Below, in pieces: positions 1 through 64,000 of a DNA stretch of 64,000 bases. The translations under genes and the position numbers were made by a program. This stretch comes from an uncultured Bryobacterales bacterium (GTDB lineage Bacteria > Acidobacteriota > Terriglobia > Bryobacterales > UBA6623): assembly GCA_951813065.1 (NCBI GenBank), contig CATOTH010000009.1:310001-374000 (forward strand), written 5' to 3'. The stretch's first letter is position 1. Each line of letters starts with the position of its first letter. Under the pieces are notes generated by a model. It was not told where the DNA came from. It did not search any database and saw only the letters and a list, made by a program, of their open reading frames with translations.

Positions 1-2854
1 TGGGATGGTAGGGCGGACCGCTCTGCAGTTGCGTGATGAACGAAATCTGCCATCCGCCAAGAATCGCATCCGCCGGTCCCTTAAGCTTGCCGAGAAACTT
101 GCGGTTCGCGCCGAACGGCAGATCCCAGACGACGCTGGTCACAAAGCGCTGCGGCACGTCGTGGTCCGCCGGCCCGTACTTGAGAAAGGGTCCCCCGATG
201 TCGCGGTCGACGCTGGAAACGTCAAAGGCGCGGGACCAAACGTAGGACGCTGAGAAGGCCAAGCCCGCCGAATAGCGTTTTTCCAGGCGCGTCTGCCAGG
301 AATGGTAGTTGGACGTGCTGTACGCATTGTGCAATTCGATGGTGGGGCCCACGAACGGAGGGCGATCCGCAGGCATCGGGAATCCCCGCGTGCGGCTGAT
401 CAAGTGCGTTCCCATCTTGCCCACGTAACCGGTCTCGAGGATCAGGTCCTTCGCCAGGCTGTATTGGATCATGAAGTTCATCTGTTGCTCGTAGGGCCAG
501 TCTTGGTTCGAGTCGAAGCCGACCGCGAACCAATCCCGAGGCCCGATCGCACTGAGGGTCTCCAACGGTTGGAAGGCGCTGTCGATCGGGCCAGCCCCGG
601 CGGTTCGCCGGATCGAGAACGGCGGCTGGGTCAGCATGAGCTCGGCGAGGTTCCCGTTCGCCGTCGTCAGGAAGTACAAGCCGTAGCCGGCGCGAATCAC
701 CAACCCGTCCACGGGCGGCCGCCAAGCCAACCCGATCCGGGGACCGAAGTTTGTCCGGTCGGTATTGACCATCGACGGGGCCAGCCCCAGCTCTCCGCTA
801 GGCACCAGCCAGTCCTGGACCAGAGGGTAGATGTGTTGGAAACCCGGAGCGTTGGTCGCCTCAGTGCGTGGATCACCGTCTCCGTTCAGATCCGCGAAGA
901 TCAGCCTTCCCGTGTCGGGGTCGACCGAGGCTCCGCCAGCGATCGCGGTTGGGAACATGTTCAGTTCGTAGCGCATCCCGAGGTTGATCGTCAGCCGCGG
1001 ATGAACCTTCCAGTCGTCCTGCAGGAAGTAGTGGAAGTTCCGGTAATCGACGCCCGTCAAAGTGGTGGGTATCGCTTGGTTGGCGTTGGTGATCTCGCCC
1101 ATCACGAAGTCCGACCAGGGTGTTCGCCTGAACGATGTGCGGGTGCCATTCATGTTGTAGTTGCCCCGTGCGAATAGGGCGAGGCGGGTGCGGATATCCT
1201 GTGTGTAGAAGTCGATCCCTCCCTTGATCGAGTGATTGCCCTTGATCCAGGTCAGGTTGGCGAGCCAGGAGTGCGTTGGGTAGGTCAACTCGAGAGGGTC
1301 CCGCGTGCCCTCCATGCGCAGGAAATTGCCACCGATGAGCCGGAGTTGCGGAGTACCCGGGTAGAACTGCGCCCCAAACTCACTGCCCTGTATCCCCGAC
1401 TCCAAGACATGATTCGTGCAATTGTCTTCCGCGAAGCACTGCTGTCCGACGACCGAGAACGTGTCGTAGTCGACTCGCGAATACTGCGCGGTGAGGAGCA
1501 GGGTCGGCGAAAACGTATGGGTCCAATGCCCGACGTACTGGCTGCTCCCGATGTCGATTCTTTGGTCAGCGAGGAGATAGGGTTGCGACCCCAGACCCGG
1601 GTTGGATTGATCCCGGCGATGGCCGAAGTAACGGAAGTAAACCCGGTCGCTTTCGCTGAAATGATGATCCACTCGAACGCCGACTTGATCGCTATCTTGG
1701 GAAGTCTTTGGAGCGGACGTGGTCAGGGCGCCTTCGGGGTTGCCTACGGGCCACCATCCGCGGAAGTAGTTGTAGCTCGAATGCCAGCGCCAGGCAGGGA
1801 CGACATTGTTGGGGAACTGCGTGTTGCCAGAGGTTGGATCGACGATCCGTTGGACGCCGGGCGACTGCGAGAAGTCGGCTTCCATCTCCAGCGCCGTCGG
1901 AAACCGGTCTCTTCTCTCCGTCCCCTGACGCAACCGGTTGGCCTCGTAATGCCCGAAGAAGAAGGTCCTGTTCTTGACGATCGGACCACCGATCGTTCCG
2001 CCGAACTGGTTCCGCTTGAGGTTCGAGTCGGCTGACTCCGGATCGGCCAACTGGTTTTGGAAGAATGTGTTCGCGGCGAAGATGTCATTCCGGAGAAACT
2101 CGAACAGGTTGCCCCGGAATTGGTTGTTTCCGCTCTTGGTTACGACATTGACCACCGCGGAACCGCGCCCGTGCTCGGCGCTGTAGCTGCTCGTCTGGAT
2201 GGAGAATTCCTGGATTGCTTCGATCGAGGGCGCTATCTGCGGCTGGAGTGTGTTCGACGCCTTCGTCATGACGCCTTCGATCATGTAATTTTCTGCGCCG
2301 GGACGCGCTCCATTGATCGAGAATGTTCCCGCCTCGCCGAACATCGACAACCCCTGGCCGCGTGGCGTCACGCCAGGGACCAGCAACGCAAGGTCGGTGA
2401 AGGTACGGCCGTTGAGGGGCAACTCCACGATCTGGCGATTCGTGATGACCTGCGAGACCGTGGGGTCGTTGGTCTGCAGCAACGGCGCTTCGGCAAGCAC
2501 ACTCACGGTTTCAGTGAGACTTCCGACAGGCAGCTGGAAGTCGTGCCGGAGCGTCTGGCTGATCTCAAGGGTGATTTCCGTTTCCACCGCCTGAAAGCCT
2601 GCCGCTTCGGCCCTTACCAGGTAAGCCCCAACTTGCAATCCTGGAATGTCATAGTTGCCCGTTGCGTCGGTTTCGAAGTCACGGGCGATATTGGTCGACT
2701 GGTTGGTGGCGATGACGCGTGCGCCTGGAATGACGGCACCTGACTCGTCGTTGATCGTGCCTACAACCCGGCTATCTTGGGCAAGCAAAGAGCTGCAAAC
2801 GATCAGCCATCCGCCCACCGTTGTGATTCGTGTGAGCCAACGATTCTTGGTCAT
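1..2854 (-). CDS. Oar-like TonB-dependent outer-membrane receptor (3' end outside window)
   Basis: The minus frame is open from ATG 2854 to the window edge (951 codons), so the C-terminus is missing. The start has a strong ribosome site (GGAGGAAGAA directly upstream) and a hydrophobic signal peptide ending near SSLLAQ. A carboxypeptidase-regulatory-like fold follows (VVGTINDESGAVIPGARV), then a plug-like region (VELPLNGRTF, FSINGARPGAENYMIEG) and a long aromatic-rich barrel with NLGMRYEL and GPRIGLAWRP. This order is typical of Oar/SusC-like receptors of Acidobacteriota, thought to import or bind oligomeric substrates with TonB energy. The substrate cannot be read. The gene has its own promoter (2965-2993) and no co-directional neighbour upstream. 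Confidence 0.88.
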   Translation of the reverse strand, partial: MTKNRWLTRITTVGGWLIVCSSLLAQDSRVVGTINDESGAVIPGARVIATNQSTNIARDFETDATGNYDIPGLQVGAYLVRAEAAGFQAVETEITLEISQTLRHDFQLPVGSLTETVSVLAEAPLLQTNDPTVSQVITNRQIVELPLNGRTFTDLALLVPGVTPRGQGLSMFGEAGTFSINGARPGAENYMIEGVMTKASNTLQPQIAPSIEAIQEFSIQTSSYSAEHGRGSAVVNVVTKSGNNQFRGNLFEFLRNDIFAANTFFQNQLADPESADSNLKRNQFGGTIGGPIVKNRTFFFGHYEANRLRQGTERRDRFPTALEMEADFSQSPGVQRIVDPTSGNTQFPNNVVPAWRWHSSYNYFRGWWPVGNPEGALTTSAPKTSQDSDQVGVRVDHHFSESDRVYFRYFGHRRDQSNPGLGSQPYLLADQRIDIGSSQYVGHWTHTFSPTLLLTAQYSRVDYDTFSVVGQQCFAEDNCTNHVLESGIQGSEFGAQFYPGTPQLRLIGGNFLRMEGTRDPLELTYPTHSWLANLTWIKGNHSIKGGIDFYTQDIRTRLALFARGNYNMNGTRTSFRRTPWSDFVMGEITNANQAIPTTLTGVDYRNFHYFLQDDWKVHPRLTINLGMRYELNMFPTAIAGGASVDPDTGRLIFADLNGDGDPRTEATNAPGFQHIYPLVQDWLVPSGELGLAPSMVNTDRTNFGPRIGLAWRPPVDGLVIRAGYGLYFLTTANGNLAELMLTQPPFSIRRTAGAGPIDSAFQPLETLSAIGPRDWFAVGFDSNQDWPYEQQMNFMIQYSLAKDLILETGYVGKMGTHLISRTRGFPMPADRPPFVGPTIELHNAYSTSNYHSWQTRLEKRYSAGLAFSASYVWSRAFDVSSVDRDIGGPFLKYGPADHDVPQRFVTSVVWDLPFGANRKFLGKLKGPADAILGGWQISFITQLQSGPPYHP

Positions 2855-2964
2855 TTCTTCCTCCTGCAATGCGAATCAAGGGCGAGGAATCGATGTTCTG
2901 TGCAGCGCTTTGGGTGCCGCTGATAGAGATTCCTCCTGATACCTCCAATCCGTATTGCAAGTGA

Positions 2965-2993
2965 AGTACAGCATCGCAATGCGTGCATGTCAA
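2965..2993 (-). promoter_or_regulatory. Sigma70-type promoter of the Oar-like receptor gene
   Basis: On the minus strand a perfect -35 box TTGACA (2993-2988) is followed by a 17-base spacer and a -10 box TGTACT (2970-2965, 4 of 6 to consensus). The predicted start of transcription leaves a leader of roughly 100 bases before ATG 2854. The -35 box lies inside a palindrome, which suggests repressor control. Confidence 0.55.
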
Positions 2994-3017
2994 GTGACAT
3001 TGCATGTTGGCACATGC
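2987..3017. promoter_or_regulatory. Two adjacent palindromes over and upstream of the -35 box
   Basis: ATGTCA-ag-TGACAT (2987-3000) is a perfect inverted repeat covering the -35 hexamer. GCATGT-tggc-ACATGC (3002-3017) is a second perfect one right behind it. Both share the half-site element ATGT/ACAT. This is what an operator for a dimeric regulator looks like; the regulator is not identifiable here. Confidence 0.45.
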
Positions 3018-3625
3018 TTTGCTATAGATGCTGTTGTCTGACATCGATCGCCTTGAAAAGAAAGATACTTAGTGCTGTTGAGATCCGCCAGTCGCCCGTA
3101 ATTCAGACACACGGCAAAGGGAGAATCGCTTCCAGGACTCGCGAGAATGCTGTAACGTCCGATAGCAGTGAATGCAACTGCAGTATCGAGTAATTCATCG
3201 AGAGGCCCTCGTCAGTGGAACAAGAGGCGGCGAGCGAGCGGGACGGTTCGCGTGGAATGACACCGGAACTGCGTTGCCCGTAAGGACAAGAAGGCGATCT
3301 TGGACTCGCCGGCGCAGGGTTCGGGAACTGCTCGCAGACATGGGCACGAAAGGGTACTGCTTGCCGGACGGTTGGCGACTTCGAGGAGTACCGATGCTGC
3401 GGTCGGTGCTCGGGGAGGAAATGGGGGTCGAAGGGGCGCGGTCGAACGACAATCAGACTCCTATATCAATACGGCTATTCGGTGGGCGCGCTAGATTTCA
3501 AACGGCGCACACCGCAAGCATTGCGGGCAGCGCTACCTCATTGATGTGACGGAGTCTCCCTCAATTGAGTAAATCCATCTAAAGCAATTGCGTTTGATCA
3601 ATCACCCGGAGAAGAAAGTGGATAA
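3018..3625. other. Intergenic region without recognisable gene
   Basis: Short overlapping open frames occur on both strands, but none has a ribosome site, a signal peptide or recognisable protein-like composition. No tRNA or terminator was seen. It lies between the receptor promoter and the left end of the IS. Confidence 0.4.
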
Positions 3626-3643
3626 CAGCCTGTTGGAAAAGTC
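3626..3643 (+). repeat. Left terminal inverted repeat of the IS1182-like element
   Basis: CAGCCTGTTGGAAAAGTC. It matches the inverted sequence at 5094-5111 in 12 of 18 positions and lies about 55 bases before the transposase start. Confidence 0.45.
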
Positions 3644-3696
3644 ACTCGATTAATGATCCATGAAATAGCAATTAGAAATCGCCAAGAATTATAGTC

Positions 3697-5100
3697 ATGG
3701 CGATGGGCACCCTCGAACCCGGGCAGACCCCGATGTTCCTCACCCCCGGCCAGCTGCCCGAGGCCCCGACAGCGCCCTTCTTCGACAAGCTCAACGAACT
3801 GCTCGCCCAGATGGGCTTCGACGCCTATGTCGAGCAGCTCTGCCGACCCTTCTATGCCGAGCGCATGGGACGTCCCTCGCTGGCCCCCGGCGTCTGCTTC
3901 CGGCTGCTGCTGCTCGGCTACCTGCTGGGCATCGACTCCGAGCGCGGCATCGCCCTGACGGTTGCCGACTCGCTCGGCCTGCGGCGCTTCCTCGGCTACG
4001 AGCTGTAGCAGAGCCCGCCCGACCACTCGACGCTCTCGCGCACCCGGCGGTGGATCAGCCTTGAGACCCACGAGCAGGTGTTCGCCTGGGTGCTGCAGCG
4101 GCTGCGCGAGGCGGGTCTGGCCGACGGGCGGACGGTGGCGGTGGACGCCACGATGCTGTTCGCCAACGCGGCGTTGCAGACCTTGCGGCGCAAGGACAGC
4201 CAGGCGGGGTGCCGGGAGTTCGTGGAGGAGCTGGCAGCGGCGGCCGGGGTGCCGACGCCGACCTTGACGGAGTTGGCGGCCTTCGACCGCAAGCGCAAAG
4301 GCAAGACGCTGTCGAACCCGGAGTGGGAGTCGCCCACGGATCCGGATGCGCGGGTGGCGAAGATGAAGGCTGGGACGACGCACCTGGCGCACAAGGCGGA
4401 GCACGCGGTGGACTTGGAGAGCGGGGCACTGGTAGGCGTGACGCTGCAGGCAGCGGACCGAGGCGACAGCGCCACGCTGGGGACGACGCTGGAGGCGGTG
4501 GAGACAGCCCCAGGGGAGGGGCCGGAACAGGTGGTGGCGGACAAGGGTTACCACAGCGATGGGGTGCTGCTGGGGCTGGAGGAGGCGGGGCAGGCAGCGC
4601 ACATTCCGGAGCCGCGGCGGGCGGAGCGGGATTTCGAGGGTAAGCCGGAAACGGAGCGGGTGGTGCAGGGCAACCGGGAGCGTCTGGCGAGTCCGGCCGG
4701 CAAGCGCCTGCAGAAGCTGCGGACGGAGAAGGTCGAGCGGTCGATGGCCCACCTGTACGAGACAGGCGGGATGCGGCGGCTGTACTAGCGGGGGCGGGCG
4801 AACAGCCGCAAGCGGCTGCTGGTACAAGCCTGCGGATTCAACCTGGGAGTGCTGATGAGGTCGGTCACAGGGATCGGCACGCCCCGCACGCTGCAAGGAC
4901 AGGGGGATCAACCGGCTGCCCACCAGATAGCCCCCGGCTATGTGCCGTTCCGGAGGACCTGGAGCGGCCTTCTGGACACGGTCAGGGGCCTGTGGGGCCT
5001 CCGTGCGAGGAAACTGCCCGGAAATCGCCGCGGAACTCGCGTAGGCCATCGAAGGACCACCAGGCAAGGCCGCCGACCGGTGTCGTCGGCAAAGCCTTAA
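3697..5100 (+). pseudogene. IS1182-like transposase with two in-frame TAG codons
   Basis: One frame runs from ATG 3697 to the TAA at 5098-5100 and is interrupted only by TAG at 4006-4008 and 4786-4788. The N-terminal part (MGFDAYVEQLCRPFYAER) resembles the DUF772/InsH N-terminal transposase domain. The middle carries DDE-type landmarks: VDATMLFANAAL, VVADKGYHSDGVL and MAHLYETGGMRR. The C-terminal part (RKRLLVQACGFNLGVLMR) continues in frame after the second stop. Homology-like sequence runs straight through both stops, so two point nonsense mutations explain it best and the enzyme is probably dead. The catalytic core alone (4009-4788) would lack the N-terminal domain. Programmed readthrough is possible but unsupported. 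Confidence 0.75.
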
Positions 5101-5111
5101 ACCACAGCCTG
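5094..5111 (-). repeat. Right terminal inverted repeat of the IS1182-like element
   Basis: Read on the minus strand it is CAGGCTGTGGTTTAAGGC, aligned with the left end at 3626-3643. It overlaps the end of the transposase frame. Confidence 0.4.
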
Positions 5112-5197
5112 ATAAAAGTGGACAAGATTTGTGTCATCGATAACTTGAATTCGAAGATTGAACGGGGTACCATCTAGCAAGAGGAGTCCGTATAGCT

Positions 5198-6487
5198 ATG
5201 CATGCAAGACGATGCGACGGTATCCGGCGCCGGGACATGTTGAAGGTCGGCTCGCTGGCGTTCCTAGGGATGACGCTTCCGGAATGGCAGCGGCTCCGGG
5301 CAAGCGCGGCGGAAGCGAAGTCCTGCATCTTTATCTGGCTTGACGGCGGCCCCAGCCATCTGGACACGTTCGACCTGAAGCCGGATGCCCCGATCGAGAT
5401 TCGCGGCAATTTCAAGCCGATCCCGACGGCGGTGCCGGGGATTCACGTCTGCGAGCATCTCCCGAAGATCGCGCGTCACATGAAGAAGATCGCGGTAGTC
5501 CGGACCGTCACGTCCGCGATCGGGGAGCATGACCAGGCCGGGATCTACCTGAACACGGGGTACAAGCCGACGCCCGCCTTGGTGTATCCCGGTTACGGCG
5601 CCGTGCTCAGCAAGCTCAACGGCGGCAGCGACGCCATTCCCCCGTATATCGCGGCGCCGCACGCCAGGCCCTACATGGGCCCGGGCTACCTGCCGGGTTC
5701 CTTTGGCCCCTTCAATGTCGGAGACGACCTCCGCAAGCACACGCTCAAGGTGCGGGACATGGATTTTCCCATTGGCATGAGCGAGGAACGGATGCGCCGG
5801 CGGCGGAGCATGGTCGAGAAACTCGATTCCTTCCAGCGCTCCGTGGACGAGAGTGCGGCAGCCCGTGACCGCGGAAGCTATTTCGAGCAGGCGTACCGCC
5901 TGGTGACCGCGCCCGCAGCCAAGAGCGCCTTTGACCTGTCCCAGGAATCCGACGCGACACGTAGGCGCTATGGCGCCAAGATCGGGCAGAGTTGCCTGTT
6001 GGCCCGGCGCTTGGTCGAGGGCGGCGCGAAGTTTGTCACCGTGGTGGACGTCGGCTGGGACACGCACTTGAAGATTGACTACAACCTGACCTACGGGTTC
6101 CCCGGTAAGCTGCCCGGGCTGGACGCCGCCCTGAGTTCGCTGCTTGAGGATCTGGAGGAGCGCGGCCTTCTCGAAACGACCTTGGTGGTTGTGATGGGCG
6201 AGTTTGGGCGTACGCCGAAGATCAACCCGCGTGGCGGCCGCGATCACTGGCCCGGGGCGAATTCGATGCTGTTTGCCGGTGGAGGGGTCCTGGGTGGCCA
6301 GGTGATTGGCAGAACAGACGCCCGCGGTGAACTACCGGCCGAAAACCCCGTCTCGCCGGAGGATCTGGCCCGCACACTCTACACGTTGCTCGGCGTCAAT
6401 CCGGACCAGACGTTCGAGACGTCCGATGGCAGGCCGATCCAGCTGGTTCATGGTGGGCGCGTGATCCGGGAGTTGATGACGGGCTGA
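5198..6487 (+). CDS. DUF1501 family Tat-exported protein
   Basis: This 429-residue protein starts at ATG with AGAGGAG upstream. The leader has a twin-arginine-like stretch (IRRRDMLKVGSLAFLG), so export in folded form is likely. Family landmarks follow: FIWLDGGPSHLDTFDLKP near residue 50, LARRLVEGGAKFVTV and WDTHL in the middle, and VVVMGEFGRTPKINPRGGRDHWP toward the end. DUF1501 proteins resemble the alkaline phosphatase/sulfatase fold, but their reaction is not established. It is first in a four-gene run, 3 bases before the WD40 gene, and is probably co-transcribed with the cytochrome-like protein two genes on. Confidence 0.9.
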   Translation: MHARRCDGIRRRDMLKVGSLAFLGMTLPEWQRLRASAAEAKSCIFIWLDGGPSHLDTFDLKPDAPIEIRGNFKPIPTAVPGIHVCEHLPKIARHMKKIAVVRTVTSAIGEHDQAGIYLNTGYKPTPALVYPGYGAVLSKLNGGSDAIPPYIAAPHARPYMGPGYLPGSFGPFNVGDDLRKHTLKVRDMDFPIGMSEERMRRRRSMVEKLDSFQRSVDESAAARDRGSYFEQAYRLVTAPAAKSAFDLSQESDATRRRYGAKIGQSCLLARRLVEGGAKFVTVVDVGWDTHLKIDYNLTYGFPGKLPGLDAALSSLLEDLEERGLLETTLVVVMGEFGRTPKINPRGGRDHWPGANSMLFAGGGVLGGQVIGRTDARGELPAENPVSPEDLARTLYTLLGVNPDQTFETSDGRPIQLVHGGRVIRELMTG

Positions 6488-6490
6488 AGC

Positions 6491-7420
6491 ATGAAGCCCG
6501 CCTCGCTGCTGTTGGCCGTGGGCCTCGTCCCGGCATTGTTGGCGGGCCCTATAGCCGAGGTTCGCTTTTCCCCGGATGGTGACGTCTTGGCCTTGGCGGG
6601 TGGGGAGACCGTCAGGCTTACACGTTTGGTGGGCCCGCCGCGGCACGACGAGGTGCTCTTAACCGGAATTAAGCAGGTCTTCGCGGTCGACTGGAGCGCG
6701 GATGGCGACTGGCTAGCCGTCGGCGGGGGAACACCAGCTCAGTCTGGCAGGGTCGAGCTTTGGAAGCGTGACGGAAAACAGGCCGAGCGCAGCTGGACAG
6801 GGTTCAAGGACCTGGTTTACGGTTTGGGCCTTGATCCGCAGGGTCGGTGGTTGGCAGCGGCCGCAGGGGAGGGGTTCGTGTCGGTGTTTGACAGGGAAAC
6901 CGGGGCAGAGCTGGCCAAGCTGGAGGGCCACACCGGTCCGGTCCTTTGCGTCGAATTCTCCCCCGATGGCAGGATCCTCGCGAGCGGTGCTGCCGACCGG
7001 TCCATCCGGCTGTGGGACACCGAGAGCTGGAACGAGCTGCGGACGCTGCTGAACCACAATGACGCTGTGCACGCCGTAGTCTTCTCTCCGGACGGGCAGA
7101 CGCTCTATACTGCTTCGTTCGATGCCACCGTGCGAATCTGGGATCCGGCTATTGGACGCATGAAGCGGATCAATCGGGGCTTCGGCCGGGGCCTGCTCGG
7201 CATGGCCTACCAGACTGAGGGGCATCGCCTGTTGGCGGGCACTGCGGACGGGCGAGTGTTTCTGGCGGAGGCCGACACGGGCGAGATCGTGGAGGAGATC
7301 ACTTCGATGCCCTCGCGCAGGACCGCATGGGTGCACACAGTCGATGTCTCCGCTGATTCCAATTGGTTCGCCTGGGCGGACAGCGAGGGCCGCTATCAAC
7401 TGAAGAGGGTGCGGCGATGA
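6491..7420 (+). CDS. Exported WD40-repeat beta-propeller protein
   Basis: This 309-residue protein has a short signal peptide (MKPASLLLAVGLVPALLAGP) followed by WD40-type repeats such as VLCVEFSPDGRILASG..IRLWDTES and VHAVVFSPDGQTLYTAS..VRIWDPA, which recur along its length. The length fits one propeller. No catalytic motif was seen, so a scaffold or binding role is likely. WD40 proteins commonly accompany DUF1501 and cytochrome-like genes in Planctomycetota-type clusters. Its stop overlaps the ATG of the next gene (ATGA), which points to translational coupling and a shared complex. Confidence 0.88.
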   Translation: MKPASLLLAVGLVPALLAGPIAEVRFSPDGDVLALAGGETVRLTRLVGPPRHDEVLLTGIKQVFAVDWSADGDWLAVGGGTPAQSGRVELWKRDGKQAERSWTGFKDLVYGLGLDPQGRWLAAAAGEGFVSVFDRETGAELAKLEGHTGPVLCVEFSPDGRILASGAADRSIRLWDTESWNELRTLLNHNDAVHAVVFSPDGQTLYTASFDATVRIWDPAIGRMKRINRGFGRGLLGMAYQTEGHRLLAGTADGRVFLAEADTGEIVEEITSMPSRRTAWVHTVDVSADSNWFAWADSEGRYQLKRVRR

Positions 7421-10188
7421 GCGTCTTCAGAGTGATTCTGCTCTTATGCCTCGGAGGGCTTGTTTCAGCCTCCGGAATGGCGGAGGAGATCCTCTACTCC
7501 GGACCGCAGCCGGGCGAAGCGCTACCGGGTTTTGAGGCTCTTGCCGTCAATGGGCCGCACTCCGGTAGGGTGCATGACTTCGTCACCGAGTACGGCGATG
7601 CTCCGATCTTGCTCATCTTCGCGCACTACATCGACCGCAATGTGTACGGAGTCTGGTGGCCGAGCGACCGCTACGCGGCCGAACGAAGCATAGCTGGCCT
7701 GAGGACGTTGTTTGTCTACTTGGCGCCGGACCGCGTGTCCGGCGAGCGGCGCATGCATCAGGTCAAGAAGTCGCTCACCTTGGAGGTGCCGGCGGCCGTG
7801 TCGATCGATGGAGTGGAGGGACCGGGTGCTTACGGGCTCAACCGGCAAGTGGGGGTCACAGCCATCATTGCCAAGGACAAGCGGGTCGTCGCCAATATCA
7901 CGTTGGTGCAGCCGGGCCTGGTCGACGCCCCTAGGATCATCGCGGAGGCTGCCAAGCTGGTGGGCGGTCATGTGCCCACGGGCGAGGAACTCGCCGATCA
8001 CGGGCCCCGGTACAGGATGAAGAGCGCTGTCCGGACGCCATACGAGGGCCCGTTCTCAGAGTCGCGAAGCGGGTTCATCCAAGAATCGGAGGATGTCCCC
8101 GATTTCGTGACGCAGGTGCAGCCCAAGATGGTCAAGGCCGGCTGTTTCTCCGGTGGGTGCCACGGTGCTGCGGCCGGGAAGGGGGGATTCAGTCTCTCAC
8201 TGCTCGGCTACGACCCGGAAATGGACTACGAGTCGATTGTCCGGCAGTACTGGGGCAGGCGATTGAATTTCGTTCGCCCGCGCGAGAGCTTGGTGCTTCA
8301 GAAGCCGACCTTTCAGGTGGTCCACGAGGGGGGTGTGCGCTTCTCGCCGGACTCGGAAACCTACCGCGACCTGCTGGCGTGGATTGAAGCGGGAGCGCCG
8401 TTCCGATCCGTGAATCCCCGCCAAATCACCAATCTCGAGGTCGTACCTGCTTCTCGCACCGTGGAGCGGCCCGGTACGGAGGGGCAGCTCCAGGTGTTGG
8501 CGAGTTTTTCGGACGGGAAGCGCGAGGACGTCACGGCTTACGCGCTCTATATGTCGAACGACGACGCGGTCGCATCGATCGATCAAGACGGAAAGTTCAC
8601 GGTCAACGCCGTGGGCGAGACCAGTCTCAGCGCGCGCTACATGGGTCGGTTTGCAAACGCACGCGTCGGCATTCCCTTCGGCGGGGACCGAGAGACCATC
8701 GCCCGCCAGCTTGAGGGGCAGTCCTCGTTCATTGACGAGCTGGTCGGACGGAACCTGCTCCGGCTCGGGATCGAGCCCTCGGAACTCTGCACGGATGCCG
8801 AATTCGCCCGGCGGGCCTATCTGGATATCACCGGCACGCTCCCCACTGCGGCCGAGGCGCGGGCTTTTCTGGCTGACGATCGGAGCGACAGGCGGGGCCG
8901 GTTGGTCGAGGAGTTGCTGACCCGGCCGGAGTTCGCCCAGTACTGGTCGCTTTGGCTGCTGGACCTGTTGCGCGTCAACGGACGGACCATCGGGGTGGAG
9001 AACCTGGCGGTCTTCGCGGACTGGATCCGGATGGGGCTGGAGGACGACAGATCCCTCGGCACGATGGTCCGGGAGATCCTGACGGCTGTCGGCGATGGAA
9101 CTGAAGTCGCTGCAGCCAATTTCCTGCGGCGAGAGACTGATCCGAAGCTGCAGATGGAGCTGACTACAGAGGCCCTGATGGGCTCCCGGTCCCGGTGCGC
9201 CCAGTGCCACAATCACCCGTTCGACAGCTGGACGCAAACGCAGTACCACCAGATGGCCGCGTTCTTCGTGCGGGTCACTAAGACGGAAAAGGGCATCGCC
9301 CTGATCGATCACGGCGAGATCGAGCATCCCAAGACCGGCGAGATCGTCGCCCCTGGTTTTCCGGATGGCAAGCTGGCGAAACTGGATGGCGACGAGGATC
9401 GTCGGACGGCGCTCGCAAGCTGGATGGCCTCCCCCGAGAACCGCTATTTCGCCCGGTCCATGGCCAACAGGATTTGGGAACGGCTCATGGGACGCGGAGT
9501 GGTTGAGCCGGTTGATTTCCTGAGCGCCAGCAACCCGCCCACCAATCCGGAACTGCTGGACGCGCTCGAAGCGTTCTTCAAGGTGGGCGACGGCAACGAA
9601 GACAGGCCGTACTCGGTCAAGTCCCTAATTGCCGAGATTGTCCGCAGCCGCGCCTACCAGAGAAGCGCGGCGGCCAGTTCCAACAACCAGCGCGATGACC
9701 GCTTCTACTCCCGGGCCTTGGCACAGCCCCTCGACGCGTACGCATTCGTCGATGCCGTTTCTCAGGTGACGGGAATGTCTGAGGCCTTCACTGACCTACC
9801 GCCGACAACCCGCGCGATCGGGGTGCCCGATGCGAGCGTGGAATCGTACCTGCTCGATGTCTGCGGCCGATGCCGCCGGGAGGGTTCCTGCGACGAGGCC
9901 AATTCGGCTTCGGGCGGAGTGCGTCAGGCGCTGCATTTGATCAACGGTCCGGCGATCAACTCCAAGATCAGCGCACCCGGAAGCCGGCTGGACCGGCTTC
10001 TGGCAGACAACGCATCGCCGTCGGCGATCGCCGAGGAGTTCTACTACGCGGCCCTGAGCCGTCCCCCGACTGACGACGAGCGGGAGTTCTGGTTTTCCGA
10101 GGTGAACCGGTCCGAAGGGGCCCGGTCGGTTTACGAGGATCTGGTGTGGGCTCTGCTAAACACACGACAATTCGTCTTCAACAGGTGA
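7417..10188 (+). CDS. Thioredoxin-like / Ig-like / DUF1549-DUF1553 cytochrome-like fusion protein
   Basis: This 923-residue protein starts at the ATG overlapping the WD40 stop and has a Sec signal peptide. Residues about 25-200 form a thioredoxin-like domain without a CxxC pair, homologous to the whole product of the next gene. A cytochrome-like segment follows with the unusual motif C243-FSGG-C248-H249. Residues about 337-423 look like a bacterial Ig-like (BIG2) domain (VLASFSDGKREDVTAYA). DUF1549 follows with C594-AQ-C597-H598 NHPFDSW, then DUF1553 (MANRIWERLMGRG, ALHLINGPAINSKI). It is presumably a periplasmic haem protein working with DUF1501; the substrate is unknown. An upstream in-frame ATG at 7363 would lose the signal peptide, so it was not used. 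Confidence 0.87.
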   Translation: MSVFRVILLLCLGGLVSASGMAEEILYSGPQPGEALPGFEALAVNGPHSGRVHDFVTEYGDAPILLIFAHYIDRNVYGVWWPSDRYAAERSIAGLRTLFVYLAPDRVSGERRMHQVKKSLTLEVPAAVSIDGVEGPGAYGLNRQVGVTAIIAKDKRVVANITLVQPGLVDAPRIIAEAAKLVGGHVPTGEELADHGPRYRMKSAVRTPYEGPFSESRSGFIQESEDVPDFVTQVQPKMVKAGCFSGGCHGAAAGKGGFSLSLLGYDPEMDYESIVRQYWGRRLNFVRPRESLVLQKPTFQVVHEGGVRFSPDSETYRDLLAWIEAGAPFRSVNPRQITNLEVVPASRTVERPGTEGQLQVLASFSDGKREDVTAYALYMSNDDAVASIDQDGKFTVNAVGETSLSARYMGRFANARVGIPFGGDRETIARQLEGQSSFIDELVGRNLLRLGIEPSELCTDAEFARRAYLDITGTLPTAAEARAFLADDRSDRRGRLVEELLTRPEFAQYWSLWLLDLLRVNGRTIGVENLAVFADWIRMGLEDDRSLGTMVREILTAVGDGTEVAAANFLRRETDPKLQMELTTEALMGSRSRCAQCHNHPFDSWTQTQYHQMAAFFVRVTKTEKGIALIDHGEIEHPKTGEIVAPGFPDGKLAKLDGDEDRRTALASWMASPENRYFARSMANRIWERLMGRGVVEPVDFLSASNPPTNPELLDALEAFFKVGDGNEDRPYSVKSLIAEIVRSRAYQRSAAASSNNQRDDRFYSRALAQPLDAYAFVDAVSQVTGMSEAFTDLPPTTRAIGVPDASVESYLLDVCGRCRREGSCDEANSASGGVRQALHLINGPAINSKISAPGSRLDRLLADNASPSAIAEEFYYAALSRPPTDDEREFWFSEVNRSEGARSVYEDLVWALLNTRQFVFNR

Positions 10189-10192
10189 CCTC

Positions 10193-10870
10193 ATGCATGC
10201 ACACTCAGTAGCACACGTTCGCGCCGGGACGCTGTGCGCCGTTCTTCTGGGGGCGGCTACGCTCCTTCCAGCGCAACAGGTGCGGTACTCAGGGCCTCAG
10301 AGCGGCGAGTCTCTCGAGCCCTTCTCTGTCCTGGCTGTCAACGGGCCCGAGGCCGGGACCGAAGTCGACTTCATCTCGCGGTGGGGCGAAGATCCGATGC
10401 TGATCATCTTTCTGCATCAGCTGGACCGCAATATCGCCGCGTTGCTCCGTCCCTGTGAATGGTTCGCCCACGAGCGCGCCGAAGCAGGATTGAAGTCCCT
10501 GATCGTCTTCTTGCACGACGACAAGATCTTTGGCGAGCGGCGAATGCAGGCCGTGGTGAAATCGATGGGCATCAGGATTCCGGTCGGGGTTTCCGTGGAA
10601 GGCGTTGAAGGGCCGGGCCCTTACGGCCTCAACAAGAGCGTCGCGATCACAATCCTGGTGGCCAAGAACCGCAAGGTAACGGACAATTACGCGATCGTGC
10701 AGGCAGGTGTGGTCGACGCTCCCAAGGTCTTGAAGTCTGTCGCGGCCCATGTGGGGGGCGACGTCGACAAGCTGATGGCGAGAGTCCACGACGCGGATCA
10801 GAGAGCCATGATGGCCCGTCGGGCAAGGGCGATGCAGGCGGAACAGTCCAAGTCCGACGACAGTAAGTGA
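10193..10870 (+). CDS. Exported thioredoxin-like (redoxin-fold) protein without CxxC
   Basis: This 225-residue protein has a signal peptide (CAVLLGAATLLPAQQ). It starts 4 bases after the preceding stop. The body matches the N-terminal domain of the preceding protein: YSGPQSGESL, LAVNGPEAG, GERRMQAVVKS, EGVEGPGPYGLNKSV and QAGVVDAPKV all have counterparts there. The only cysteines are in or near the leader and in LRPCEWF, so thiol redox chemistry is unlikely. The C-terminus ends in a charged helix rich in Arg, Ala and Met. The gene closes the operon and may be a partner of the fused domain or a duplicate of it. Confidence 0.82.
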   Translation: MHAHSVAHVRAGTLCAVLLGAATLLPAQQVRYSGPQSGESLEPFSVLAVNGPEAGTEVDFISRWGEDPMLIIFLHQLDRNIAALLRPCEWFAHERAEAGLKSLIVFLHDDKIFGERRMQAVVKSMGIRIPVGVSVEGVEGPGPYGLNKSVAITILVAKNRKVTDNYAIVQAGVVDAPKVLKSVAAHVGGDVDKLMARVHDADQRAMMARRARAMQAEQSKSDDSK

Positions 10871-11074
10871 TCCGACGCACCTCGCCGCCAAGATGGGCCT
10901 TGGAGGCAGGCGATCGTATTCGCAGCCTCGCGACTATCTCGAGGCCGGCAACCTCGCCGCGACAACTGCCGCCGAGTGTCCCTGGTCCCCGGCTCGCGCG
11001 CCCCTGTCACGCGCGCTGAGAGAATTGGTTTCGGGGGAGACTGGAACCACGGCGCAATATCGCGGGTTGGAGCG

Positions 11075-12670
11075 TCAGTCGTAGTACTCAAGGCCCAAGT
11101 GCGTGATCATTTGTTCTCCGGCCATCCAGCGCAGAGTGTTCTTCAGTTTCATCAACTGGATGAAAATGTCGTGCTCGGGATAGAGCTGAGCCGGCACCAT
11201 CGGCGACTTGAAATAGAACGACAGCCACTCTTGGATGCCGACTAGGCCAGCGCGCTGAGCGAGATCGAGGAACAGCGCCAGGTCCAGGACCAGCGGCGCG
11301 GCCAGGATCGAGTCGCGGCAGAGGAAGTTGACCTTCAGTTGCATCGGATAGCCCAGCCAGCCGGTCAGGTCGATGTTGTCCCAGCCCTCCTTGTTGTCGC
11401 CGCGCGGTGGGTAGTAGTTGATCCGAACCATGTGCGAGAACCCGGCATAGAGTTCCGGGTAGTGCTCCGGCTGGAGGATGACGTCGAGAGCGCCGAGCTT
11501 GCTCTCCTCCTTGGTCTTGAACGAGTCCGGCTCCTCCAGGACGACCCCGTCCCGGTTGCCGAGAATATTGGTGGAAAACCAGCCGTCCACCCCCAGGAGG
11601 CGCGCCTTCAGCCCGGGCGCGATGAGCGTCTTCATGAATGTCTGCCCGGTCTTGAAGTCCTTTCCGCACACCGGGACCTGGCGTTCCTTTGCAAGCTGCT
11701 GCAGGGCGGGGATGTCGGCGGTCAGGTTTGGTGCTCCGTTCGCGAACGGAACGCCGCACTGCAGCGCGGCGTATGCATAGATTTGCGAAGGGGCGATGTT
11801 GGGATTGTTGGACAGCAGGCCCGTTTCGAACGCCTCCAGCGAGGTATGCACATCCGTGGGGCGCAGTAGCGTCTCGGTGGATCCGCACCAGACCATGACG
11901 GCCCGGTCAACAGCCTGGACGCGTTTGAATTCCTCGATGTCCCGGACCAGCGCCTCGGCCAGAGCCATCTTGTTGCTGCCATGCTTGACATTTGAACCGC
12001 TAAGACGAGGCACGTAGCTGGGCTCGAAGACGGCCGCCATCGGTCGGACGGCCCTGAGATCCTCTTCCGCTTGACCGAGCAGGCTGGGATCGATCACACC
12101 GGCCGTTTGGGCTGCCTCGTACCCATCCTGTCCATGGATATCCCATCCGCCAAACACCAGCTTGTCGATTCCTTGCAGCTCAAGAAGGTCGCGGATCAGC
12201 GGGTTGCGCTTGTCGGTTCGCTTGCTGAGACGGATTCGGCCCATCTGCGTCAGCGAGCCGACGGGCTTGGCCACGCCCCTGTTGATCAAGGCGATACCGC
12301 CCATCGTGGTAGTTGCCACGGCACCTAGGCCAGGCAGGAGCACACCTAGGCGCCCACTTGGCGGAGCAATGCGCGGCGGAGCCATCCGCGAGAGAAACCG
12401 CTCGGAGAACTTGGCTCCGTCAGCGCCCACCGTTCTCCGGTTGCCGGTCAACAGTTCCTCTTGCCTGCTGTCCGCGACAAAGCGCCCTTCTTCAATGCAC
12501 TCGCGAAGCTCCCAGAGCGGCAGCCCCAAGGTGTCGGCGACCTGCGCCGCATCGCTGAACTTCAGATCCCGCTTGCGCTGCACTAGGCCGAGATAGAGCT
12601 GCTGATACCCGATTCGGGTGCGCTCCGCCAACAGCTTGAGATTGACAAAATAAGTGGATTGATTATCCAT
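11075..12670 (-). CDS. ino1: Myo-inositol-1-phosphate synthase family protein with N-terminal helix-turn-helix
   Basis: This 531-residue protein converts glucose-6-phosphate to inositol-phosphate with NAD if the family function holds. Residues 107-531 show the family landmarks: a dinucleotide loop LLPGLGAVATTTMGGI (111-126), FANGAPNLTAD (309-319), GKDFKTGQT (336-344) and STNILGNRDG (366-375). Residues 1-60 are an extra segment that reads like an XRE/LacI-type helix-turn-helix (LAERTRIGYQQLYLGL, then VADTLGLPLWEL). Bacterial relatives normally start near residue 100. The ATG at 12670 fits a near-perfect -10 box six bases upstream. The gene is divergent from the DUF1592 gene. Confidence 0.88.
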   Translation of the reverse strand: MDNQSTYFVNLKLLAERTRIGYQQLYLGLVQRKRDLKFSDAAQVADTLGLPLWELRECIEEGRFVADSRQEELLTGNRRTVGADGAKFSERFLSRMAPPRIAPPSGRLGVLLPGLGAVATTTMGGIALINRGVAKPVGSLTQMGRIRLSKRTDKRNPLIRDLLELQGIDKLVFGGWDIHGQDGYEAAQTAGVIDPSLLGQAEEDLRAVRPMAAVFEPSYVPRLSGSNVKHGSNKMALAEALVRDIEEFKRVQAVDRAVMVWCGSTETLLRPTDVHTSLEAFETGLLSNNPNIAPSQIYAYAALQCGVPFANGAPNLTADIPALQQLAKERQVPVCGKDFKTGQTFMKTLIAPGLKARLLGVDGWFSTNILGNRDGVVLEEPDSFKTKEESKLGALDVILQPEHYPELYAGFSHMVRINYYPPRGDNKEGWDNIDLTGWLGYPMQLKVNFLCRDSILAAPLVLDLALFLDLAQRAGLVGIQEWLSFYFKSPMVPAQLYPEHDIFIQLMKLKNTLRWMAGEQMITHLGLEYYD

Positions 12671-12676
12671 AAAGAT

Positions 12677-12682
12677 ATTATA
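12677..12682 (-). promoter_or_regulatory. -10 box TATAAT giving a likely leaderless ino1 transcript
   Basis: A perfect TATAAT lies on the minus strand with six bases between it and ATG 12670. That puts the expected transcription start on the A of the start codon. No good -35 hexamer is present; the -35 position falls inside the palindrome at 12691-12711. No ribosome site precedes the ATG, which fits leaderless translation. Confidence 0.55.
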
Positions 12683-12690
12683 GCAGTAGC

Positions 12691-12711
12691 AAATTATCGA
12701 GTTGATAATTT
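12691..12711. promoter_or_regulatory. Candidate operator: perfect 8-5-8 palindrome
   Basis: AAATTATC-gagtt-GATAATTT is a perfect inverted repeat covering the -35 region of the ino1 promoter. Related half-sites GATTATC occur at 12661-12667, inside the first codons, and at 12743-12749. The gene product carries a helix-turn-helix, so self-repression is a natural hypothesis. Confidence 0.5.
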
Positions 12712-13119
12712 ATAGGGATCATCTGTCCGTCGTATTTTCTAAGATTATCAAGATGGCCACACAAAATGGCGAGGGCCGGATTCGCGCTTACGGTCTCGAA
12801 TCGCGTGACCGTCTCGAGAACTGCCAAGTGCAGGCGGCGTGACGGCTTCTCCGCAACGTGGGAACCCGGCTCTGCTCCGACCGACGAATCGATCCTGAAT
12901 CGGTCCGACCTCTGTCAGCTTCGAATAGACCGCCGATCGGGTCCGGCTGGAATGCCGAGTGTGTTGGGAATCGAGTTAGAACCATTCATTGAATCGCGTG
13001 TCGCGGTACAATTGGAGCAACTTTCTAGAGACGGCAAACCCCCGGTCCGGCGGCACATCACTATTTCCACGACTGGGGCGTATCGTCGATTCCGGAGGGA
13101 CATCGAGGTTGCAGAGTTG
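12712..13119. other. Divergent intergenic region between ino1 and the DUF1592 gene
   Basis: The frame of the downstream gene is open from ATG 12766, but the 118 codons before 13120 read as basic, non-domain-like sequence with no signal peptide. They are therefore treated as untranslated. Apart from the half-site at 12743, no structure was seen. Confidence 0.45.
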
Positions 13120-15207
13120 ATGCGGGGCTTGTCTTGGTGGGTTGCAACCCGCTGCCGCGCGGCTGGCTTGCTGGCTGTGGCCATTTTCGTGTCGCCACAC
13201 CTCCTGGCTGCCGACAGCGACGTCTTGAGGGACGTCTTGCAGCCAGTCTTCCGGCAGAATTGCGTCCAGTGCCATGGCGCGCTCGGGGATCCCAATGGGA
13301 ACGTCAACCTCGTTGCACTGAACAGTGTGGCCAACCTTACGAGCGATCCAGAACTGATCAGGAATCTTGTTCGAGTGCTAGATTCCGGGGTCATGCCTCC
13401 CGTCGGTGCGCCCGCGCTGGCTCAGGACCAGCGCAGACAGGTTGTCGACGAACTCCGGGAATTGCTGCATCTCGCGGTCAGCTCCCAGAAGGCGTTTCCC
13501 CAAACACCGATTCGACGAATGAATCGCTTCCAGTACAACAACGCCGTCCAGGACCTGCTGGAACTGCAAGTCGAAGTCTTCGCCCTACCCGAGCGCATGC
13601 TCCGCGAGTATGGTTATTTTCGTCCGGAGACCGGCAGGATGCCTGACGCGCTCAAGGCTGGCAGCCGCCCGTTAGGCAAGTCTCAGTTGATCGGCAAGCG
13701 ACTTGCCGGTGTCGTGCCCTTTCCGCAGGACCTTCGGGCGGAGCACGGTTACGACAACCGCGGAGATCACCTGACCTTGTCGCCGCTCTTGCTGGAATCA
13801 TTTCTCACGCTGAGCCGATCAATCGTTGAGAGCCCGGACTTCAACGAGCAGACGAGCCGGGCCTGGATGCGCCTGTTCTCGCCGCCAGCCGATGGCGGGG
13901 ACAGGGAGAACGCGGTCAGGGAATCGTTGCGGAAATTCCTTACGAGGGCGTTCCGCCGACCTGTCGATCGCGTCCTCTTGGATCGCTACGCCAACTTTGC
14001 GCTGAGACAAATCGAGGCCACCGGGTCCTTCGCTGACGGCATGAAGTCTGCCGTCGCCGCCGCGCTGGCGTCGCCGCGATTCCTCTATCTTTACGATCGC
14101 GGAGGTGCTGACGACAGTGCCGAGCGGCTCGACGATTTCGAATTGGCATCCCGTCTCTCGTTCTTCCTGTGGGGCAGTATTCCGGACCAGACCTTGCTGG
14201 ACTTGGCCGCCGACGGGAAGCTCCGTGACCCAGGCGTGCTGCGGCAACAGGTCCAGCGCATGTTGCAGGACGCTCGCCTGAAGCGCTTTTGCGACAGCTT
14301 CCCAACGCAATGGCTGCAGCTCGAGCGCATCGTGTCCGCGGTTCCCGACCCGCAACGATTCCCGGATTTCTACTTCGCCAAGTACCGCTCGAGCATGCAC
14401 ATGATGCTGGAGCCGCTGCTGCTTTTCGAGGCGATCCTCATCGAAGACCGCTCCATCCTGGAACTGGTGGATTCGGATTTCAGCTATCGCAGCGAATTGC
14501 TGGACTCGTGGTACCTGGACGGTACTCGTCCCCAGAGAGTCCCGCCGGTTCAGATTCCATTTCGCCGTGTTCGGGTGGAGGACCGCCGGCAGGGCGGGGT
14601 GATCACCAATGTGGCTGTCATGACCATGACATCCGGGCCGATGGAGACACGACCAATCACCCGGGGAGCCTGGATCGCCAGCGTTGTCTTCAAGGACCCG
14701 CCGGATCCGCCGCCTGCCAACGTGCCGCCACTGCCGCATGAGGAGGAATCTGACACGGTCGCAGCCCTTACCATGCGGGAACGCTTCGAGGCACATCGCA
14801 CACAACCGGACTGCGCGAGTTGCCATGTCAAGATCGATCCCTTGGGTTTTGCCCTGGAGAACTACGGTCCCACCGGAGTCTGGCGGGACACGTATGACAA
14901 TGGCCGATCGGTGGACGCGGGCGGGGTCCTCTTCGGACGGCACAAGTTCGATGACATCGTCGAGTTCAAGGACGCGATCCTTGCGGAAAAGAGCCTCTTT
15001 GCTCGCGCCTTTTCCGGGCACGTGCTCGAGTTTGCTCTGGGGCGGGAACTGGACGCCTCGGACGAGCCGGCGCTGGATCGGATTGTGCGTGAAACAGACA
15101 AGGCCGACTATAGGATTCAAGAAATGATTCAACAGATTGTGCTCAGCGATCCGTTTCTGCGGAAGTACAATCCGACTAGACTAGGAGAACAGCCCCAGGC
15201 GGACTGA
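13120..15207 (+). CDS. Planctomycete-type cytochrome c protein (DUF1587/1595/1592/1588/1585)
   Basis: This 695-residue protein takes the ATG in front of a signal peptide (AAGLLAVAIFVSPHLLAA). Domains run in the usual order. A cytochrome c-like module has C48-VQ-C51-H52, then DUF1587 (RMNRFQYNNAVQDLLEL), DUF1595 (FLTRAFRRPVDRVLLDRY), DUF1592 (LASRLSFFLWGSIPD) and DUF1588 with a second haem-type motif C565-AS-C568-H569. DUF1585 closes the protein (FSGHVLEFALGRELDASDE). It is probably a periplasmic dihaem oxidoreductase or electron acceptor of unknown substrate. Four bases separate it from the DUF1552 gene, its regular partner in sequenced genomes. Confidence 0.9.
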   Translation: MRGLSWWVATRCRAAGLLAVAIFVSPHLLAADSDVLRDVLQPVFRQNCVQCHGALGDPNGNVNLVALNSVANLTSDPELIRNLVRVLDSGVMPPVGAPALAQDQRRQVVDELRELLHLAVSSQKAFPQTPIRRMNRFQYNNAVQDLLELQVEVFALPERMLREYGYFRPETGRMPDALKAGSRPLGKSQLIGKRLAGVVPFPQDLRAEHGYDNRGDHLTLSPLLLESFLTLSRSIVESPDFNEQTSRAWMRLFSPPADGGDRENAVRESLRKFLTRAFRRPVDRVLLDRYANFALRQIEATGSFADGMKSAVAAALASPRFLYLYDRGGADDSAERLDDFELASRLSFFLWGSIPDQTLLDLAADGKLRDPGVLRQQVQRMLQDARLKRFCDSFPTQWLQLERIVSAVPDPQRFPDFYFAKYRSSMHMMLEPLLLFEAILIEDRSILELVDSDFSYRSELLDSWYLDGTRPQRVPPVQIPFRRVRVEDRRQGGVITNVAVMTMTSGPMETRPITRGAWIASVVFKDPPDPPPANVPPLPHEEESDTVAALTMRERFEAHRTQPDCASCHVKIDPLGFALENYGPTGVWRDTYDNGRSVDAGGVLFGRHKFDDIVEFKDAILAEKSLFARAFSGHVLEFALGRELDASDEPALDRIVRETDKADYRIQEMIQQIVLSDPFLRKYNPTRLGEQPQAD

Positions 15208-15211
15208 CTTC

Positions 15212-16564
15212 ATGCGCGTCACTTCCAGAAGGTCGTTCCTCCGCGGCGTGGGCGGTGCCGCGCTTGCCTTGCCCTGGCTTGAGAGCCTGGCGATGCCAGC
15301 CCGTTCATCGACGCCGGAGGGGAAACCGCCTCGGCGCTTGGCCTTCTTCTATGTGCCGATCGGTGTTGTGCGTCGCGGCTTCTTTCCAGGGGAACTGCAT
15401 GCCGGGTTGCCGGCCTTCAACGGAGACCTCAGCGCAATCGCTGAAACCAAGACCACGGTTGGCTCTCACGCGATCAAGCTGACTCCCACGCTGAAGCCGC
15501 TCGAGAGGGTCAAGCACAAGATCGCCTTGGTTACAGGGCTGGACCGGACCTTCCAGAACGGCACGGATGTTCATGCGCAGTGCGCCTCGTGCTTCCTTAG
15601 CAGTGCCGCGCCGTTCACGATCAAGACATCGGCTTGGCCGCTGGAGCGCACGCTCGACCAGATCGTCGCCGATGGAATCGGTCACGCGACTCCCTTCCGC
15701 TCGCTCGAGCTCAGTTGCAATAGCCACCGAGACAATGTGGAGTCGATCTATTTTGACAACATCTCGTGGTACGGAACAGGGCATGTCGCGCCGTCGATAC
15801 GTGACCCGCGCAAGGCCTACCGTCGATTGTTCGGCACGCAGGAGGTTCAGGAGTTTCGGAACATCACCGACCTCGTGCTCGAGGATGCCCGGTCACTGCA
15901 ACGGGAACTCGGATACGCCGATCGCGACAAGTTCGCGGAATACTTCGAGTCCATTCGCACCATCGAAGAGCAGATGGACAAGCTGGAGCGGATGAAGGGT
16001 GAACTGAATGAAGTTTCACTCGCGGAGCCTCCGGAGGCCCACTTGCCGCGCGGAGCATACATCCGCCTGATGGGCGACCTGATGGTAGTGGCGCTGCAGA
16101 CCGGCCTGACACGTGTGGCCACGCTGATGGTCGCCCCGGAGCGCTGGAACACGCCGTTCATGTTCGAGGGCCTTTTCGACAAGCCGATGAGCCATCACCT
16201 GATGTCCCACAAGCAGACGGAATTCGGCGAAGAATTGCTGAAGGTCGATCGCTTCCACATGCAGCAGTTCGCCTACCTGCTCGAAAGGATGGATGGAATT
16301 CAGGAGGCTGACGGCTCAACGTTGCTCGACAATACGATCTTCACCTACGGTTCCGGCCTTGGTGACGGAGCGACCCACCAGTACAGCGATCTTCCCATCA
16401 TCGTCGCCGGAACCGGTGCGGGAACGCTCAAGGTCAATCAGCAGCTGCACTGTCCGGACGGCACTCCTCTTGCCAATCTATGGCTCACGCAGGCTCGTGT
16501 GATGGGTGCTGAACTTGATCGCTTCGCGGACAGCGATGGAGTTGTTTCCCAGTTGCTTGCGTGA
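15212..16564 (+). CDS. DUF1552 family Tat-exported protein
   Basis: This 450-residue protein has a clear twin-arginine leader (TSRRSFLRGVGGAALALPWLE). The family body follows: RRLAFFYVPIGVVRRGFFP, ALVTGLDRTFQNGTDVHAQC, RSLELSCNSHRDN, and near the end DNTIFTYGSGLGDGATHQYSDLP. DUF1552 is a relative of DUF1501 with no established reaction. It shares an operon with the DUF1592-type cytochrome, so the two probably act together in the periplasm. The TnpB gene ends only 33 bases downstream on the other strand. Confidence 0.9.
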   Translation: MRVTSRRSFLRGVGGAALALPWLESLAMPARSSTPEGKPPRRLAFFYVPIGVVRRGFFPGELHAGLPAFNGDLSAIAETKTTVGSHAIKLTPTLKPLERVKHKIALVTGLDRTFQNGTDVHAQCASCFLSSAAPFTIKTSAWPLERTLDQIVADGIGHATPFRSLELSCNSHRDNVESIYFDNISWYGTGHVAPSIRDPRKAYRRLFGTQEVQEFRNITDLVLEDARSLQRELGYADRDKFAEYFESIRTIEEQMDKLERMKGELNEVSLAEPPEAHLPRGAYIRLMGDLMVVALQTGLTRVATLMVAPERWNTPFMFEGLFDKPMSHHLMSHKQTEFGEELLKVDRFHMQQFAYLLERMDGIQEADGSTLLDNTIFTYGSGLGDGATHQYSDLPIIVAGTGAGTLKVNQQLHCPDGTPLANLWLTQARVMGAELDRFADSDGVVSQLLA

Positions 16565-16597
16565 TTGTGATTGGGGCTTACATACGAGAGTGCCGAG

Positions 16598-17806
16598 TCA
16601 GGCAGCTTCCGCATACGGTTCTGGAGCGACGCACGGCCCAACGGCCCACGTTTGCGCTCCGGCGGCGATAACCCCGGCCGCCAAGATGTTGAGCGCGGCA
16701 TTGAGATCCCGATCCGCGACCAAGCCGCAGCTCACGCAGCGGTAGGTCTCCGACTTGCCCGGATGGTTCCGGGCGCCGCACCGACTGCACTGCTGCGACG
16801 TGTATTGCGGGTTCACTGCTACGAACTCTCGACCGGCCCACTCTGCCTTGTACCTGAGTTGCGAAAATAGAAGTGACCAATTCTGCGCTAAGACCTCCCG
16901 GTTGAGCCCGGCCTTGGCCTTCACATTCGAGCCCGGTTCCGCCGCCGTTCCCTTCCCCGACCGAGTCATGTTCTTGGTCCGCAGCTTTTCGACTGCGATC
17001 AGCCCGTGCTGGCGGATGATCTCGGTCGTGGCCCGGTGACAGGCGTTGCGTTCCCGCACGTACTCCTTGCGCGCATGCAGCGCCAAGGCTGCCCGGCGCT
17101 TGCCACGGTTGCGGCTGCCCTGACGGCAGCGCGCGAGCGCCCGCTGCAACTTGCGCTGCCGCTTGCGATTGCGCCGAGCGCGCGCGTAGCGCGTGCCGTC
17201 CGAGCAGGTCATGCGCTTGCGGACGCCCAGGTCGATGCCCACCGCCGTGACCGACGCTGGCAGCGCTTGCCGTTCGACCTCGTACACCAGCGACGCTTCC
17301 CACTTGCGGCCGCGCTTGGTCAGCCGCACCGCCTTCAGCGGCGCGTCCAGCGGCAGGCTCCGCCCGCTGTAGGCCCGCAGGCGCGGAAACCCCTTCACGC
17401 GAATCAGGTAGTGCCCGTTCTGGCAGCGCACCATGCCGTTGTGCGGACCGGCCACGTCGATCGTCACACACCGGCGGATGGAGCGGAATCTGGGAAAGCC
17501 GGGCGCCTCGCCCGCCTGCACGCGCCGAAAGAACGCCTGGAAGGCGTGGTCCAGCCGCCGCAGCATGCCGCGGCTGGCCCCGAGCGCAAGCTCTCCCAAG
17601 CCGCACTCGTTGGCTGCACGCAGTTGCGTCAGCCATTTGCACTGGTCGTAGAAGCTGAGCGACTCCTGGCGTTGCTCGTAGGCCAGCTTGCGGCGCTCCA
17701 AGGCCTGGTTGTAGAGCCAATTCAAGCGTCCTAGGAGCGACTCCATCATGGCGTACCCGGCCGGGCTTAACTTCAGCCGAACCAAGTATGCAGCCGGGGC
17801 TGTCAT
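16598..17806 (-). CDS. tnpB: TnpB (IS200/IS605 OrfB-like) RNA-guided nuclease
   Basis: This 402-residue protein is full length for TnpB. The N-terminal segment (GRLNWLYNQALERRK) matches the OrfB helix-turn-helix region. The RuvC residues look intact: D192 in GIDLGVRK, E273 in IAVEKLRTKNM, and an aspartate at 365 or 367 in VADRDLNAALNI. A zinc ribbon is formed by C340, C343, C357 and C360. Family members cut DNA guided by an RNA from the element right end. No TnpA is adjacent, so the unit is solitary and would need help to move. The guide RNA is expected to overlap the gene end and continue below 16598. Confidence 0.92.
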   Translation of the reverse strand: MTAPAAYLVRLKLSPAGYAMMESLLGRLNWLYNQALERRKLAYEQRQESLSFYDQCKWLTQLRAANECGLGELALGASRGMLRRLDHAFQAFFRRVQAGEAPGFPRFRSIRRCVTIDVAGPHNGMVRCQNGHYLIRVKGFPRLRAYSGRSLPLDAPLKAVRLTKRGRKWEASLVYEVERQALPASVTAVGIDLGVRKRMTCSDGTRYARARRNRKRQRKLQRALARCRQGSRNRGKRRAALALHARKEYVRERNACHRATTEIIRQHGLIAVEKLRTKNMTRSGKGTAAEPGSNVKAKAGLNREVLAQNWSLLFSQLRYKAEWAGREFVAVNPQYTSQQCSRCGARNHPGKSETYRCVSCGLVADRDLNAALNILAAGVIAAGAQTWAVGPCVAPEPYAEAA

Positions 17807-17825
17807 TTACGATTGTCCTACTTTG

Positions 17826-17854
17826 ATTCTATCATATTCGCCTTCCACTCACAA
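17826..17854 (-). promoter_or_regulatory. Candidate tnpB promoter
   Basis: On the minus strand TTGTGA (4 of 6) is followed by 17 bases and TAGAAT (5 of 6). It ends 19 bases before ATG 17806, so the mRNA leader would be very short. Confidence 0.4.
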
Positions 17855-18171
17855 ATAGGACATAGGATCCCTCACACGATTTCGGCACTCCCATCTGTAA
17901 TTCCCTTGTGATTCGCATCGCACCGGTTTCCTGAGGGCTTGAAGCAATCCTGGCGATTGAGCCGGGTAGCGGGTCGTTTCGTGCCGCGGCGCGCCAGCAG
18001 CGTTCTCCTGGTCTGCACCGTTCCATTATCTTGTCGGCAAGGATCGAGGTGCTTGCTGCAACAATCGGAATTGCCAATGGGAGCGCAGACTTGTGGTATA
18101 GCGAGTCTCGCGTCGCTTCCGCACGCCGGAATACCTGTCGCGGCTGAACCTGTCCCCCCGATCGCGGAATA
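17855..18171. other. Intergenic region upstream of the sulfatase gene
   Basis: No supported gene or terminator was found. The left end of the TnpB element should lie in or near its start but could not be fixed, because no hairpin pair was recognised. Confidence 0.35.
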
Positions 18172-19596
18172 ATGATGGCCATGCCCACCTTGACTTCGCG
18201 TCGCGAATTCGGGGCGTTGCTCGCCGCCAACGCCCTGTCCTGTGCCCGATCCGAGCCGCCTCTAAACGTCCTGTTCATCGCTTCTGATGACCTCACGTCG
18301 ACGCTCGGATGTTACGGCCATCCAGTGGTCAAGTCCCCGCACATCGATCGCTTGGCTGCACAAGGTGTGCGCTTTGACAACGCGTACTGCCAGTTTCCGT
18401 TCTGCGGGCCCAGCCGGGCCTCGCTCATGACCGGCTTGCGTCCCGATACCACGGGCGTTGTGACCAACCGCAACGTCGACTTCCGCAAGCAACACCCTGA
18501 CGCGGTGACGCTTCCGCAGCTGTTCAAGAACAACGGCTGGCGATCGATGCGTGTGGGCAAGATGTTCCACATGGGTGTTCCCGGGGGTGTCGGCACGATG
18601 ACTCACCAAGACCCGCCGTCATGGGATGTTTCCATCAGCCCGCCGGGAGACGAGCATGAGAGCGTAGGGGTTGGCGGCGATCCGAATCCCGACTTGCGTC
18701 ACGGCCTCAAGATGCAATGGGTGCAAACGGCTGACGCGACTGGCCAGGCCGACAGCGCGGCCGCCGACACGGCGATCGACCTGCTCCACGAGTCAGCCGA
18801 CGGGCCGTTCTTCCTGGGCCTCGGTTTCGTGCGGCCGCACACGCCGTTTGTCGCCCCGTCCAACTTTTTTGACATGTATCCGCTGGAGGAAATCGAACTG
18901 GTCCAGAACCCGATGGACGACCTGGACGACATTCCCGCGCCAGCCAAGAACCTTCGACCGTTCCTGTGGCACCAAATGGGGATGAGTGAAGAGAACCAGC
19001 GCATTTCGTTGCGCGGCTACTACGCGTCGATCTCGTTCATGGACCAGCAGGTCGGAAGAGTGCTTGATGAACTTGACCGTCTCGGTGTGGCCGATCGCAC
19101 GATCGTCGTGTTTTTTGGGGATCATGGCTGGCACCTGGGTGAGCACACGCATTGGCAGAAGATGAGCTTGATGGAGGAGTCGGTTAGCGCGCCGCTCATC
19201 ATTTCCGCTCCGGGCATGCGAGGTGCTGGACGCTCGTCGAAGGCGCTGGTGGAGTTTGTTGACTTCTACCCAACGCTGGCCGACTTGTGTGGGCTCGAGC
19301 CACCCTCGAATCTGGAGGGAGTCAGCCTGGCGCCCGTTCTCGACGAGCCGTCTCGATCGATCAAGGACGCGGCGTTCTCGCAGGTCCAGTGGGAGGACCG
19401 CATCTACGGCCGAACTGTTCGAACCGATCGGTATCGCTACATTCGATGGGAAGGCGATGGTGGCGGTGAGGAACTCTACGACCACTCAAATGACCCGAGG
19501 GAGTTCACAAACTTGGCACTGGATCCCCAACACTCCGGGGTCCTTGCGAGCATGCGGGCTAGGCTCGAACGGGGACCAATGAGTCCGACGGCCTAG
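18172..19596 (+). CDS. Tat-exported sulfatase, iduronate-2-sulfatase-like
   Basis: This 474-residue protein starts with three ATGs (18172, 18175, 18181), the last giving the neatest leader (TSRREFGALLAAN). The catalytic signature C78-GPSR-ASLMTG would be matured to formylglycine. D39 and D40 (FIASDD) and GDHGWHLGEHTHW supply metal and active-site positions. The pattern YCQFPFCGPSR and FFLGLGFVRPHTPFVAP resemble iduronate-2-sulfatase-type S1 enzymes. It probably removes sulfate esters from carbohydrates in the periplasm. No formylglycine-generating enzyme was seen in the window. Confidence 0.9.
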   Translation: MMAMPTLTSRREFGALLAANALSCARSEPPLNVLFIASDDLTSTLGCYGHPVVKSPHIDRLAAQGVRFDNAYCQFPFCGPSRASLMTGLRPDTTGVVTNRNVDFRKQHPDAVTLPQLFKNNGWRSMRVGKMFHMGVPGGVGTMTHQDPPSWDVSISPPGDEHESVGVGGDPNPDLRHGLKMQWVQTADATGQADSAAADTAIDLLHESADGPFFLGLGFVRPHTPFVAPSNFFDMYPLEEIELVQNPMDDLDDIPAPAKNLRPFLWHQMGMSEENQRISLRGYYASISFMDQQVGRVLDELDRLGVADRTIVVFFGDHGWHLGEHTHWQKMSLMEESVSAPLIISAPGMRGAGRSSKALVEFVDFYPTLADLCGLEPPSNLEGVSLAPVLDEPSRSIKDAAFSQVQWEDRIYGRTVRTDRYRYIRWEGDGGGEELYDHSNDPREFTNLALDPQHSGVLASMRARLERGPMSPTA

Positions 19597-19804
19597 CTCA
19601 AGTGATTCTGAGCACGGAATCTCCCACGCTGGGCTTGTAGGTCTCGGTCGAGACCGTCAGCCGCTTGCTCCCTCTCTCGGTCGCACCTGGTCGGTGACCA
19701 CGTTGGTGCTACCACCCTGTGCCGGACCACGAGCGCACTTCGTGCCCGCTTCCAGCAAACATCGTCGCCCCGAGGCCAGCCGGATGCCTGCTTGGGTGCG
19801 CGGG

Positions 19805-20746
19805 CTAAGCGTAGTGCAAGTAGAGGAATTCAGCCAAGGCGATGTCCTCGAGTGCCAGGCCCTGTGACTCGAAGAGTGTTATTTGATCGTCCGATTCTCG
19901 TCCGGGCCTTTGACCCGCAAGAATGTCGTGCAATTCGCAAGCCTCGTCCCAGCAGAACACCCCTTCATCGGCCGCGTGCGTAAGGTCGCCCGCCTCCATC
20001 AGCGCTTGCTCGAGCGAATCGACAGCGATCAGAGATGCCTGCTCGACAGATTGAGCATCAAGTTCGCGCCGCATGATGTGGTTGCTGCCGGCGGCGTTGA
20101 TATGCGTGCCTGGGCGCAAGAGCCGCCCAGGGAACACCGGTACTCGAGCATTTGTGACAGTCGTGACGATGTCTGCCCCCGCCATCGTCTCCTCTGGGGA
20201 AGCTGCGGGCACGATGTCCAATCCCAGCCGATCGCTCATGCGCCTGGCGAACGACTCGCACCGTTCCCGGCTGCGGCTATAGACGCGGACGGATGTCAGT
20301 TTGCGAGCGCACGAGACCGCTTCGAGCTGCGTTTCTGCCTGGAAGCCAGTGCCGAACATTGCCAAGCGGCTGGCGTCGTTGCGTGAGAGCTGACGAGTTG
20401 CAATTCCGCTCGCCGCTCCAGTGCGGATCTGGCCCAAGGTGTTGGCGTCGATCGACGCGAGCAATTCTGCCGTGTTGGAGTCGAAGAGCAGGACGACGAA
20501 ATTTGGCGCGCCCACTCTCGGGTTTGACGCATAGACCTTGATGCCGACGAGCCCGCTCTCGTTGTCTCCGGCGGCCATGTAGTGCAGCAGCGTGCGGCTT
20601 TCCATTGCGACGCGACGGCGGGGGTGGTTTACCGCCCGTTTTTCGGCCAGTCGCAGCAACGCTCGTTCGACGAGTTCCATGGCAGACCTCATGGAGACAA
20701 CGTCGCGGACTTGCTGCTCTGTGATTCGGAGGATCGCTCGGCCCAT
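19805..20746 (-). CDS. Ornithine cyclodeaminase / mu-crystallin family enzyme
   Basis: The start chosen is the ATG at 20746, giving 313 residues, close to the family length; an in-frame ATG at 20797 adds 17 residues without similarity. The NAD(P)-binding segment is LAMFGTGFQAETQLEAV, preceded by DANTLGQIRTGAASGIAT and followed by TTVTNARVPVFPG and NAAGSNHIMRRELDA. The family includes ornithine cyclodeaminase, ketimine reductases and alanine dehydrogenase-like enzymes, so the substrate is open. The protein appears cytosolic. It lies divergent from rpsU. Confidence 0.88.
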   Translation of the reverse strand: MGRAILRITEQQVRDVVSMRSAMELVERALLRLAEKRAVNHPRRRVAMESRTLLHYMAAGDNESGLVGIKVYASNPRVGAPNFVVLLFDSNTAELLASIDANTLGQIRTGAASGIATRQLSRNDASRLAMFGTGFQAETQLEAVSCARKLTSVRVYSRSRERCESFARRMSDRLGLDIVPAASPEETMAGADIVTTVTNARVPVFPGRLLRPGTHINAAGSNHIMRRELDAQSVEQASLIAVDSLEQALMEAGDLTHAADEGVFCWDEACELHDILAGQRPGRESDDQITLFESQGLALEDIALAEFLYLHYA

Positions 20747-20882
20747 CAAACGAGTATGCCAGTCGTGGTCGATTCGGGCGGTGCTCTGATTCAGCATGTA
20801 TGATGGTTCTTGGTGAGCGGGCGCCGGTCAGGTGTCTGCTTGTCTTGGCGAACCCATCCCGGACGGGAGGTGTTGTTCGTTC

Positions 20883-21080
20883 ATGGCAGAAGTTCACGTA
20901 ACAGAAGGCGAGCCCCTGGACATCGCCCTGCGCCGCTTCAAGCGCAAGGTCCAGCAGGAAGAGATCATCAAGGATGTCAAGCGGCACTCGTACTACATGA
21001 AGCCCGGCGAGAAGAAGCGCTTTAAGCAGGCGATCGCCCGCAAGAGGCTTCGCAAGCGGTCTCGAATGTCCCGCGACTGA
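20883..21080 (+). CDS. rpsU: 30S ribosomal protein S21
   Basis: This 65-residue basic protein begins MAEVHVTEGEPLDIALRRF and contains FKRKVQQEEIIKDVKRHSYY, the conserved S21 core, then a Lys/Arg-rich tail. A GGGAGG ribosome site precedes it. S21 sits near the 16S 3' end in the small subunit and helps initiation. It stands alone here rather than next to dnaG and rpoD. Confidence 0.95.
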   Translation: MAEVHVTEGEPLDIALRRFKRKVQQEEIIKDVKRHSYYMKPGEKKRFKQAIARKRLRKRSRMSRD

Positions 21081-21432
21081 CCCTTCGTTTGGTTGGCGTC
21101 AGTTGCACCTGCCGCCCGGTTCCATTCCGAGCCACCTGTCGGTCAAGCCGACCATCCGGGTATCTTCACAGGCCGCCGGAAACGCGAGTTTCCCATCGGC
21201 CCGGTCGCATGCGGGTCCGTCCAGCAATCGGTGCAGTCGAGAACTCTGGGGAGCATGCTTAACCCCTTCGGCTGGACCCGCGTGTGAGGCTTGGTGGCGC
21301 CCCTGTGCCATAGCAGCGATTCGAGGGCTGCCACTGCGACGAATCTTGCAGGGTTTTGCGAATCGCCGATGGCCCCAACTATAGTTGGCCATCGTTCCCA
21401 TAGGCCGCGAAACACTGCCTGAGCACGAGAGA
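21081..21432. other. Intergenic region between rpsU and the enolase-superfamily gene
   Basis: It holds a perfect 14-base palindrome, CCAACTATAGTTGG at 21375-21388, about 45 bases beyond the 3' end of the minus-strand gene. This could be an operator or a weak terminator stem. No gene was recognised. Confidence 0.4.
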
Positions 21433-22668
21433 CTACAAGGGAATGCCTTCGACATCCACCCATGGAACGCTATGGTCGCCGTCGACCGCCAGCGTCTCCC
21501 GCGGGGAGTCGATGTGGAAGATTGACCAAGGGCCTGGAATGAACGGAGAGCGATCGACGACAGATTCGTCGATCTCTACGCCAATGCCCGGCTTGTCCGG
21601 CATGATCAGATAACCGCTCTCGAGTCGCAATGGATCGGCCAAGATCTCGTCCGCCACGGGGAAGGGGTACATCCCTGGCTTACCGTGGTTGGAGTGAAGC
21701 GGGTATTCGAGCCACTCCACCACGCTCTCGTCCCAGCACACGCCAAGTTGCGCGGCCGCGATGACCTCGAGGAGCGTGCCCCAGCTATGGAAAGCGAATC
21801 GAATACCTTGTCGTTCGGTCGCCGCGAAGACCCGTTGTCCCATTGCAAATCCCCCCTGACAGCAGACATCCATCTGTACGAAATCGACACAGCCCGACTC
21901 GATCAAGTCGACGAATGAGCTCTCGTCAGGCTCGTGCTCTCCAGACGCCACCGTGACGGATCGATCCTTGCGGAGCGCCTTGTAGGCTGCATGGTCCTCG
22001 GGAGGCAGCGGCTCCTCGACCCAGTAGGGATTCAGCGGAGCGAGATCTCGGCAGAGTTGCTTGATCGTTCCTTGGGAATAGCTCCGATCTCCCATGCGCC
22101 ACCACGCGTGGCAGTCGAGCATGATGCCGAAATCTGGACCGGTTGCATTTCGGATTGCACTCGTGATCCGTAGATCGCCTTCCGGCCCGGCCGCGGGTCG
22201 CAGCTTGTACGCCGGAAAGCCCAGTTCCTGCACCGCTTGCGCCTCGGCCGCGTATCCTTCTGCCGGCATGTACATTCCTGCCGATCCGTAGCACTTGATA
22301 CGTTCGCGTCTGCGACCGCCAAGCAGCTCCGACATGGTCGCGCGCTCGGCTTTGGCCGCGACGTCGATCACTGCGACTTCGACCGCGTGATAGGTCTTTT
22401 GGGTCTCGAGGTTGGCGCGAAAGCCGAATTCCTGCCACCTCGCTGGGTCTCGCCCTTCCAGGAACGGTCCGATCGTGACCTCGATCTCGCGGGCAGCCCG
22501 AACGTGCGCGGGTCCCGGGGCGAATCCCGTGATTCCGGCGTCCGTAGAGACCCTGATCAGCATGGCGTCCCGCTTGAGCACGGTTCGCAATCCACCGTAG
22601 AACGGCAGTTGAATGGGATCCTCGAAGGGGCAGGACATCAGCAGTCCTTCTACCTTGGTAATTCTCAT
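21433..22668 (-). CDS. Mandelate racemase / muconate lactonizing enzyme family (enolase superfamily)
   Basis: This 411-residue protein starts at the ATG giving MRITKVEGLLMSCPF; an upstream ATG at 22710 adds 14 non-family residues. Metal ligands are D185 (LDCHAWW), E218 or E219 (WVEEPL) and E244 (ASGEHE). The general acid-base pair of the mandelate racemase subgroup is D267 and H294 (FAFHSWG). The usual second-strand K-x-K reads K155-L-R157, so the S-specific lysine is replaced by arginine. That favours acid-sugar dehydratase activity through the histidine over racemisation. It is probably cytosolic, in breakdown of an aldonic or uronic-type acid. The substrate is not predictable. Confidence 0.88.
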   Translation of the reverse strand: MRITKVEGLLMSCPFEDPIQLPFYGGLRTVLKRDAMLIRVSTDAGITGFAPGPAHVRAAREIEVTIGPFLEGRDPARWQEFGFRANLETQKTYHAVEVAVIDVAAKAERATMSELLGGRRRERIKCYGSAGMYMPAEGYAAEAQAVQELGFPAYKLRPAAGPEGDLRITSAIRNATGPDFGIMLDCHAWWRMGDRSYSQGTIKQLCRDLAPLNPYWVEEPLPPEDHAAYKALRKDRSVTVASGEHEPDESSFVDLIESGCVDFVQMDVCCQGGFAMGQRVFAATERQGIRFAFHSWGTLLEVIAAAQLGVCWDESVVEWLEYPLHSNHGKPGMYPFPVADEILADPLRLESGYLIMPDKPGIGVEIDESVVDRSPFIPGPWSIFHIDSPRETLAVDGDHSVPWVDVEGIPL

Positions 22669-23184
22669 GTTCGATTCAGTCGCGCAGTCTCGGTTTGCCG
22701 GCTGACACACGACAGCACCGTGAACTTAGCGTTGCGCCGTGGATTCAGCTTCGCAGCTTGGCGGCTCGGGTAGACGCCAAGAAAGTGCCGCTTGCACTGC
22801 AATCGCGCAGGGGAGACTGAGAGCTGCGACCCGTTTCACGACGTTAGCATGCGCGGCCGGGGAGACCCGTTCAGAACCCTCCGGCCAGCGTGACTGGGCG
22901 AGTGTTGTCCTCGAACGTTCATCAGGCCCAGCCTTGCCGGAGGGGTGAGCGTCGAGACGGAACTCAGGGAGAGCCCACGTTGAAGCGCCGCTAACAACGG
23001 AGTCCCAAGTCTGTTCCAAGCTAGAGATGTCCCACGGTGCCATCGGCCGGGATTCAAATTGCGGCAATCGATGTTTCGGGCTACGATAGGGAAGCAATAC
23101 GATGCAGGGTGTTCAGTCGTCTGCCCATGGCAGCGCTGTACTGGAGTGGGATGCCGGACGACGGGCCATGCGTTTCGGGATCAA
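22669..23184. other. Divergent intergenic region before the second cytochrome/DUF1501 pair
   Basis: The plus frame is open from 23059, but the 42 codons before ATG 23185 have no signal-like or domain-like character. No convincing promoter boxes, RNA gene or long palindrome were found. Confidence 0.4.
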
Positions 23185-25863
23185 ATGAACAAAAAGAAGC
23201 GGTTGAGAACGGTTCGTAGGGGCTTGCCAAGTCGAATTCTCCGGATTGGACTAATCTGCGCATTGGGATTGGCTTCATCGAGTGCCGCCAGTGCAGCGGA
23301 CACTCCGGAGGAACTGTTTCGCGCCACAATCCAGCCGGTCTTGAAACAGCAGTGCCTGGGTTGCCATGGCGAAGGGAATGTCTTCTCCGAGCTTGACCTA
23401 CGCACGCGTGAGGGTGCCGTGCAGGGCGGGCTGCGAGGCCCGGCGATCGTGAGCGGCTCGCCCGACGCCAGCTTGCTGGTATCGGCCATCGATCATGTTG
23501 GGCAGCTGGCGATGCCGCCAGGTGGGCCAGAGAAACAACTGCCCCGAGAAATCCGAGACGCATTTCGCACCTGGATCGAGGCAGGTGCGCCGTATGTTGA
23601 CGCCCGGGCGGCGGTGAACTGGGACTTCGAGGAAGCCGACCTATGGGCGTTCCGGCCGGTGAAACGAGTCAAGCCCCCTTCCGATGGGGTTGACACGTCT
23701 GGCGTCCAGACGCCTGTTGACAACTTTATCTTGGCGAAACTGGCGGAGAATGGACTCCAACCTGCTCCGAGAGCCGACAAGGAGACACTCATCCGGCGGT
23801 TGACGTTCGACCTGACCGGTCTGCCTCCGACTCCAGACGAGGTGCAGGCGTTCCTGGATGACGACTCCGAGAGGGCTTACAAGAAGCTGGTCGAGCGTTT
23901 GCTGGACTCCCCGCGCTATGGGGAGCGATGGGGGCGCCACTGGCTCGACGTAACGCGCTACGCCGACACGTCAGGCTACTCGAACGACTTCGAGCGGCCC
24001 AATGCATGGCGCTACAGGGACTATGTCATCAAGTCATTCAACAGCGACAAGCCTTACGACCGCTTTGTGCTCGAGCAGGTCGCCGGGGACGAGCTGTTTC
24101 CAGAGGATCCTGACGCCATTGTCGCGACGGGTTTTCTGCGGATGGGACCTTGGGAGCACACCGGCATGGCGGTCGCGGCCGTTACCAGGCAGCTGTTCCT
24201 TGACGATGTGACGCACCATGTCGGCCAGTCGTTCCTGGGACTGACGTTGGGCTGCGCTCGCTGCCACGACCACAAGTTCGACCCGATCCCGACCAAGGAC
24301 TACTACCGCATGCAAGCCGTGTTCTCGAAGACGGCTTTCGCGAGGCGTCCGCTGCCGTTCCTCCCCTCCGAGTCCACTGAAGGTTTCGATCAAGGCCGTA
24401 AGCCTTTCCAAACCCGGCTGGAAGAGCTGGAAAGGCGGATGCATGATCTTCACGAAGCGGCGCGCGAGCGGCTTGCGCGCGCAGAAGGACCCGAGGTCGC
24501 TGCCGCAGCCGGAAGCTCGATACTCCAGCGTCACATGGACAAGGAGCAGGCTGAACTCCTCAAGCTCCTGCGGAAGCGTGTGACGATGCACAGGCTGTCC
24601 GAGTTACGGTTCGAGCCCTTGGCCATGACCGTCAGCAACGGCCTCGTTCCGGGTTGGGAGACGGTTGCTTCGCGGAACAGCTATTTGAAACCCGAAGACT
24701 ACGTCACAGCGAAGACACATATTCTGGTTGGGGGTGACATTCAGGCACCAGCGGAGGAGGTTTCGCCCGGTGCGCTCGAAGCAGTGGCCCGCTATTCGGA
24801 CTTGCCGGCCCCGGAGATTCCGGACGAGCTCCGCGGTCGGCGAAGCGCGCTGGCCGAGTGGATAGCGGACCCTCGCAATCCATTGACCAGCCGGGTTCTG
24901 GTCAATCGAATCTGGCAGTACCATTTCGGCCGCGGCTTGGCCGCGAACGCGAACAACTTCGGGAAGATGGGCAAGAGGCCGTCGCATCCCGAGTTGTTGG
25001 ATTGGCTGGCAGCGTTTTTCGTCGACCAGGGCTGGAGCACGAAAGCGGTCCATCGGGTGATCCTGTACTCGGAGGCTTATCGCAGGGCCAGCAATCACCC
25101 GAACCGTGAGCTGGCAGACGAGGTGGATCCCGAGAATCTCTACCTGGCTCGATTCTCGCCTCGCCGGCTGGAAGCCGAAGAGCTTCGCGACTCCATGATG
25201 GCGGTTGCCGGCGAGCTGAGCGACCTGGTTGGCGGACCGGGGACGTATGCCCAGATCAATCTGGATGTGGCCCAGCAGCCGCGCCATGCGATGGGAACGC
25301 TTCGGCCGGTTTACGAAGCCGAGCCGACCCGGCAGAGACGCAACCGGCGATCGGTGTACAGCTTCCAGCAGCGCAGCCTGATTGACCCGATGATCGAGGT
25401 GTTCAACGGTGCGAATCCCGACCTAACGTGCGAACGTCGGGAATCGTCGACGGTGCCGACTCAGGCATTCGCCTTGCTCAATGCCGACCAGTCGCGTGAC
25501 ATGGCGCTCATCATGGCGCAGCGATTGCATGCCCTGCCCGGCAACAAACGCATCGAGAGCGCGTTTCGGCTAGCATTCGGGCGAGATCCCACAGACGAAG
25601 AGAGAGGCTGGACGGAGGAGTTTCTCACGGAGATGGCAGCGCATCACGTCGAGAATCCCGCCCCTCCCCGCCAGCTGCCGGCGGACATTGTCCACAACAT
25701 AACAAGCGAGTTGACCGGAGAACGCTTCGAATTCGTTCAGCCCGCCTATTCCGGCCCCTACGAGCACAACCCACATCCGAGTGAGGCATCCCCCGCGACT
25801 CGCGCATTGGCCGACTTGGCTCTCGCGCTGTTCAATGCAAACGAATTCGTGTACGTGTACTGA
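23185..25863 (+). CDS. Exported cytochrome-like DUF1549/DUF1553 protein
   Basis: This 892-residue protein has a basic N-terminus and signal peptide (LICALGLASSSAASAAD). The PSCyt1 module carries C57-LG-C60-H61, followed by LDLRTREGAVQGGLRGPAIV and MPPG. DUF1549 contains RRLTFDLTGLPPTPDEV, RYGERWGRHWLDVTRYADT and the second haem-type motif C357-AR-C360-H361 DHKFDPIP. A charged coiled-coil-like stretch (residues about 400-480) precedes DUF1553 (RVLVNRIWQYHFGRGL, TQAFALLNADQ). It is probably a periplasmic haem oxidoreductase. It sits 2 bases before its DUF1501 partner. Confidence 0.9.
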   Translation: MNKKKRLRTVRRGLPSRILRIGLICALGLASSSAASAADTPEELFRATIQPVLKQQCLGCHGEGNVFSELDLRTREGAVQGGLRGPAIVSGSPDASLLVSAIDHVGQLAMPPGGPEKQLPREIRDAFRTWIEAGAPYVDARAAVNWDFEEADLWAFRPVKRVKPPSDGVDTSGVQTPVDNFILAKLAENGLQPAPRADKETLIRRLTFDLTGLPPTPDEVQAFLDDDSERAYKKLVERLLDSPRYGERWGRHWLDVTRYADTSGYSNDFERPNAWRYRDYVIKSFNSDKPYDRFVLEQVAGDELFPEDPDAIVATGFLRMGPWEHTGMAVAAVTRQLFLDDVTHHVGQSFLGLTLGCARCHDHKFDPIPTKDYYRMQAVFSKTAFARRPLPFLPSESTEGFDQGRKPFQTRLEELERRMHDLHEAARERLARAEGPEVAAAAGSSILQRHMDKEQAELLKLLRKRVTMHRLSELRFEPLAMTVSNGLVPGWETVASRNSYLKPEDYVTAKTHILVGGDIQAPAEEVSPGALEAVARYSDLPAPEIPDELRGRRSALAEWIADPRNPLTSRVLVNRIWQYHFGRGLAANANNFGKMGKRPSHPELLDWLAAFFVDQGWSTKAVHRVILYSEAYRRASNHPNRELADEVDPENLYLARFSPRRLEAEELRDSMMAVAGELSDLVGGPGTYAQINLDVAQQPRHAMGTLRPVYEAEPTRQRRNRRSVYSFQQRSLIDPMIEVFNGANPDLTCERRESSTVPTQAFALLNADQSRDMALIMAQRLHALPGNKRIESAFRLAFGRDPTDEERGWTEEFLTEMAAHHVENPAPPRQLPADIVHNITSELTGERFEFVQPAYSGPYEHNPHPSEASPATRALADLALALFNANEFVYVY

Positions 25864-25865
25864 CC

Positions 25866-27287
25866 ATGAAACGCCCAGTCCTTACCGCGAACCCATCCCG
25901 TCGCGATCTCCTGTACCACTCCGGCATGGGGTTGGGAGCGATCGCCTTGTCGGCGTTGCTCCACAAGGACCGCGCGCAGGCGGGAGCGCTGGCCCCGAAA
26001 CGGGGCCACCATGGAGCCCAGGCCAAGAACTGCATTTTCCTGCTCATGGAAGGCGGCCCGAGCCATATCGACACGTTCGATCCCAAGCCCAAACTCGTCG
26101 ACCTGCACCTGACCGAGTTCGTGAAGGAGAGGAACAAGTTCGAAGCCAGCATGAACACTGGCAAGCGGTACTTCGTCCAAAGTCCGTTCGAGTTTCGGCG
26201 CGCCGGCCACATGGGCATCGAGATCAACGCCAAGCTCGCCAATTTCGCCGATTGTGTTGACGATGTCTGTTTCTACCGGGGCTTGCAGGCAACCTCCGTC
26301 AACCACCCGACCGCGCTCTATCACCTCAACACCGGAAACCGATTCGGGGGGGACCCGGCCATCGGGTCCTGGGTGACCTATGGGCTGGGAACGGAAAACC
26401 AGAACCTGCCCGGCTTCGTGGTCCTGCCGGACCTGGCCTATCCGCAGGGCGGAGCGGGGAACTGGTCGAACGGGTTCCTGCCAGCTCACTACCAGGGAAC
26501 GCCGCTGCGGTCGCAAGGTGCGCCAGTGTTGGACATGAGGCCGCCTGAATACGTGACGGATTACCAGCAGCGCAAGACGCTGGACTTCCTGGGACGGCTG
26601 AATCGAAGCCATTCGCAACGGCATCCGCACCACGACGAGTTGACTTCGCGGATCGAGAGCTACGAGTTGGCGTTTCGAATGCAAGCGGAGATGCCGGAGG
26701 CCATCAACATCGACTTGGAGCCTGAGGCGACGCGCGAGCTCTACGGCGTCGGTTCCGACGATGTCGAGGTGGATTCGATCGGTCGGCGGTGCCTGCTAGC
26801 CCGCCGATTGGTGGAGCGCGGCGTCCGGTTCGTGCAGGTGATCGTGTCTGGATGGGACTCGCACGATTACATCGAGAAGGCACACGGATCGCGGCTCGAT
26901 TCCATTGACCGCCCCATAGCCGGCTTGCTCAAGGATTTGAAGCGTACGGGCTTGCTGGAAGAGACGCTGGTCGTGTGGGCAGGCGAGTTCGGGCGTTCTC
27001 CGGACAATGGAATCCGTGGTGGCGGAACCGCCTTCGGCCGCGATCACAATGCTCCAGCAATGCCCTTCTGGCTTGCGGGGGGCGGCGCGCCGCGAGGCAG
27101 CATCGTGGGAGCTACTGACGAGACGGGCAGAACCGCGGTCGAGGTCGTCCATCCCATCAAGAACATGCATGTCACCCTTCTGCACCTGCTCGGTCTGGAT
27201 GACGCCCAGCTGACGTACTTTGCCCAGGGTCGGGAAAAACAACTCAGCCAGACTGGTGGTGAGTTGATCAAGGAGTTGGTCGCCTAG
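25866..27287 (+). CDS. DUF1501 family Tat-exported protein
   Basis: This 473-residue protein has a twin-arginine leader (PSRRDLLYHSGMGLGAIALSALL). Family motifs are FLLMEGGPSHIDTFDPKP, WVTYGLGTENQNLPGFVVL, LARRLVERGVRFVQV, SGWDSHDY, and VVWAGEFGRSPDNG followed by GRDHN. It is longer than the DUF1501 copy at the start of the window and closer to the two copies further on. It follows the cytochrome gene by 2 bases, the reverse of the first operon order. Role as for the family: exported, enzymatic activity not established. Confidence 0.9.
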   Translation: MKRPVLTANPSRRDLLYHSGMGLGAIALSALLHKDRAQAGALAPKRGHHGAQAKNCIFLLMEGGPSHIDTFDPKPKLVDLHLTEFVKERNKFEASMNTGKRYFVQSPFEFRRAGHMGIEINAKLANFADCVDDVCFYRGLQATSVNHPTALYHLNTGNRFGGDPAIGSWVTYGLGTENQNLPGFVVLPDLAYPQGGAGNWSNGFLPAHYQGTPLRSQGAPVLDMRPPEYVTDYQQRKTLDFLGRLNRSHSQRHPHHDELTSRIESYELAFRMQAEMPEAINIDLEPEATRELYGVGSDDVEVDSIGRRCLLARRLVERGVRFVQVIVSGWDSHDYIEKAHGSRLDSIDRPIAGLLKDLKRTGLLEETLVVWAGEFGRSPDNGIRGGGTAFGRDHNAPAMPFWLAGGGAPRGSIVGATDETGRTAVEVVHPIKNMHVTLLHLLGLDDAQLTYFAQGREKQLSQTGGELIKELVA

Positions 27288-27337
27288 GGGCGGGTCACCT
27301 GCCGTCTCTCCCTTCCGGAGAGGCGATTCTACCGGTG

Positions 27338-27841
27338 CTACGATCCTGGCGCGCGGTTGCGGGACAGGCGCTCGCTCGGGCCTGCAGGTCCTTGCTCCGC
27401 GGGTGTGTTGTGCTGCATGACGAGCTTCCACTCGCCATCCTCGTTGGTGTAGGTCATCGTGTAGCGTCCGTGGTGCTGAACGCTCGCGCCGTTCTTCGTT
27501 TTCACGCTCACCGAGTAGTCGCCCCACGCGATGCCCGTGTTGCCGATCACGCGGTACTGCATGTTCTGCGGCTCGAACTTCGCCTCGTGGGTCTTGCCGA
27601 AAAATCGCTCCCAGTCCAACTGGCAGGCTGCTCTGCCTTCCTTGCCCGAGGTGGGGCCGCAAGAATAGAACGACAGGGCCTTGTCGTGAATATTGGCGAG
27701 AAAGCCGTCGATGTTTCCTTTGTTGAGCGCGGCCACGGCCGTCTCGAAGCTCTCGCGAAGTTTGTCCGTTTCGCTAGCTCCGCCGAGAGCGGGCATGAGA
27801 ATCAGCACGCTCAAGCACAGACAAGCTCCCAATCGTTTCAT
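27338..27841 (-). CDS. Exported SnoaL/DUF4440-like (NTF2-fold) small protein
   Basis: This 167-residue protein starts at ATG 27841 behind AAGGGGAC; an upstream ATG at 27868 would spoil the leader. It has a signal peptide (CLCLSVLILMPALGGAS). The body reads like an NTF2-fold domain: FETAVAALNKGNIDGFLANIH near the start and HHGRYTMTYTNEDGEWKLVMQH near the end. Such proteins bind small ligands or act as hydratases or isomerases; no active site could be assigned. It converges on the DUF1501 gene. Confidence 0.75.
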   Translation of the reverse strand: MKRLGACLCLSVLILMPALGGASETDKLRESFETAVAALNKGNIDGFLANIHDKALSFYSCGPTSGKEGRAACQLDWERFFGKTHEAKFEPQNMQYRVIGNTGIAWGDYSVSVKTKNGASVQHHGRYTMTYTNEDGEWKLVMQHNTPAEQGPAGPSERLSRNRAPGS

Positions 27842-28659
27842 CGGAGTCCCCTTCCAGCCCGCTCCCATTAGCGGCTACTGAGAGCTTAGCACCTTGACGC
27901 CATCGAAGAACCAACACGATCCGGTGCATTTGGACCATTCCAGTAGGAAGCCCTGCTTGCGAGTGTCCTGCCATCAGGATCTGGACGACGACGACCTGGA
28001 TCCGGATGTCTCGAGTGCTCGCTCGCTGCCACGATTCGATCGACGATGCTTTGACAGGTGTGGCTTCGCGATCGATCGCCGCCCCCAGTGGGGGGATTGC
28101 GTCTCGCGGTGCAGCGGATAAAGCGCTCGTGCTGCAATTGGAGAATGTGCCCCAGCGAGTGCGGCACGAGTCCCGGCGCGGGTGCTTCGATTCGTGTACC
28201 GCAGGAGAAGGCAGTGATTGCCGATGGGCAGATTGTCGCGAGGGACGAGTTCCACTTGCCTGTGCTGGCTTGAGCGCCGATTCTCACGCCCGTGCCAGCG
28301 ATGGAAGGATCGGCCAATCACCGAGGCGAGAGCCGATCTGACCGCCGTCGTTGTGTTTGCCGAACGCGCACGAGCGCTGCCGGGAGAGGGGTTCCGGAGG
28401 CACCATCGGCTGCATTTTCCGAGACTCCGGTACAACCTGGTGACCTGGCCCGGGATGCCCATTTGGTTGTACCCGACAGCTGGGCTTCATCCGTCCTATC
28501 AGGTAGTGCGCTGCCTCGCGAGCCGACTTCGGCAGAGCACGTGGACCAGGAGAGTCTGATCAAGTATTGCCAATCCCTCGTTTGAATTCGGCCGTGGAGG
28601 GCAAGGCCTTCGATTCGTGATGTGCTTCGTTTCCCTTTGATTGTTGGCAATTGTCGAGG
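27842..28659. other. Long intergenic region, possibly a decayed gene
   Basis: About 0.8 kb holds only short overlapping frames on both strands. Frames near 28170-28273 and 28440-28580 have some protein-like character but no start, and no family was recognised. It may be the remains of a gene or plain spacer. The promoter of the following receptor should lie in its last 150 bases. Confidence 0.3.
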
Positions 28660-31215
28660 ATGATAAGTACTGTGCCTGCAACTAGCCAAAGGGGCGTGAG
28701 CCGCAAATCCGCTCCGCTTGCAGCGTCGCTGCAGGCCGCCGTCCTGCTGCTTTTCGCTGCAGTGCCAGCCGCGACCGCCCAGGAGGCTGCCTATTCGGTT
28801 CTCGGGCAGGCGTTCGTGGCGGGCCAACAAGGCGAGCATTTCGGAGTTCCCGGCGCAGTCATCGAGATTCTCTCGGTTTCGATGGAGGTGACGGACACGG
28901 GGACGGCTGGTGCCGTCACGGCTGAGTCCGACGAGCTCGGACTGTTCCGCTTCGATGGCGTCAGCGAAGGTTGCTACTTTCTCACTGGCACGTCGCCCGG
29001 CCTGAACGGCCAAAGCGACATCGTGTGCGTGCCCGCGGGAGAGGATCCATTGCGGGTCGACATTGAGCTGGTGGTCGAGACCGTCGTCGAAACCGTCGAG
29101 GTGTCGGCATCGGTCATTGAGATCAATCCCACGGAGACCACTAGTTCCGGCTCGGTGGGGGTTTCCACTCTGGACAATGCCCCGAAGGCCAACCGCAGCG
29201 TGGAGGACGTGATGCCCCTCATTCCCGGCGTCCTGAGGGGCCGTGCCGGTGAGATCAACATGAACGGTGTTCGCGCCACGCAGAGCGGTTCACAGCTCAA
29301 CAACGTCGACGTCACGGACCCGGTTGCAAGGACTTCCGCGATGTCCCTCCCGCTGAGCGTCGTCTCGGGAGTCGAAGTCCTTTCCAGTCCTTACGACGCG
29401 CAGTACGGAGGTTTCGCGGGAGCCATGTCGACCGTCGAGACCAAGTCCGCTGACGCCTCCGAATTCCGCTTTGACTTGCAGAATTTTACTCCTCGCATCC
29501 GCCGCCGGGCTGGAAAGGTCGTCGGAATTGAGTCGAGCACTCCTAGGCTCACGGTCAACGTGCCATTGATCTCCAACCGGGTGGCGTGGCTGCACTCGAC
29601 GGAATACCAGTACGTCAGGGCCGACCAGGAGGACGCCAATCTTCCGCTTCTCGAACGCGACGTCGAGCGCGAGATGCTGACCGTGTTCAACCAATTCGAT
29701 GTTTCGGTCTCGGAAAGGAACCGGGCCTCGCTGACAGCACTGGTCTACCCCGAGAAATTCAGCTACTTCGGCCTGAACGCCTTTACCCCGCAAGAATCGA
29801 CGGCGGATCTGCGCCGGAGGGCTGTCCTGTACACGGTGAAGGACTCTCACGAGTTCACGGGTGGAGGAGTGCTGCTCTCAAGCTTCTCGCTACAGGACCT
29901 GGAAAACGACGTCAAGCCGCTCGGATACGATCCGAGCGTCATCGGAATCGACCGGGTTTCCGGCTCATTCTTCAACCGTCAGGAGCGCGCGACTACGCGT
30001 CGGAAGCTGTCCGAGCTGTATCACTTCCGCCCGCGCGATCGCCACCAGCTGAAAGCGGGATTCGAGCTCGGCTGGGAGACATACCGGGGCGAGCAGATAT
30101 TCAATCCCGTGACCTGGCTGGGTGTCGGGGACCGGCCTGTGCTGAATCTGCGCTATACCGATCCGATGACAGTTCGCGGCAGCAAGTCCGACCTCTCGAC
30201 CTTCCTGCAAGACAAGTGGATGGTGAATGACAATCTCACGCTTGACCTAGGGGCTCGCCTGGATCGAGATTCCCTGTCATCCCGCCTCAACCCCTCGTAC
30301 CGGGCTGGTTTCGCTTATGCCTTCGGACCTGGTTCAAGAACAGTCCTGCGGGGAGGGTCGGGCCTGTTTGTGGATCGCATCAGCTTGCTGGTCCCAACCT
30401 TCGAGCAGTTGCCTCAACGAATCGAGACACGTTTCGGCCCTGGCGGTGGAATTGCTTGGGAGCGTCGCCTGGCGTCTCGGATCGACGGTCCGCTTTGGAA
30501 CGCCAGGAGCCTTGGGTGGAACCTGCAGCTTGACCGCGAAGTCATCGATAACCTGTTCCTCCGCACCGGTTATCAGTATCGCCGCACAGACAGCAACTTC
30601 CTTGTCGACCCGGTCTATGCAGGGATCGATGGAGCCGAGACCGACGCCCTGGTCATGAGCAACGGAGGCAGGGACTACTACCGCGAATTCCAGGTGTCTC
30701 TGCGGTACCGACTATCCGGTGCGGGGCATATCACCGGCTCATATGTTCGGTCCAGCTCATCTGGGGACCTCAACGACATCGGAGCGGTATACGGTCCGAC
30801 TCCATCGGCGCTGATCCAGCCGAACGAGCGGGCACCCCTGCGATTCGATGTTCCGCACCGTATGATGACGTGGGCGCAATTCAACCTCCCGTGGGGGTTC
30901 ATTACGATTCCTGTTTGGGAGGTTCGAAGCGGATTCCCGCACTCCGAGATTGACGAATACAGACAGTTTGTCGGGCCTCGCAACCGTGCGGGCCGATTCC
31001 CAATCTTCAACGCAATCGACCTGCAGATCACGAAGATGGTCAGGATCCCCTTCAAGGGGAAGGATCGTCGCTTTCGTGCTGGTATTCGGTTCTTCAACCT
31101 GCTGAATAACTTCAATCCCCAGGATGTACAGAACAATCTGGCCAGTCCGTACTACGGGGTCTTCTACCGCGGGGTGAAGCGCAAGATTCGCGCCGTTTTT
31201 GAGATCGGGTACTGA
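28660..31215 (+). CDS. TonB-dependent receptor with carboxypeptidase-regulatory-like N-terminus
   Basis: This 851-residue protein uses ATG 28660; a TTG at 28651 is also in frame. The signal peptide is AAVLLLFAAVPAATAQE. A CarboxypepD_reg-like domain follows (VPGAVIEIL, LGLFRFDGVSEGCYFLTG), then a plug domain (VEDVMPLIPGVLRG, EINMNGVRATQSGSQLNNVD, VVSGVEVLSSPYDAQYGG). The barrel ends RIPFKGKDRRFRAGIRFFNLLNNFNPQD. It is somewhat shorter than typical Oar proteins. It is probably an outer-membrane importer for an oligosaccharide or peptide. The protein at the left window edge is a distant relative, not a close duplicate. Confidence 0.88.
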   Translation: MISTVPATSQRGVSRKSAPLAASLQAAVLLLFAAVPAATAQEAAYSVLGQAFVAGQQGEHFGVPGAVIEILSVSMEVTDTGTAGAVTAESDELGLFRFDGVSEGCYFLTGTSPGLNGQSDIVCVPAGEDPLRVDIELVVETVVETVEVSASVIEINPTETTSSGSVGVSTLDNAPKANRSVEDVMPLIPGVLRGRAGEINMNGVRATQSGSQLNNVDVTDPVARTSAMSLPLSVVSGVEVLSSPYDAQYGGFAGAMSTVETKSADASEFRFDLQNFTPRIRRRAGKVVGIESSTPRLTVNVPLISNRVAWLHSTEYQYVRADQEDANLPLLERDVEREMLTVFNQFDVSVSERNRASLTALVYPEKFSYFGLNAFTPQESTADLRRRAVLYTVKDSHEFTGGGVLLSSFSLQDLENDVKPLGYDPSVIGIDRVSGSFFNRQERATTRRKLSELYHFRPRDRHQLKAGFELGWETYRGEQIFNPVTWLGVGDRPVLNLRYTDPMTVRGSKSDLSTFLQDKWMVNDNLTLDLGARLDRDSLSSRLNPSYRAGFAYAFGPGSRTVLRGGSGLFVDRISLLVPTFEQLPQRIETRFGPGGGIAWERRLASRIDGPLWNARSLGWNLQLDREVIDNLFLRTGYQYRRTDSNFLVDPVYAGIDGAETDALVMSNGGRDYYREFQVSLRYRLSGAGHITGSYVRSSSSGDLNDIGAVYGPTPSALIQPNERAPLRFDVPHRMMTWAQFNLPWGFITIPVWEVRSGFPHSEIDEYRQFVGPRNRAGRFPIFNAIDLQITKMVRIPFKGKDRRFRAGIRFFNLLNNFNPQDVQNNLASPYYGVFYRGVKRKIRAVFEIGY

Positions 31216-31349
31216 CAAGGACCATCTCTCAGCCCATATCAATGCGACTCAACTGACTTGACGCCGTGCATCCATCGTTCACGGCACTCGATGGCATGGC
31301 TTGTGGGGACAGTGGTTTCTTCTGGACTGGGTGAAGGTCGGCTATCGCA

Positions 31350-32321
31350 TCAGCCGGCCAGGTACTCTTCCAGCTTCGCTTTTGCATCGCGAAAGTACTC
31401 GGTGAGTTCTTCGACCGGGCCGCCGATCTCAAGCACGAGTAGCCCTTGGTAGTTTATCGAGCGCAGCTTTGCAACTAATCGCGGGTAGTCAACGAAACCG
31501 TGGACCAACGGCTTGTGGTCGGCCCACGTAGTGGGCTCGATATCGTGGACGTGCACGTGGAAGACTTTCGGTCCCAATCGGTCAATGATTTCGTGGGTTA
31601 CGTCGTTGTGAGCGCGAATCCCTTGGGGTGTTCCCCTTTCGTGGGGTTTTACCCTCGCGACCAGTTCGGTGTAGTTTCTTTGGTGCCCGACGTCGATCGT
31701 CGCGCCCACATGTTCGTGCTCGATCTCGTGAATCAACCGCACGAAGTCTTTGACTGAGGCCGGATAGCCAGTCTCGATCGAGAGCCGGAAACCGTGGTCG
31801 CGCGCGATGTCTCCCCAGCGGCGAAAGCTGCTGATCAACATCGGCCATGCGTGGTCCAAGGAAATATGTGCGGAGCGCTGCACATGGATGTTGGCGACCT
31901 CGGCCCCGACAAACGCAGAGGCTTCAAGCGCTGTGTCAATCCTGCTGACGCCGTACTCGTGGGACGGTCCGAACGGAGAAAAATACGGCGTGTCTACCCA
32001 CGGCAAGTGTGTCGAGACGTAGCGGAACGACTGTAGCGCCTCCTTCATGTGCGTCTTGTCGGCATTCGTCATTCGGTCAAACTCGAAGCCGGGCGGTATG
32101 CCGGGCCGCGCCTCAGGCGATCCCATCGGATGCAGTTCAATCGTTTGGAATCCCAAGCCGTGCAGAATCCCGATGGACCGGTACAGACCGTATCCGGGAA
32201 AATACGGGTTCGCACCGATGATGGCGGGGTCGAGCCCGCGGTCGGCCGACAGGGCCGGCGCAGCCGTGACTCCGATACCCGCAAACGCTGAGTGCAGGAA
32301 TTGGCGGCGGCTCGAGTTCAT
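31350..32321 (-). CDS. Tat-exported sugar phosphate isomerase/epimerase-like protein
   Basis: This 323-residue protein starts at ATG 32321 behind GAAGGAG. The leader SSRRQFLHSAFAGIGVTAAP is a twin-arginine signal. The body matches the xylose isomerase-like TIM barrel (AP endonuclease 2 fold): IGILHGLGFQTIELHP, YVSTHLPWVD, RLSIETGYP, GATIDVGHQ and KVFHVHVHDIEP supply metal-binding Glu, Asp and His positions. Relatives act on keto-sugars and modified glycosides. Export suggests action on periplasmic intermediates. It is divergent from the next DUF1501 gene. Confidence 0.85.
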   Translation of the reverse strand: MNSSRRQFLHSAFAGIGVTAAPALSADRGLDPAIIGANPYFPGYGLYRSIGILHGLGFQTIELHPMGSPEARPGIPPGFEFDRMTNADKTHMKEALQSFRYVSTHLPWVDTPYFSPFGPSHEYGVSRIDTALEASAFVGAEVANIHVQRSAHISLDHAWPMLISSFRRWGDIARDHGFRLSIETGYPASVKDFVRLIHEIEHEHVGATIDVGHQRNYTELVARVKPHERGTPQGIRAHNDVTHEIIDRLGPKVFHVHVHDIEPTTWADHKPLVHGFVDYPRLVAKLRSINYQGLLVLEIGGPVEELTEYFRDAKAKLEEYLAG

Positions 32322-32459
32322 CAGGGCTCCTTCGGATCTAGCGTAGCGCGATGCAGTCATGGCTCCGCCACGGTGAGATTTCGATCCGGCGCGTCGAATC
32401 CCATCGCCGAAAGAAACGGTGGTTGAAGCGCGTGCCTGACACCAGCGCCAGGCGGATGG

Positions 32460-33890
32460 ATGGCCGTTCAGGCACGGAGCCAGCAGCTCGAAGAGTGTAC
32501 TCTAGTCGCTGTGCGGCCTCATGCACCTAGCCGGTGGACCCGGCGGCGTTTCGTGGAATCGATCTGTGGCGGATTCGGCTCGGTCGGGTTGGCGGGCATG
32601 TTGCAAGACCATCTCGGGGCTGCCGCTTCGACTAGGCCGGTTGGGCCCCATTTTGCGTCCAAGGCCAAGCACGTCATCTTCCTCTTCATGACGGGCGGGC
32701 CGTCGCAAATGGACCTGCTGGATCCAAAGCCCGCGCTGCGCACCTACGCCGGGCAGCGACCCGAATCCGTGGATCTTCGTACGGAGCGCATGACCGGTGG
32801 ATTGCTGCCGTCGCCGTTCGAGTTCCGGCGGCACGGTCGGAGCGGCACCGAGGTCAGCGAACTGCTGCCCAAGCTGGCTGAAGTCGTCGATGAACTGTGT
32901 GTCATCCGGTCGATGTACACCTTCAACCCGACACACACACCTGCGCGAAACCTGATCCACACGGGAAACATCGCCTCCACGCGGCCTTCGCTGGGTGCTT
33001 GGATCTCGTACGGTCTCGGAACGGAAAACCGCAACCTTCCCGGTTTCGTCGTCCTGAGTCCCGGAGCGCGCGGCGGCGACCTCTGGAGATCAGGCTTCCT
33101 TCCGGCGGAACACCAGGGGACTCATTTCAATCATTCCGAACTCGATCCGGAACAGATGATTCGCTATCTGCGCAACGACATGCTCGACGCCACGGCTCAA
33201 AGAGAGCAACTGGACTTGACACAGTCGCTGAACCGGCTCCATATGGAACGGATCGGCGAGGACGCCTATTTGGACGCACGCATTCGAGCGATGGAAACCG
33301 CCTACCGCATGCAGTTCGAGGCCCTTGATGTGTTCGACGTTCGGAACGAGCCCGACTACATTCGACAGGACTACGGCGACACGCCGTTCGCCAATGGCTG
33401 CCTGCTGGCCAGGCGGCTAGTCGAGCAGGGTGTCAGATACGTTCATGTCTACTACGGTCCGGGCCAGCCATGGGACGACCACAAGACCATCAACAAGAAT
33501 CTCCGCGCGCGTTGCCCTGACATGGACAGGGGGACGGCAGCCCTGATCAGGGACTTGAAACAGCGCGGACTCCTCGAAGAGACCCTGATCGTGTGGGGAG
33601 GCGAATTCGGGCGCACACCGGTCTCGGAAGCCGGCGACGGGCGCGACCATAACCCGTACGGCTTCACCATGTGGATGGCAGGCGGGGGCGTGCGTGGAGG
33701 CGTTACCCACGGCGCAACCGACGAGTTCGGATTCCAGGCAGTAGAGAACCGGGTGAGCATCCACGACCTGCATGCCACGATCCTGAACCAACTCGGATTC
33801 GATCACGAGCGGTTGACATACCGTTACGCGGGACGTGATTTCCGCCTTACCGACGTGCATGGGGTCGTATTGCGAGAGTTGCTGGCATGA
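32460..33890 (+). CDS. DUF1501 family Tat-exported protein
   Basis: The frame from ATG 32460 gives 476 residues. A GTG at 32511 would give 459 and put the twin-arginine motif (WTRRRFVES) closer to the N-terminus, so the start is open. Family motifs are FLFMTGGPSQMDLLDPKP, WISYGLGTENRNLPGFVVL, LARRLVEQGVRYVHV, WDDHKTINKN, VWGGEFGRTPVSEAGDGRDHNPYGFTMW without gaps, and LTYRYAGRDFRLTDVHG. The last strings recur almost unchanged in the copy at 47264-48697. Its stop overlaps the start of the cytochrome gene (ATGA), so translation is coupled. Confidence 0.9.
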   Translation: MAVQARSQQLEECTLVAVRPHAPSRWTRRRFVESICGGFGSVGLAGMLQDHLGAAASTRPVGPHFASKAKHVIFLFMTGGPSQMDLLDPKPALRTYAGQRPESVDLRTERMTGGLLPSPFEFRRHGRSGTEVSELLPKLAEVVDELCVIRSMYTFNPTHTPARNLIHTGNIASTRPSLGAWISYGLGTENRNLPGFVVLSPGARGGDLWRSGFLPAEHQGTHFNHSELDPEQMIRYLRNDMLDATAQREQLDLTQSLNRLHMERIGEDAYLDARIRAMETAYRMQFEALDVFDVRNEPDYIRQDYGDTPFANGCLLARRLVEQGVRYVHVYYGPGQPWDDHKTINKNLRARCPDMDRGTAALIRDLKQRGLLEETLIVWGGEFGRTPVSEAGDGRDHNPYGFTMWMAGGGVRGGVTHGATDEFGFQAVENRVSIHDLHATILNQLGFDHERLTYRYAGRDFRLTDVHGVVLRELLA

Positions 33891-36235
33891 GACTCCTGAT
33901 GCTGCTTCTCTCGGCTGCGGCTCTCGTCGGAGCCCAGAGCCCAGAAATCGAGTTTTTTGAGAGGAGAATCCGGCCCGTTCTGGTCGAGCGGTGCGAGGCG
34001 TGCCATTCGTCACGGCTTGCCGAGCCCATGGGCGGCTTGCGGGTCGATTTCCGTGACGGGTTGCTGCAGGGCGGCGCCTCGGGACCGGCACTGATCGTAG
34101 GGGACCCCGAGCGAAGCCTGGTGATCAAAGCCCTCCGCTACTTGGACCCGGTCCTCAAGATGCCGCCCACCGGAAAGCTCCCAGACCGTGTGATCGAAGA
34201 TTTCAGGGACTGGATCGCCAGTGGAGCCACGGATCCCCGCAACGAGTCCGCCGCAGAGGTCTCGGAGTCCTCGAATGAGAATGCGGGCCCCGGAATGCCC
34301 ATCTCAGTGGGACGGCGCTGGTGGGCATTCCAGCCCCTGGGCGAAAGAGTTGCTCCAGGGGTTTCCGATCCGGACTGGACGATACGCAAGATTGACGCGT
34401 TCGTACTGTCCAAGCTAGAGCAGAACGGTTTGGGGCCGTCTCTACCCGCAGATTCCAGGACCCTGATTCGCAGGGCGTACTTGGACCTGACCGGGTTGCC
34501 GCCGACCTACGAGGAAATCGAGGCATTCGCTGCCGACCGCTCGCCCGAGGCGTACGGCAACTTGATCGAGCGGCTGCTGATGTCTCGCCGCTACGGAGAG
34601 CGTTGGGGCCGGCACTGGCTTGACGTAGCCCGTTGGGCGGAGGATCACCCGACAAGCGAGGCGACCAACCGCCCATTTGAATTCGCCTGGCGCTACAGGG
34701 ACTGGGTGATCGAGGCGGTGAACGAGGACATCCCCTACGACCGCTTCATCCGCATGCAATTCGCCGCGGACCTGATGCCGGGCTCTGTCCCGTCCGACAT
34801 CCGGGCACTGGGCTACATTGGCAACGCTCCTGTCTATCACAAGGATCGTAGGTTGTCGCGCGACGTGATCGAGACGATCGCGATGGATGACTGGGATGAG
34901 CGTGTCGACGCTGTTTCGCGGGGTCTACTGGGCCTGACGGTCGCATGCGCGCGCTGCCACGATCACAAGTTCGACCCGATTACCGCTATGGACTACTACG
35001 CGTTGGCCGGCGTGTTTGCGAGCACATGGCAGGTCAAGCGCCCGATCGTGGCTCTCGACCCTGCTGAGGCGGATCGCCTTACATGGGCTTTCGAGAGGCT
35101 CTACCGGCTGAAGGGGGTCTATGGGAACCTCAAGGATCTGGACACTGTCGCGAAGGAGCTGCACGCCGAAATCATCGCGATGAAGCCGGAATACGAGGCG
35201 CTTGAAATCGAATTGGGCCGGCACGAGATCCCGTTGACGCCCGCTGTGATCGACTGCGGTGTGTGGGTGGACGGCTCGACACCCACCGTGACTCGAATGG
35301 ACTTGCGGCCCGGGGAGCCACGCGATCTTCCGTTGTTCATTCGCGGCAACGTTACAAGCCCGGGCGAAACGGTCCCCCGTCGTTTCCTGAGCGTGTTCGA
35401 GGCTGGCGAGCCGGAACCGTTCGTCAGCGGCTCGGGCCGGCAGGAACTGGCAGAGAAGATCGTCGGCGAAGCCGGGCCGCTCGCAGCTCGGGTCTGGGTA
35501 AACCGGGTTTGGGGCTGGCACTTCGGCCGGCATCTGGTCCGTACTCCTTCCGATTTCGGGACGCAAGGACAGAAGCCAACGCATCCCGAACTGCTGGAGG
35601 ACTTGGCCGCGCGGTTCTTAGCAAATGGTTGGTCGCTGAAGTGGCTGCACCGGGAAATCATGCTCTCGGCCGCCTACAGGCAGAGTAGCCGCATGGTAGA
35701 TGGCGCCTACGCGGCCGATCCCACCAACCGCTGGATATGGAGAATGCCGCCGCGTCGCTTGGACATCGAGGCATGGCGTGACGCGATCCTTTTCGCCTCG
35801 GGAGAGCTCAACCTAGCCATGGGCGGGCCGTCGGTTGATGTCGATTCCGCGGAGCCGGCCCGCCGTTCCGTGTATTCGAGGATCAGCCGCGGGCGGCTCC
35901 ACCCGCTATTGCAACTCTACGACTTTCCGGTGGCAACCCAGCACAGTCCCGGCCGCCAGGTGACCACGACGCCACTTCAGCAGCTGTTTGTGCTCAATAG
36001 CGGCTGGATGCAGGCGCGTGCCAGGAGCCTCGCCGAGGCCGTGGCATCCGAAACGGATCGGAATGCGCGGATCTTCGCGATGTACCGTAGGGCTCTTGGA
36101 CGAGAGCCGACGGCTCGCGAAGAGGGTCTGGCTCTGCAGTACCTGGAGTCACGTCGGGCTCAACTTGGGCGGGAGCCTTGGGAAGAATTTGCCCACATTC
36201 TGCTCGCGACGAACGAAATCACCTTCGTGAACTAG
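33887..36235 (+). CDS. Exported cytochrome-like DUF1549/DUF1553 protein
   Basis: This 782-residue protein has a short signal peptide (MRLLMLLLSAAALVGAQ). C36-EA-C39-H40 marks PSCyt1, followed by GGLRVDFRDGLLQGGASGPA and MPPTGKL. DUF1549 contains RRAYLDLTGLPPTYEEIEAF, YGERWGRHWLDVARWAE and C354-AR-C357-H358 DHKFDP. The linker from that motif to DUF1553 (ARVWVNRVWGWHFGRHL) is only about 165 residues, the shortest of the three PSCyt1-type copies. It is probably periplasmic, working with the overlapping DUF1501 gene. Confidence 0.9.
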   Translation: MRLLMLLLSAAALVGAQSPEIEFFERRIRPVLVERCEACHSSRLAEPMGGLRVDFRDGLLQGGASGPALIVGDPERSLVIKALRYLDPVLKMPPTGKLPDRVIEDFRDWIASGATDPRNESAAEVSESSNENAGPGMPISVGRRWWAFQPLGERVAPGVSDPDWTIRKIDAFVLSKLEQNGLGPSLPADSRTLIRRAYLDLTGLPPTYEEIEAFAADRSPEAYGNLIERLLMSRRYGERWGRHWLDVARWAEDHPTSEATNRPFEFAWRYRDWVIEAVNEDIPYDRFIRMQFAADLMPGSVPSDIRALGYIGNAPVYHKDRRLSRDVIETIAMDDWDERVDAVSRGLLGLTVACARCHDHKFDPITAMDYYALAGVFASTWQVKRPIVALDPAEADRLTWAFERLYRLKGVYGNLKDLDTVAKELHAEIIAMKPEYEALEIELGRHEIPLTPAVIDCGVWVDGSTPTVTRMDLRPGEPRDLPLFIRGNVTSPGETVPRRFLSVFEAGEPEPFVSGSGRQELAEKIVGEAGPLAARVWVNRVWGWHFGRHLVRTPSDFGTQGQKPTHPELLEDLAARFLANGWSLKWLHREIMLSAAYRQSSRMVDGAYAADPTNRWIWRMPPRRLDIEAWRDAILFASGELNLAMGGPSVDVDSAEPARRSVYSRISRGRLHPLLQLYDFPVATQHSPGRQVTTTPLQQLFVLNSGWMQARARSLAEAVASETDRNARIFAMYRRALGREPTAREEGLALQYLESRRAQLGREPWEEFAHILLATNEITFVN

Positions 36236-36433
36236 GACCTCTTCGGACGACCAACCTTGACGAGGGTTCAGGAAGATCATTGGTCAAGCACTCCGGGGCC
36301 GCCAGCACTCGCCCGGAGGTTGCATTCTTGCGATCTATGAACTGTTCCTTCATCCCGACCAGACCAGAATGCTATCGTGGGGCTGGACTCGATTACGGGG
36401 ATAGCGAAATCCTGGAGTCCATGAGTTAGCACC

Positions 36434-37765
36434 ATGTCGTTGGGATCAAAACCACTGCCTGATTTGACCCGAACGGAGTGGCTGATCTGCATCGTTGCCT
36501 CAATCGGCTTCGCCTTCGACATCTACGAGTTGCTAATGCTGCCGCTCATCGTCGGGCCAGCGCTGACCGATCTCGCGGGTGTGCAGCCGGGCACCCCAGA
36601 ATACGGTCACTGGGTCGGACTGCTGTTCTACCTACCTGCTGTTTGTGGCGGTGTCTTCGGATTGCTGGGCGGTTACCTTACGGACCGGCTAGGACGCCGG
36701 AGGGTGCTGGTTTGGAGCATTCTGCTCTATGCTTTCTCAGCCGCCGCCGCCGGCTTCTCCACCACCCCGGAGATGCTGCTGTTCTTCCGCTGCACGACAT
36801 TTGTCGGAGTATCAGTGGAATTCGTGGCGGCCATCGCATGGCTCGCTGAAATCTTCCCCGATCCGAAGCGGCGCGAGGCCGTGCTGGGCTGGACCCAGGC
36901 TTGGAGTTCAGTCGGTGGCGTGATGGTCGGTGGCGCGTATGTGTTGTCGGTCACATTTGGGGAATCGTTCCCTGAGATTCTCGGTGGCCATGCTCCATGG
37001 CGCTACACCTTGATTTCGGGGCTGATTCCCGCGATTCCGCTGATCATCATTCGGCCGTTCCTTCCCGAATCCCCGATTTGGAAGAAGAAAAGCGAATTGG
37101 GGACTCTGCGTAGACCTAGCATCGCGGAGTTGTTCCAGCCCCGCCTTCGCCGCACCACGATCGTCACAACGATTCTTGCCGCTTGCAGCTTTGGCGCAGC
37201 GTTCGGTGCAATCCAGCATGTCCCACGAATCGTCCCTGGATTGATTGCGGACCTTTCGGCTACAGAGCAACAGCAATTCGTAGGCGGGCTGCACATTTTC
37301 CAGGAAGTCGGGAGCGCGTTGGGAAGAGTCTTGCTAGCGGTGCTGGTGGTGATGTTTCTAGCCCGGAAGCGCCTGTTGCAATCCTTTCAGGGTTGCGGAC
37401 TCATTATCTTCCCGTTGGTATTCTTCGCGCTGACAAGCACAAATGTATGGATCCTTGGAGTCGGCGTGTTCTTGGCAGCGCTCGTAACCGTGGCACAATT
37501 CAGCTTTTGGGGCAACTACCTTCCCAGGGTGTACCCGACACGGTTACGCGGAACTGGCGAGTCATTCGCGGCAAACATTGGCGGGAGGATGATCGGTACG
37601 TTCGCTGCATACGTCACCACCACGCTGTCGAACTACACCCCGGGGGAGACCCATTACGCCCAGCTAGCGTTCGCTGCTGGCATAGTCGGCACTGCAGTCT
37701 ACGCAATCGGTTTAGTTGTCAGCAATTGGCTCCCGGAACCTGGCGAGGCGGACCTGCCCGACTAG
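36434..37765 (+). CDS. MFS transporter, sugar/metabolite symporter-like
   Basis: This 443-residue protein has about 12 hydrophobic segments. The first (TEWLICIVASIGFAFDIYEL) resembles metabolite:H+ symporters. The conserved loop between segments 2 and 3 reads GGYLTDRLGRRRVLV. After segment 6 comes RPFLPESPIWKKK, typical of the sugar-porter-like branch. It sits in the inner membrane and probably imports a product of the neighbouring catabolic genes. The substrate cannot be named. It lies 198 bases after the cytochrome gene, so co-transcription is uncertain. Confidence 0.85.
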   Translation: MSLGSKPLPDLTRTEWLICIVASIGFAFDIYELLMLPLIVGPALTDLAGVQPGTPEYGHWVGLLFYLPAVCGGVFGLLGGYLTDRLGRRRVLVWSILLYAFSAAAAGFSTTPEMLLFFRCTTFVGVSVEFVAAIAWLAEIFPDPKRREAVLGWTQAWSSVGGVMVGGAYVLSVTFGESFPEILGGHAPWRYTLISGLIPAIPLIIIRPFLPESPIWKKKSELGTLRRPSIAELFQPRLRRTTIVTTILAACSFGAAFGAIQHVPRIVPGLIADLSATEQQQFVGGLHIFQEVGSALGRVLLAVLVVMFLARKRLLQSFQGCGLIIFPLVFFALTSTNVWILGVGVFLAALVTVAQFSFWGNYLPRVYPTRLRGTGESFAANIGGRMIGTFAAYVTTTLSNYTPGETHYAQLAFAAGIVGTAVYAIGLVVSNWLPEPGEADLPD

Positions 37766-38019
37766 GTACCCTTCGAGCGTCAAGAGCGAAATCCGGACCC
37801 TTTTCCAGGTCCATCGCTGACTCCTAGGGCAAGGCGAGGGACCTTCGATTCTGCGGATTCGGCCATTGTTGTACAAGAGGGGCATCAAAACATTGCTATT
37901 TGGTGTGCAAAGCGAGATTTTACAGTGAAAGTCCTTTCCAATTCACAGATGAGCCTGAAGGAGGCCGAGGAGAGGAAGTGGGAATGAGTAGATCATACAC
38001 CCGTGGGGAGGGGGTGGCA

Positions 38020-38045
38020 GGGGGAGGGGCGCCAGCCCCTCCCCC
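38020..38045. repeat. Hairpin, perfect 11-base stem
   Basis: GGGGGAGGGGC, loop gcca, then the exact complement. No T-run follows on either strand, so it is not a standard intrinsic terminator. Confidence 0.6.
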
Positions 38046-38090
38046 CCTCTCTAAGCGATGCAGCGGGAGGGGACGAGCAGGTCCTGGAGG

Positions 38091-38118
38091 GTTCCAGGGG
38101 GGCGAGCCCCCCTGGAAC
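38091..38118. repeat. Hairpin, perfect 13-base stem with 2-base loop
   Basis: GTTCCAGGGGGGC, loop ga, then the exact complement. It resembles dispersed extragenic palindromes in form; whether it recurs elsewhere in the genome cannot be seen. Confidence 0.65.
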
Positions 38119-38243
38119 ATTTCCGACAGCTTTTGTTTTATTGTGGCCAGCCTGCGGACAGCCGGACAACCATGACTCACAGGAGCCGATGTATTGCTAG
38201 GATTGTGGCTTGGACCCCTTGGTGTGCGCGGACTGCGGAGCGG

Positions 38244-38275
38244 CCTTGCAGCGGCCGCGACGGGCCGCTGCAAGG
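38244..38275. repeat. Hairpin, perfect 13-base stem
   Basis: CCTTGCAGCGGCC, loop gcgacg, then the exact complement. It lies about 60 bases outside the left end of the second IS. Confidence 0.6.
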
Positions 38276-38335
38276 GCAAGCTCACGGCACGGGGCAATCG
38301 CAGGGATCAAGTTGCCAGCTGCCGTTTTTCCTTGA

Positions 38336-38358
38336 TTCCAATGAGAGATGAGCCTGAA
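38336..38358. repeat. Left terminal inverted repeat of the rve-type IS
   Basis: Begins TTCCAATGAGAGATGAGC. Its complement equals the right-end repeat except at one position. Confidence 0.75.
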
Positions 38359-38366
38359 CGGGCCCT

Positions 38367-39620
38367 TCAGGCTGCGTTCGCCGCCTCGCTGCGGATCGCA
38401 GCGAACAGTTCGTCGCGCGCCTCGTTCAGCTGCCGCGCCGCCTCGTTGTCGCTCAGGGCGTGGGCCTGCGCGTCCAGCTGCGCGAAGTCGATCCCCTCCT
38501 TGAGGCAGGCCGCCGCCCCCGGCAGCGACTTCAGCTTCTCGTACGGCGTCAGGATGTCCCGCTGCCGGTAGCGCTTGCGCACCTTGCCCTTCGCGTCGAC
38601 CTGCTCGCTCGGGAAGTGGCAGGGGCGATGGTAGTTCAGGTACGGCGAGAGCACCTCGCGGTTGAACCGGTCCAGCTGCCGGGCGTGCCGGGCCGGGATG
38701 TGCCCGTAACCCAGGTGCTTGCGCACCACCGTCCCGTTCTTGCTCTCCACCAGCGCGTTGTCGTTGCTGCGCCGCGGCCGCGACTTGGTGAACTGCTCGA
38801 TCCGCAGCTTCTCCAGCAAGGCTGCCACCTGGTGGTTCACGAACTCGGACCCGTTGTCGGAATGGAACCCCAGGATGCGGAACGGGAACGCCTCCAGCAG
38901 CTGCTCCAGCAGCGGCAGCAGGTAGTGCTCGGAGATCCGCTCCACGCTGCCCACGAACTGGAACTGCGTCACCTCGTCCACCACGTTGATGTGGTAGACG
39001 CCCTTGACCTTATCGCGATCCCCCTGGTGCACCGTGTCGATCCGCAGGTAGCCCGGCTGCCCCTCCGGGCGCGGCGGCCTCCGCTCGGCGATCGTGACCC
39101 CGGCCGGGCGCGTGGAGTCCTTGCGGCCCATCCGAAGCTGGTAGGCCGGGCTCTTCCGCAGGTTGTACAAGTGCCCGTTCGAGAGCCCGGCCAGGCGCCG
39201 GAAGCGCTCGTCGCCGAAGACCTCCCAGGCGCGCTTGAGGATGGCCAGCGTGGCCGGGCCCGACAGCGTCCCGTGCAGCTCGTCGGTCTCGGCCAGCAGC
39301 AGGATGTCCGCCCGTTCGTACTGGCGCCGGAACGGCTTGGCAGCGCCCCGGCGCCGGTCTGCCAGTTCGCCGTCGGCCAGATAGCGGGCGATCAGCCGCG
39401 CCAGCTGGGCGCGCGACAGCCCCGTCGTGCGCTCCAGATAGCGGCGCACTAAGCCCTTGTCCGCCCTCTCCAGCCGCCAATACGAGAACCGCCGCAGCAC
39501 CCGTCCGATATGCGCGTAGGCCCGCTTCCGCTCCGGCACCAGGACCGTCCCGTCCGCGTTGCCCGCGAGAAACCCACGCAGGTCGTCCAGGCTGGAATGA
39601 GTCTCCAGATCGAGATGCAA
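38367..39620 (-). CDS. Transposase/integrase with rve (DDE) catalytic core
   Basis: The frame opens with GTG at 39626, but GGAGG lies six bases before TTG 39620, which is taken as the start (417 residues). Numbering from the GTG, the N-terminal 90 residues look like helix-turn-helix (TTGLSRAQLARLIARYL). The DDE triad is D197 (LRIDTVHQG), D257 (GFHSDNGSEF) and E294 (NDNALVESKNG), with the spacing expected for rve integrases. The frame is intact, so the element may be active. The family is IS481- or IS3-like in its core; the exact ISfinder family was not assigned. Confidence 0.85.
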   Translation of the reverse strand: MHLDLETHSSLDDLRGFLAGNADGTVLVPERKRAYAHIGRVLRRFSYWRLERADKGLVRRYLERTTGLSRAQLARLIARYLADGELADRRRGAAKPFRRQYERADILLLAETDELHGTLSGPATLAILKRAWEVFGDERFRRLAGLSNGHLYNLRKSPAYQLRMGRKDSTRPAGVTIAERRPPRPEGQPGYLRIDTVHQGDRDKVKGVYHINVVDEVTQFQFVGSVERISEHYLLPLLEQLLEAFPFRILGFHSDNGSEFVNHQVAALLEKLRIEQFTKSRPRRSNDNALVESKNGTVVRKHLGYGHIPARHARQLDRFNREVLSPYLNYHRPCHFPSEQVDAKGKVRKRYRQRDILTPYEKLKSLPGAAACLKEGIDFAQLDAQAHALSDNEAARQLNEARDELFAAIRSEAANAA

Positions 39621-39661
39621 GATCACCCTCCGATGATTCCCACACCTCCCGGAGAGCCCCC

Positions 39662-39684
39662 TTCGGGCTCATTTCTCGTTGGAA
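39662..39684. repeat. Internal second copy of the right-end repeat
   Basis: Direct repeat of 39697-39719 with 21 of 23 positions equal and a 35-base period. Probably a second transposase-binding site. Confidence 0.6.
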
Positions 39685-39696
39685 TCAACCCCTCGC

Positions 39697-39719
39697 TTCA
39701 GGCTCATCTCTCGTTGGAA
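39697..39719. repeat. Right terminal inverted repeat of the rve-type IS
   Basis: Contains GGCTCATCTCTCGTTGGAA. It pairs with 38336-38358 in 22 of 23 positions. Confidence 0.75.
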
Positions 39720-39940
39720 AAGGCTGTGAATTGATGGACTCCAGCGTTAACGTAAAGTGGGAAGGCAGTACGCGCACGAATGGGATCATGGGAGTTCAAC
39801 TGGGTGGTCATGCATGGGAATTGGCAACTCGATTCAGATTTCCTGGCTGCAGTCTCGGCTGGCTTAGCTCGACAAGAGGCCATTCACGCTCCGATTGCCG
39901 GCTGGAACGCCGGACCAATGCGGCTTGAGAGGGCAAACGG

Positions 39941-40543
39941 ATGTACGATATCGCGCGCCTGAGGATTGGTTTGGCGAACATGCCACGACCGGTTCTGCGT
40001 CGCGTGGATGTTCGTTTGTCGACTCGGCTGGATGATCTCCACTTGATCTTCCAGGCGGCGATGGGCTGGGAGAACAACCATCCCTACCGGTTTCGCACCA
40101 GCGACTCCGTGGTTTATGGCGAAATCGAGTCGAATCGCCGGGTGGAGGGGTTGCGGCCAGCTTGCAAGTCCACGCTGGCCGACCTGTGCCGGGGGCTGAA
40201 CAAGAACCGGACGTTCGAGTACATCTACGACTTCAGGGACAAGTGGGTGCATCGTGTCAAGCTGAAGGCGGTGGGCGAGTCGGACTCCGACCAACTCTAT
40301 CCTCGGCTTCTCGAAGCGAAGCGCCGTTGCCCGCCGGAGGACTGTGGCGGACCCTGGGGCTACGCGCGCTTTCTCGAGTCGCTTCGTGTCGAAGGCAATG
40401 GAGACAATGCCAAGATGTCGGTGCAGTGGGTGGAGGAATTCAACCCTGAACTCGTCGACACTGCAGTCCTCGAGACCCGCATGCAAGTGCTGGCGCGGCA
40501 CATTCAACGGAAGCGTGACCGGATGAGCCGCCGTAAGAAATAG
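39941..40543 (+). CDS. pRiA4b ORF-3-like protein
   Basis: This 200-residue protein has the landmarks of the plasmid pRiA4b ORF-3 family: RPVLRRVDVRLSTRLDDLHLIFQ in the N-terminal part, then AAMGWENNHPYRF, FEYIYDFRDKWVHRVKL, and the end-of-domain CPPEDCGGPWGY. The family is common in bacteria, often on mobile DNA, and has no proven function. The Lys/Arg-rich C-terminus (RKRDRMSRRKK) suggests nucleic-acid contact, but that is inference. It lies just outside the right end of the IS. Confidence 0.85.
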   Translation: MYDIARLRIGLANMPRPVLRRVDVRLSTRLDDLHLIFQAAMGWENNHPYRFRTSDSVVYGEIESNRRVEGLRPACKSTLADLCRGLNKNRTFEYIYDFRDKWVHRVKLKAVGESDSDQLYPRLLEAKRRCPPEDCGGPWGYARFLESLRVEGNGDNAKMSVQWVEEFNPELVDTAVLETRMQVLARHIQRKRDRMSRRKK

Positions 40544-40949
40544 CGGCCTAATGTCGATGGCCGAGTCCCGGTTATGGTGAAGGGATCGGTGCACCCGCCT
40601 TGGGTATCGCGCCGACCCCCTGTCCACCGTTGATCGGACCCGCTCCAACCGACTGATATGCACCTGACGTGCGGGCCGTGCTGCGGAAGGTGCGACGGGC
40701 GGGCACGTACGGTGGTTGAGGATCCGCGACAATCACGCTTTGTACAAGTCAGGTGACATCGATTCGTCGCGTACTCGGCGGCGGGGTGTCCGGGTTCGGC
40801 TCGTGGGCCGCGTCAGATCCGGGGAACACGTTGAACGGATTGGCATCGGGCGGTGGGTACTTGACAGGGGCGGTTCTGGACCCCACCAAAACCCATGTAA
40901 ATGGACCTCAATCCTGTCAAACTGGCTGCCAGGTCCGTCTCCCAAGTGC
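40544..40949. other. Intergenic region between convergent pRiA4b-like gene and mrpG
   Basis: No gene, tRNA or clear terminator hairpin was recognised on either strand. Confidence 0.4.
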
Positions 40950-41324
40950 TCAGGGTTGGTCAGCCCTTTCCTTGGTCATCGGTGCGTATTGCCCCTTCCA
41001 TTCGTCCAGGTGGGTGCCTTCCCACAGGTCCACTTTCATCCGATAGGCAGCGCGCGCAATCGCATGGGACGCCACGGGTACAGTTAGGAACAGGAACACG
41101 ACCGTAAGGGCGCATAGCGAGAATGTGGCGATGTCGCCGAAATGCAGGGCGACCGCGACGAAAATGAGTCCGGCTCCGACAGTGCCGGCCTTGGTCGAGG
41201 CATGCATTCGTATCAGAACATCCGGCAGGCGCAGAATGCCCAACCCTGCGACGAACATGAAGAAGCCTCCCGCAACGAGCAGGATCGCGACGATCCAATC
41301 GTGTACCGGCGTAGCGCTAGGCAT
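40950..41324 (-). CDS. mrpG: Na+/H+ antiporter subunit MrpG
   Basis: This 124-residue protein starts at ATG 41324, which overlaps the mrpF stop by one base (TGATG). It has three hydrophobic segments and the MrpG core GGFFMFVAGLGILRLPDVLIRMHASTKAGTVGAGL. The charged tail (LWEGTHLDEWKGQYAP) is cytoplasmic in the family. Last gene of the operon; all seven subunits are needed for a working Mrp complex. Confidence 0.93.
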   Translation of the reverse strand: MPSATPVHDWIVAILLVAGGFFMFVAGLGILRLPDVLIRMHASTKAGTVGAGLIFVAVALHFGDIATFSLCALTVVFLFLTVPVASHAIARAAYRMKVDLWEGTHLDEWKGQYAPMTKERADQP

Positions 41325-41659
41325 CAATCCTCGCCTTCCCGATCCGGGGCTTGCTTCCTGGCTTCTATTTGCACTGTTCGCCGCTCGACATACCAGGCGA
41401 AGGCGACAGTCGCGAGAAACGCGACCAAGGCCAGGGCGATCGCTACGTCAACGTAGTACTGGTGGTCACTCGAGACCGCAAAGAGACCGGCAATGGCGAC
41501 TGCCAGGATCGTGATGACATCGACTGACACAACCCGGTCAGGGAGCGAGGGTCCTTTGATCAGTCGCAGGAACGCGCAAAGCAGTCCTAGCACGATCAGT
41601 ACAGTCGTGATTTCGATCGCCCATTGGAGAAGAGTGCCATGTTCGAATACGCCCTTCAT
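41324..41659 (-). CDS. mrpF: Na+/H+ antiporter subunit MrpF
   Basis: This 111-residue protein has three membrane segments with the family core LCAFLRLIKGPSLPDRVVSVDVI. The Pro-Asp pair in that loop is conserved in MrpF. Its start overlaps the mrpE stop by four bases (ATGA), so translation is coupled. Confidence 0.93.
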   Translation of the reverse strand: MKGVFEHGTLLQWAIEITTVLIVLGLLCAFLRLIKGPSLPDRVVSVDVITILAVAIAGLFAVSSDHQYYVDVAIALALVAFLATVAFAWYVERRTVQIEARKQAPDREGED

Positions 41660-42132
41660 TGCATTGCGTCCCTCACTTTCTGCTCGAAGCCTGATTTGAT
41701 CTTTCTTCGCATCTCTTCCGGGTCGTCGACGAACATCCCGTGGACGTACAGCGTTTTTTGGTCGGGACTGACATCCAGGCTTAACGACCCCGGAGTCAGC
41801 GAAATGAGGTTGGCGAGGACGGTGATTTGCCTCGGCTCTTCAATGTCCAAGGGTATGGCAACGATTGCTGGACGAGATTTCTGCACGGGCGTGATCACGT
41901 CCCAAGCCACTTGAATGCTCGACATCACAAGCTGCCAAACGAAATATGCAAGCAGCCTCACGATCAGCAGGACGCGCAGGAAATAGAACGTCTTGCCGAA
42001 CAATGGGCTCACCACGCTTAGAGCCGCAAACCCGACGAGAAACCCTGCGACAAGGTGAGCAAAGTCGAACCGTCCAAACAGGGCGCACCAGCCGATCGCC
42101 AGCAGGAGGTTGATTTCGAGCAGGTTCTTCAT
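41656..42132 (-). CDS. mrpE: Na+/H+ antiporter subunit MrpE
   Basis: This 158-residue protein has hydrophobic N-terminal segments followed by a soluble tail. Family landmarks are SIQVAWDVITP, PLDIEEPRQITVLANLISLTPGSLSLDVSPD and TLYVHGMFVDDPEEMRRKIKSGFE. It overlaps mrpD by four bases at the start and mrpF by four at the end. Confidence 0.93.
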   Translation of the reverse strand: MKNLLEINLLLAIGWCALFGRFDFAHLVAGFLVGFAALSVVSPLFGKTFYFLRVLLIVRLLAYFVWQLVMSSIQVAWDVITPVQKSRPAIVAIPLDIEEPRQITVLANLISLTPGSLSLDVSPDQKTLYVHGMFVDDPEEMRRKIKSGFEQKVRDAMQ

Positions 42133-43670
42133 TGCGCTGGAGGCCTCCCAATGACTTGTCGCTGGGCCGGATGGTCGGTGTCCAGCACGGCCTCGACGTA
42201 GTGTGACGGATCCATCAGCTCCCTGGCGGCACGCTCTGCTACCGAATACAGCGGCTTGGCGTACAGGCCGATCGCTAACGTGAGTGCTGCCAACCCTGTA
42301 ATCGGTCCGAGCAGCAGCATCCGGAGACGGATCGGAAGAGGCATCGGTGGGGGGCCCGCATCCGCCGGTCGAGCCTTCCAGAAAGCGTTCAGCCAGATCT
42401 TCGTCATTGAATAGGCTGTCATCAGGCCGACTGCCAGTGCGACTCCCGCGATCACAAACTCGCTTGCTTCGATCGAGGCCTGGATCAGGAGTAGTTTGGC
42501 CCAGAAGCCCGATAGGGGAGGGAAGCCGGCCAGCGAGAATGCCGGCACGAAGAACAGGAGGGCCAGCAAGGGCCTATCTCGATAGAGTCCCCCCAGTCGG
42601 CTTAGATCGGTGGACCCGCTGATTCGGTCGGCAGCTCCGGCGACGAAGAACAGGTTTGCCTTCACGATGATGTGGTGAATGATGTAGAAAACACCCCCAA
42701 GGATGCCGAATTCAGTGAACAGTGCGATCCCGAGGATCATGTAACCGATCTGGCTGATGATATGGAAGGAGAGAATGCGGCGGAGTTCGTTCTGAGAGGC
42801 GGCACCGAGGACACCGGTCACCATGGTCGCGCCTGCCACCCACAAGAGCAATTCGTGGGTGTAGCCGACGTCGTGCGTGAAGATCAGCGTGAAGACACGC
42901 ATGAGCGCGTACACGCCCACCTTGGTCAATAGCCCGGAGAAGATGGCAGAGACCGCGGCTTTTGGTGTGTGATAGCTAGCCGGAAGCCAGAAGAACAGTG
43001 GGAAGACGGCCGACTTGATGCCGAAGGCGATGATGAACAGGACAGCCACCACCGTAAGCAGCCCCTGGTTTTCGACTTCCTGGACGCGCAGGTGGAGGTC
43101 GGCCATGTTGAGCGTGCCGGTGATCCCGTAGAGTAGGCCGATACCGCTCAGCAGCAGGGTGGTTGCGATCAGGCTGAGGGCAGCGTAGCGCACCGCGCCG
43201 TCCAGCTGCGAGCGAGTGCCTCCGAGGACAAGCAGGGCGAACGAAGCGATTAGCATCACTTCGAACCAGACGTAGAGATTGAAGATGTCACCTGCGAGAA
43301 ACGCGCCGCAAACGCCGGCCAGCAAGGCGTGCACGAGTGGATGCAGCGCGTAGGAGATCTCTCCGGGAGGGGTGTTTCCGAACGAGTAGATCACGGTTGC
43401 CAGGCCGATGACGGCGGTTACCGCAACCATCGCCGAGCTCAAGTGATCGGCGACCAAAGTTATTCCGAAAGGCGCGGGCCACCCACCCATTTGGCTTACT
43501 GTGATTCCGTTCTGCCAGACAACCGCCAGCAACTTCGTGGCGACGCCCGCCAGTCCGAGTGCGGCGATCAAGCTGACCGCCCGCTGGGCGCTGTCTCTTC
43601 CGCGCAGGCAGAATCCGATGACTGCGGCGCCCAGGGGCAAGGCGATGGGTCCGACGAGAAGCCAGTTCAC
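42129..43670 (-). CDS. mrpD: Na+/H+ antiporter subunit MrpD
   Basis: This 513-residue membrane protein is related to NuoN/NuoM of complex I. It starts with GTG overlapping the mrpC stop (GTGA). Conserved positions include the region YVWFEVMLIASFALLVLGG and the helix FFWLPASYHTPKAAVSAIFSGLLTKVGVYALMR, where the Lys after SGLLT belongs to the proton path. It ends with a soluble tail. It forms one of the two large transport modules with MrpA. Confidence 0.94.
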   Translation of the reverse strand: MNWLLVGPIALPLGAAVIGFCLRGRDSAQRAVSLIAALGLAGVATKLLAVVWQNGITVSQMGGWPAPFGITLVADHLSSAMVAVTAVIGLATVIYSFGNTPPGEISYALHPLVHALLAGVCGAFLAGDIFNLYVWFEVMLIASFALLVLGGTRSQLDGAVRYAALSLIATTLLLSGIGLLYGITGTLNMADLHLRVQEVENQGLLTVVAVLFIIAFGIKSAVFPLFFWLPASYHTPKAAVSAIFSGLLTKVGVYALMRVFTLIFTHDVGYTHELLLWVAGATMVTGVLGAASQNELRRILSFHIISQIGYMILGIALFTEFGILGGVFYIIHHIIVKANLFFVAGAADRISGSTDLSRLGGLYRDRPLLALLFFVPAFSLAGFPPLSGFWAKLLLIQASIEASEFVIAGVALAVGLMTAYSMTKIWLNAFWKARPADAGPPPMPLPIRLRMLLLGPITGLAALTLAIGLYAKPLYSVAERAARELMDPSHYVEAVLDTDHPAQRQVIGRPPAQ

Positions 43671-44038
43671 GATTCCTCGCCAATGCCGTTGTCCGGCTCC
43701 GCGGCTCGCATCGCGTCGGTGTCGACGGTCTTGAGTTCCTCGTAAGTCCTGAAGGCCAGCACGAGGGCGAAAGCAAGCACACTGAAAGAGATCACGATTG
43801 CAGTCAGCATCAGCGCTTGCGGCAAGGCGTTCGCCACGCCTGGCTCTGGCAGCGCTGCATTGGGGGCGATTAGCGGGGTCATCCCGCGGATCATCCCTCC
43901 GCTGACGAAGATGAGAAGGTTCGCCGCATGTGAGATCAAGGCCAAACCAAAGACAAAGCGCACAAGATTTCGGCTGAGCATCAAGTAGACGCTCGCGGCC
44001 ATCAGAACGCCGACCACGACTGCGATAATGGGCTCCAT
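43667..44038 (-). CDS. mrpC: Na+/H+ antiporter subunit MrpC
   Basis: This 123-residue NuoK-like protein has three membrane helices. The start at ATG 44038 follows GGAGAG and gives the family N-terminus (MEPIIAVVVGVLMAASVYLML); the longer frame from 44101 adds residues overlapping mrpB. Core motif: RNLVRFVFGLALISHAANLLIF. The 43-base gap to mrpB is the only gap in an otherwise overlapping operon. Confidence 0.93.
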   Translation of the reverse strand: MEPIIAVVVGVLMAASVYLMLSRNLVRFVFGLALISHAANLLIFVSGGMIRGMTPLIAPNAALPEPGVANALPQALMLTAIVISFSVLAFALVLAFRTYEELKTVDTDAMRAAEPDNGIGEES

Positions 44039-44081
44039 CAATGGCTCTCCAACGGCGCGACGATGCTCTCCAGAACTGCCA

Positions 44082-44483
44082 TCACCGTTCCTTGATTCCA
44101 AATACGAACGTCATTACCGTGCCAACCACGACGAGGTACACGCCTACATCGAAGGCGAGCGGAGTGCCGATCTTCTGCCCGGCTATCGTGACCCACTGGC
44201 TGGCGAGGAACGGAGCGCCCCTGACAGCTAGTCCGACGAGGCTTGAGCCAATCGCCAGCACCAGCCCCGCGGCTACGATGTAGCGAGGATCAAGCCGTAG
44301 CGTTCGGCGAGCCGTCGGTGCATCGAACGCAAAAACATACAAGCAGAATGCGATGGACGCGATCAGGCCTCCGCTGAAGCCTCCGCCCGGATGGTCATGG
44401 CCACGAATCAGTACGAAAACCGAGAACACCAGGATCAGTGCCGACAGCATCCGGGTGGTCTCACGAATGATCAAGGTGTTCAC
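44082..44483 (-). CDS. mrpB: Na+/H+ antiporter subunit MrpB
   Basis: This 133-residue protein starts with GTG overlapping the mrpA stop (GTGA). It has four membrane segments and the MrpB signature RGHDHPGGGFSGGLIASIAF, and ends TPLAFDVGVYLVVVGTVMTFVFGI. Separate MrpA and MrpB genes here mean a seven-gene (group 1) rather than six-gene Mrp operon. Confidence 0.93.
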   Translation of the reverse strand: MNTLIIRETTRMLSALILVFSVFVLIRGHDHPGGGFSGGLIASIAFCLYVFAFDAPTARRTLRLDPRYIVAAGLVLAIGSSLVGLAVRGAPFLASQWVTIAGQKIGTPLAFDVGVYLVVVGTVMTFVFGIKER

Positions 44484-46831
44484 GCGGCACCCTCCGTTGC
44501 GTCGGGCTGACGTGCCTTCTCACTGGGTTTTGTCGGGCGGGTCGCCTTCAGCCGCCGTCGGGGTCCAGGCATCAGCAGGGCGAACGCAGCCACGCCGGCG
44601 ATTCCGAGAACGGTGATCTCACCCAGAGTGTCAAGAGCACGGAAATCGACAAGGATCACGTTGACGATGTTGCGGCCGTGGCCACCCGGAACGGCTGTTC
44701 GTTCAAAGTACTCCGTGACGGCTCGTTGCGGTGGTTGCGCAGTCACTGCGAGGAGTACGAGCGTAATCGAAACGCCAACGGTCAGTGCGACCAATCCGTT
44801 CCTGATGCGTATCGCTCTGGACGGCCAGATCTCCTTGCTGAAGTCAGGCAACTTGAGCAAGACCATAGCGACGAGCACGGTGACAAGCGTCTCGACAATC
44901 AACTGAGTCATCGCGACGTCAGGCGCCCCGAAAATCAGGAAGATAAGAGCAGTGCAGGTACCCACCACGCCAAGTGAGCAAATCGCCAGGAACCGTGTTC
45001 TCGCCAGAATTGTCACCACTGCCGAAGCGGCGACCAACAGTGCGAGAGACCATTCCAAGAGGGTTGCCTGAGGAGTCTCGGTCGGCCAGCGGATTGCATC
45101 CTTGATGACGAGGGTCACCGCTAGGCCCAGGCCGAGGGTCGCGAATACGATCAGGATGTATCGCCGTTGGATGCCCGATTGAACGCGGCGCGTCTGCCAC
45201 GCAGCAAGTCGGGAGACACCGGCCATGACCACGTCGTACGCCTGGTCGCCGGTAAGCGGAAGTCGGGAGACCGCGCGTCCAAAGCCACCGAACACGGCTT
45301 TCCGTCGCCAGAAGATCAACACGGCCGTGGCCAGAGTGGTCAACGACAGCCAGAAAGCTGCGGTGGAGCCGTGCCACGGATCATGTTCGAAGTGCGGCTG
45401 GTAACCCATCACTGACGCTGCGGCGGGCACTAGCAGGCGGTTGAAAGCGAACTGGGGCTGCAAGCCAAAGACGAGCCCCGCAATGCCTAGGGTTAGTGGG
45501 CCGACCCAGAGAGTCCAACGACCTTCGCGGGGCACTTTCGGAGAGTTGGGGGAGTCGCCCAAGAAAGGTTGAACCGCTATCAGCAATGCTGCCGCGGCGA
45601 TCAGAACAGCAGCGGCGAACATGGCCCAGACGGCATAGGGCGCGGACTCGGGCAAAAACCCTGCAGTGTAGAGCAAATCCTTTCCTAGGAATCCGATCGT
45701 CAGGGGTAAACCAGCCATTGAGGAGGTCGCCAAGACGGTCGCCGCAAAGGTAAGCGGCATGGGCTTACGCAGTCCACCGAGCAGCCGAAGGTCCCTAATG
45801 CCCGTGGAGTGCTCGATGGTACCGACCGCCAGGAACAGGGCAGCCTTGTACAGCGCGTGGATTAAGACGAACGACATGGCTGCAAGCAGACCGACCGAAG
45901 CAGTGCCTCCTTCAGAGCCCACCGGAGAGCCCAGGAACATGACACACGTCCCCAAGGCCATGATCGTCGTGTAGGCCAGCACCTGCTTCAGATCGGTGCG
46001 AGTTAGAGCGAGGACGGATGAATACACCGCTGTGACCGCGCCGACGGCGGTCAGAGTCTCCATCCAAAGATCCGTGCCCCCCAGCAAAGGGGTAAGACGG
46101 GCTAACAAGAAGACCCCGGCCTTCACCATGGTGGCTGAGTGCAGGTACGCGGAAACCGGCGTGGGGGCCGCCATCGCATTCGGGAGCCAAAAGTGAAACG
46201 GGAACTGCGCCGATTTTGTGAAGGCACCGGCGAGCACCAAGATCACTATGGCCTGGTAGTGCGGATGCTCTACCAGGCTCGCCGGGCTCGCGAGCATTTC
46301 GCGCAGGCTCAGTGTCCCGGCGGCATCGCCCAGCAGCACAAATCCCGCCAGCATCGCCAACGCACCGGCCCCCGTGACGAGGAGCCCCTGTAGTGCCGCA
46401 CGCCGAGCGGTTGCATCCTCGTGGTCATAGCCGATAAGGAGGAAGGACGTGATTGTGGTCAGTTCCCAGAAGACGAAAAGCAGGATGAGGTTGTCCGACA
46501 GGACGAGTCCGAGCATTGCGAGCATGAATGCTACAAGGAACGTCGTGAATCGTCCCCTTTGGGGATACCCGCGCATGTATTCGCTGGAAAAGAGCAGGAT
46601 GAAGCTGCCGATTCCGGTAATCAGCAGCGCAAACAACAGGCTCAGACCATCGACGATAAAGCCGAGGGCAATGCCTCGTTGAGGAAGCCAAGCCACTTCC
46701 CAGGCCAGGGTCTCACCGCCGGCGGTGGCCGGCACCATGGTGCAGAACCAGGCAAACAGTGCAACTGGCAGCGCCACCACAAGACGCGCGTACAGCGGCA
46801 CCCTAGCGTCTATCTTGAAGCCGGAAGCCAT
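44480..46831 (-). CDS. mrpA: Na+/H+ antiporter subunit MrpA
   Basis: This 783-residue protein has the full MrpA length and is related to NuoL. The antiporter core carries LIGYDHEDATARRAALQG (conserved Glu helix) and FWLPNAMAAPTPVSAYLHSATMVKAGVFLLAR (conserved Lys helix). The C-terminal part (FGAPDVAMTQLIVETLVTVLVAMVLL and the last two helices) is the MrpA-specific extension. First gene of the operon. The Mrp complex exports Na+ in exchange for protons and supports alkali, salt and bile-acid tolerance in known bacteria. No clear promoter was identified upstream. Confidence 0.95.
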   Translation of the reverse strand: MASGFKIDARVPLYARLVVALPVALFAWFCTMVPATAGGETLAWEVAWLPQRGIALGFIVDGLSLLFALLITGIGSFILLFSSEYMRGYPQRGRFTTFLVAFMLAMLGLVLSDNLILLFVFWELTTITSFLLIGYDHEDATARRAALQGLLVTGAGALAMLAGFVLLGDAAGTLSLREMLASPASLVEHPHYQAIVILVLAGAFTKSAQFPFHFWLPNAMAAPTPVSAYLHSATMVKAGVFLLARLTPLLGGTDLWMETLTAVGAVTAVYSSVLALTRTDLKQVLAYTTIMALGTCVMFLGSPVGSEGGTASVGLLAAMSFVLIHALYKAALFLAVGTIEHSTGIRDLRLLGGLRKPMPLTFAATVLATSSMAGLPLTIGFLGKDLLYTAGFLPESAPYAVWAMFAAAVLIAAAALLIAVQPFLGDSPNSPKVPREGRWTLWVGPLTLGIAGLVFGLQPQFAFNRLLVPAAASVMGYQPHFEHDPWHGSTAAFWLSLTTLATAVLIFWRRKAVFGGFGRAVSRLPLTGDQAYDVVMAGVSRLAAWQTRRVQSGIQRRYILIVFATLGLGLAVTLVIKDAIRWPTETPQATLLEWSLALLVAASAVVTILARTRFLAICSLGVVGTCTALIFLIFGAPDVAMTQLIVETLVTVLVAMVLLKLPDFSKEIWPSRAIRIRNGLVALTVGVSITLVLLAVTAQPPQRAVTEYFERTAVPGGHGRNIVNVILVDFRALDTLGEITVLGIAGVAAFALLMPGPRRRLKATRPTKPSEKARQPDATEGAA

Positions 46832-47263
46832 TAGTCCGCCGTTGTGCTCAACCGCATGGCCGCCACCTCGGCTCGATCCTACGTTGGCGACTTGGCACTA
46901 CTGGTATACAGCCTCTAGCTCAGCGCGGTGGAGTGCCCGCTCGGTCATTGACACTTGTTCGATGGCGCGAGAGGTCTCACTCGTTATTGTAGGAACCGTT
47001 GCTATCCGCATCAAATCCGAGGAAATCGGTGGCACCTCAGGCGCCTGCCACCTCCTCGTTTTCCGCTACGGTGCGAAGAGCGCGGATCGGGCAAGACTAT
47101 CCGGCGAAGCGATGGATGCGGCAGGAATTTCAAGCGCAGGGCCAGGCCGCCTGTGGCAAGCCCGCGCCAATCACCTTGCGTTCGGGAATGTGCCGCGATG
47201 GCCCCGCAGGACACGATCCGACCGGTGCTGCACAGCCTTGATACTCCAAGCGCTTCGGTTGGT
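46832..47263. other. Intergenic region upstream of mrpA
   Basis: It lies between the end of the DUF1501 gene and mrpA on the same strand and should hold the mrp promoter. No convincing -35/-10 pair was found. No gene or RNA was recognised. Confidence 0.4.
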
Positions 47264-48697
47264 TCAGGCGAGAATGCCCGTGACTATCTCGCCATGCACG
47301 TCAGTCAAGCGGAAATCGCGGCCCGCATAGCGGTAGGTCAGGCGCTTGTGGTCGAGACCGAGGAGATGCAGGATCGTGGCATGTAGGTCGTGGAAGTGGA
47401 CCTTCTTCTCGATTGAGTAGTAGCCGTAGTCGTCCGTCGCTCCGTATCGCAGGCCCGGTTTCACCCCCCCGCCCGCCAGCCAGTAGGTGAAGGCCTCAGG
47501 ATTGTGATCGCGCCCGTCAGCGCCCTGAGCGGTGGGGGTTCTCCCGAACTCGCCTCCCCAGACCACCAGCGTGTCTTCGAGCAGCCCGCGTGCCTTCAGG
47601 TCCTTAAGCAGCGCCGCAATCGGCCTGTCGACCTCGCTGGCGTTCCTCGAATGGTCCCGGTACAGATTATTGTGCTGGTCCCACTTGTAGGTGTGGCTGC
47701 ACTGGACGAAGCGGACACCGGCCTCGGAAAACCGTCGGGCCATCAGGCACTGCCGTCCGAAGTCCTCCGTTACCGGATTGTCGATGCCGTACATCCGCAG
47801 TGTCGCCTTGGACTCGCCCGACAGATCCTGAAGGTCGGGTGCCTCGGCTTGCATTCGAAACGCCAGTTCGAACGACTCGATGCGTCCCTCGAGGTGCCGG
47901 TCCGGACCGTTCTCGGCGATCTGGTCCCGATTCATGCGCTGAAGGAAATCGATCTCCATGCGCTGGATGTCGCGAGGCGTCTCTTCGTTTGTGATGAAGG
48001 GGATCTTCGAATCACGCGCCGGTATTCCAACCGAACCAACTGCGGTCCCGCCGAAGGGGGCGGGAAGGAAGGCAGGAGAGTAGTTGTTCGCGCCACCGTG
48101 GCTCTGGGTTGGGCCGATCGTCAGGAAGCCCGGCATGTTCGCGTTCTCCGTGCCAAGGCCGTAGGTGATCCAGGAACCCATGCTGGGCCGGACGAATGTG
48201 TCGCTTCCGGTGTGCAACTCAAGGAGTGCGCCTCCATGGCGTGAATTCGATCCGTGCATCGAGTTGATGAAGCAGATGTCATCGACGAGAGAGGCAACTT
48301 CGGGGAACAGTTCGCTGACCCACATGCCGCTCTCTCCGTATTGCCTGAACGCCCAAGGCGACTTCAGCAGGTTGAATGTCTCGCTGGAGACGACGTTCGG
48401 ACGCGCGAACGGAAGCGGCTTGCCGTGATCTCGCTGGAGCAGCGGCTTGTAGTCGAACGTGTCCATCTGGGAGGGGCCACCGTGCATGAACAGGAAGATC
48501 ACTCGCTTCGCTCGCGGTGCGAAATGTGGTGAGCGAGGGGCGAGGGGATCACTGTCGGCATCTCCCTGCGTCGAAGCGGCGCGCGCCTCTTCGCCCAGCA
48601 GCGCTGCCAGCGCCAGGCTGCCGAAACCGGTTGCGGTGTCCCGCAGCAACTGCCGTCTGCTCGTCGTGGATGGACGTGGGATCCAGTGCCGGTTCAT
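47264..48697 (-). CDS. DUF1501 family Tat-exported protein
   Basis: This 477-residue protein has a twin-arginine-like leader (STTSRRQLLRDTATGFGSLALAALLGEEA). Motifs are FLFMHGGPSQMDTFDYKP, WITYGLGTENANMPGFLTIGP, MARRFSEAGVRFVQC, VVWGGEFGRTPTAQGADGRDHNPEAF split by no gap, and LTYRYAGRDFRLTDVHGEIV. It is the closest relative in the window of the copy at 32460-33890. It follows its cytochrome partner by 8 bases, cytochrome first. Confidence 0.9.
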   Translation of the reverse strand: MNRHWIPRPSTTSRRQLLRDTATGFGSLALAALLGEEARAASTQGDADSDPLAPRSPHFAPRAKRVIFLFMHGGPSQMDTFDYKPLLQRDHGKPLPFARPNVVSSETFNLLKSPWAFRQYGESGMWVSELFPEVASLVDDICFINSMHGSNSRHGGALLELHTGSDTFVRPSMGSWITYGLGTENANMPGFLTIGPTQSHGGANNYSPAFLPAPFGGTAVGSVGIPARDSKIPFITNEETPRDIQRMEIDFLQRMNRDQIAENGPDRHLEGRIESFELAFRMQAEAPDLQDLSGESKATLRMYGIDNPVTEDFGRQCLMARRFSEAGVRFVQCSHTYKWDQHNNLYRDHSRNASEVDRPIAALLKDLKARGLLEDTLVVWGGEFGRTPTAQGADGRDHNPEAFTYWLAGGGVKPGLRYGATDDYGYYSIEKKVHFHDLHATILHLLGLDHKRLTYRYAGRDFRLTDVHGEIVTGILA

Positions 48698-48705
48698 CGG
48701 TGCCC

Positions 48706-51700
48706 TCAGTTAATGTACAGGAACTCGCTGGACCCGATCACTGCCTTGCAGAAGCTCTGCCAGGCCCGGGCGCGACGCTCCTGCGGGTCTGTCGATCGGC
48801 CTGCAAGTGCTTTCTCGATGTTTGCAACGAAAGTCAGGGCGCGATCGGTCTCGGCTGGCTGCGGCGGCCGGCCGAGAACACGCTCATAGGTATCTCGCAC
48901 CCTGCCTGCGTCGTCGAGGTCTTCGTCTTCGAGCAGTCGGTCCGCCATCCTGCGAGTGTGCCGCAGCATGAGCGACCCGTTCATCATGAAGAGTGCTTGC
49001 GGTGCCACTACCGTCTCGCCTCGGTTTCCGTTCGGCACGGACGGGTCCGCGAACTCAAATGCGCCGAACACATCGTAGAGCGAACTGCGAACCACCGGGA
49101 GGTAGACAGCTCTGCGATTGCGATCGTAGTCTAGGTCGCCCCTCGATCGCGTCGACGCGACACGTGCCCTGTCACGGACATCCAGGATCGACCCGCCCAT
49201 CGAGAGGTCCAGATCGTCGGAAAGATACACGATGGCGTCTCGCATCGGCTCGACCTCGAGCCGGCGCCGGTTGGCTCTCCACAGCAGGTTGTTCTCGGGA
49301 TCGGCCGCGTTCGCTTTCTCGTCGTACGCGGAGCTCATCCGGTATGTGCTCGATAGCAAGATCAGCCGGTGCATCCGCTTGATCGACCAATCGCTTCGGA
49401 CGAACTCCGATGCCAGCCAGTCGAGCAGCGGCTGGTTCGAGGGATGCTGACCTAGGCGTCCGAAGTTATCGGTTGACGCAACGATCCCGCGACCGAAGTG
49501 CCAGCGCCAGAGGCGGTTAACCATGACGCGCGCCGTCAGTGGGTGATCCGGGCTCGCCAGCCATTTGGCCAATTGGAGACGCCCACTAGCTCCTTCCGGG
49601 ATCTCGGGTTGTGGCGCGTACGAGATTGCGGATAGGAAACCGCGGGGAACGGACTCTCCCAGAGTCCAGTGGCTCCCGCGCACGTGAATCGGGATATCCG
49701 CGATCTCACCGCTCTCTCGCACTCCCATTGCCCGCGGGAATTCGGGTGTGCTGGCTTGCAGTTCCTTGAGCTCCCGGTCAAGCTTCGTTAGGCGCCGCTG
49801 AACATCGTGCGGATAGTAATTGCGAGCCTGTCTCGGTGGACGGAACGGCCCGTACTTCTCGTACAGGAATACCCTGAATTGCTCCGACCCTGAATCCGGA
49901 AGGGACGGTTCCTCGGTGTCGTCCTTGTAGCGTTCGTTCTTATAGTTGATCGAGGCGGCTTCCGGATACAGGATCCGCCATTGCTCTGCGGCATGATCGA
50001 ACAGCTCTTGGTATCGCCCCGCAAGTTGTTCCTTGGAAGCATACGTCCTGCCACCCAGAGCCCTCGCCGCTGGAGATGCCCGGATGTCAAGTGAATGGCC
50101 ACTTCTATAGGCGTGCCACGCGTAGAGGATCGAGGCGGTAGCACCCCTGTCGCGGTTGAGTCTTTCGACCCACTGCTTCAGGAACTCGGGGTTGAGGTCG
50201 TACTCGCGGGCGGCCCGCGCTTCCGTCTTGGGTGTATCCGCGGATTCGGCCAGCCGGCTTGGGGCGATAGCGAGTGACTCGAAGTACGGAAACCGGGACA
50301 AGTGTTCGAGCCGAATCGTGTTCGCGCCGGTTTCCAAGGGAAAAATACCAGCGACCGACCAGCCTTCCGTGCTTGCCGAGGGCACCCGGTTGTTGACAGC
50401 AGGTTGCCCGCTCTTCATCAAGAGACCGTTGATCAGGATGTCGGCCGTGCCGCTTTCGGTCGCGAGAGCCTTGAAATCCAACTGGAAATCGCCGCCTGTT
50501 CCGACTGTGACGTCGTATTCGGCGTAGAAGGGGCCTTTACCTTTGGCAACCGCGTTCTTGTCGCCCTTGACCAGCTTTCGCACGACGTTTCCGCGGTCAA
50601 ACTCGCCAGAATCCCGCAGCATGGTCCCGACAGTCTCCGAGACCGCTTCTCCGGCCGACAGGATTGGGTCGATCTTGAGATCTCTCGAGCTCAAAACTTC
50701 GTCGGCAGCGAGAAGGTAGTCGCCCGCGCGCGCCCATTCACCCACGACCAAACTCTCGTTCTGCGCGTCGGTGATGGCGACGATCTCGTTCTGCTTCGCC
50801 TGGATCGATTTGTGGTGCGCTTCAAGTCTGTCGCGATCAGGCTTGGGGGCTAACACGTACTCATGCCATTCCGCGACCACCTTGAAGTTCTCCATGGTCT
50901 TGGAACTCTTGAAGATTCCCGCAAGGGCGTAGTAGTCTGCAGTCGGTATCGGGTCGAACTTGTGGTCGTGGCACCGCGCGCAGCCGACGGTCAGGCCCAT
51001 AAAAGCGCGCGCGGCTGTGTCGAGTTGCTCGTCGACGATGTCCATTTGCATCTTGACCGGGTCGTCTTCGGCCAGCATCTTTGGGCCGAGCATCAGGAAT
51101 CCCGTGGCCGTCCAGCGCTCGAATTGCGTTTCAAGATCGTCGGTCAGCGGAAGCAGGTCACCTGCGATCTGTTCCGCTATGAAACTGTCGTATGGCTTGT
51201 CTTTGTTGAAGGCGTCAATTACGTAGTCGCGATAACGAAAGGCGTTCTTGAACACGAGGTTCTCATCCACTCCGTTGGAATCCGAGTACCGCGCGACGTC
51301 GAGCCAATGGCGCCCCCAGCGTTCGCCGTAGCGAGGAGACGCCAGCAGGCGGTCGATCACACGCGAGAACGCACCTGGCGAATCGTCTTCGAGAAATCCA
51401 GCGATTTCCTCAGGACGCGGGGGGAGGCCGATCAAGTCGAAGTATACCCGGCGGATCAGGGTCCGCCTGTCGGCAGGCGGAGCCGGCCCAAGGTCTTCGG
51501 CCTCAAGCTTGGAGAGTACGAATGCATCGACCGGCGTGCGAGCCCATTCCGGGCCACTGACTGCGGGTACGCTTGTTTCTTCGGGAGCGACGAACGACCA
51601 GTGAGGGTTCTTACTCGGCTCTTGCGGAGGTGTTTCCGCTCCCCAGGTTGCGCCAAGGCTCACCCAGCGCTCCAGAATCGCTATTTCCCCGTCGGAGAGC

Positions 51701-52044
51701 CTGCCCGTTGGAGGCATGCTCAGCTTCTCGTCCTGTTGACGGACCGCCTGCACGAGCAGGCTAGCCTCCGCGTCACCCGGCAGCACGGCCGGACCGCGGC
51801 TACCCCCTGTCAGTACGCTATCGCGGGAATCCAAGCGCAGGCCACCCATCGCGACGTTGCCGGCCGAGGAGTGACAGGAGAAGCAATTGCTTGCCAGTAG
51901 AGGGCGGACGCGTTTCTCAAAGAATTCTGAGCCGCTGTCTCCCCAAAGGGGAGGACTAGCCGCCAACGCTATCAATCCACCGAGCAGCCAAGCCCCAAAA
52001 TCTCTCCTGATGGTCACCACCTCAACTCTAGGCGAATTCCACAT
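48706..52044 (-). CDS. Large DUF1549/DUF1553 cytochrome-like protein with inserted binding-type domain
   Basis: This 1112-residue protein is counted from ATG 52044; GTG codons at 52020 and 52017 give a tighter leader (FGAWLLGGLIALAASPPLWG), so the exact start is open. C54-FS-C57-H58 marks PSCyt1, and DUF1549 contains RRVYFDLIGLPPRPEEIAGF, YGERWGRHWLDVARYSDSNG and CARCHDHKFDPIP near residue 355. About 460 residues separate that motif from DUF1553 (ARVMVNRLWRWHFGRGIV), against about 165-200 in the two sister proteins. The extra part includes a beta-rich stretch (FQLDFKALATESGTADILINGLLMK) like a carbohydrate-binding or laminin-G-type fold. Probably periplasmic, working with the following DUF1501. 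Confidence 0.88.
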   Translation of the reverse strand: MWNSPRVEVVTIRRDFGAWLLGGLIALAASPPLWGDSGSEFFEKRVRPLLASNCFSCHSSAGNVAMGGLRLDSRDSVLTGGSRGPAVLPGDAEASLLVQAVRQQDEKLSMPPTGRLSDGEIAILERWVSLGATWGAETPPQEPSKNPHWSFVAPEETSVPAVSGPEWARTPVDAFVLSKLEAEDLGPAPPADRRTLIRRVYFDLIGLPPRPEEIAGFLEDDSPGAFSRVIDRLLASPRYGERWGRHWLDVARYSDSNGVDENLVFKNAFRYRDYVIDAFNKDKPYDSFIAEQIAGDLLPLTDDLETQFERWTATGFLMLGPKMLAEDDPVKMQMDIVDEQLDTAARAFMGLTVGCARCHDHKFDPIPTADYYALAGIFKSSKTMENFKVVAEWHEYVLAPKPDRDRLEAHHKSIQAKQNEIVAITDAQNESLVVGEWARAGDYLLAADEVLSSRDLKIDPILSAGEAVSETVGTMLRDSGEFDRGNVVRKLVKGDKNAVAKGKGPFYAEYDVTVGTGGDFQLDFKALATESGTADILINGLLMKSGQPAVNNRVPSASTEGWSVAGIFPLETGANTIRLEHLSRFPYFESLAIAPSRLAESADTPKTEARAAREYDLNPEFLKQWVERLNRDRGATASILYAWHAYRSGHSLDIRASPAARALGGRTYASKEQLAGRYQELFDHAAEQWRILYPEAASINYKNERYKDDTEEPSLPDSGSEQFRVFLYEKYGPFRPPRQARNYYPHDVQRRLTKLDRELKELQASTPEFPRAMGVRESGEIADIPIHVRGSHWTLGESVPRGFLSAISYAPQPEIPEGASGRLQLAKWLASPDHPLTARVMVNRLWRWHFGRGIVASTDNFGRLGQHPSNQPLLDWLASEFVRSDWSIKRMHRLILLSSTYRMSSAYDEKANAADPENNLLWRANRRRLEVEPMRDAIVYLSDDLDLSMGGSILDVRDRARVASTRSRGDLDYDRNRRAVYLPVVRSSLYDVFGAFEFADPSVPNGNRGETVVAPQALFMMNGSLMLRHTRRMADRLLEDEDLDDAGRVRDTYERVLGRPPQPAETDRALTFVANIEKALAGRSTDPQERRARAWQSFCKAVIGSSEFLYIN

Positions 52045-52218
52045 GCTATGCCAAGGCGCTTTGGGGTACCGTTCTTCGTGGTTTCGGCAACTTGGACGTT
52101 TCCAGCGTGTGCCGAGATCCACGAATCGTGGTGTTTGTCGGTTGGCCGAGAGGTTGTGTCTATTGTCGAGGCCGACGCATCAGAGAAATGGCGCCCCGTC
52201 CCAAGGAAGTGATTGCCA

Positions 52219-53523
52219 CTACGCGAAGAAAATGTAGCGGCCAATGAATACCGCCGCAAGCACGTGCAGCAACCATGATGCTTCTCCTGCACGGCCGCGC
52301 AGGATCTTGAGAGCCGAATAGGAGATCAATCCCATGGCGAGACCATCCGCGATGCTGTACGTCAACGGCATTCCTGCCACCACGAATAGTGCCGGCACGG
52401 CGGTGTCGATGTTGTCCCAGTCGATTTCCCGCGCCAAGCCCACGGTTGTTGCCCCAATGATGATTAATGCTGCAGCCGCCACGGCCGATGGAACTGTGGA
52501 GACGAGTGGCACGATCGGGAGAGAAAGCAGAAAGAGTACCCCAGTGACGACCGCGGTCAGGCCCGACCGTCCGCCAGCCTCGATCCCCGTAGCGCTCTCG
52601 ATATAGGTCGTCACAGTCGACGTGCCTGCCAGGGCCCCGGCCATGGTGGACGCTCCGTCAACGCCCAGCATTCGCCCCAGGCGCGGTACTCGACCCTCGC
52701 CGTCGTCTAGGCCGGCCTTCTTGATAACACCGACCATCGTGCCTAGGGAGTCGAATAGGTCGACGAACACCATCGCGAGGATTAGGTCGACAAGTTCCCA
52801 GGCAAGCACTCCCCGCAAGTCGAGTTGGAGGACGGCGTCGAGGGCGTCTCCTTCGTGCTGGGCAAGCGAGCCGGACATGCCAAGGGGAATGGATACGACA
52901 GTGGCCGCCCCGATGCCAATCAGCAGTCCGGCTCGCACCCCCCGTGAAAGTAGAGTGGCAGTGAATAGCAAAGTTGCGATCGCGAGCAGGACCGGTGGAT
53001 CGGTGAGGTCTCCGCGTGTGACCAGCGTCGCTTCATGAGCGCGGATAAAACCGCCGTTGCTGAGTCCAATCACGACCAGGAACATGCCGATGCCCGCACC
53101 AATCGCAGGCAGCAACTCCTTCGGTAGCGCTTTGAGCAATGCCTGCCTCACACCGATCAAGGTCAGCACGACGAAGACGATTCCGGATAGCAACACCATG
53201 CCGAGAGCTTGCTGCCAGGTGAGGCCCGCGCCTTGCACCACTGTGTACGCAAAAAAGGCGTTTAACCCCATGCCGGGTGCCACGGCGAGCGGGGCACGAG
53301 CCCAGAGGCCCATCGCAATCGTTCCGAGACCGCTCACCAGGCAGGTTGCAAAGGCCGCGGCAGCGGGTGGGATGCCTGCGTCGGCAAGGATTGCCGGATT
53401 GACGGCGACGATGTAGCTCATTGCGAGGAACGTCGTGATTCCGGCTATGACCTCGGTCCGGACGGAAGTGTCCAGGCTTTTCAGTTCGAAGTGTCGTTCG
53501 ATGCGTTCCTGAAGCGAGGGCAT
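52219..53523 (-). CDS. NCS2 family purine permease (AzgA-like)
   Basis: This 434-residue membrane protein starts at ATG 53523; an upstream in-frame ATG at 53556 adds 11 residues. The AzgA/PbuG branch is shown by RTEVIAGITTFLAMSYIVAVNPAIL, APGMGLNAFFAYTVV, VDLFDSLGTMVGVIKKAGL and GTSTVTTYIESATGIEAGGRSGLTAVV. Family members import guanine, hypoxanthine or adenine with protons across the inner membrane. It stands alone on its strand, with no purine-catabolic gene adjacent. Confidence 0.92.
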   Translation of the reverse strand: MPSLQERIERHFELKSLDTSVRTEVIAGITTFLAMSYIVAVNPAILADAGIPPAAAAFATCLVSGLGTIAMGLWARAPLAVAPGMGLNAFFAYTVVQGAGLTWQQALGMVLLSGIVFVVLTLIGVRQALLKALPKELLPAIGAGIGMFLVVIGLSNGGFIRAHEATLVTRGDLTDPPVLLAIATLLFTATLLSRGVRAGLLIGIGAATVVSIPLGMSGSLAQHEGDALDAVLQLDLRGVLAWELVDLILAMVFVDLFDSLGTMVGVIKKAGLDDGEGRVPRLGRMLGVDGASTMAGALAGTSTVTTYIESATGIEAGGRSGLTAVVTGVLFLLSLPIVPLVSTVPSAVAAAALIIIGATTVGLAREIDWDNIDTAVPALFVVAGMPLTYSIADGLAMGLISYSALKILRGRAGEASWLLHVLAAVFIGRYIFFA

Positions 53524-53886
53524 GGCAGTCGCACCATTATTCCCCAATGGCCACACTCCCAGCCGTTGGGAGTTCGTCAGCTCAGCATTTGATCAGTGTT
53601 GTGGCGTCGATGGGCGCCTCGTTGGTCCGGATCGGCCACCAAGCAGTCCAGAGCCGACCGGCTGGACTCTCCTGGATCGGTGATCAGGGTGTCGTCGCGG
53701 ACCGGGCTTGCTCCACACACCATGGTCGAGGGTGAAGAATGATGCCCGGAAAATCCCGCTGGGTTGAGCCATGTCCCGGCTCCTGCGCCTTCGTGAGAGC
53801 TGCCCGGACTGCGAACGTATAGACCCGCCCCGTGGGAGTCAGCCCCCTAGCGGTCGCCATCTCTTATCGGTGGACGTCTGCTCGGA
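53524..53886. other. Intergenic region between the Cys-rich gene and the permease gene
   Basis: Both flanking genes are on the minus strand. No small gene, RNA or terminator was recognised. Confidence 0.4.
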
Positions 53887-54345
53887 CTAAAGCACGAGCT
53901 TGTCGGGACTCATTCCTCCGCAGCCGCCTTGGCTGAAGGGACGCGGACAGCCGCCCGAGTAGCATGCCGATCCGCTGAACCCGTTCGGGCCAATGAACGA
54001 AATCCATTCCCTGACCTTGCCACGGACTGCCGGGGCGGTCGCGTTCTGCTCGGCAATCATGTATTGGCTGAGTCCCCAGATTGTTCGCGAGAGGTTGCAC
54101 GGGCAGCAGCAGGTATAAGCGCTGTTGTCGGAACAGCATGGTGCAGGGATAGAATCCAGTGCTGCCTTCTTCACGCTCTCTTGCGACGCCGTCAGCTTGA
54201 TGTCGGTATGCCACTTCATGAATTGCCGCGACTGGGATTCGACATCATGGAACGTGATTTCGGTGGCCCCGGTGCCTCTCGTGTGAAGTAGGCCGGCGGA
54301 CCCAGCCGCCACTAGCCAAAGAAACTGCCTTCTGGCGTGCCGCAT
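53887..54345 (-). CDS. Uncharacterised Tat-exported cysteine-rich protein
   Basis: This 152-residue protein starts at ATG 54345, giving a twin-arginine-like leader (HARRQFLWLVAAGSAGLLH). The mature part holds nine cysteines in three groups: PAPCCSDNS, TCCCPCNLSRTIWGLS, and ACYSGGCPRPFSQGGCGGM. The clustering suggests metal binding. The C-terminal third has the look of PCYCGC-type exported proteins, but the motif is not the same and no family was assigned. It is 44 bases after the DUF1080 gene and may belong to that operon. Confidence 0.7.
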   Translation of the reverse strand: MRHARRQFLWLVAAGSAGLLHTRGTGATEITFHDVESQSRQFMKWHTDIKLTASQESVKKAALDSIPAPCCSDNSAYTCCCPCNLSRTIWGLSQYMIAEQNATAPAVRGKVREWISFIGPNGFSGSACYSGGCPRPFSQGGCGGMSPDKLVL

Positions 54346-54389
54346 TCGTTCAGGATAACCCAGCGCTCCCAGGTTCCTTCCGGTCCGCT

Positions 54390-55037
54390 TCAATCCAAGA
54401 CTCGAATCCGCGCATTCCTGAACCACACCTTGCTGCCGTGGTCCTGAAGCACGATCCGTCCGCGTCGTGCCTCGGCGAAGCCGGCCCTGCCGGGAAACTT
54501 CGCCTCAGCTCGCCGTCTGAAGTCATCGCTGCCAATATCGAAGGATGTCACCTTTTGCCCGTTCAGCCAATGCTCAACGTGCTGGCCCTGAGCCACGATT
54601 CGCAGCGAGTTCCAATCTCCGGGCTGGTGAGACACAGCCGTTCGAGGCGCGTACAGGCCGTACGCCGCTCCTGATCGCCTGTCCGGATTCTCAACGGACG
54701 CCTTCCGAGCGTTGTCGGCAATCTGATATTCGATGGCTGTTGACGCGGGGTTGCCTGGTTCGGCGACACGGTAAAACACTCCGCTGTTGCCCATGGGGCC
54801 GATCTTCCATTCGATTCGCAGGTCGAAGTCGCCGTATTCCTCGTTCGAGGCGAGGTTGCCGGGTTTGCCATCAACGACGAGAGTCCCGCTCTCGAAATGC
54901 CATTGACCGCTAGGCTGCTCTCGCGGCAGCAACGTCCATCTGGTTAGTGTCTCTCCGTCAAACAGGGGTGTGAAGCCCGGCTCCGCTACCAGCCATTGAG
55001 GTGCCGCGAGCAGCAGCACGAGGAGCGCTGCCTTCAT
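54390..55037 (-). CDS. DUF1080 / 3-keto-disaccharide hydrolase family protein
   Basis: This 215-residue protein has a signal peptide (ALLVLLLAAPQWLVAEP) and one DUF1080 domain: FTPLFDGETLTRWTLL, FDLRIEWKIGPMGNSGVFYRV, AIEYQIADN, and GDWNSLRIVAQGQHVEHWLNGQKV. Relatives hydrolyse 3-keto-glycosides or bind glycans with this jelly-roll fold. Its start overlaps the stop of the Gfo/Idh/MocA gene (ATGA). That fits a periplasmic oxidise-then-cleave route. Confidence 0.9.
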   Translation of the reverse strand: MKAALLVLLLAAPQWLVAEPGFTPLFDGETLTRWTLLPREQPSGQWHFESGTLVVDGKPGNLASNEEYGDFDLRIEWKIGPMGNSGVFYRVAEPGNPASTAIEYQIADNARKASVENPDRRSGAAYGLYAPRTAVSHQPGDWNSLRIVAQGQHVEHWLNGQKVTSFDIGSDDFRRRAEAKFPGRAGFAEARRGRIVLQDHGSKVWFRNARIRVLD

Positions 55038-56506
55038 AGCTCTCGCACCTTTTCTGTCGCAAGGTCGAACGCCATTGCCTTGTTGCGACGATGCGCCTCG
55101 ACACCGAGACTTACCGCGACCTGGGATCGATAGCCGAGCTCGCCGTCGAGAGGCGCGGGCTTGCGAGTACGAATTGACTCGAGGAACAACCTTCTGAACG
55201 ATGGCGTTGGCGGTGCCTCGATCTGCAGACTGGGTTTGATCGACAGACGTTCGGACCGGTCTGTCAAGACCTGCTGGAAGTAAGCGTCCCGAGCCGCGCC
55301 CGGTGATCCGATCTCGGGCCGGGCCTTGAGGTCCTCTTGGTACTGCATGCGCCAGTGCGGCTCGGCCAACAACATCGACACTGTCTGGCGCTTGCGACGC
55401 TCCGGAAGGACCGTGAAGTCGGTCGTGCGGACAGGGCGCGTTTCCTCAAGCCATTCGCCCATGGCGTCGAGACCCGATGCGGCCACCCGCTCCTTGAACC
55501 CGTCAATGTAGGGTTCCTCGGGAACCAGGCGGATGCGGCCTGGTCTGAGGTGGTTTCCCTCGAAGTGAATATTTGCCTCGTTCCCGCGCACAACAATTGG
55601 CAACTCGACTGAATTCTGCAGCGAACCCGAGCAAAGCAGCGTGTGCCGGCTGGGAAAGTCCAGCGCAATGACGAACACGTCCGGCACCTCCATGATCGAT
55701 TCAGAGACTACGGAGTGGCCCCCGGCGGAGACGGCCCGGATTGGGAACTCTCGGCCGAGAACATGGACTAGTGGGGTTACGTGGTGATAGAAGAGGTCGG
55801 TCGCGATTCCTCCCGAATAGTCCCTGTAGCGTCTCCACCGAAAGAACCGCTCCTTCGAGAACGGCCTCTTCGGCGCGCTTCCGAGAAACGCTTCCCAATC
55901 GAGATTGTCCGGACTAGCGCCCTCGTCGATCGGGTAGTTCCACGGGGGCTCGCGCGTATTCCTGCTGCGGCTTGTCTGGCTCCAGAGTAGCTTTCCCAGC
56001 AGACCGGCGGCGACCAGTTGCCGGGCGGGCTCCCAGATGCCGTGCGCCATGTGCTCGCTGTCGACGGCCAGAATCCTTTGGGTGTTCGCGGCTGTCTGGA
56101 CCATCCGCCTGGCTTCGTCGATGGTGAGGCTCATGGGCTTCTCGACATCGACATCCTTGCCCGCGTCCATGGCGGCGATCGCCATGGGTGCATGCCAGTG
56201 ATCGGGGGTGCAGATGATCACCGCGTCGACGTCCCTGTCAGCCAGCAGATCCTCGAAGCGCCGGTAGCCCTTGGCCTTCGTCCTAGTTACGCCGGCGTCA
56301 AGCCGGGGGGCATAGATGTCGCAGACTGCCGTAACCCTCGAGCCCGAATTGGCGGTGAACTCGGCGAGGTGCCCGCGGGAGATGTTGCCGAGTCCGATCA
56401 CACCGATACCGATGACATCGTTCGCTCCCCGGATCCGTCCGTACGAAGCCGCCGCTACGGCGAGTGCGGCCCGCGAGCCGACGTCACGACGAGTGTATTT
56501 GCCCAT
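55034..56506 (-). CDS. Tat-exported Gfo/Idh/MocA family oxidoreductase
   Basis: This 490-residue protein starts at ATG 56506, giving a twin-arginine-like leader (KYTRRDVGSRAALAVAAAS). The NAD(P) fold begins IGIGVIGLGNISRGHL (residues about 32-47), with the family motif VEKPMSLTIDEA at 121-132 and CTPDHWHAPMAIAAM before it. Such enzymes oxidise or reduce sugars, often at carbon 3, with a tightly held cofactor that is carried out by the Tat route. It overlaps the DUF1080 gene, so the two probably act in sequence on a glycoside. Confidence 0.9.
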   Translation of the reverse strand: MGKYTRRDVGSRAALAVAAASYGRIRGANDVIGIGVIGLGNISRGHLAEFTANSGSRVTAVCDIYAPRLDAGVTRTKAKGYRRFEDLLADRDVDAVIICTPDHWHAPMAIAAMDAGKDVDVEKPMSLTIDEARRMVQTAANTQRILAVDSEHMAHGIWEPARQLVAAGLLGKLLWSQTSRSRNTREPPWNYPIDEGASPDNLDWEAFLGSAPKRPFSKERFFRWRRYRDYSGGIATDLFYHHVTPLVHVLGREFPIRAVSAGGHSVVSESIMEVPDVFVIALDFPSRHTLLCSGSLQNSVELPIVVRGNEANIHFEGNHLRPGRIRLVPEEPYIDGFKERVAASGLDAMGEWLEETRPVRTTDFTVLPERRKRQTVSMLLAEPHWRMQYQEDLKARPEIGSPGAARDAYFQQVLTDRSERLSIKPSLQIEAPPTPSFRRLFLESIRTRKPAPLDGELGYRSQVAVSLGVEAHRRNKAMAFDLATEKVREL

Positions 56507-56623
56507 GGCTGGCATTCTAGATGATCCGACGCTACTGCGCCGCATGGCCGGCCTCTGCCGGGACTTGGGGGTCGGTTAGAACTCCGGGCCCCGGACGGTA
56601 TGCTCATGGAAGGAACCACGGGA

Positions 56624-57382
56624 ATGGCTGGGCAACAGGACCGCGTCGCCATAGTGACAGGAGCCGGGAGCGGTGTCGGAAGGGCCAGCGCGTTGGCTCT
56701 CGCCGGGGACGGCTACCTCGTGGCCTTGCTTGGCCGCCGTCGCACGGCACTTGAGGAAACAGCCGGCAAGGCTGGAGCGGAACGCCGACTCTTGGTGATT
56801 CCAACGGATGTCACGGTCGAGGGAGAGGTGGAATCGGCGTTTGCCGAAGTCGTGGAACGGGCTGGCCGCTTGGACGTGCTCTTCAACAATGCCGGCGGCA
56901 ACGTGCGTGCGACACCGATCGAGAGCCTTTCGCTAGCAGACTGGCAGCGGGTTGTCGACGTCAATCTGACGGGCATGTTTATGTGTGCGAGAGAAGCGGT
57001 CCGCTGCATGAAGAGCCAGGAGCCGCGCGGGGGGCGAATCATCAACAACGGTTCGGTCTCCGCTCAAGCCCCTCGTCCGCACGCGGTGGCGTACACCGCT
57101 ACGAAGCACGCTGTCACGGGACTCACGAAATCCATTGCGTTGGACGGACGCGCCCTCGATATTGCGGCCAGTCAAATCGACATCGGGAACGCCGAAACAC
57201 CCATGACGGAGCGAATGTCGCAGGGTGTGCTGCAGGCGGATTTCTCAACGGCGCCGGAGCCAACGATGGACGTGGACCATGTGGCAAGGGCCGTGCTGTA
57301 TATGGCGAACTTGCCGCTCGACGCCAACGTCCTGACGATGACCGTGATGGCGACCAAGATGCCGTTGGCCGGTCGCGGGTAA
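56624..57382 (+). CDS. Short-chain dehydrogenase/reductase
   Basis: This 252-residue cytosolic protein uses ATG 56624 behind AAGGA; earlier in-frame ATGs at 56600 and 56606 add residues without SDR similarity. The cofactor loop is TGAGSGVG (12-19), followed by LFNNAGG (about 86-92). The catalytic set is S144, Y157 and K161 (YTATKHA). The C-terminal [17 protein letters not shown] is the usual end of classical SDRs. The substrate is unknown. The next gene begins 7 bases on. Confidence 0.9.
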
Positions 57383-57389
57383 CCGGTCC

Positions 57390-58883
57390 GTGCCCTCTGG
57401 CCGGCTGTGCGACAATCGCGGCTTGCGACGGGCGTTGATTCCGTGCCTCCTGGCGGTTGCGTGCCTGTTGGCAGCTCAGCGCTTCGAGGACCCCAAAGCT
57501 CCGGAGGTGGTAGCTCCATCTGAGCGGTCCACCATAGAGCCGCAGCCCCATCCGGGGGTCACATTCCACCGCGAGCCGAAGCCGCTGTCGGACGAAGCGG
57601 TGACGGAGGACTGGCCCGGCTTTCTCGGCAAGAGGGGCGAGCCCGTTTCGCTTGAGACACGGATTCTCAAGGAATACGGGACCGAGGGGCCGCTGCTAGT
57701 TTGGGAACTCTCCAAAGGAACTGGCTACAGTTCGCCATCGATTCAGGGCCACTACTTGGTGTACATCCATCGAGAGGGCAGGGAAGAGATTGTCGAGTGT
57801 CTGCACGCCGAGACCGGCGAGCGGTTCTGGCGTTACGCCTATCCCACCGATTTCGAAGACCGATTCGGCTACAACAACGGGCCGCGATCCAGCCCGGTCA
57901 TTGACGGCGACCGGGTGTACGTCTATGGCGCGCAGGGCAAACTGCACAGCCTTGCCTTGCGGACAGGCCAAGTCTTGTGGCGGCGTGACATTGGCACGGA
58001 ATTCGGTGTCCCGCAGGACTTCTTCGGCACATCGACGACACCGATTATCGAAGGTGATCTCTTGATCTTGAACATCGGTGCGCCGGGCGGTCCCGAGGTC
58101 GCGGCATTTGATAAGAACGATGGCCGGATGATTTGGGGGGCTGGCGACTTGTGGGGCCCTAGCTACGCGACACCTGTGGCTAGGTCGATTCGGGGCAAGC
58201 GTCTCCTCTTCGTGTTCGCGGGTGGCGAGAGTAGCCCTCCGGCGGGCGGGCTGCTCTCGCTTGATCCCCTGGATGGCGCGACTCAATTCCGCTTCCCGTG
58301 GCGCAGCCGTAGCTACGAGTCAGTCAATGCTTCGTGCCCGGTTGTTGTTGGCAACAAGGTGTTGGTTTCGGCTTCGTACCGTACGGGAGCCGCCCTGCTA
58401 GCGGTCGAGTCCGACGGAAGCTACACCAAGGAGTGGGAAAACCCGGACTTCGACTTGCACTGGACGACGGCTCTTTACGACAACGGGCATTTCTACGCAT
58501 TTTCCGGTCGGAACGAACCAGACGCAAGCCTCACCTGTGTTCGTGCCTTGACCGGGGAGACCGTCTGGAGTGAAGCGCTCGAATGGCAGGAGACCGTGCA
58601 GATCCAAGGAGAACCTCGGACGATCTATGGCAGCCCCTACCGCGGCAATCTGCTCAAGGTGGACGGAAAGTTCCTCGCGCTCGGGGAGCACGGACACCTG
58701 CTTTGGCTGGATCTTTCCCCCAAAGGGCCGAGGGTGCTCGGTCGCTGGCGTCTGTTCCTCGCCCGTGAGACATGGAGTCCTCCGGTACTGAGCCGAGGCC
58801 TGCTATATGTGAGCCAGAACACCCGAGCATTCGATCGGCGTGCCGGTCCGCGATTGCTTTGCTACGACCTTCGCGGTGAGTGA
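57390..58883 (+). CDS. Exported PQQ-like beta-propeller protein
   Basis: This 497-residue protein begins with GTG 57390 and has a signal peptide (ALIPCLLAVACLLAAQ). Repeats of outer-membrane BamB/PQQ-dehydrogenase type recur: LHAETGERFWRY, LALRTGQVLWRRDIG, FDKNDGRMIWGA, VRALTGETVWSEAL. DWPGFLGKRGEPV near the N-terminus is typical of this group in Acidobacteriota and Planctomycetota. No PQQ-dehydrogenase catalytic residues were identified, so a binding role is as likely as an enzyme. Probably periplasmic. Confidence 0.87.
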   Translation: MPSGRLCDNRGLRRALIPCLLAVACLLAAQRFEDPKAPEVVAPSERSTIEPQPHPGVTFHREPKPLSDEAVTEDWPGFLGKRGEPVSLETRILKEYGTEGPLLVWELSKGTGYSSPSIQGHYLVYIHREGREEIVECLHAETGERFWRYAYPTDFEDRFGYNNGPRSSPVIDGDRVYVYGAQGKLHSLALRTGQVLWRRDIGTEFGVPQDFFGTSTTPIIEGDLLILNIGAPGGPEVAAFDKNDGRMIWGAGDLWGPSYATPVARSIRGKRLLFVFAGGESSPPAGGLLSLDPLDGATQFRFPWRSRSYESVNASCPVVVGNKVLVSASYRTGAALLAVESDGSYTKEWENPDFDLHWTTALYDNGHFYAFSGRNEPDASLTCVRALTGETVWSEALEWQETVQIQGEPRTIYGSPYRGNLLKVDGKFLALGEHGHLLWLDLSPKGPRVLGRWRLFLARETWSPPVLSRGLLYVSQNTRAFDRRAGPRLLCYDLRGE

Positions 58884-59004
58884 CCTGAGCCGGGATAGAG
58901 CAGTACAAGCTCATGCAGCCCGAACGTTGAATGGGCGCACCTGGCGCATGCTCGACAAGGTGGAGATACCGGTGACCAACTCCAAGGGCGGTCTCTATCG
59001 GTGG

Positions 59005-59590
59005 CTACCACACAGATCTTGACGGCGGCAAGTGCAGTTCCGAACGGCGGCGTTCCTGGCGAGCCGTTGCGTAGGCGCCTCGAATCTGGCCGCTGCAAAT
59101 CGATTCCGGCGGTATCAAGCGGAAGCCGTCGACCACTGTGCCGTCGACCCAGATCTCGATCCAGGCACCCTCGCCCGAGAAGCACGAGACCCAGCGTCCA
59201 TGCCTCTTGCCCTCCAGGTATAGCCCTTCCAGACAGTTCCGCGCACGAAGCGCTCGATCCAGCGGCCCTCCATCCTGCCACTGCGCAGGATCCCCGTGCC
59301 CTCGACCGCGACAACTCGAAACGCCGTCCCTTTCCACGACCACTTCAGCACACCAAGCCCGTCCGCTCGACCATCAGCGCAGCTGCCGGTCCACGTTACG
59401 GACTCGTCCCGCTTGAGGCTTTGCCTCCACACGTAACACCTGGGGGGCTGTCGAGTTTCATCCAGCACGCTCCACCGACCGGTTGCCCCGCGCAGATCGG
59501 TTCCGGCTTCTGACGGAGCGGCTGTCCTTGCGCCGCCGCGACCAGAAAGGCGCCGACGGCCACCCAGGCCTGTCCCCAATCCGTCTGCAT
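59005..59590 (-). pseudogene. Frameshifted exported MORN-repeat-like protein
   Basis: Three successive minus frames together make one protein. The first (from ATG 59590) has a signal peptide (WVAVGAFLVAAAQGQPL). The second (about 59470 to 59240) holds a MORN-like repeat with CYVWRQSLKRDESVTWTGSCADGRADGLGVLKW. The third (59260 to 59005) holds EGLYLEGKRHGRWVSCFSGEG. Two frameshifts are needed, one near 59470-59500 and one near 59230-59260. Sequencing error or real decay cannot be told apart here. Confidence 0.6.
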
Positions 59591-59844
59591 CGACGATTCC
59601 GCCCGCGTTGGCCTGCATCGTATCAAAGCTCTCGACGCGCCCAGAATTGCATTCGAATGAGCCCACGATGGGTGCACTGTTCGTTAACGTCAAGCTGCTT
59701 CTAGGGGCCTGTCATCTCGTGGTCTGCCGGACCGCGATGTCCAAGTGTGGGCATGTCTTGGACCTAGACAGCGTGGCGTGTGTGGTCTGATTCTTGTCCA
59801 TTCGAAGGCATCGGCCGTTCTGCCCGAGGTCGTCACGGACCGGT

Positions 59845-59873
59845 CTGGCACCGCTGCGTTCGTCCGTTATAGG
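59845..59873 (+). promoter_or_regulatory. Weak candidate promoter of the CobA-HemD gene
   Basis: CTGGCA (4 of 6), 17-base spacer, TATAGG (4 of 6). The -10 box ends 10 bases before ATG 59884, so any transcript would be leaderless or nearly so. No ribosome site precedes the ATG. Confidence 0.3.
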
Positions 59874-59883
59874 CTAGGTCTTG

Positions 59884-61416
59884 ATGGATCCTCCACAGCC
59901 CGGCTCGCCGAGGGGCGGGACCGTCTACTTGGTCGGGGCGGGACCCGGTGATCCTGGACTGATCACGCTTCGCGGAGCGGAATTGCTACAGTCCGCCGAC
60001 CTGATCCTCTATGACAACCTCACTTCGGCTGATGTCCTGGCGCTTGCGCGTCCCGATGCCGAACGCCTCTACGTCGGCAAGAAGCGGGCCAAGCATACAT
60101 ATACGCAAGGCGAGATCAATGACCTGATGATCAAGGCTGCTCGTACCGGTCGGTCGGTAGTGCGGCTCAAGGGCGGGGATCCTTACGTGTTCGGGCGCGG
60201 CGGGGAAGAAGCCCGGGCGATGGCGGATAGTGGCGTGCCATTCGAGGTCGTTCCAGGTGTTACATCCGCTCTTGGCGTCGCTGCATATGCCGGCATGCCC
60301 CTCACCCATCGGGACCATACCCGGGTCGTGACGATGCTAACCGGGCACGACATCGACAGCATCGACTGGAAGCTCATGGCTGGCCGTCAGACGCTGGTGG
60401 TCTTCATGGGGCTGATGTCGTTTAAAGCGATTGCGCGGCGTCTGATCGACGCCGGACTGGACCGCGCAACGCCTAGCGCCGCTGTGAGGTGGGTGACCCG
60501 AGGTGACCAGCAAGTCGTGCCCGGGACCCTTGGTGATCTTCCTGCCAAGGTTGCTGCCATGGGGTTGAAGCCTCCCGCACTAGTCGTGATCGGCGAGATT
60601 GTCAGGCTCCGCGAGCGGATCGATTGGTTTGCCAAGCTTCCGCTACGAGGGCAGTCCGTCGTCGTCACCCGGGCCGCATCCCAGTCTCGCCCCTTCTGCG
60701 AACAACTGCGCCGGTTGGGTGCAAATGTTATCGCGATACCAACGATCGAATTTGAGGAGCCCTTGGACTGGGGGCCAGCCGATGCGGCGATCGGCAATCT
60801 GTCGGACTACGCTTTCGTGGTGTTTACCAGCGTCAATGGTGTTGACCGCTTTCTGGCGCGACTGGACGCGAGCGAGCATGACCTCCGTGACCTGCCCAGC
60901 AGGATCTGCGCGATAGGCCCGGCAACGGAGAACCGCCTCCAGCAGTTGCACCTCCGGGTCGATGTGCTGCCGGAAGAATTCGTTGCGGAGTCGCTGGTGG
61001 AGGCCCTAGAAGCCCTCGAAATGAACGGATCTAGGGTCCTGTTGCCACGGGCCCAGGATGCGCGTGAACTGCTTCCGGCCAAATTGGCGGAGCTCGGAGC
61101 CACCGTAGATGTGGTGCCGGTCTACCGAACGGTGCTACCGGAAAGCTCTCGCGAATTGGCCCGCGAGGCTTGGCGGGCCGACCGCGCTCCCGATTGGGTG
61201 ACGGTGACCAGTTCCTCGACCGTGCGCAACCTTGCCGAACTCGTCCCGATCGATGATCTGCGACGCTCCAAGCTCGCTTCGATTGGACCCGTCACGTCCG
61301 GGACGGCTCGCGAGCTCGGTCTGCGGGTCTTGGCGGAAGCTTCGCCCTTTACGACCGACGGGCTAGCGAAGGCGCTATGCGCTGCTGTCCAGAGTGCTTT
61401 TGCGTCTGACGCATAA
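59884..61416 (+). CDS. cobA-hemD: Uroporphyrinogen-III C-methyltransferase / uroporphyrinogen-III synthase fusion
   Basis: This 510-residue protein joins two enzymes of tetrapyrrole synthesis. Residues about 12-250 are the SAM methyltransferase (VYLVGAGPGDPGLIT at 14-28, VVRLKGGDPYVFGRGGEE at 92-109, VVPGVTSALGVAAYAGMPLTHR), which makes precorrin-2 for sirohaem and cobalamin. Residues from about 255 are the HemD domain (GQSVVVTRAASQSRPFCEQL, TSVNGVDRFLARL, TVTSSSTVRNLAELV), which closes the uroporphyrinogen-III ring. HemD supplies the CobA substrate, so the fusion channels the intermediate, and also feeds haem for the cytochromes in this window. TTG 59881 is an alternative start. Confidence 0.93.
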   Translation: MDPPQPGSPRGGTVYLVGAGPGDPGLITLRGAELLQSADLILYDNLTSADVLALARPDAERLYVGKKRAKHTYTQGEINDLMIKAARTGRSVVRLKGGDPYVFGRGGEEARAMADSGVPFEVVPGVTSALGVAAYAGMPLTHRDHTRVVTMLTGHDIDSIDWKLMAGRQTLVVFMGLMSFKAIARRLIDAGLDRATPSAAVRWVTRGDQQVVPGTLGDLPAKVAAMGLKPPALVVIGEIVRLRERIDWFAKLPLRGQSVVVTRAASQSRPFCEQLRRLGANVIAIPTIEFEEPLDWGPADAAIGNLSDYAFVVFTSVNGVDRFLARLDASEHDLRDLPSRICAIGPATENRLQQLHLRVDVLPEEFVAESLVEALEALEMNGSRVLLPRAQDARELLPAKLAELGATVDVVPVYRTVLPESSRELAREAWRADRAPDWVTVTSSSTVRNLAELVPIDDLRRSKLASIGPVTSGTARELGLRVLAEASPFTTDGLAKALCAAVQSAFASDA

Positions 61417-61444
61417 TATGTAATACGATCTTCAGGATTCGCGG

Positions 61445-61933
61445 ATGAGGTACCTTCAGGCAGGCGAGCAACAGTTGGTCGCTCTTGAACCCGACCACGA
61501 CACGCTCCGCCAACTGGTGCAGCAAGCTGGATTCGGCTGCGAGATCATCAAGGAGCGACGTCGCGTCATTCTTGAGGTCCGCGCTCTCGAGTCGTCCGGA
61601 CCACTCCTGTTGTTCGACGCTAGCGATTCTGCGAACCTGGGTTGGTTTTCGCGCTGCCAGTTCTATGTGGACTCTGTCTCGGGTGTGGTTCTACAGACCC
61701 CCCTATTGATGTCCAATTGCTTCGATGGAGACCAGCTGTCAAGGGATCGTGTGCGCATTTCGATGGCTACGGAACTGCCGGTTGGCTTCAGACTTCCAGG
61801 CAAACGCAACTTGACGGAGCAAGTCGTGTACGCCCTCCTCTTCAGCCTGATCTCTGCGCTGAAGGAAACAGGCGTGGCGCTCTGCGGGTCCAGCGGGCTG
61901 CGGCCGCTAACAGGTAGCGGCCGCACGCGATGA
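61445..61933 (+). CDS. Hypothetical protein of unknown family
   Basis: This 162-residue protein starts at ATG 61445 with AGGA upstream, 28 bases after the CobA-HemD stop. It has no signal peptide or membrane helix. The middle reads as beta-rich (VILEVRALESSGPLLLFDAS, FYVDSVSGVVLQTPLLMS), and the C-terminal half has a hydrophobic helix (TEQVVYALLFSLISALKETG). No family was recognised. Co-transcription with CobA-HemD is plausible. Confidence 0.55.
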   Translation: MRYLQAGEQQLVALEPDHDTLRQLVQQAGFGCEIIKERRRVILEVRALESSGPLLLFDASDSANLGWFSRCQFYVDSVSGVVLQTPLLMSNCFDGDQLSRDRVRISMATELPVGFRLPGKRNLTEQVVYALLFSLISALKETGVALCGSSGLRPLTGSGRTR

Positions 61934-62186
61934 CTTGGCAGAACCGGCCGATACTCCTATACTAAGACATTAAAAGAGAGTATGTATCCACAGACTGCAG
62001 GACATGTTATCGACACCACGCAGTAGTCGTTCAGGCCGTCGCGCCTAGGAGCCTGTCCATTCTGGATAGGTATCCGGTTCTGTTACTCTTCCCGGAGAGC
62101 TGCAATCGATGTAGCCTTCTCGCTGCCGGACGCGAAGCATCCAGTTGCCGTTCGAAGACCGTGGTCACGGGGCAATCCGGTTCGAC

Positions 62187-63635
62187 TTACCAGGTCCACC
62201 ACGCTTGCAATCGCCGCTCCATGTCCCGACGGACTACTGTATGCTCCGGGGAGTCGACTAGGTTCTCGCGCTCTCGCGGGGCCGTGGCCGATAGGCGGTA
62301 TAGCTCGGGCCGTTCCGTTTCGTTCAGGATGAACTTCCATTGGCGCGAGCGCACCATTTTGGTTCTGTGAACCGGAACCATTGTGGGTCCTAGGACTTTC
62401 GTGTGCCGCGGAGAAGCTTCCTTGTCTCTCGGCGCGAGATCAGGCGGGAGCACCCCTGGTGCCAACTCGCTGTACGCCGCTGATGTGAAGATTTCCTCGC
62501 GGTCCGCAGCGGAGGTCTTCTGCATGAGCGTGTCGGCTAGGGACACTCCGGAGGCGGTTTCCGGATGCGATGCACCCGTGAGTTCGACGAGCGTGGGAAA
62601 CAGGTCGGATGATTGCGCCAGAGTATCGGTTCGGATGCCCGTGGCGATTCGGCCGGGAGCCCACCAGATCAGGGGGACGTGCAGGAGCGAGTCGTAGAGA
62701 AACATTCCTTTTCTCACCATGCCGTAGTCGCCCATGAAGTCTCCGTGGTCCGCCGTGACTACCACGATGGTGTTTCCGTCCAGCCCTCTGCTCTCGAGAG
62801 CTCCGAGCAGCCGTCCGACAGGCTGGTCAACTCCCCACTCGACTTGAGCGTAGTAGTAGCGCATGGTCTCGATCAAGTCCTCCCGGCCAAGGTGCTGGAA
62901 TCCCATCGCTTGGGCGAATTGATCGAGACGATTTCCGAGTGCGGACGGGTCGATTCCGGGGCGTAGCACTAGGTCACTCGGGTCGTACCGCGTGACATAC
63001 TTGGCAGGCGCCATGTACGGAGGGTGCGGGTCGAAATAGCTTACGTGCAGGAAGAAGGGATCGGTGCCTGCCTGGCCAATGAACCTGATGGCCGACTCGG
63101 TGTTGACGTGGGGGAAGCAGTCTTCTTCGGGCCAGTACACCGCGGAGTGCCAGTGTGGCGGCACATAGCCGTTGTAAGCCCGGAACGGCTCGCGACTGCG
63201 GATGTCGCTATAATCCAAGTTTTCCAGTGCTTCGCCGGTGAAAGTGTGGTTCTTTCCCACCCAGCCGGTCCGGTAACCGCGCTTGGCGAAATGCTCGAGC
63301 ATGGATCCCCGCCAAGGCAGCTTGTCGCCGTCGTCGTTTGTCAGGGAGCCGTGTTCGTGGGGGTGCTGGCCGGAAAAGCAGGACTTCCTGGTCGGGACAC
63401 ATACCGGACCGCTGGCAAAGCCGTTGCGGAAGAGCATCCCTTCGCGGGCCATGCGATCGAGGTGTGGCGTGCGGACGTTGGGGTGACCGGCCGTTCCGAT
63501 GCAATCGCCGCGCATCTGGTCGGCGGTTATGAAAAGCACGTTCGGCGGCGTGTCGGCTGCGCGGCCGGCATGGAATGCGGCCGAGCCAGCCGAGAGCAGG
63601 ATGGATTTGGCAAAGGTGCGCCGATTGCAGCTCAT
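62187..63635 (-). CDS. Tat-exported sulfatase (S1 family)
   Basis: This 482-residue protein starts at ATG 63635, giving the leader NRRTFAKSILLSAGSAAF; the frame is open to 63728, but the extra residues are not signal-like. The catalytic signature is C79-VPTR-KSCFSG, with C79 as the formylglycine precursor. Metal and active-site positions include FITADQMRGD and VVTADHGDFMGDYGMVRKG. It belongs to a different branch from the first sulfatase of the window. It probably removes sulfate from an exported substrate. Its start codon overlaps that of the divergent gene. Confidence 0.9.
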   Translation of the reverse strand: MSCNRRTFAKSILLSAGSAAFHAGRAADTPPNVLFITADQMRGDCIGTAGHPNVRTPHLDRMAREGMLFRNGFASGPVCVPTRKSCFSGQHPHEHGSLTNDDGDKLPWRGSMLEHFAKRGYRTGWVGKNHTFTGEALENLDYSDIRSREPFRAYNGYVPPHWHSAVYWPEEDCFPHVNTESAIRFIGQAGTDPFFLHVSYFDPHPPYMAPAKYVTRYDPSDLVLRPGIDPSALGNRLDQFAQAMGFQHLGREDLIETMRYYYAQVEWGVDQPVGRLLGALESRGLDGNTIVVVTADHGDFMGDYGMVRKGMFLYDSLLHVPLIWWAPGRIATGIRTDTLAQSSDLFPTLVELTGASHPETASGVSLADTLMQKTSAADREEIFTSAAYSELAPGVLPPDLAPRDKEASPRHTKVLGPTMVPVHRTKMVRSRQWKFILNETERPELYRLSATAPRERENLVDSPEHTVVRRDMERRLQAWWTW

Positions 63636-64000
63636 GAGTGGGGCTAGTATCGCAGAAGCAACGGCAACGGTTACGGCGGTCGCCGGGCCGTGCTTCCGGG
63701 TGGCTGCCGTCTTGCTTGCGGCGGCCATGGCGGCCGCGTCGGATGATCCGGTGGCAGCGCTCGACAGGCGGCTGGCGAGCGGCGCAGCCGAATTGCGCTT
63801 TGACCCGAAGTGGGGCTACTTGACTTCAGTCCTGGAGGAGCTGGAGGTTCCACTCTCATCACAAGTGCTTGTCTTCTCAAAGACCAGCGCCCAGTTTCAG
63901 TGGATTACTCCGAGGAATCCGCGGGCGATCTACTTCAACGACCAAACTTACGTGGGTTGGGTGCCGAACGCTCCAGTGCTCGAGATTTCGACCGCAACCG
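63634..64000 (+). CDS. Exported hypothetical protein of a cytochrome-associated family (truncated by window)
   Basis: The frame is open from ATG 63634 to the window edge (122 codons), so the 3' part is missing. A signal peptide (VAAVLLAAAMAAASDDP) is present; GTG 63700 is an alternative start that leaves room for a promoter. The string SSQVLVFSKTSAQFQ, then ITPRNPRAIYFNDQTYVGWV, recalls a conserved exported family seen with haem proteins in Planctomycetota-type genomes. That recall could not be checked here. No haem motif lies in the visible part. Confidence 0.65.
   Translation, partial: MSGASIAEATATVTAVAGPCFRVAAVLLAAAMAAASDDPVAALDRRLASGAAELRFDPKWGYLTSVLEELEVPLSSQVLVFSKTSAQFQWITPRNPRAIYFNDQTYVGWVPNAPVLEISTAT

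Follow-up and report, generated by a model that had tools for sequence, protein, structure and literature searches.

What is a redoxin-fold domain doing when it occurs twice in succession, once at the N-terminus of a cytochrome and once as the next gene, with no CxxC pair in either copy, and by which route did such an arrangement arise? The question is posed by one gene cassette in the window, the whole 64,000-nucleotide stretch of an uncultured Bryobacterales genome analysed here. A sequence-only reading of this DNA had proposed that the fused and free domains are homologous and had offered fission, duplication or capture as their origin. Our preferred explanation, to which we assign a probability of roughly 0.7, is that a cysteine-less redoxin is a standing operon subunit of a planctomycete-type cytochrome, that it was duplicated, and that one copy (A) was later fused to the cytochrome (C), with a role in docking or ligand binding.

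A conserved cassette with two homologous domains

The cassette encodes a DUF1501 protein (D), a WD40 protein (W), the fusion and a free redoxin-like protein (B; Table 1). D and W lie upstream of the fusion on the same strand, separated by a gap of 3 nt; the end of W and the start codon of the fusion overlap as ATGA, and B starts 4 nt past the fusion stop. By-eye reading of D identified a Tat-like N-terminus (RRRDMLKVGSLAFLG). The fusion reading frame is open across the A-C junction, where purifying selection was also detected. Its cytochrome part is of the PSCyt2-PSD1 type by Pfam score (PSCyt2, 137.6 bits against a cut-off of 29.8; PSD1, 119.2 bits against 28.5), with c-type haem predicted from the CX4CH and CXXCH motifs; the CX4CH pattern was present in 21/21 homologous cytochromes compared.

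Table 1. Features of the cassette, in window coordinates.
Feature	Position	Strand	Description
DUF1501 protein (D)	5198..6487	+	First gene of the cassette; Pfam PF07394, E 1e-102
WD40 beta-propeller protein (W)	6491..7420	+	Pfam WD40, E 1e-39; signal-like N-terminus
Fusion protein, redoxin-like domain A + cytochrome C	7417..10188	+	923 aa; signal-like N-terminus
Redoxin-like domain A of fusion	7480..7986	+	Residues about 22-190; zero cysteines within domain
Linker of fusion	7987..8100	+	Residues about 191-228; junction alignment with relatives G821 and G924
CX4CH haem-type motif CFSGGCH	8143..8163	+	Residues 243-249; motif scan
Big_2 (Ig-like), weak match	8428..8625	+	Residues 338-403; Pfam E 0.0016, under curated cut-off
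PSCyt2 (DUF1549) domain	8731..9276	+	Residues 439-620; Pfam E 7e-40; CAQCH at 594-598
PSD1 (DUF1553) domain	9400..10086	+	Residues 662-890; Pfam E 2.5e-34
Free redoxin-like protein B	10193..10870	+	225 aa; signal-like N-terminus; without CxxC; predicted Trx/peroxiredoxin fold
Entire conserved cassette D-W-[A:C]-B	5193..10982	+	blastn against second genome G009: 87% over 5791 bp

Residues 22-186 of the fusion align without gaps to residues 27-191 of B, with 78/165 positions identical (47%; BLASTP E 2e-58). Together with the redoxin-like fold predicted for the domain, this significant pairwise alignment confirms that the same domain is present twice, in the fusion and in the adjoining gene. The stronger claim that the fused N-terminus matches the entire neighbouring product held only in part: the motifs quoted for it are all present and in the same order, but the last ~34 residues of B and its signal region are unaligned. 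Neither copy contains a CxxC, as had been stated. In the window's genome the fused domain and B were the sole matches to the B protein. No Pfam model scored above cut-off in either redoxin-like stretch, with no match to AhpC-TSA or Redoxin at E 1; an NCBIfam scan gave nothing above cut-off, a PDB sequence search found no significant match, and the viral contigs searched gave zero matches.

A second genome of the genus (G009; loci L005 and L006), whose contig matches GenBank VXMF01000048 from Terriglobia bacterium SB0661_bin_30, carries all four cassette genes at 85-94% amino-acid identity and the redoxin pair at 85-92%, so that the pair is no accident of assembly. Nucleotide similarity between the window and G009 ends at 5193 and 10982, bar one 73-bp piece, and because these ends coincide with the cassette edges, we regard the cassette as a discrete unit in differing surroundings. 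The 73-bp piece (window 11254-11326) is 88% identical to L005 11638-11709, outside the cassette, and is possibly a small repeat. Between the window and G009, dN/dS came to 0.07 (A), 0.09 (linker), 0.14 (C) and 0.165 (B domain), so that the fused frame is real and all these parts are maintained; the B tail gave 0.36. The nine remaining genomes of the genus have no more than paralogues (36-42%) of the cytochrome part, none with a redoxin part. The fused form is known here from two genomes of one genus.

In G009 the cassette is flanked by two sulfatase genes (L005:3201-4616, - strand, and 11923-13377, + strand), an arrangement not seen in the window. There, a myo-inositol-1-phosphate synthase gene (11075-12670, - strand) lies directly downstream on the opposite strand, and the remains of a DDE transposase (3697-4788, + strand), with DUF772 and DDE_Tnp_1 parts in different frames, lie just upstream. 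Further along, downstream of a DUF1552 gene, is an OrfB_IS605/TnpB-type gene with a Cas12f1-like TNB domain (16598-17806, - strand).

Duplication and fusion in the light of unfused relatives

Within the window's order the redoxin pair was found in 4/257 genomes, and the window's own genome gave the sole match among 297 acidobacterial genomes sampled across the phylum. G821 and G924, from another family of the order, read DUF1501-WD40-A-C-B: neither redoxin is fused, and the two flank a free C. A and C overlap by 4 nt, stop on start; A, C and B alike begin with a signal-like sequence of their own, and A and B carry 80-95 further C-terminal residues that are absent from both window copies. Where the linker sits in the fusion, these relatives have the extension at the end of A, its stop codon and the C signal peptide; a short linker replaced all three when A and C became one gene in the common ancestor of G009 and the window's genome, and B was likewise shortened.

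More distant counterparts occur in planctomycetes, where we denote the free redoxin gene R and the unfused cytochrome (CX4CH, PSCyt2, PSD1) C. A profile search matched 55/392 planctomycete genomes, distant CxxC-type kin included, and a class-level sample contained the domain in 93/397 genomes at E 1e-25. In the first set of SGPQ-type loci, 15 of 18 have R immediately 5' of C, with DUF1501 after each, as do all 20 further loci. The order R-C-DUF1501-WD40 was thus observed in 35/38 planctomycete loci, which include near-duplicates (e.g. L041/L042, L056/L057) and are not all independent, and an R-C fusion in none; among ~130 R matches from two samples, none fell within an open frame of >=700 aa. 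The window cassette has the same four gene types on one strand, as D-W-[A:C]-B vs the planctomycete R-C-D-W. Some planctomycete R proteins are themselves elaborated: L053:14489-15382 (- strand) ends in a YHS-like metal-binding domain (Pfam E 2.5e-6, just below cut-off), and those of L055:2934-4550 (+), L056:8727-10154 (+) and L124-L127 have 250-400 additional N-terminal residues, for which the two scanned (L055 and L056) gave no Pfam match. One planctomycete relative matched AhpC-TSA at E 0.027, under cut-off.

A second redoxin is also found in planctomycetes, as R1-C-DUF1501-WD40-R2 in three loci and as two tandem R genes before C in one. R2 forms its own clade (100/100), and the AU test rejected a shared origin with the acidobacterial second copy, at p 0.0023 whether R2 was joined to A or to B. 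Judged from sequence comparison, this operon has gained a second redoxin at least three times independently.

In the domain trees the eight acidobacterial copies fall together in a single clade (99/98 and 98/98), bearing out a common ancestor of both domains within this lineage. The fused domains group with free A of G821 and G924 (97/90 and 99/96), and the free window gene groups with their B, at moderate support (85/84); in the largest tree the B clade was not recovered, yet was not rejected (AU p 0.55). Each window domain is closer to its positional counterpart in G821 and G924 than to the other window domain, and the cytochrome tree places the window and G009 beside G821 and G924 (100/100). 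Since the fused domain and the free gene cluster with A and B respectively, the duplication came first and the fusion of A to C later. Of the three routes proposed at the outset, duplication therefore stands, followed by fusion, whereas fission conflicts with the unfused A and C of two same-order relatives and of all planctomycete loci read, and capture of a foreign domain is rejected because a redoxin gene already adjoins C in planctomycetes. Tandem copying of an R-C pair followed by loss of the second C was likewise discarded: no C remnant was found downstream of B in four genomes, with only 230-597 nt downstream in two of the four.

Two other histories deserve weighing against this order of events. 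The fused gene could be ancestral, the free copy or the separate A and C of the relatives having broken off from it, and the adjacency and clear homology of the fused and free copies would fit; yet C is unfused in G821, G924 and 35/35 planctomycete loci with R beside C, the fused genes are nested inside a clade of unfused A genes, and unfused A and C each possess a signal-like N-terminus, so that we consider fission highly improbable. Alternatively, a copying event private to this genus and younger than the fusion might have given B from the fused domain or the fused domain from B, as the first, sparser tree (34 rows) implied by placing the fused and free copies as sisters (94/92). That sisterhood was an effect of missing taxa and disappeared once G821 and G924 were added, at which point the A/B split predated the separation of the families; the AU test rejects a grouping of the two window copies on their own (p = 0.0035 and 0.020), and both genes occupy the same positions in G821 and G924, leaving a recent private duplication improbable.

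A predicted redoxin fold without redox cysteines

The domain has a predicted thioredoxin/peroxiredoxin-like alpha/beta fold. An AlphaFold2 model of B (mean pLDDT 75.8, from a shallow alignment of 5 sequences) matched thiol-disulfide oxidoreductases and peroxiredoxins (ResA, Bcp4, AhpE) in Foldseek and VIA-align, with the best VIA Z of 16.9 to Bcp4 (3hjp) and 16.2 to ResA (1st9). The resemblance to ResA, Bcp and AhpE lies in this fold (VIA Z 15-17 over 130-148 residues); in contrast to them, the window domains have no CxxC or conserved Cys, share only 8-16% identity and match neither Pfam AhpC-TSA nor Redoxin. In the model of B, strand 69-74 and the helix that begins at 79 are joined by a loop, the place of the CxxC in thioredoxins, which reads HQLD (HQLD-RN); strand, loop and helix are free of Cys. 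A model of the first 439 residues of the fusion was uninformative (pLDDT 29 from 2 sequences).

B has a lone Cys88, with Ser at the same place in the window's fused copy (7660-7671, WWPSDR). Cys stands there in the G009 fusion and in the free A of G821 and G924 (WPCDR), and by this comparison the lone Cys has been lost from the fused copy in the window's genome. Among 24 SGPQ-type relatives, Cys88 is present in five and is the best column for a conserved peroxidatic Cys, of which there is none; the 24 have no conserved Cys column and no CxxC, and both CxxC positions are non-Cys across the whole SGPQ group. The column before invariant Thr153, a putative counterpart of the cis-Pro that faces the active site in catalytic thioredoxin folds, has no Pro in any of the 24. 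Arg79, SGP 33-35, Gly38, Ser134, Gly137, Gly140-Pro141, Gly145 and Thr153 are invariant in them. With no conserved Cys and these residues kept, the domain is unlikely to perform thiol chemistry yet retains a conserved surface, which may bind a ligand or partner.

Distant planctomycete kin of the domain, exported and of similar length (L030, L031, L025, L028), differ by a CxxC-type pair at the place of DxxS or DxxQ in the SGPQ group. They carry LCYRC(R/K)YG, except that in four an in-frame TGA stands for the second Cys (LCYV-TGA; L025 ~1594-1605 and L028 ~1636-1647 on the + strand, L027 and L022 on the - strand). Hairpins predicted just 3' of the TGA have energies of -12 to -25 kcal/mol, vs -7 to -14 in the Cys versions, and the LCYV-TGA form looks like a selenocysteine CxxU variant. 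L025 and L028, the two scanned, gave no NCBIfam match, and the form had no obvious match in the accessible part of a 2026 prokaryotic selenoproteome table. Neither L051 nor L059, the two such kin whose surroundings were inspected, lies beside PSCyt2.

These observations bear on whether the domain is catalytic and whether B has a role of its own. A working redox enzyme, acting through Arg79, Cys88 in some copies or a partner thiol as a reductase or peroxidase that feeds the haems, would suit a redoxin fold beside a c-type cytochrome, the conserved SGPQxGE and SxDGxEGPGxYGLN stretches, which suggest that a functional surface is kept, and the CYRC or CYV-TGA pairs of distant planctomycete relatives. 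Against it stand the lack of any Cys conserved in the 24 relatives, the loss of Cys88 from the window's fused copy and the non-Cys residues at both CxxC positions throughout the SGPQ group, and we judge it rather unlikely. We hold it unlikely, too, that B is a decaying and redundant leftover of the duplication: it evolves faster than A, has lost its C-terminal extension and has a tail at dN/dS 0.36, but it is intact in four genomes of two families and under purifying selection, and second redoxins arose independently elsewhere.

The preferred reading is that R most likely binds C as a non-catalytic subunit. Gene fusion is classical evidence of physical contact between products, and the natural fusion seen here, together with the conserved R-C adjacency, is evidence for such binding and suggests that redoxin and cytochrome work in physical contact. 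The redoxin-like domain would be a cysteine-less subunit in the operon of a CX4CH, PSCyt2 and PSD1 cytochrome, alongside DUF1501 and WD40 proteins, all of them probably exported, given signal-like or Tat-like starts read by eye. Duplication in the acidobacterial lineage would have placed A upstream and B downstream of the cytochrome gene, and the fold would contact the cytochrome without thiol chemistry, as a module for docking or ligand binding. Fusion would fix a 1:1 ratio of A to C and may have rendered the R extension dispensable, with B presumably in the same complex. That the free copy may pair with the fused one is plausible, the best indirect argument being the repeated independent gain of a second redoxin. 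A bolder version, which we put forward tentatively and think doubtful as it stands, is that an obligate A-B pair forms a structural, ligand-binding subunit of PSCyt2/DUF1501 complexes, evolved several times and once welded to the cytochrome, with the lost R extension as the usual tether to C.

Implications for PSCyt2/DUF1501 systems

PSCyt2/PSD1 proteins are tentatively linked to redox reactions and perhaps to carbohydrate use (PMC5615132, PMC2754498), and PMC5615132 states that nothing is known of the function of PSCyt2/PSD1/DUF1501 systems. R. baltica is reported to have 41 PSCyt2 (PMC2754498), and the window's 5.6-Mb genome (G000) has 56 PSCyt2 places, four of them inside the window. The fusion resembles the established PSCyt2 (PF07583/DUF1549)-PSD1 (PF07587/DUF1553) cytochromes in its domains, the CXXCH in PSCyt2, the DUF1501 neighbour and the many paralogues. 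Published combinations include CBM, Big_2, WD40 and F5_F8, and the main text that lists them mentions no redoxin domain (PMC5615132). Our search of the literature library found no report of a redoxin in PSCyt operons. An N-terminal redoxin-fold fusion to a PSCyt2-PSD1 cytochrome was seen, across our acidobacterial and planctomycete samples, only in the window's genome and G009. The operon type and the fold are already known; the fusion is new and the cysteine-less subunit has no name in the libraries searched.

In several phyla, single genomes contain tens of PSCyt2/PSD1/DUF1501 systems. The fusion of genes that otherwise lie side by side predicts contact between their products and gives a defined R + C pair (about 280 and 700 aa). 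Should the obligate-pair version be true, PSCyt2/DUF1501 complexes would contain paired cysteine-less redoxins. On the reading that we prefer, the system gains a recurrent, un-modelled subunit, a redoxin fold without redox cysteines whose conserved surface points to a ligand or partner site.
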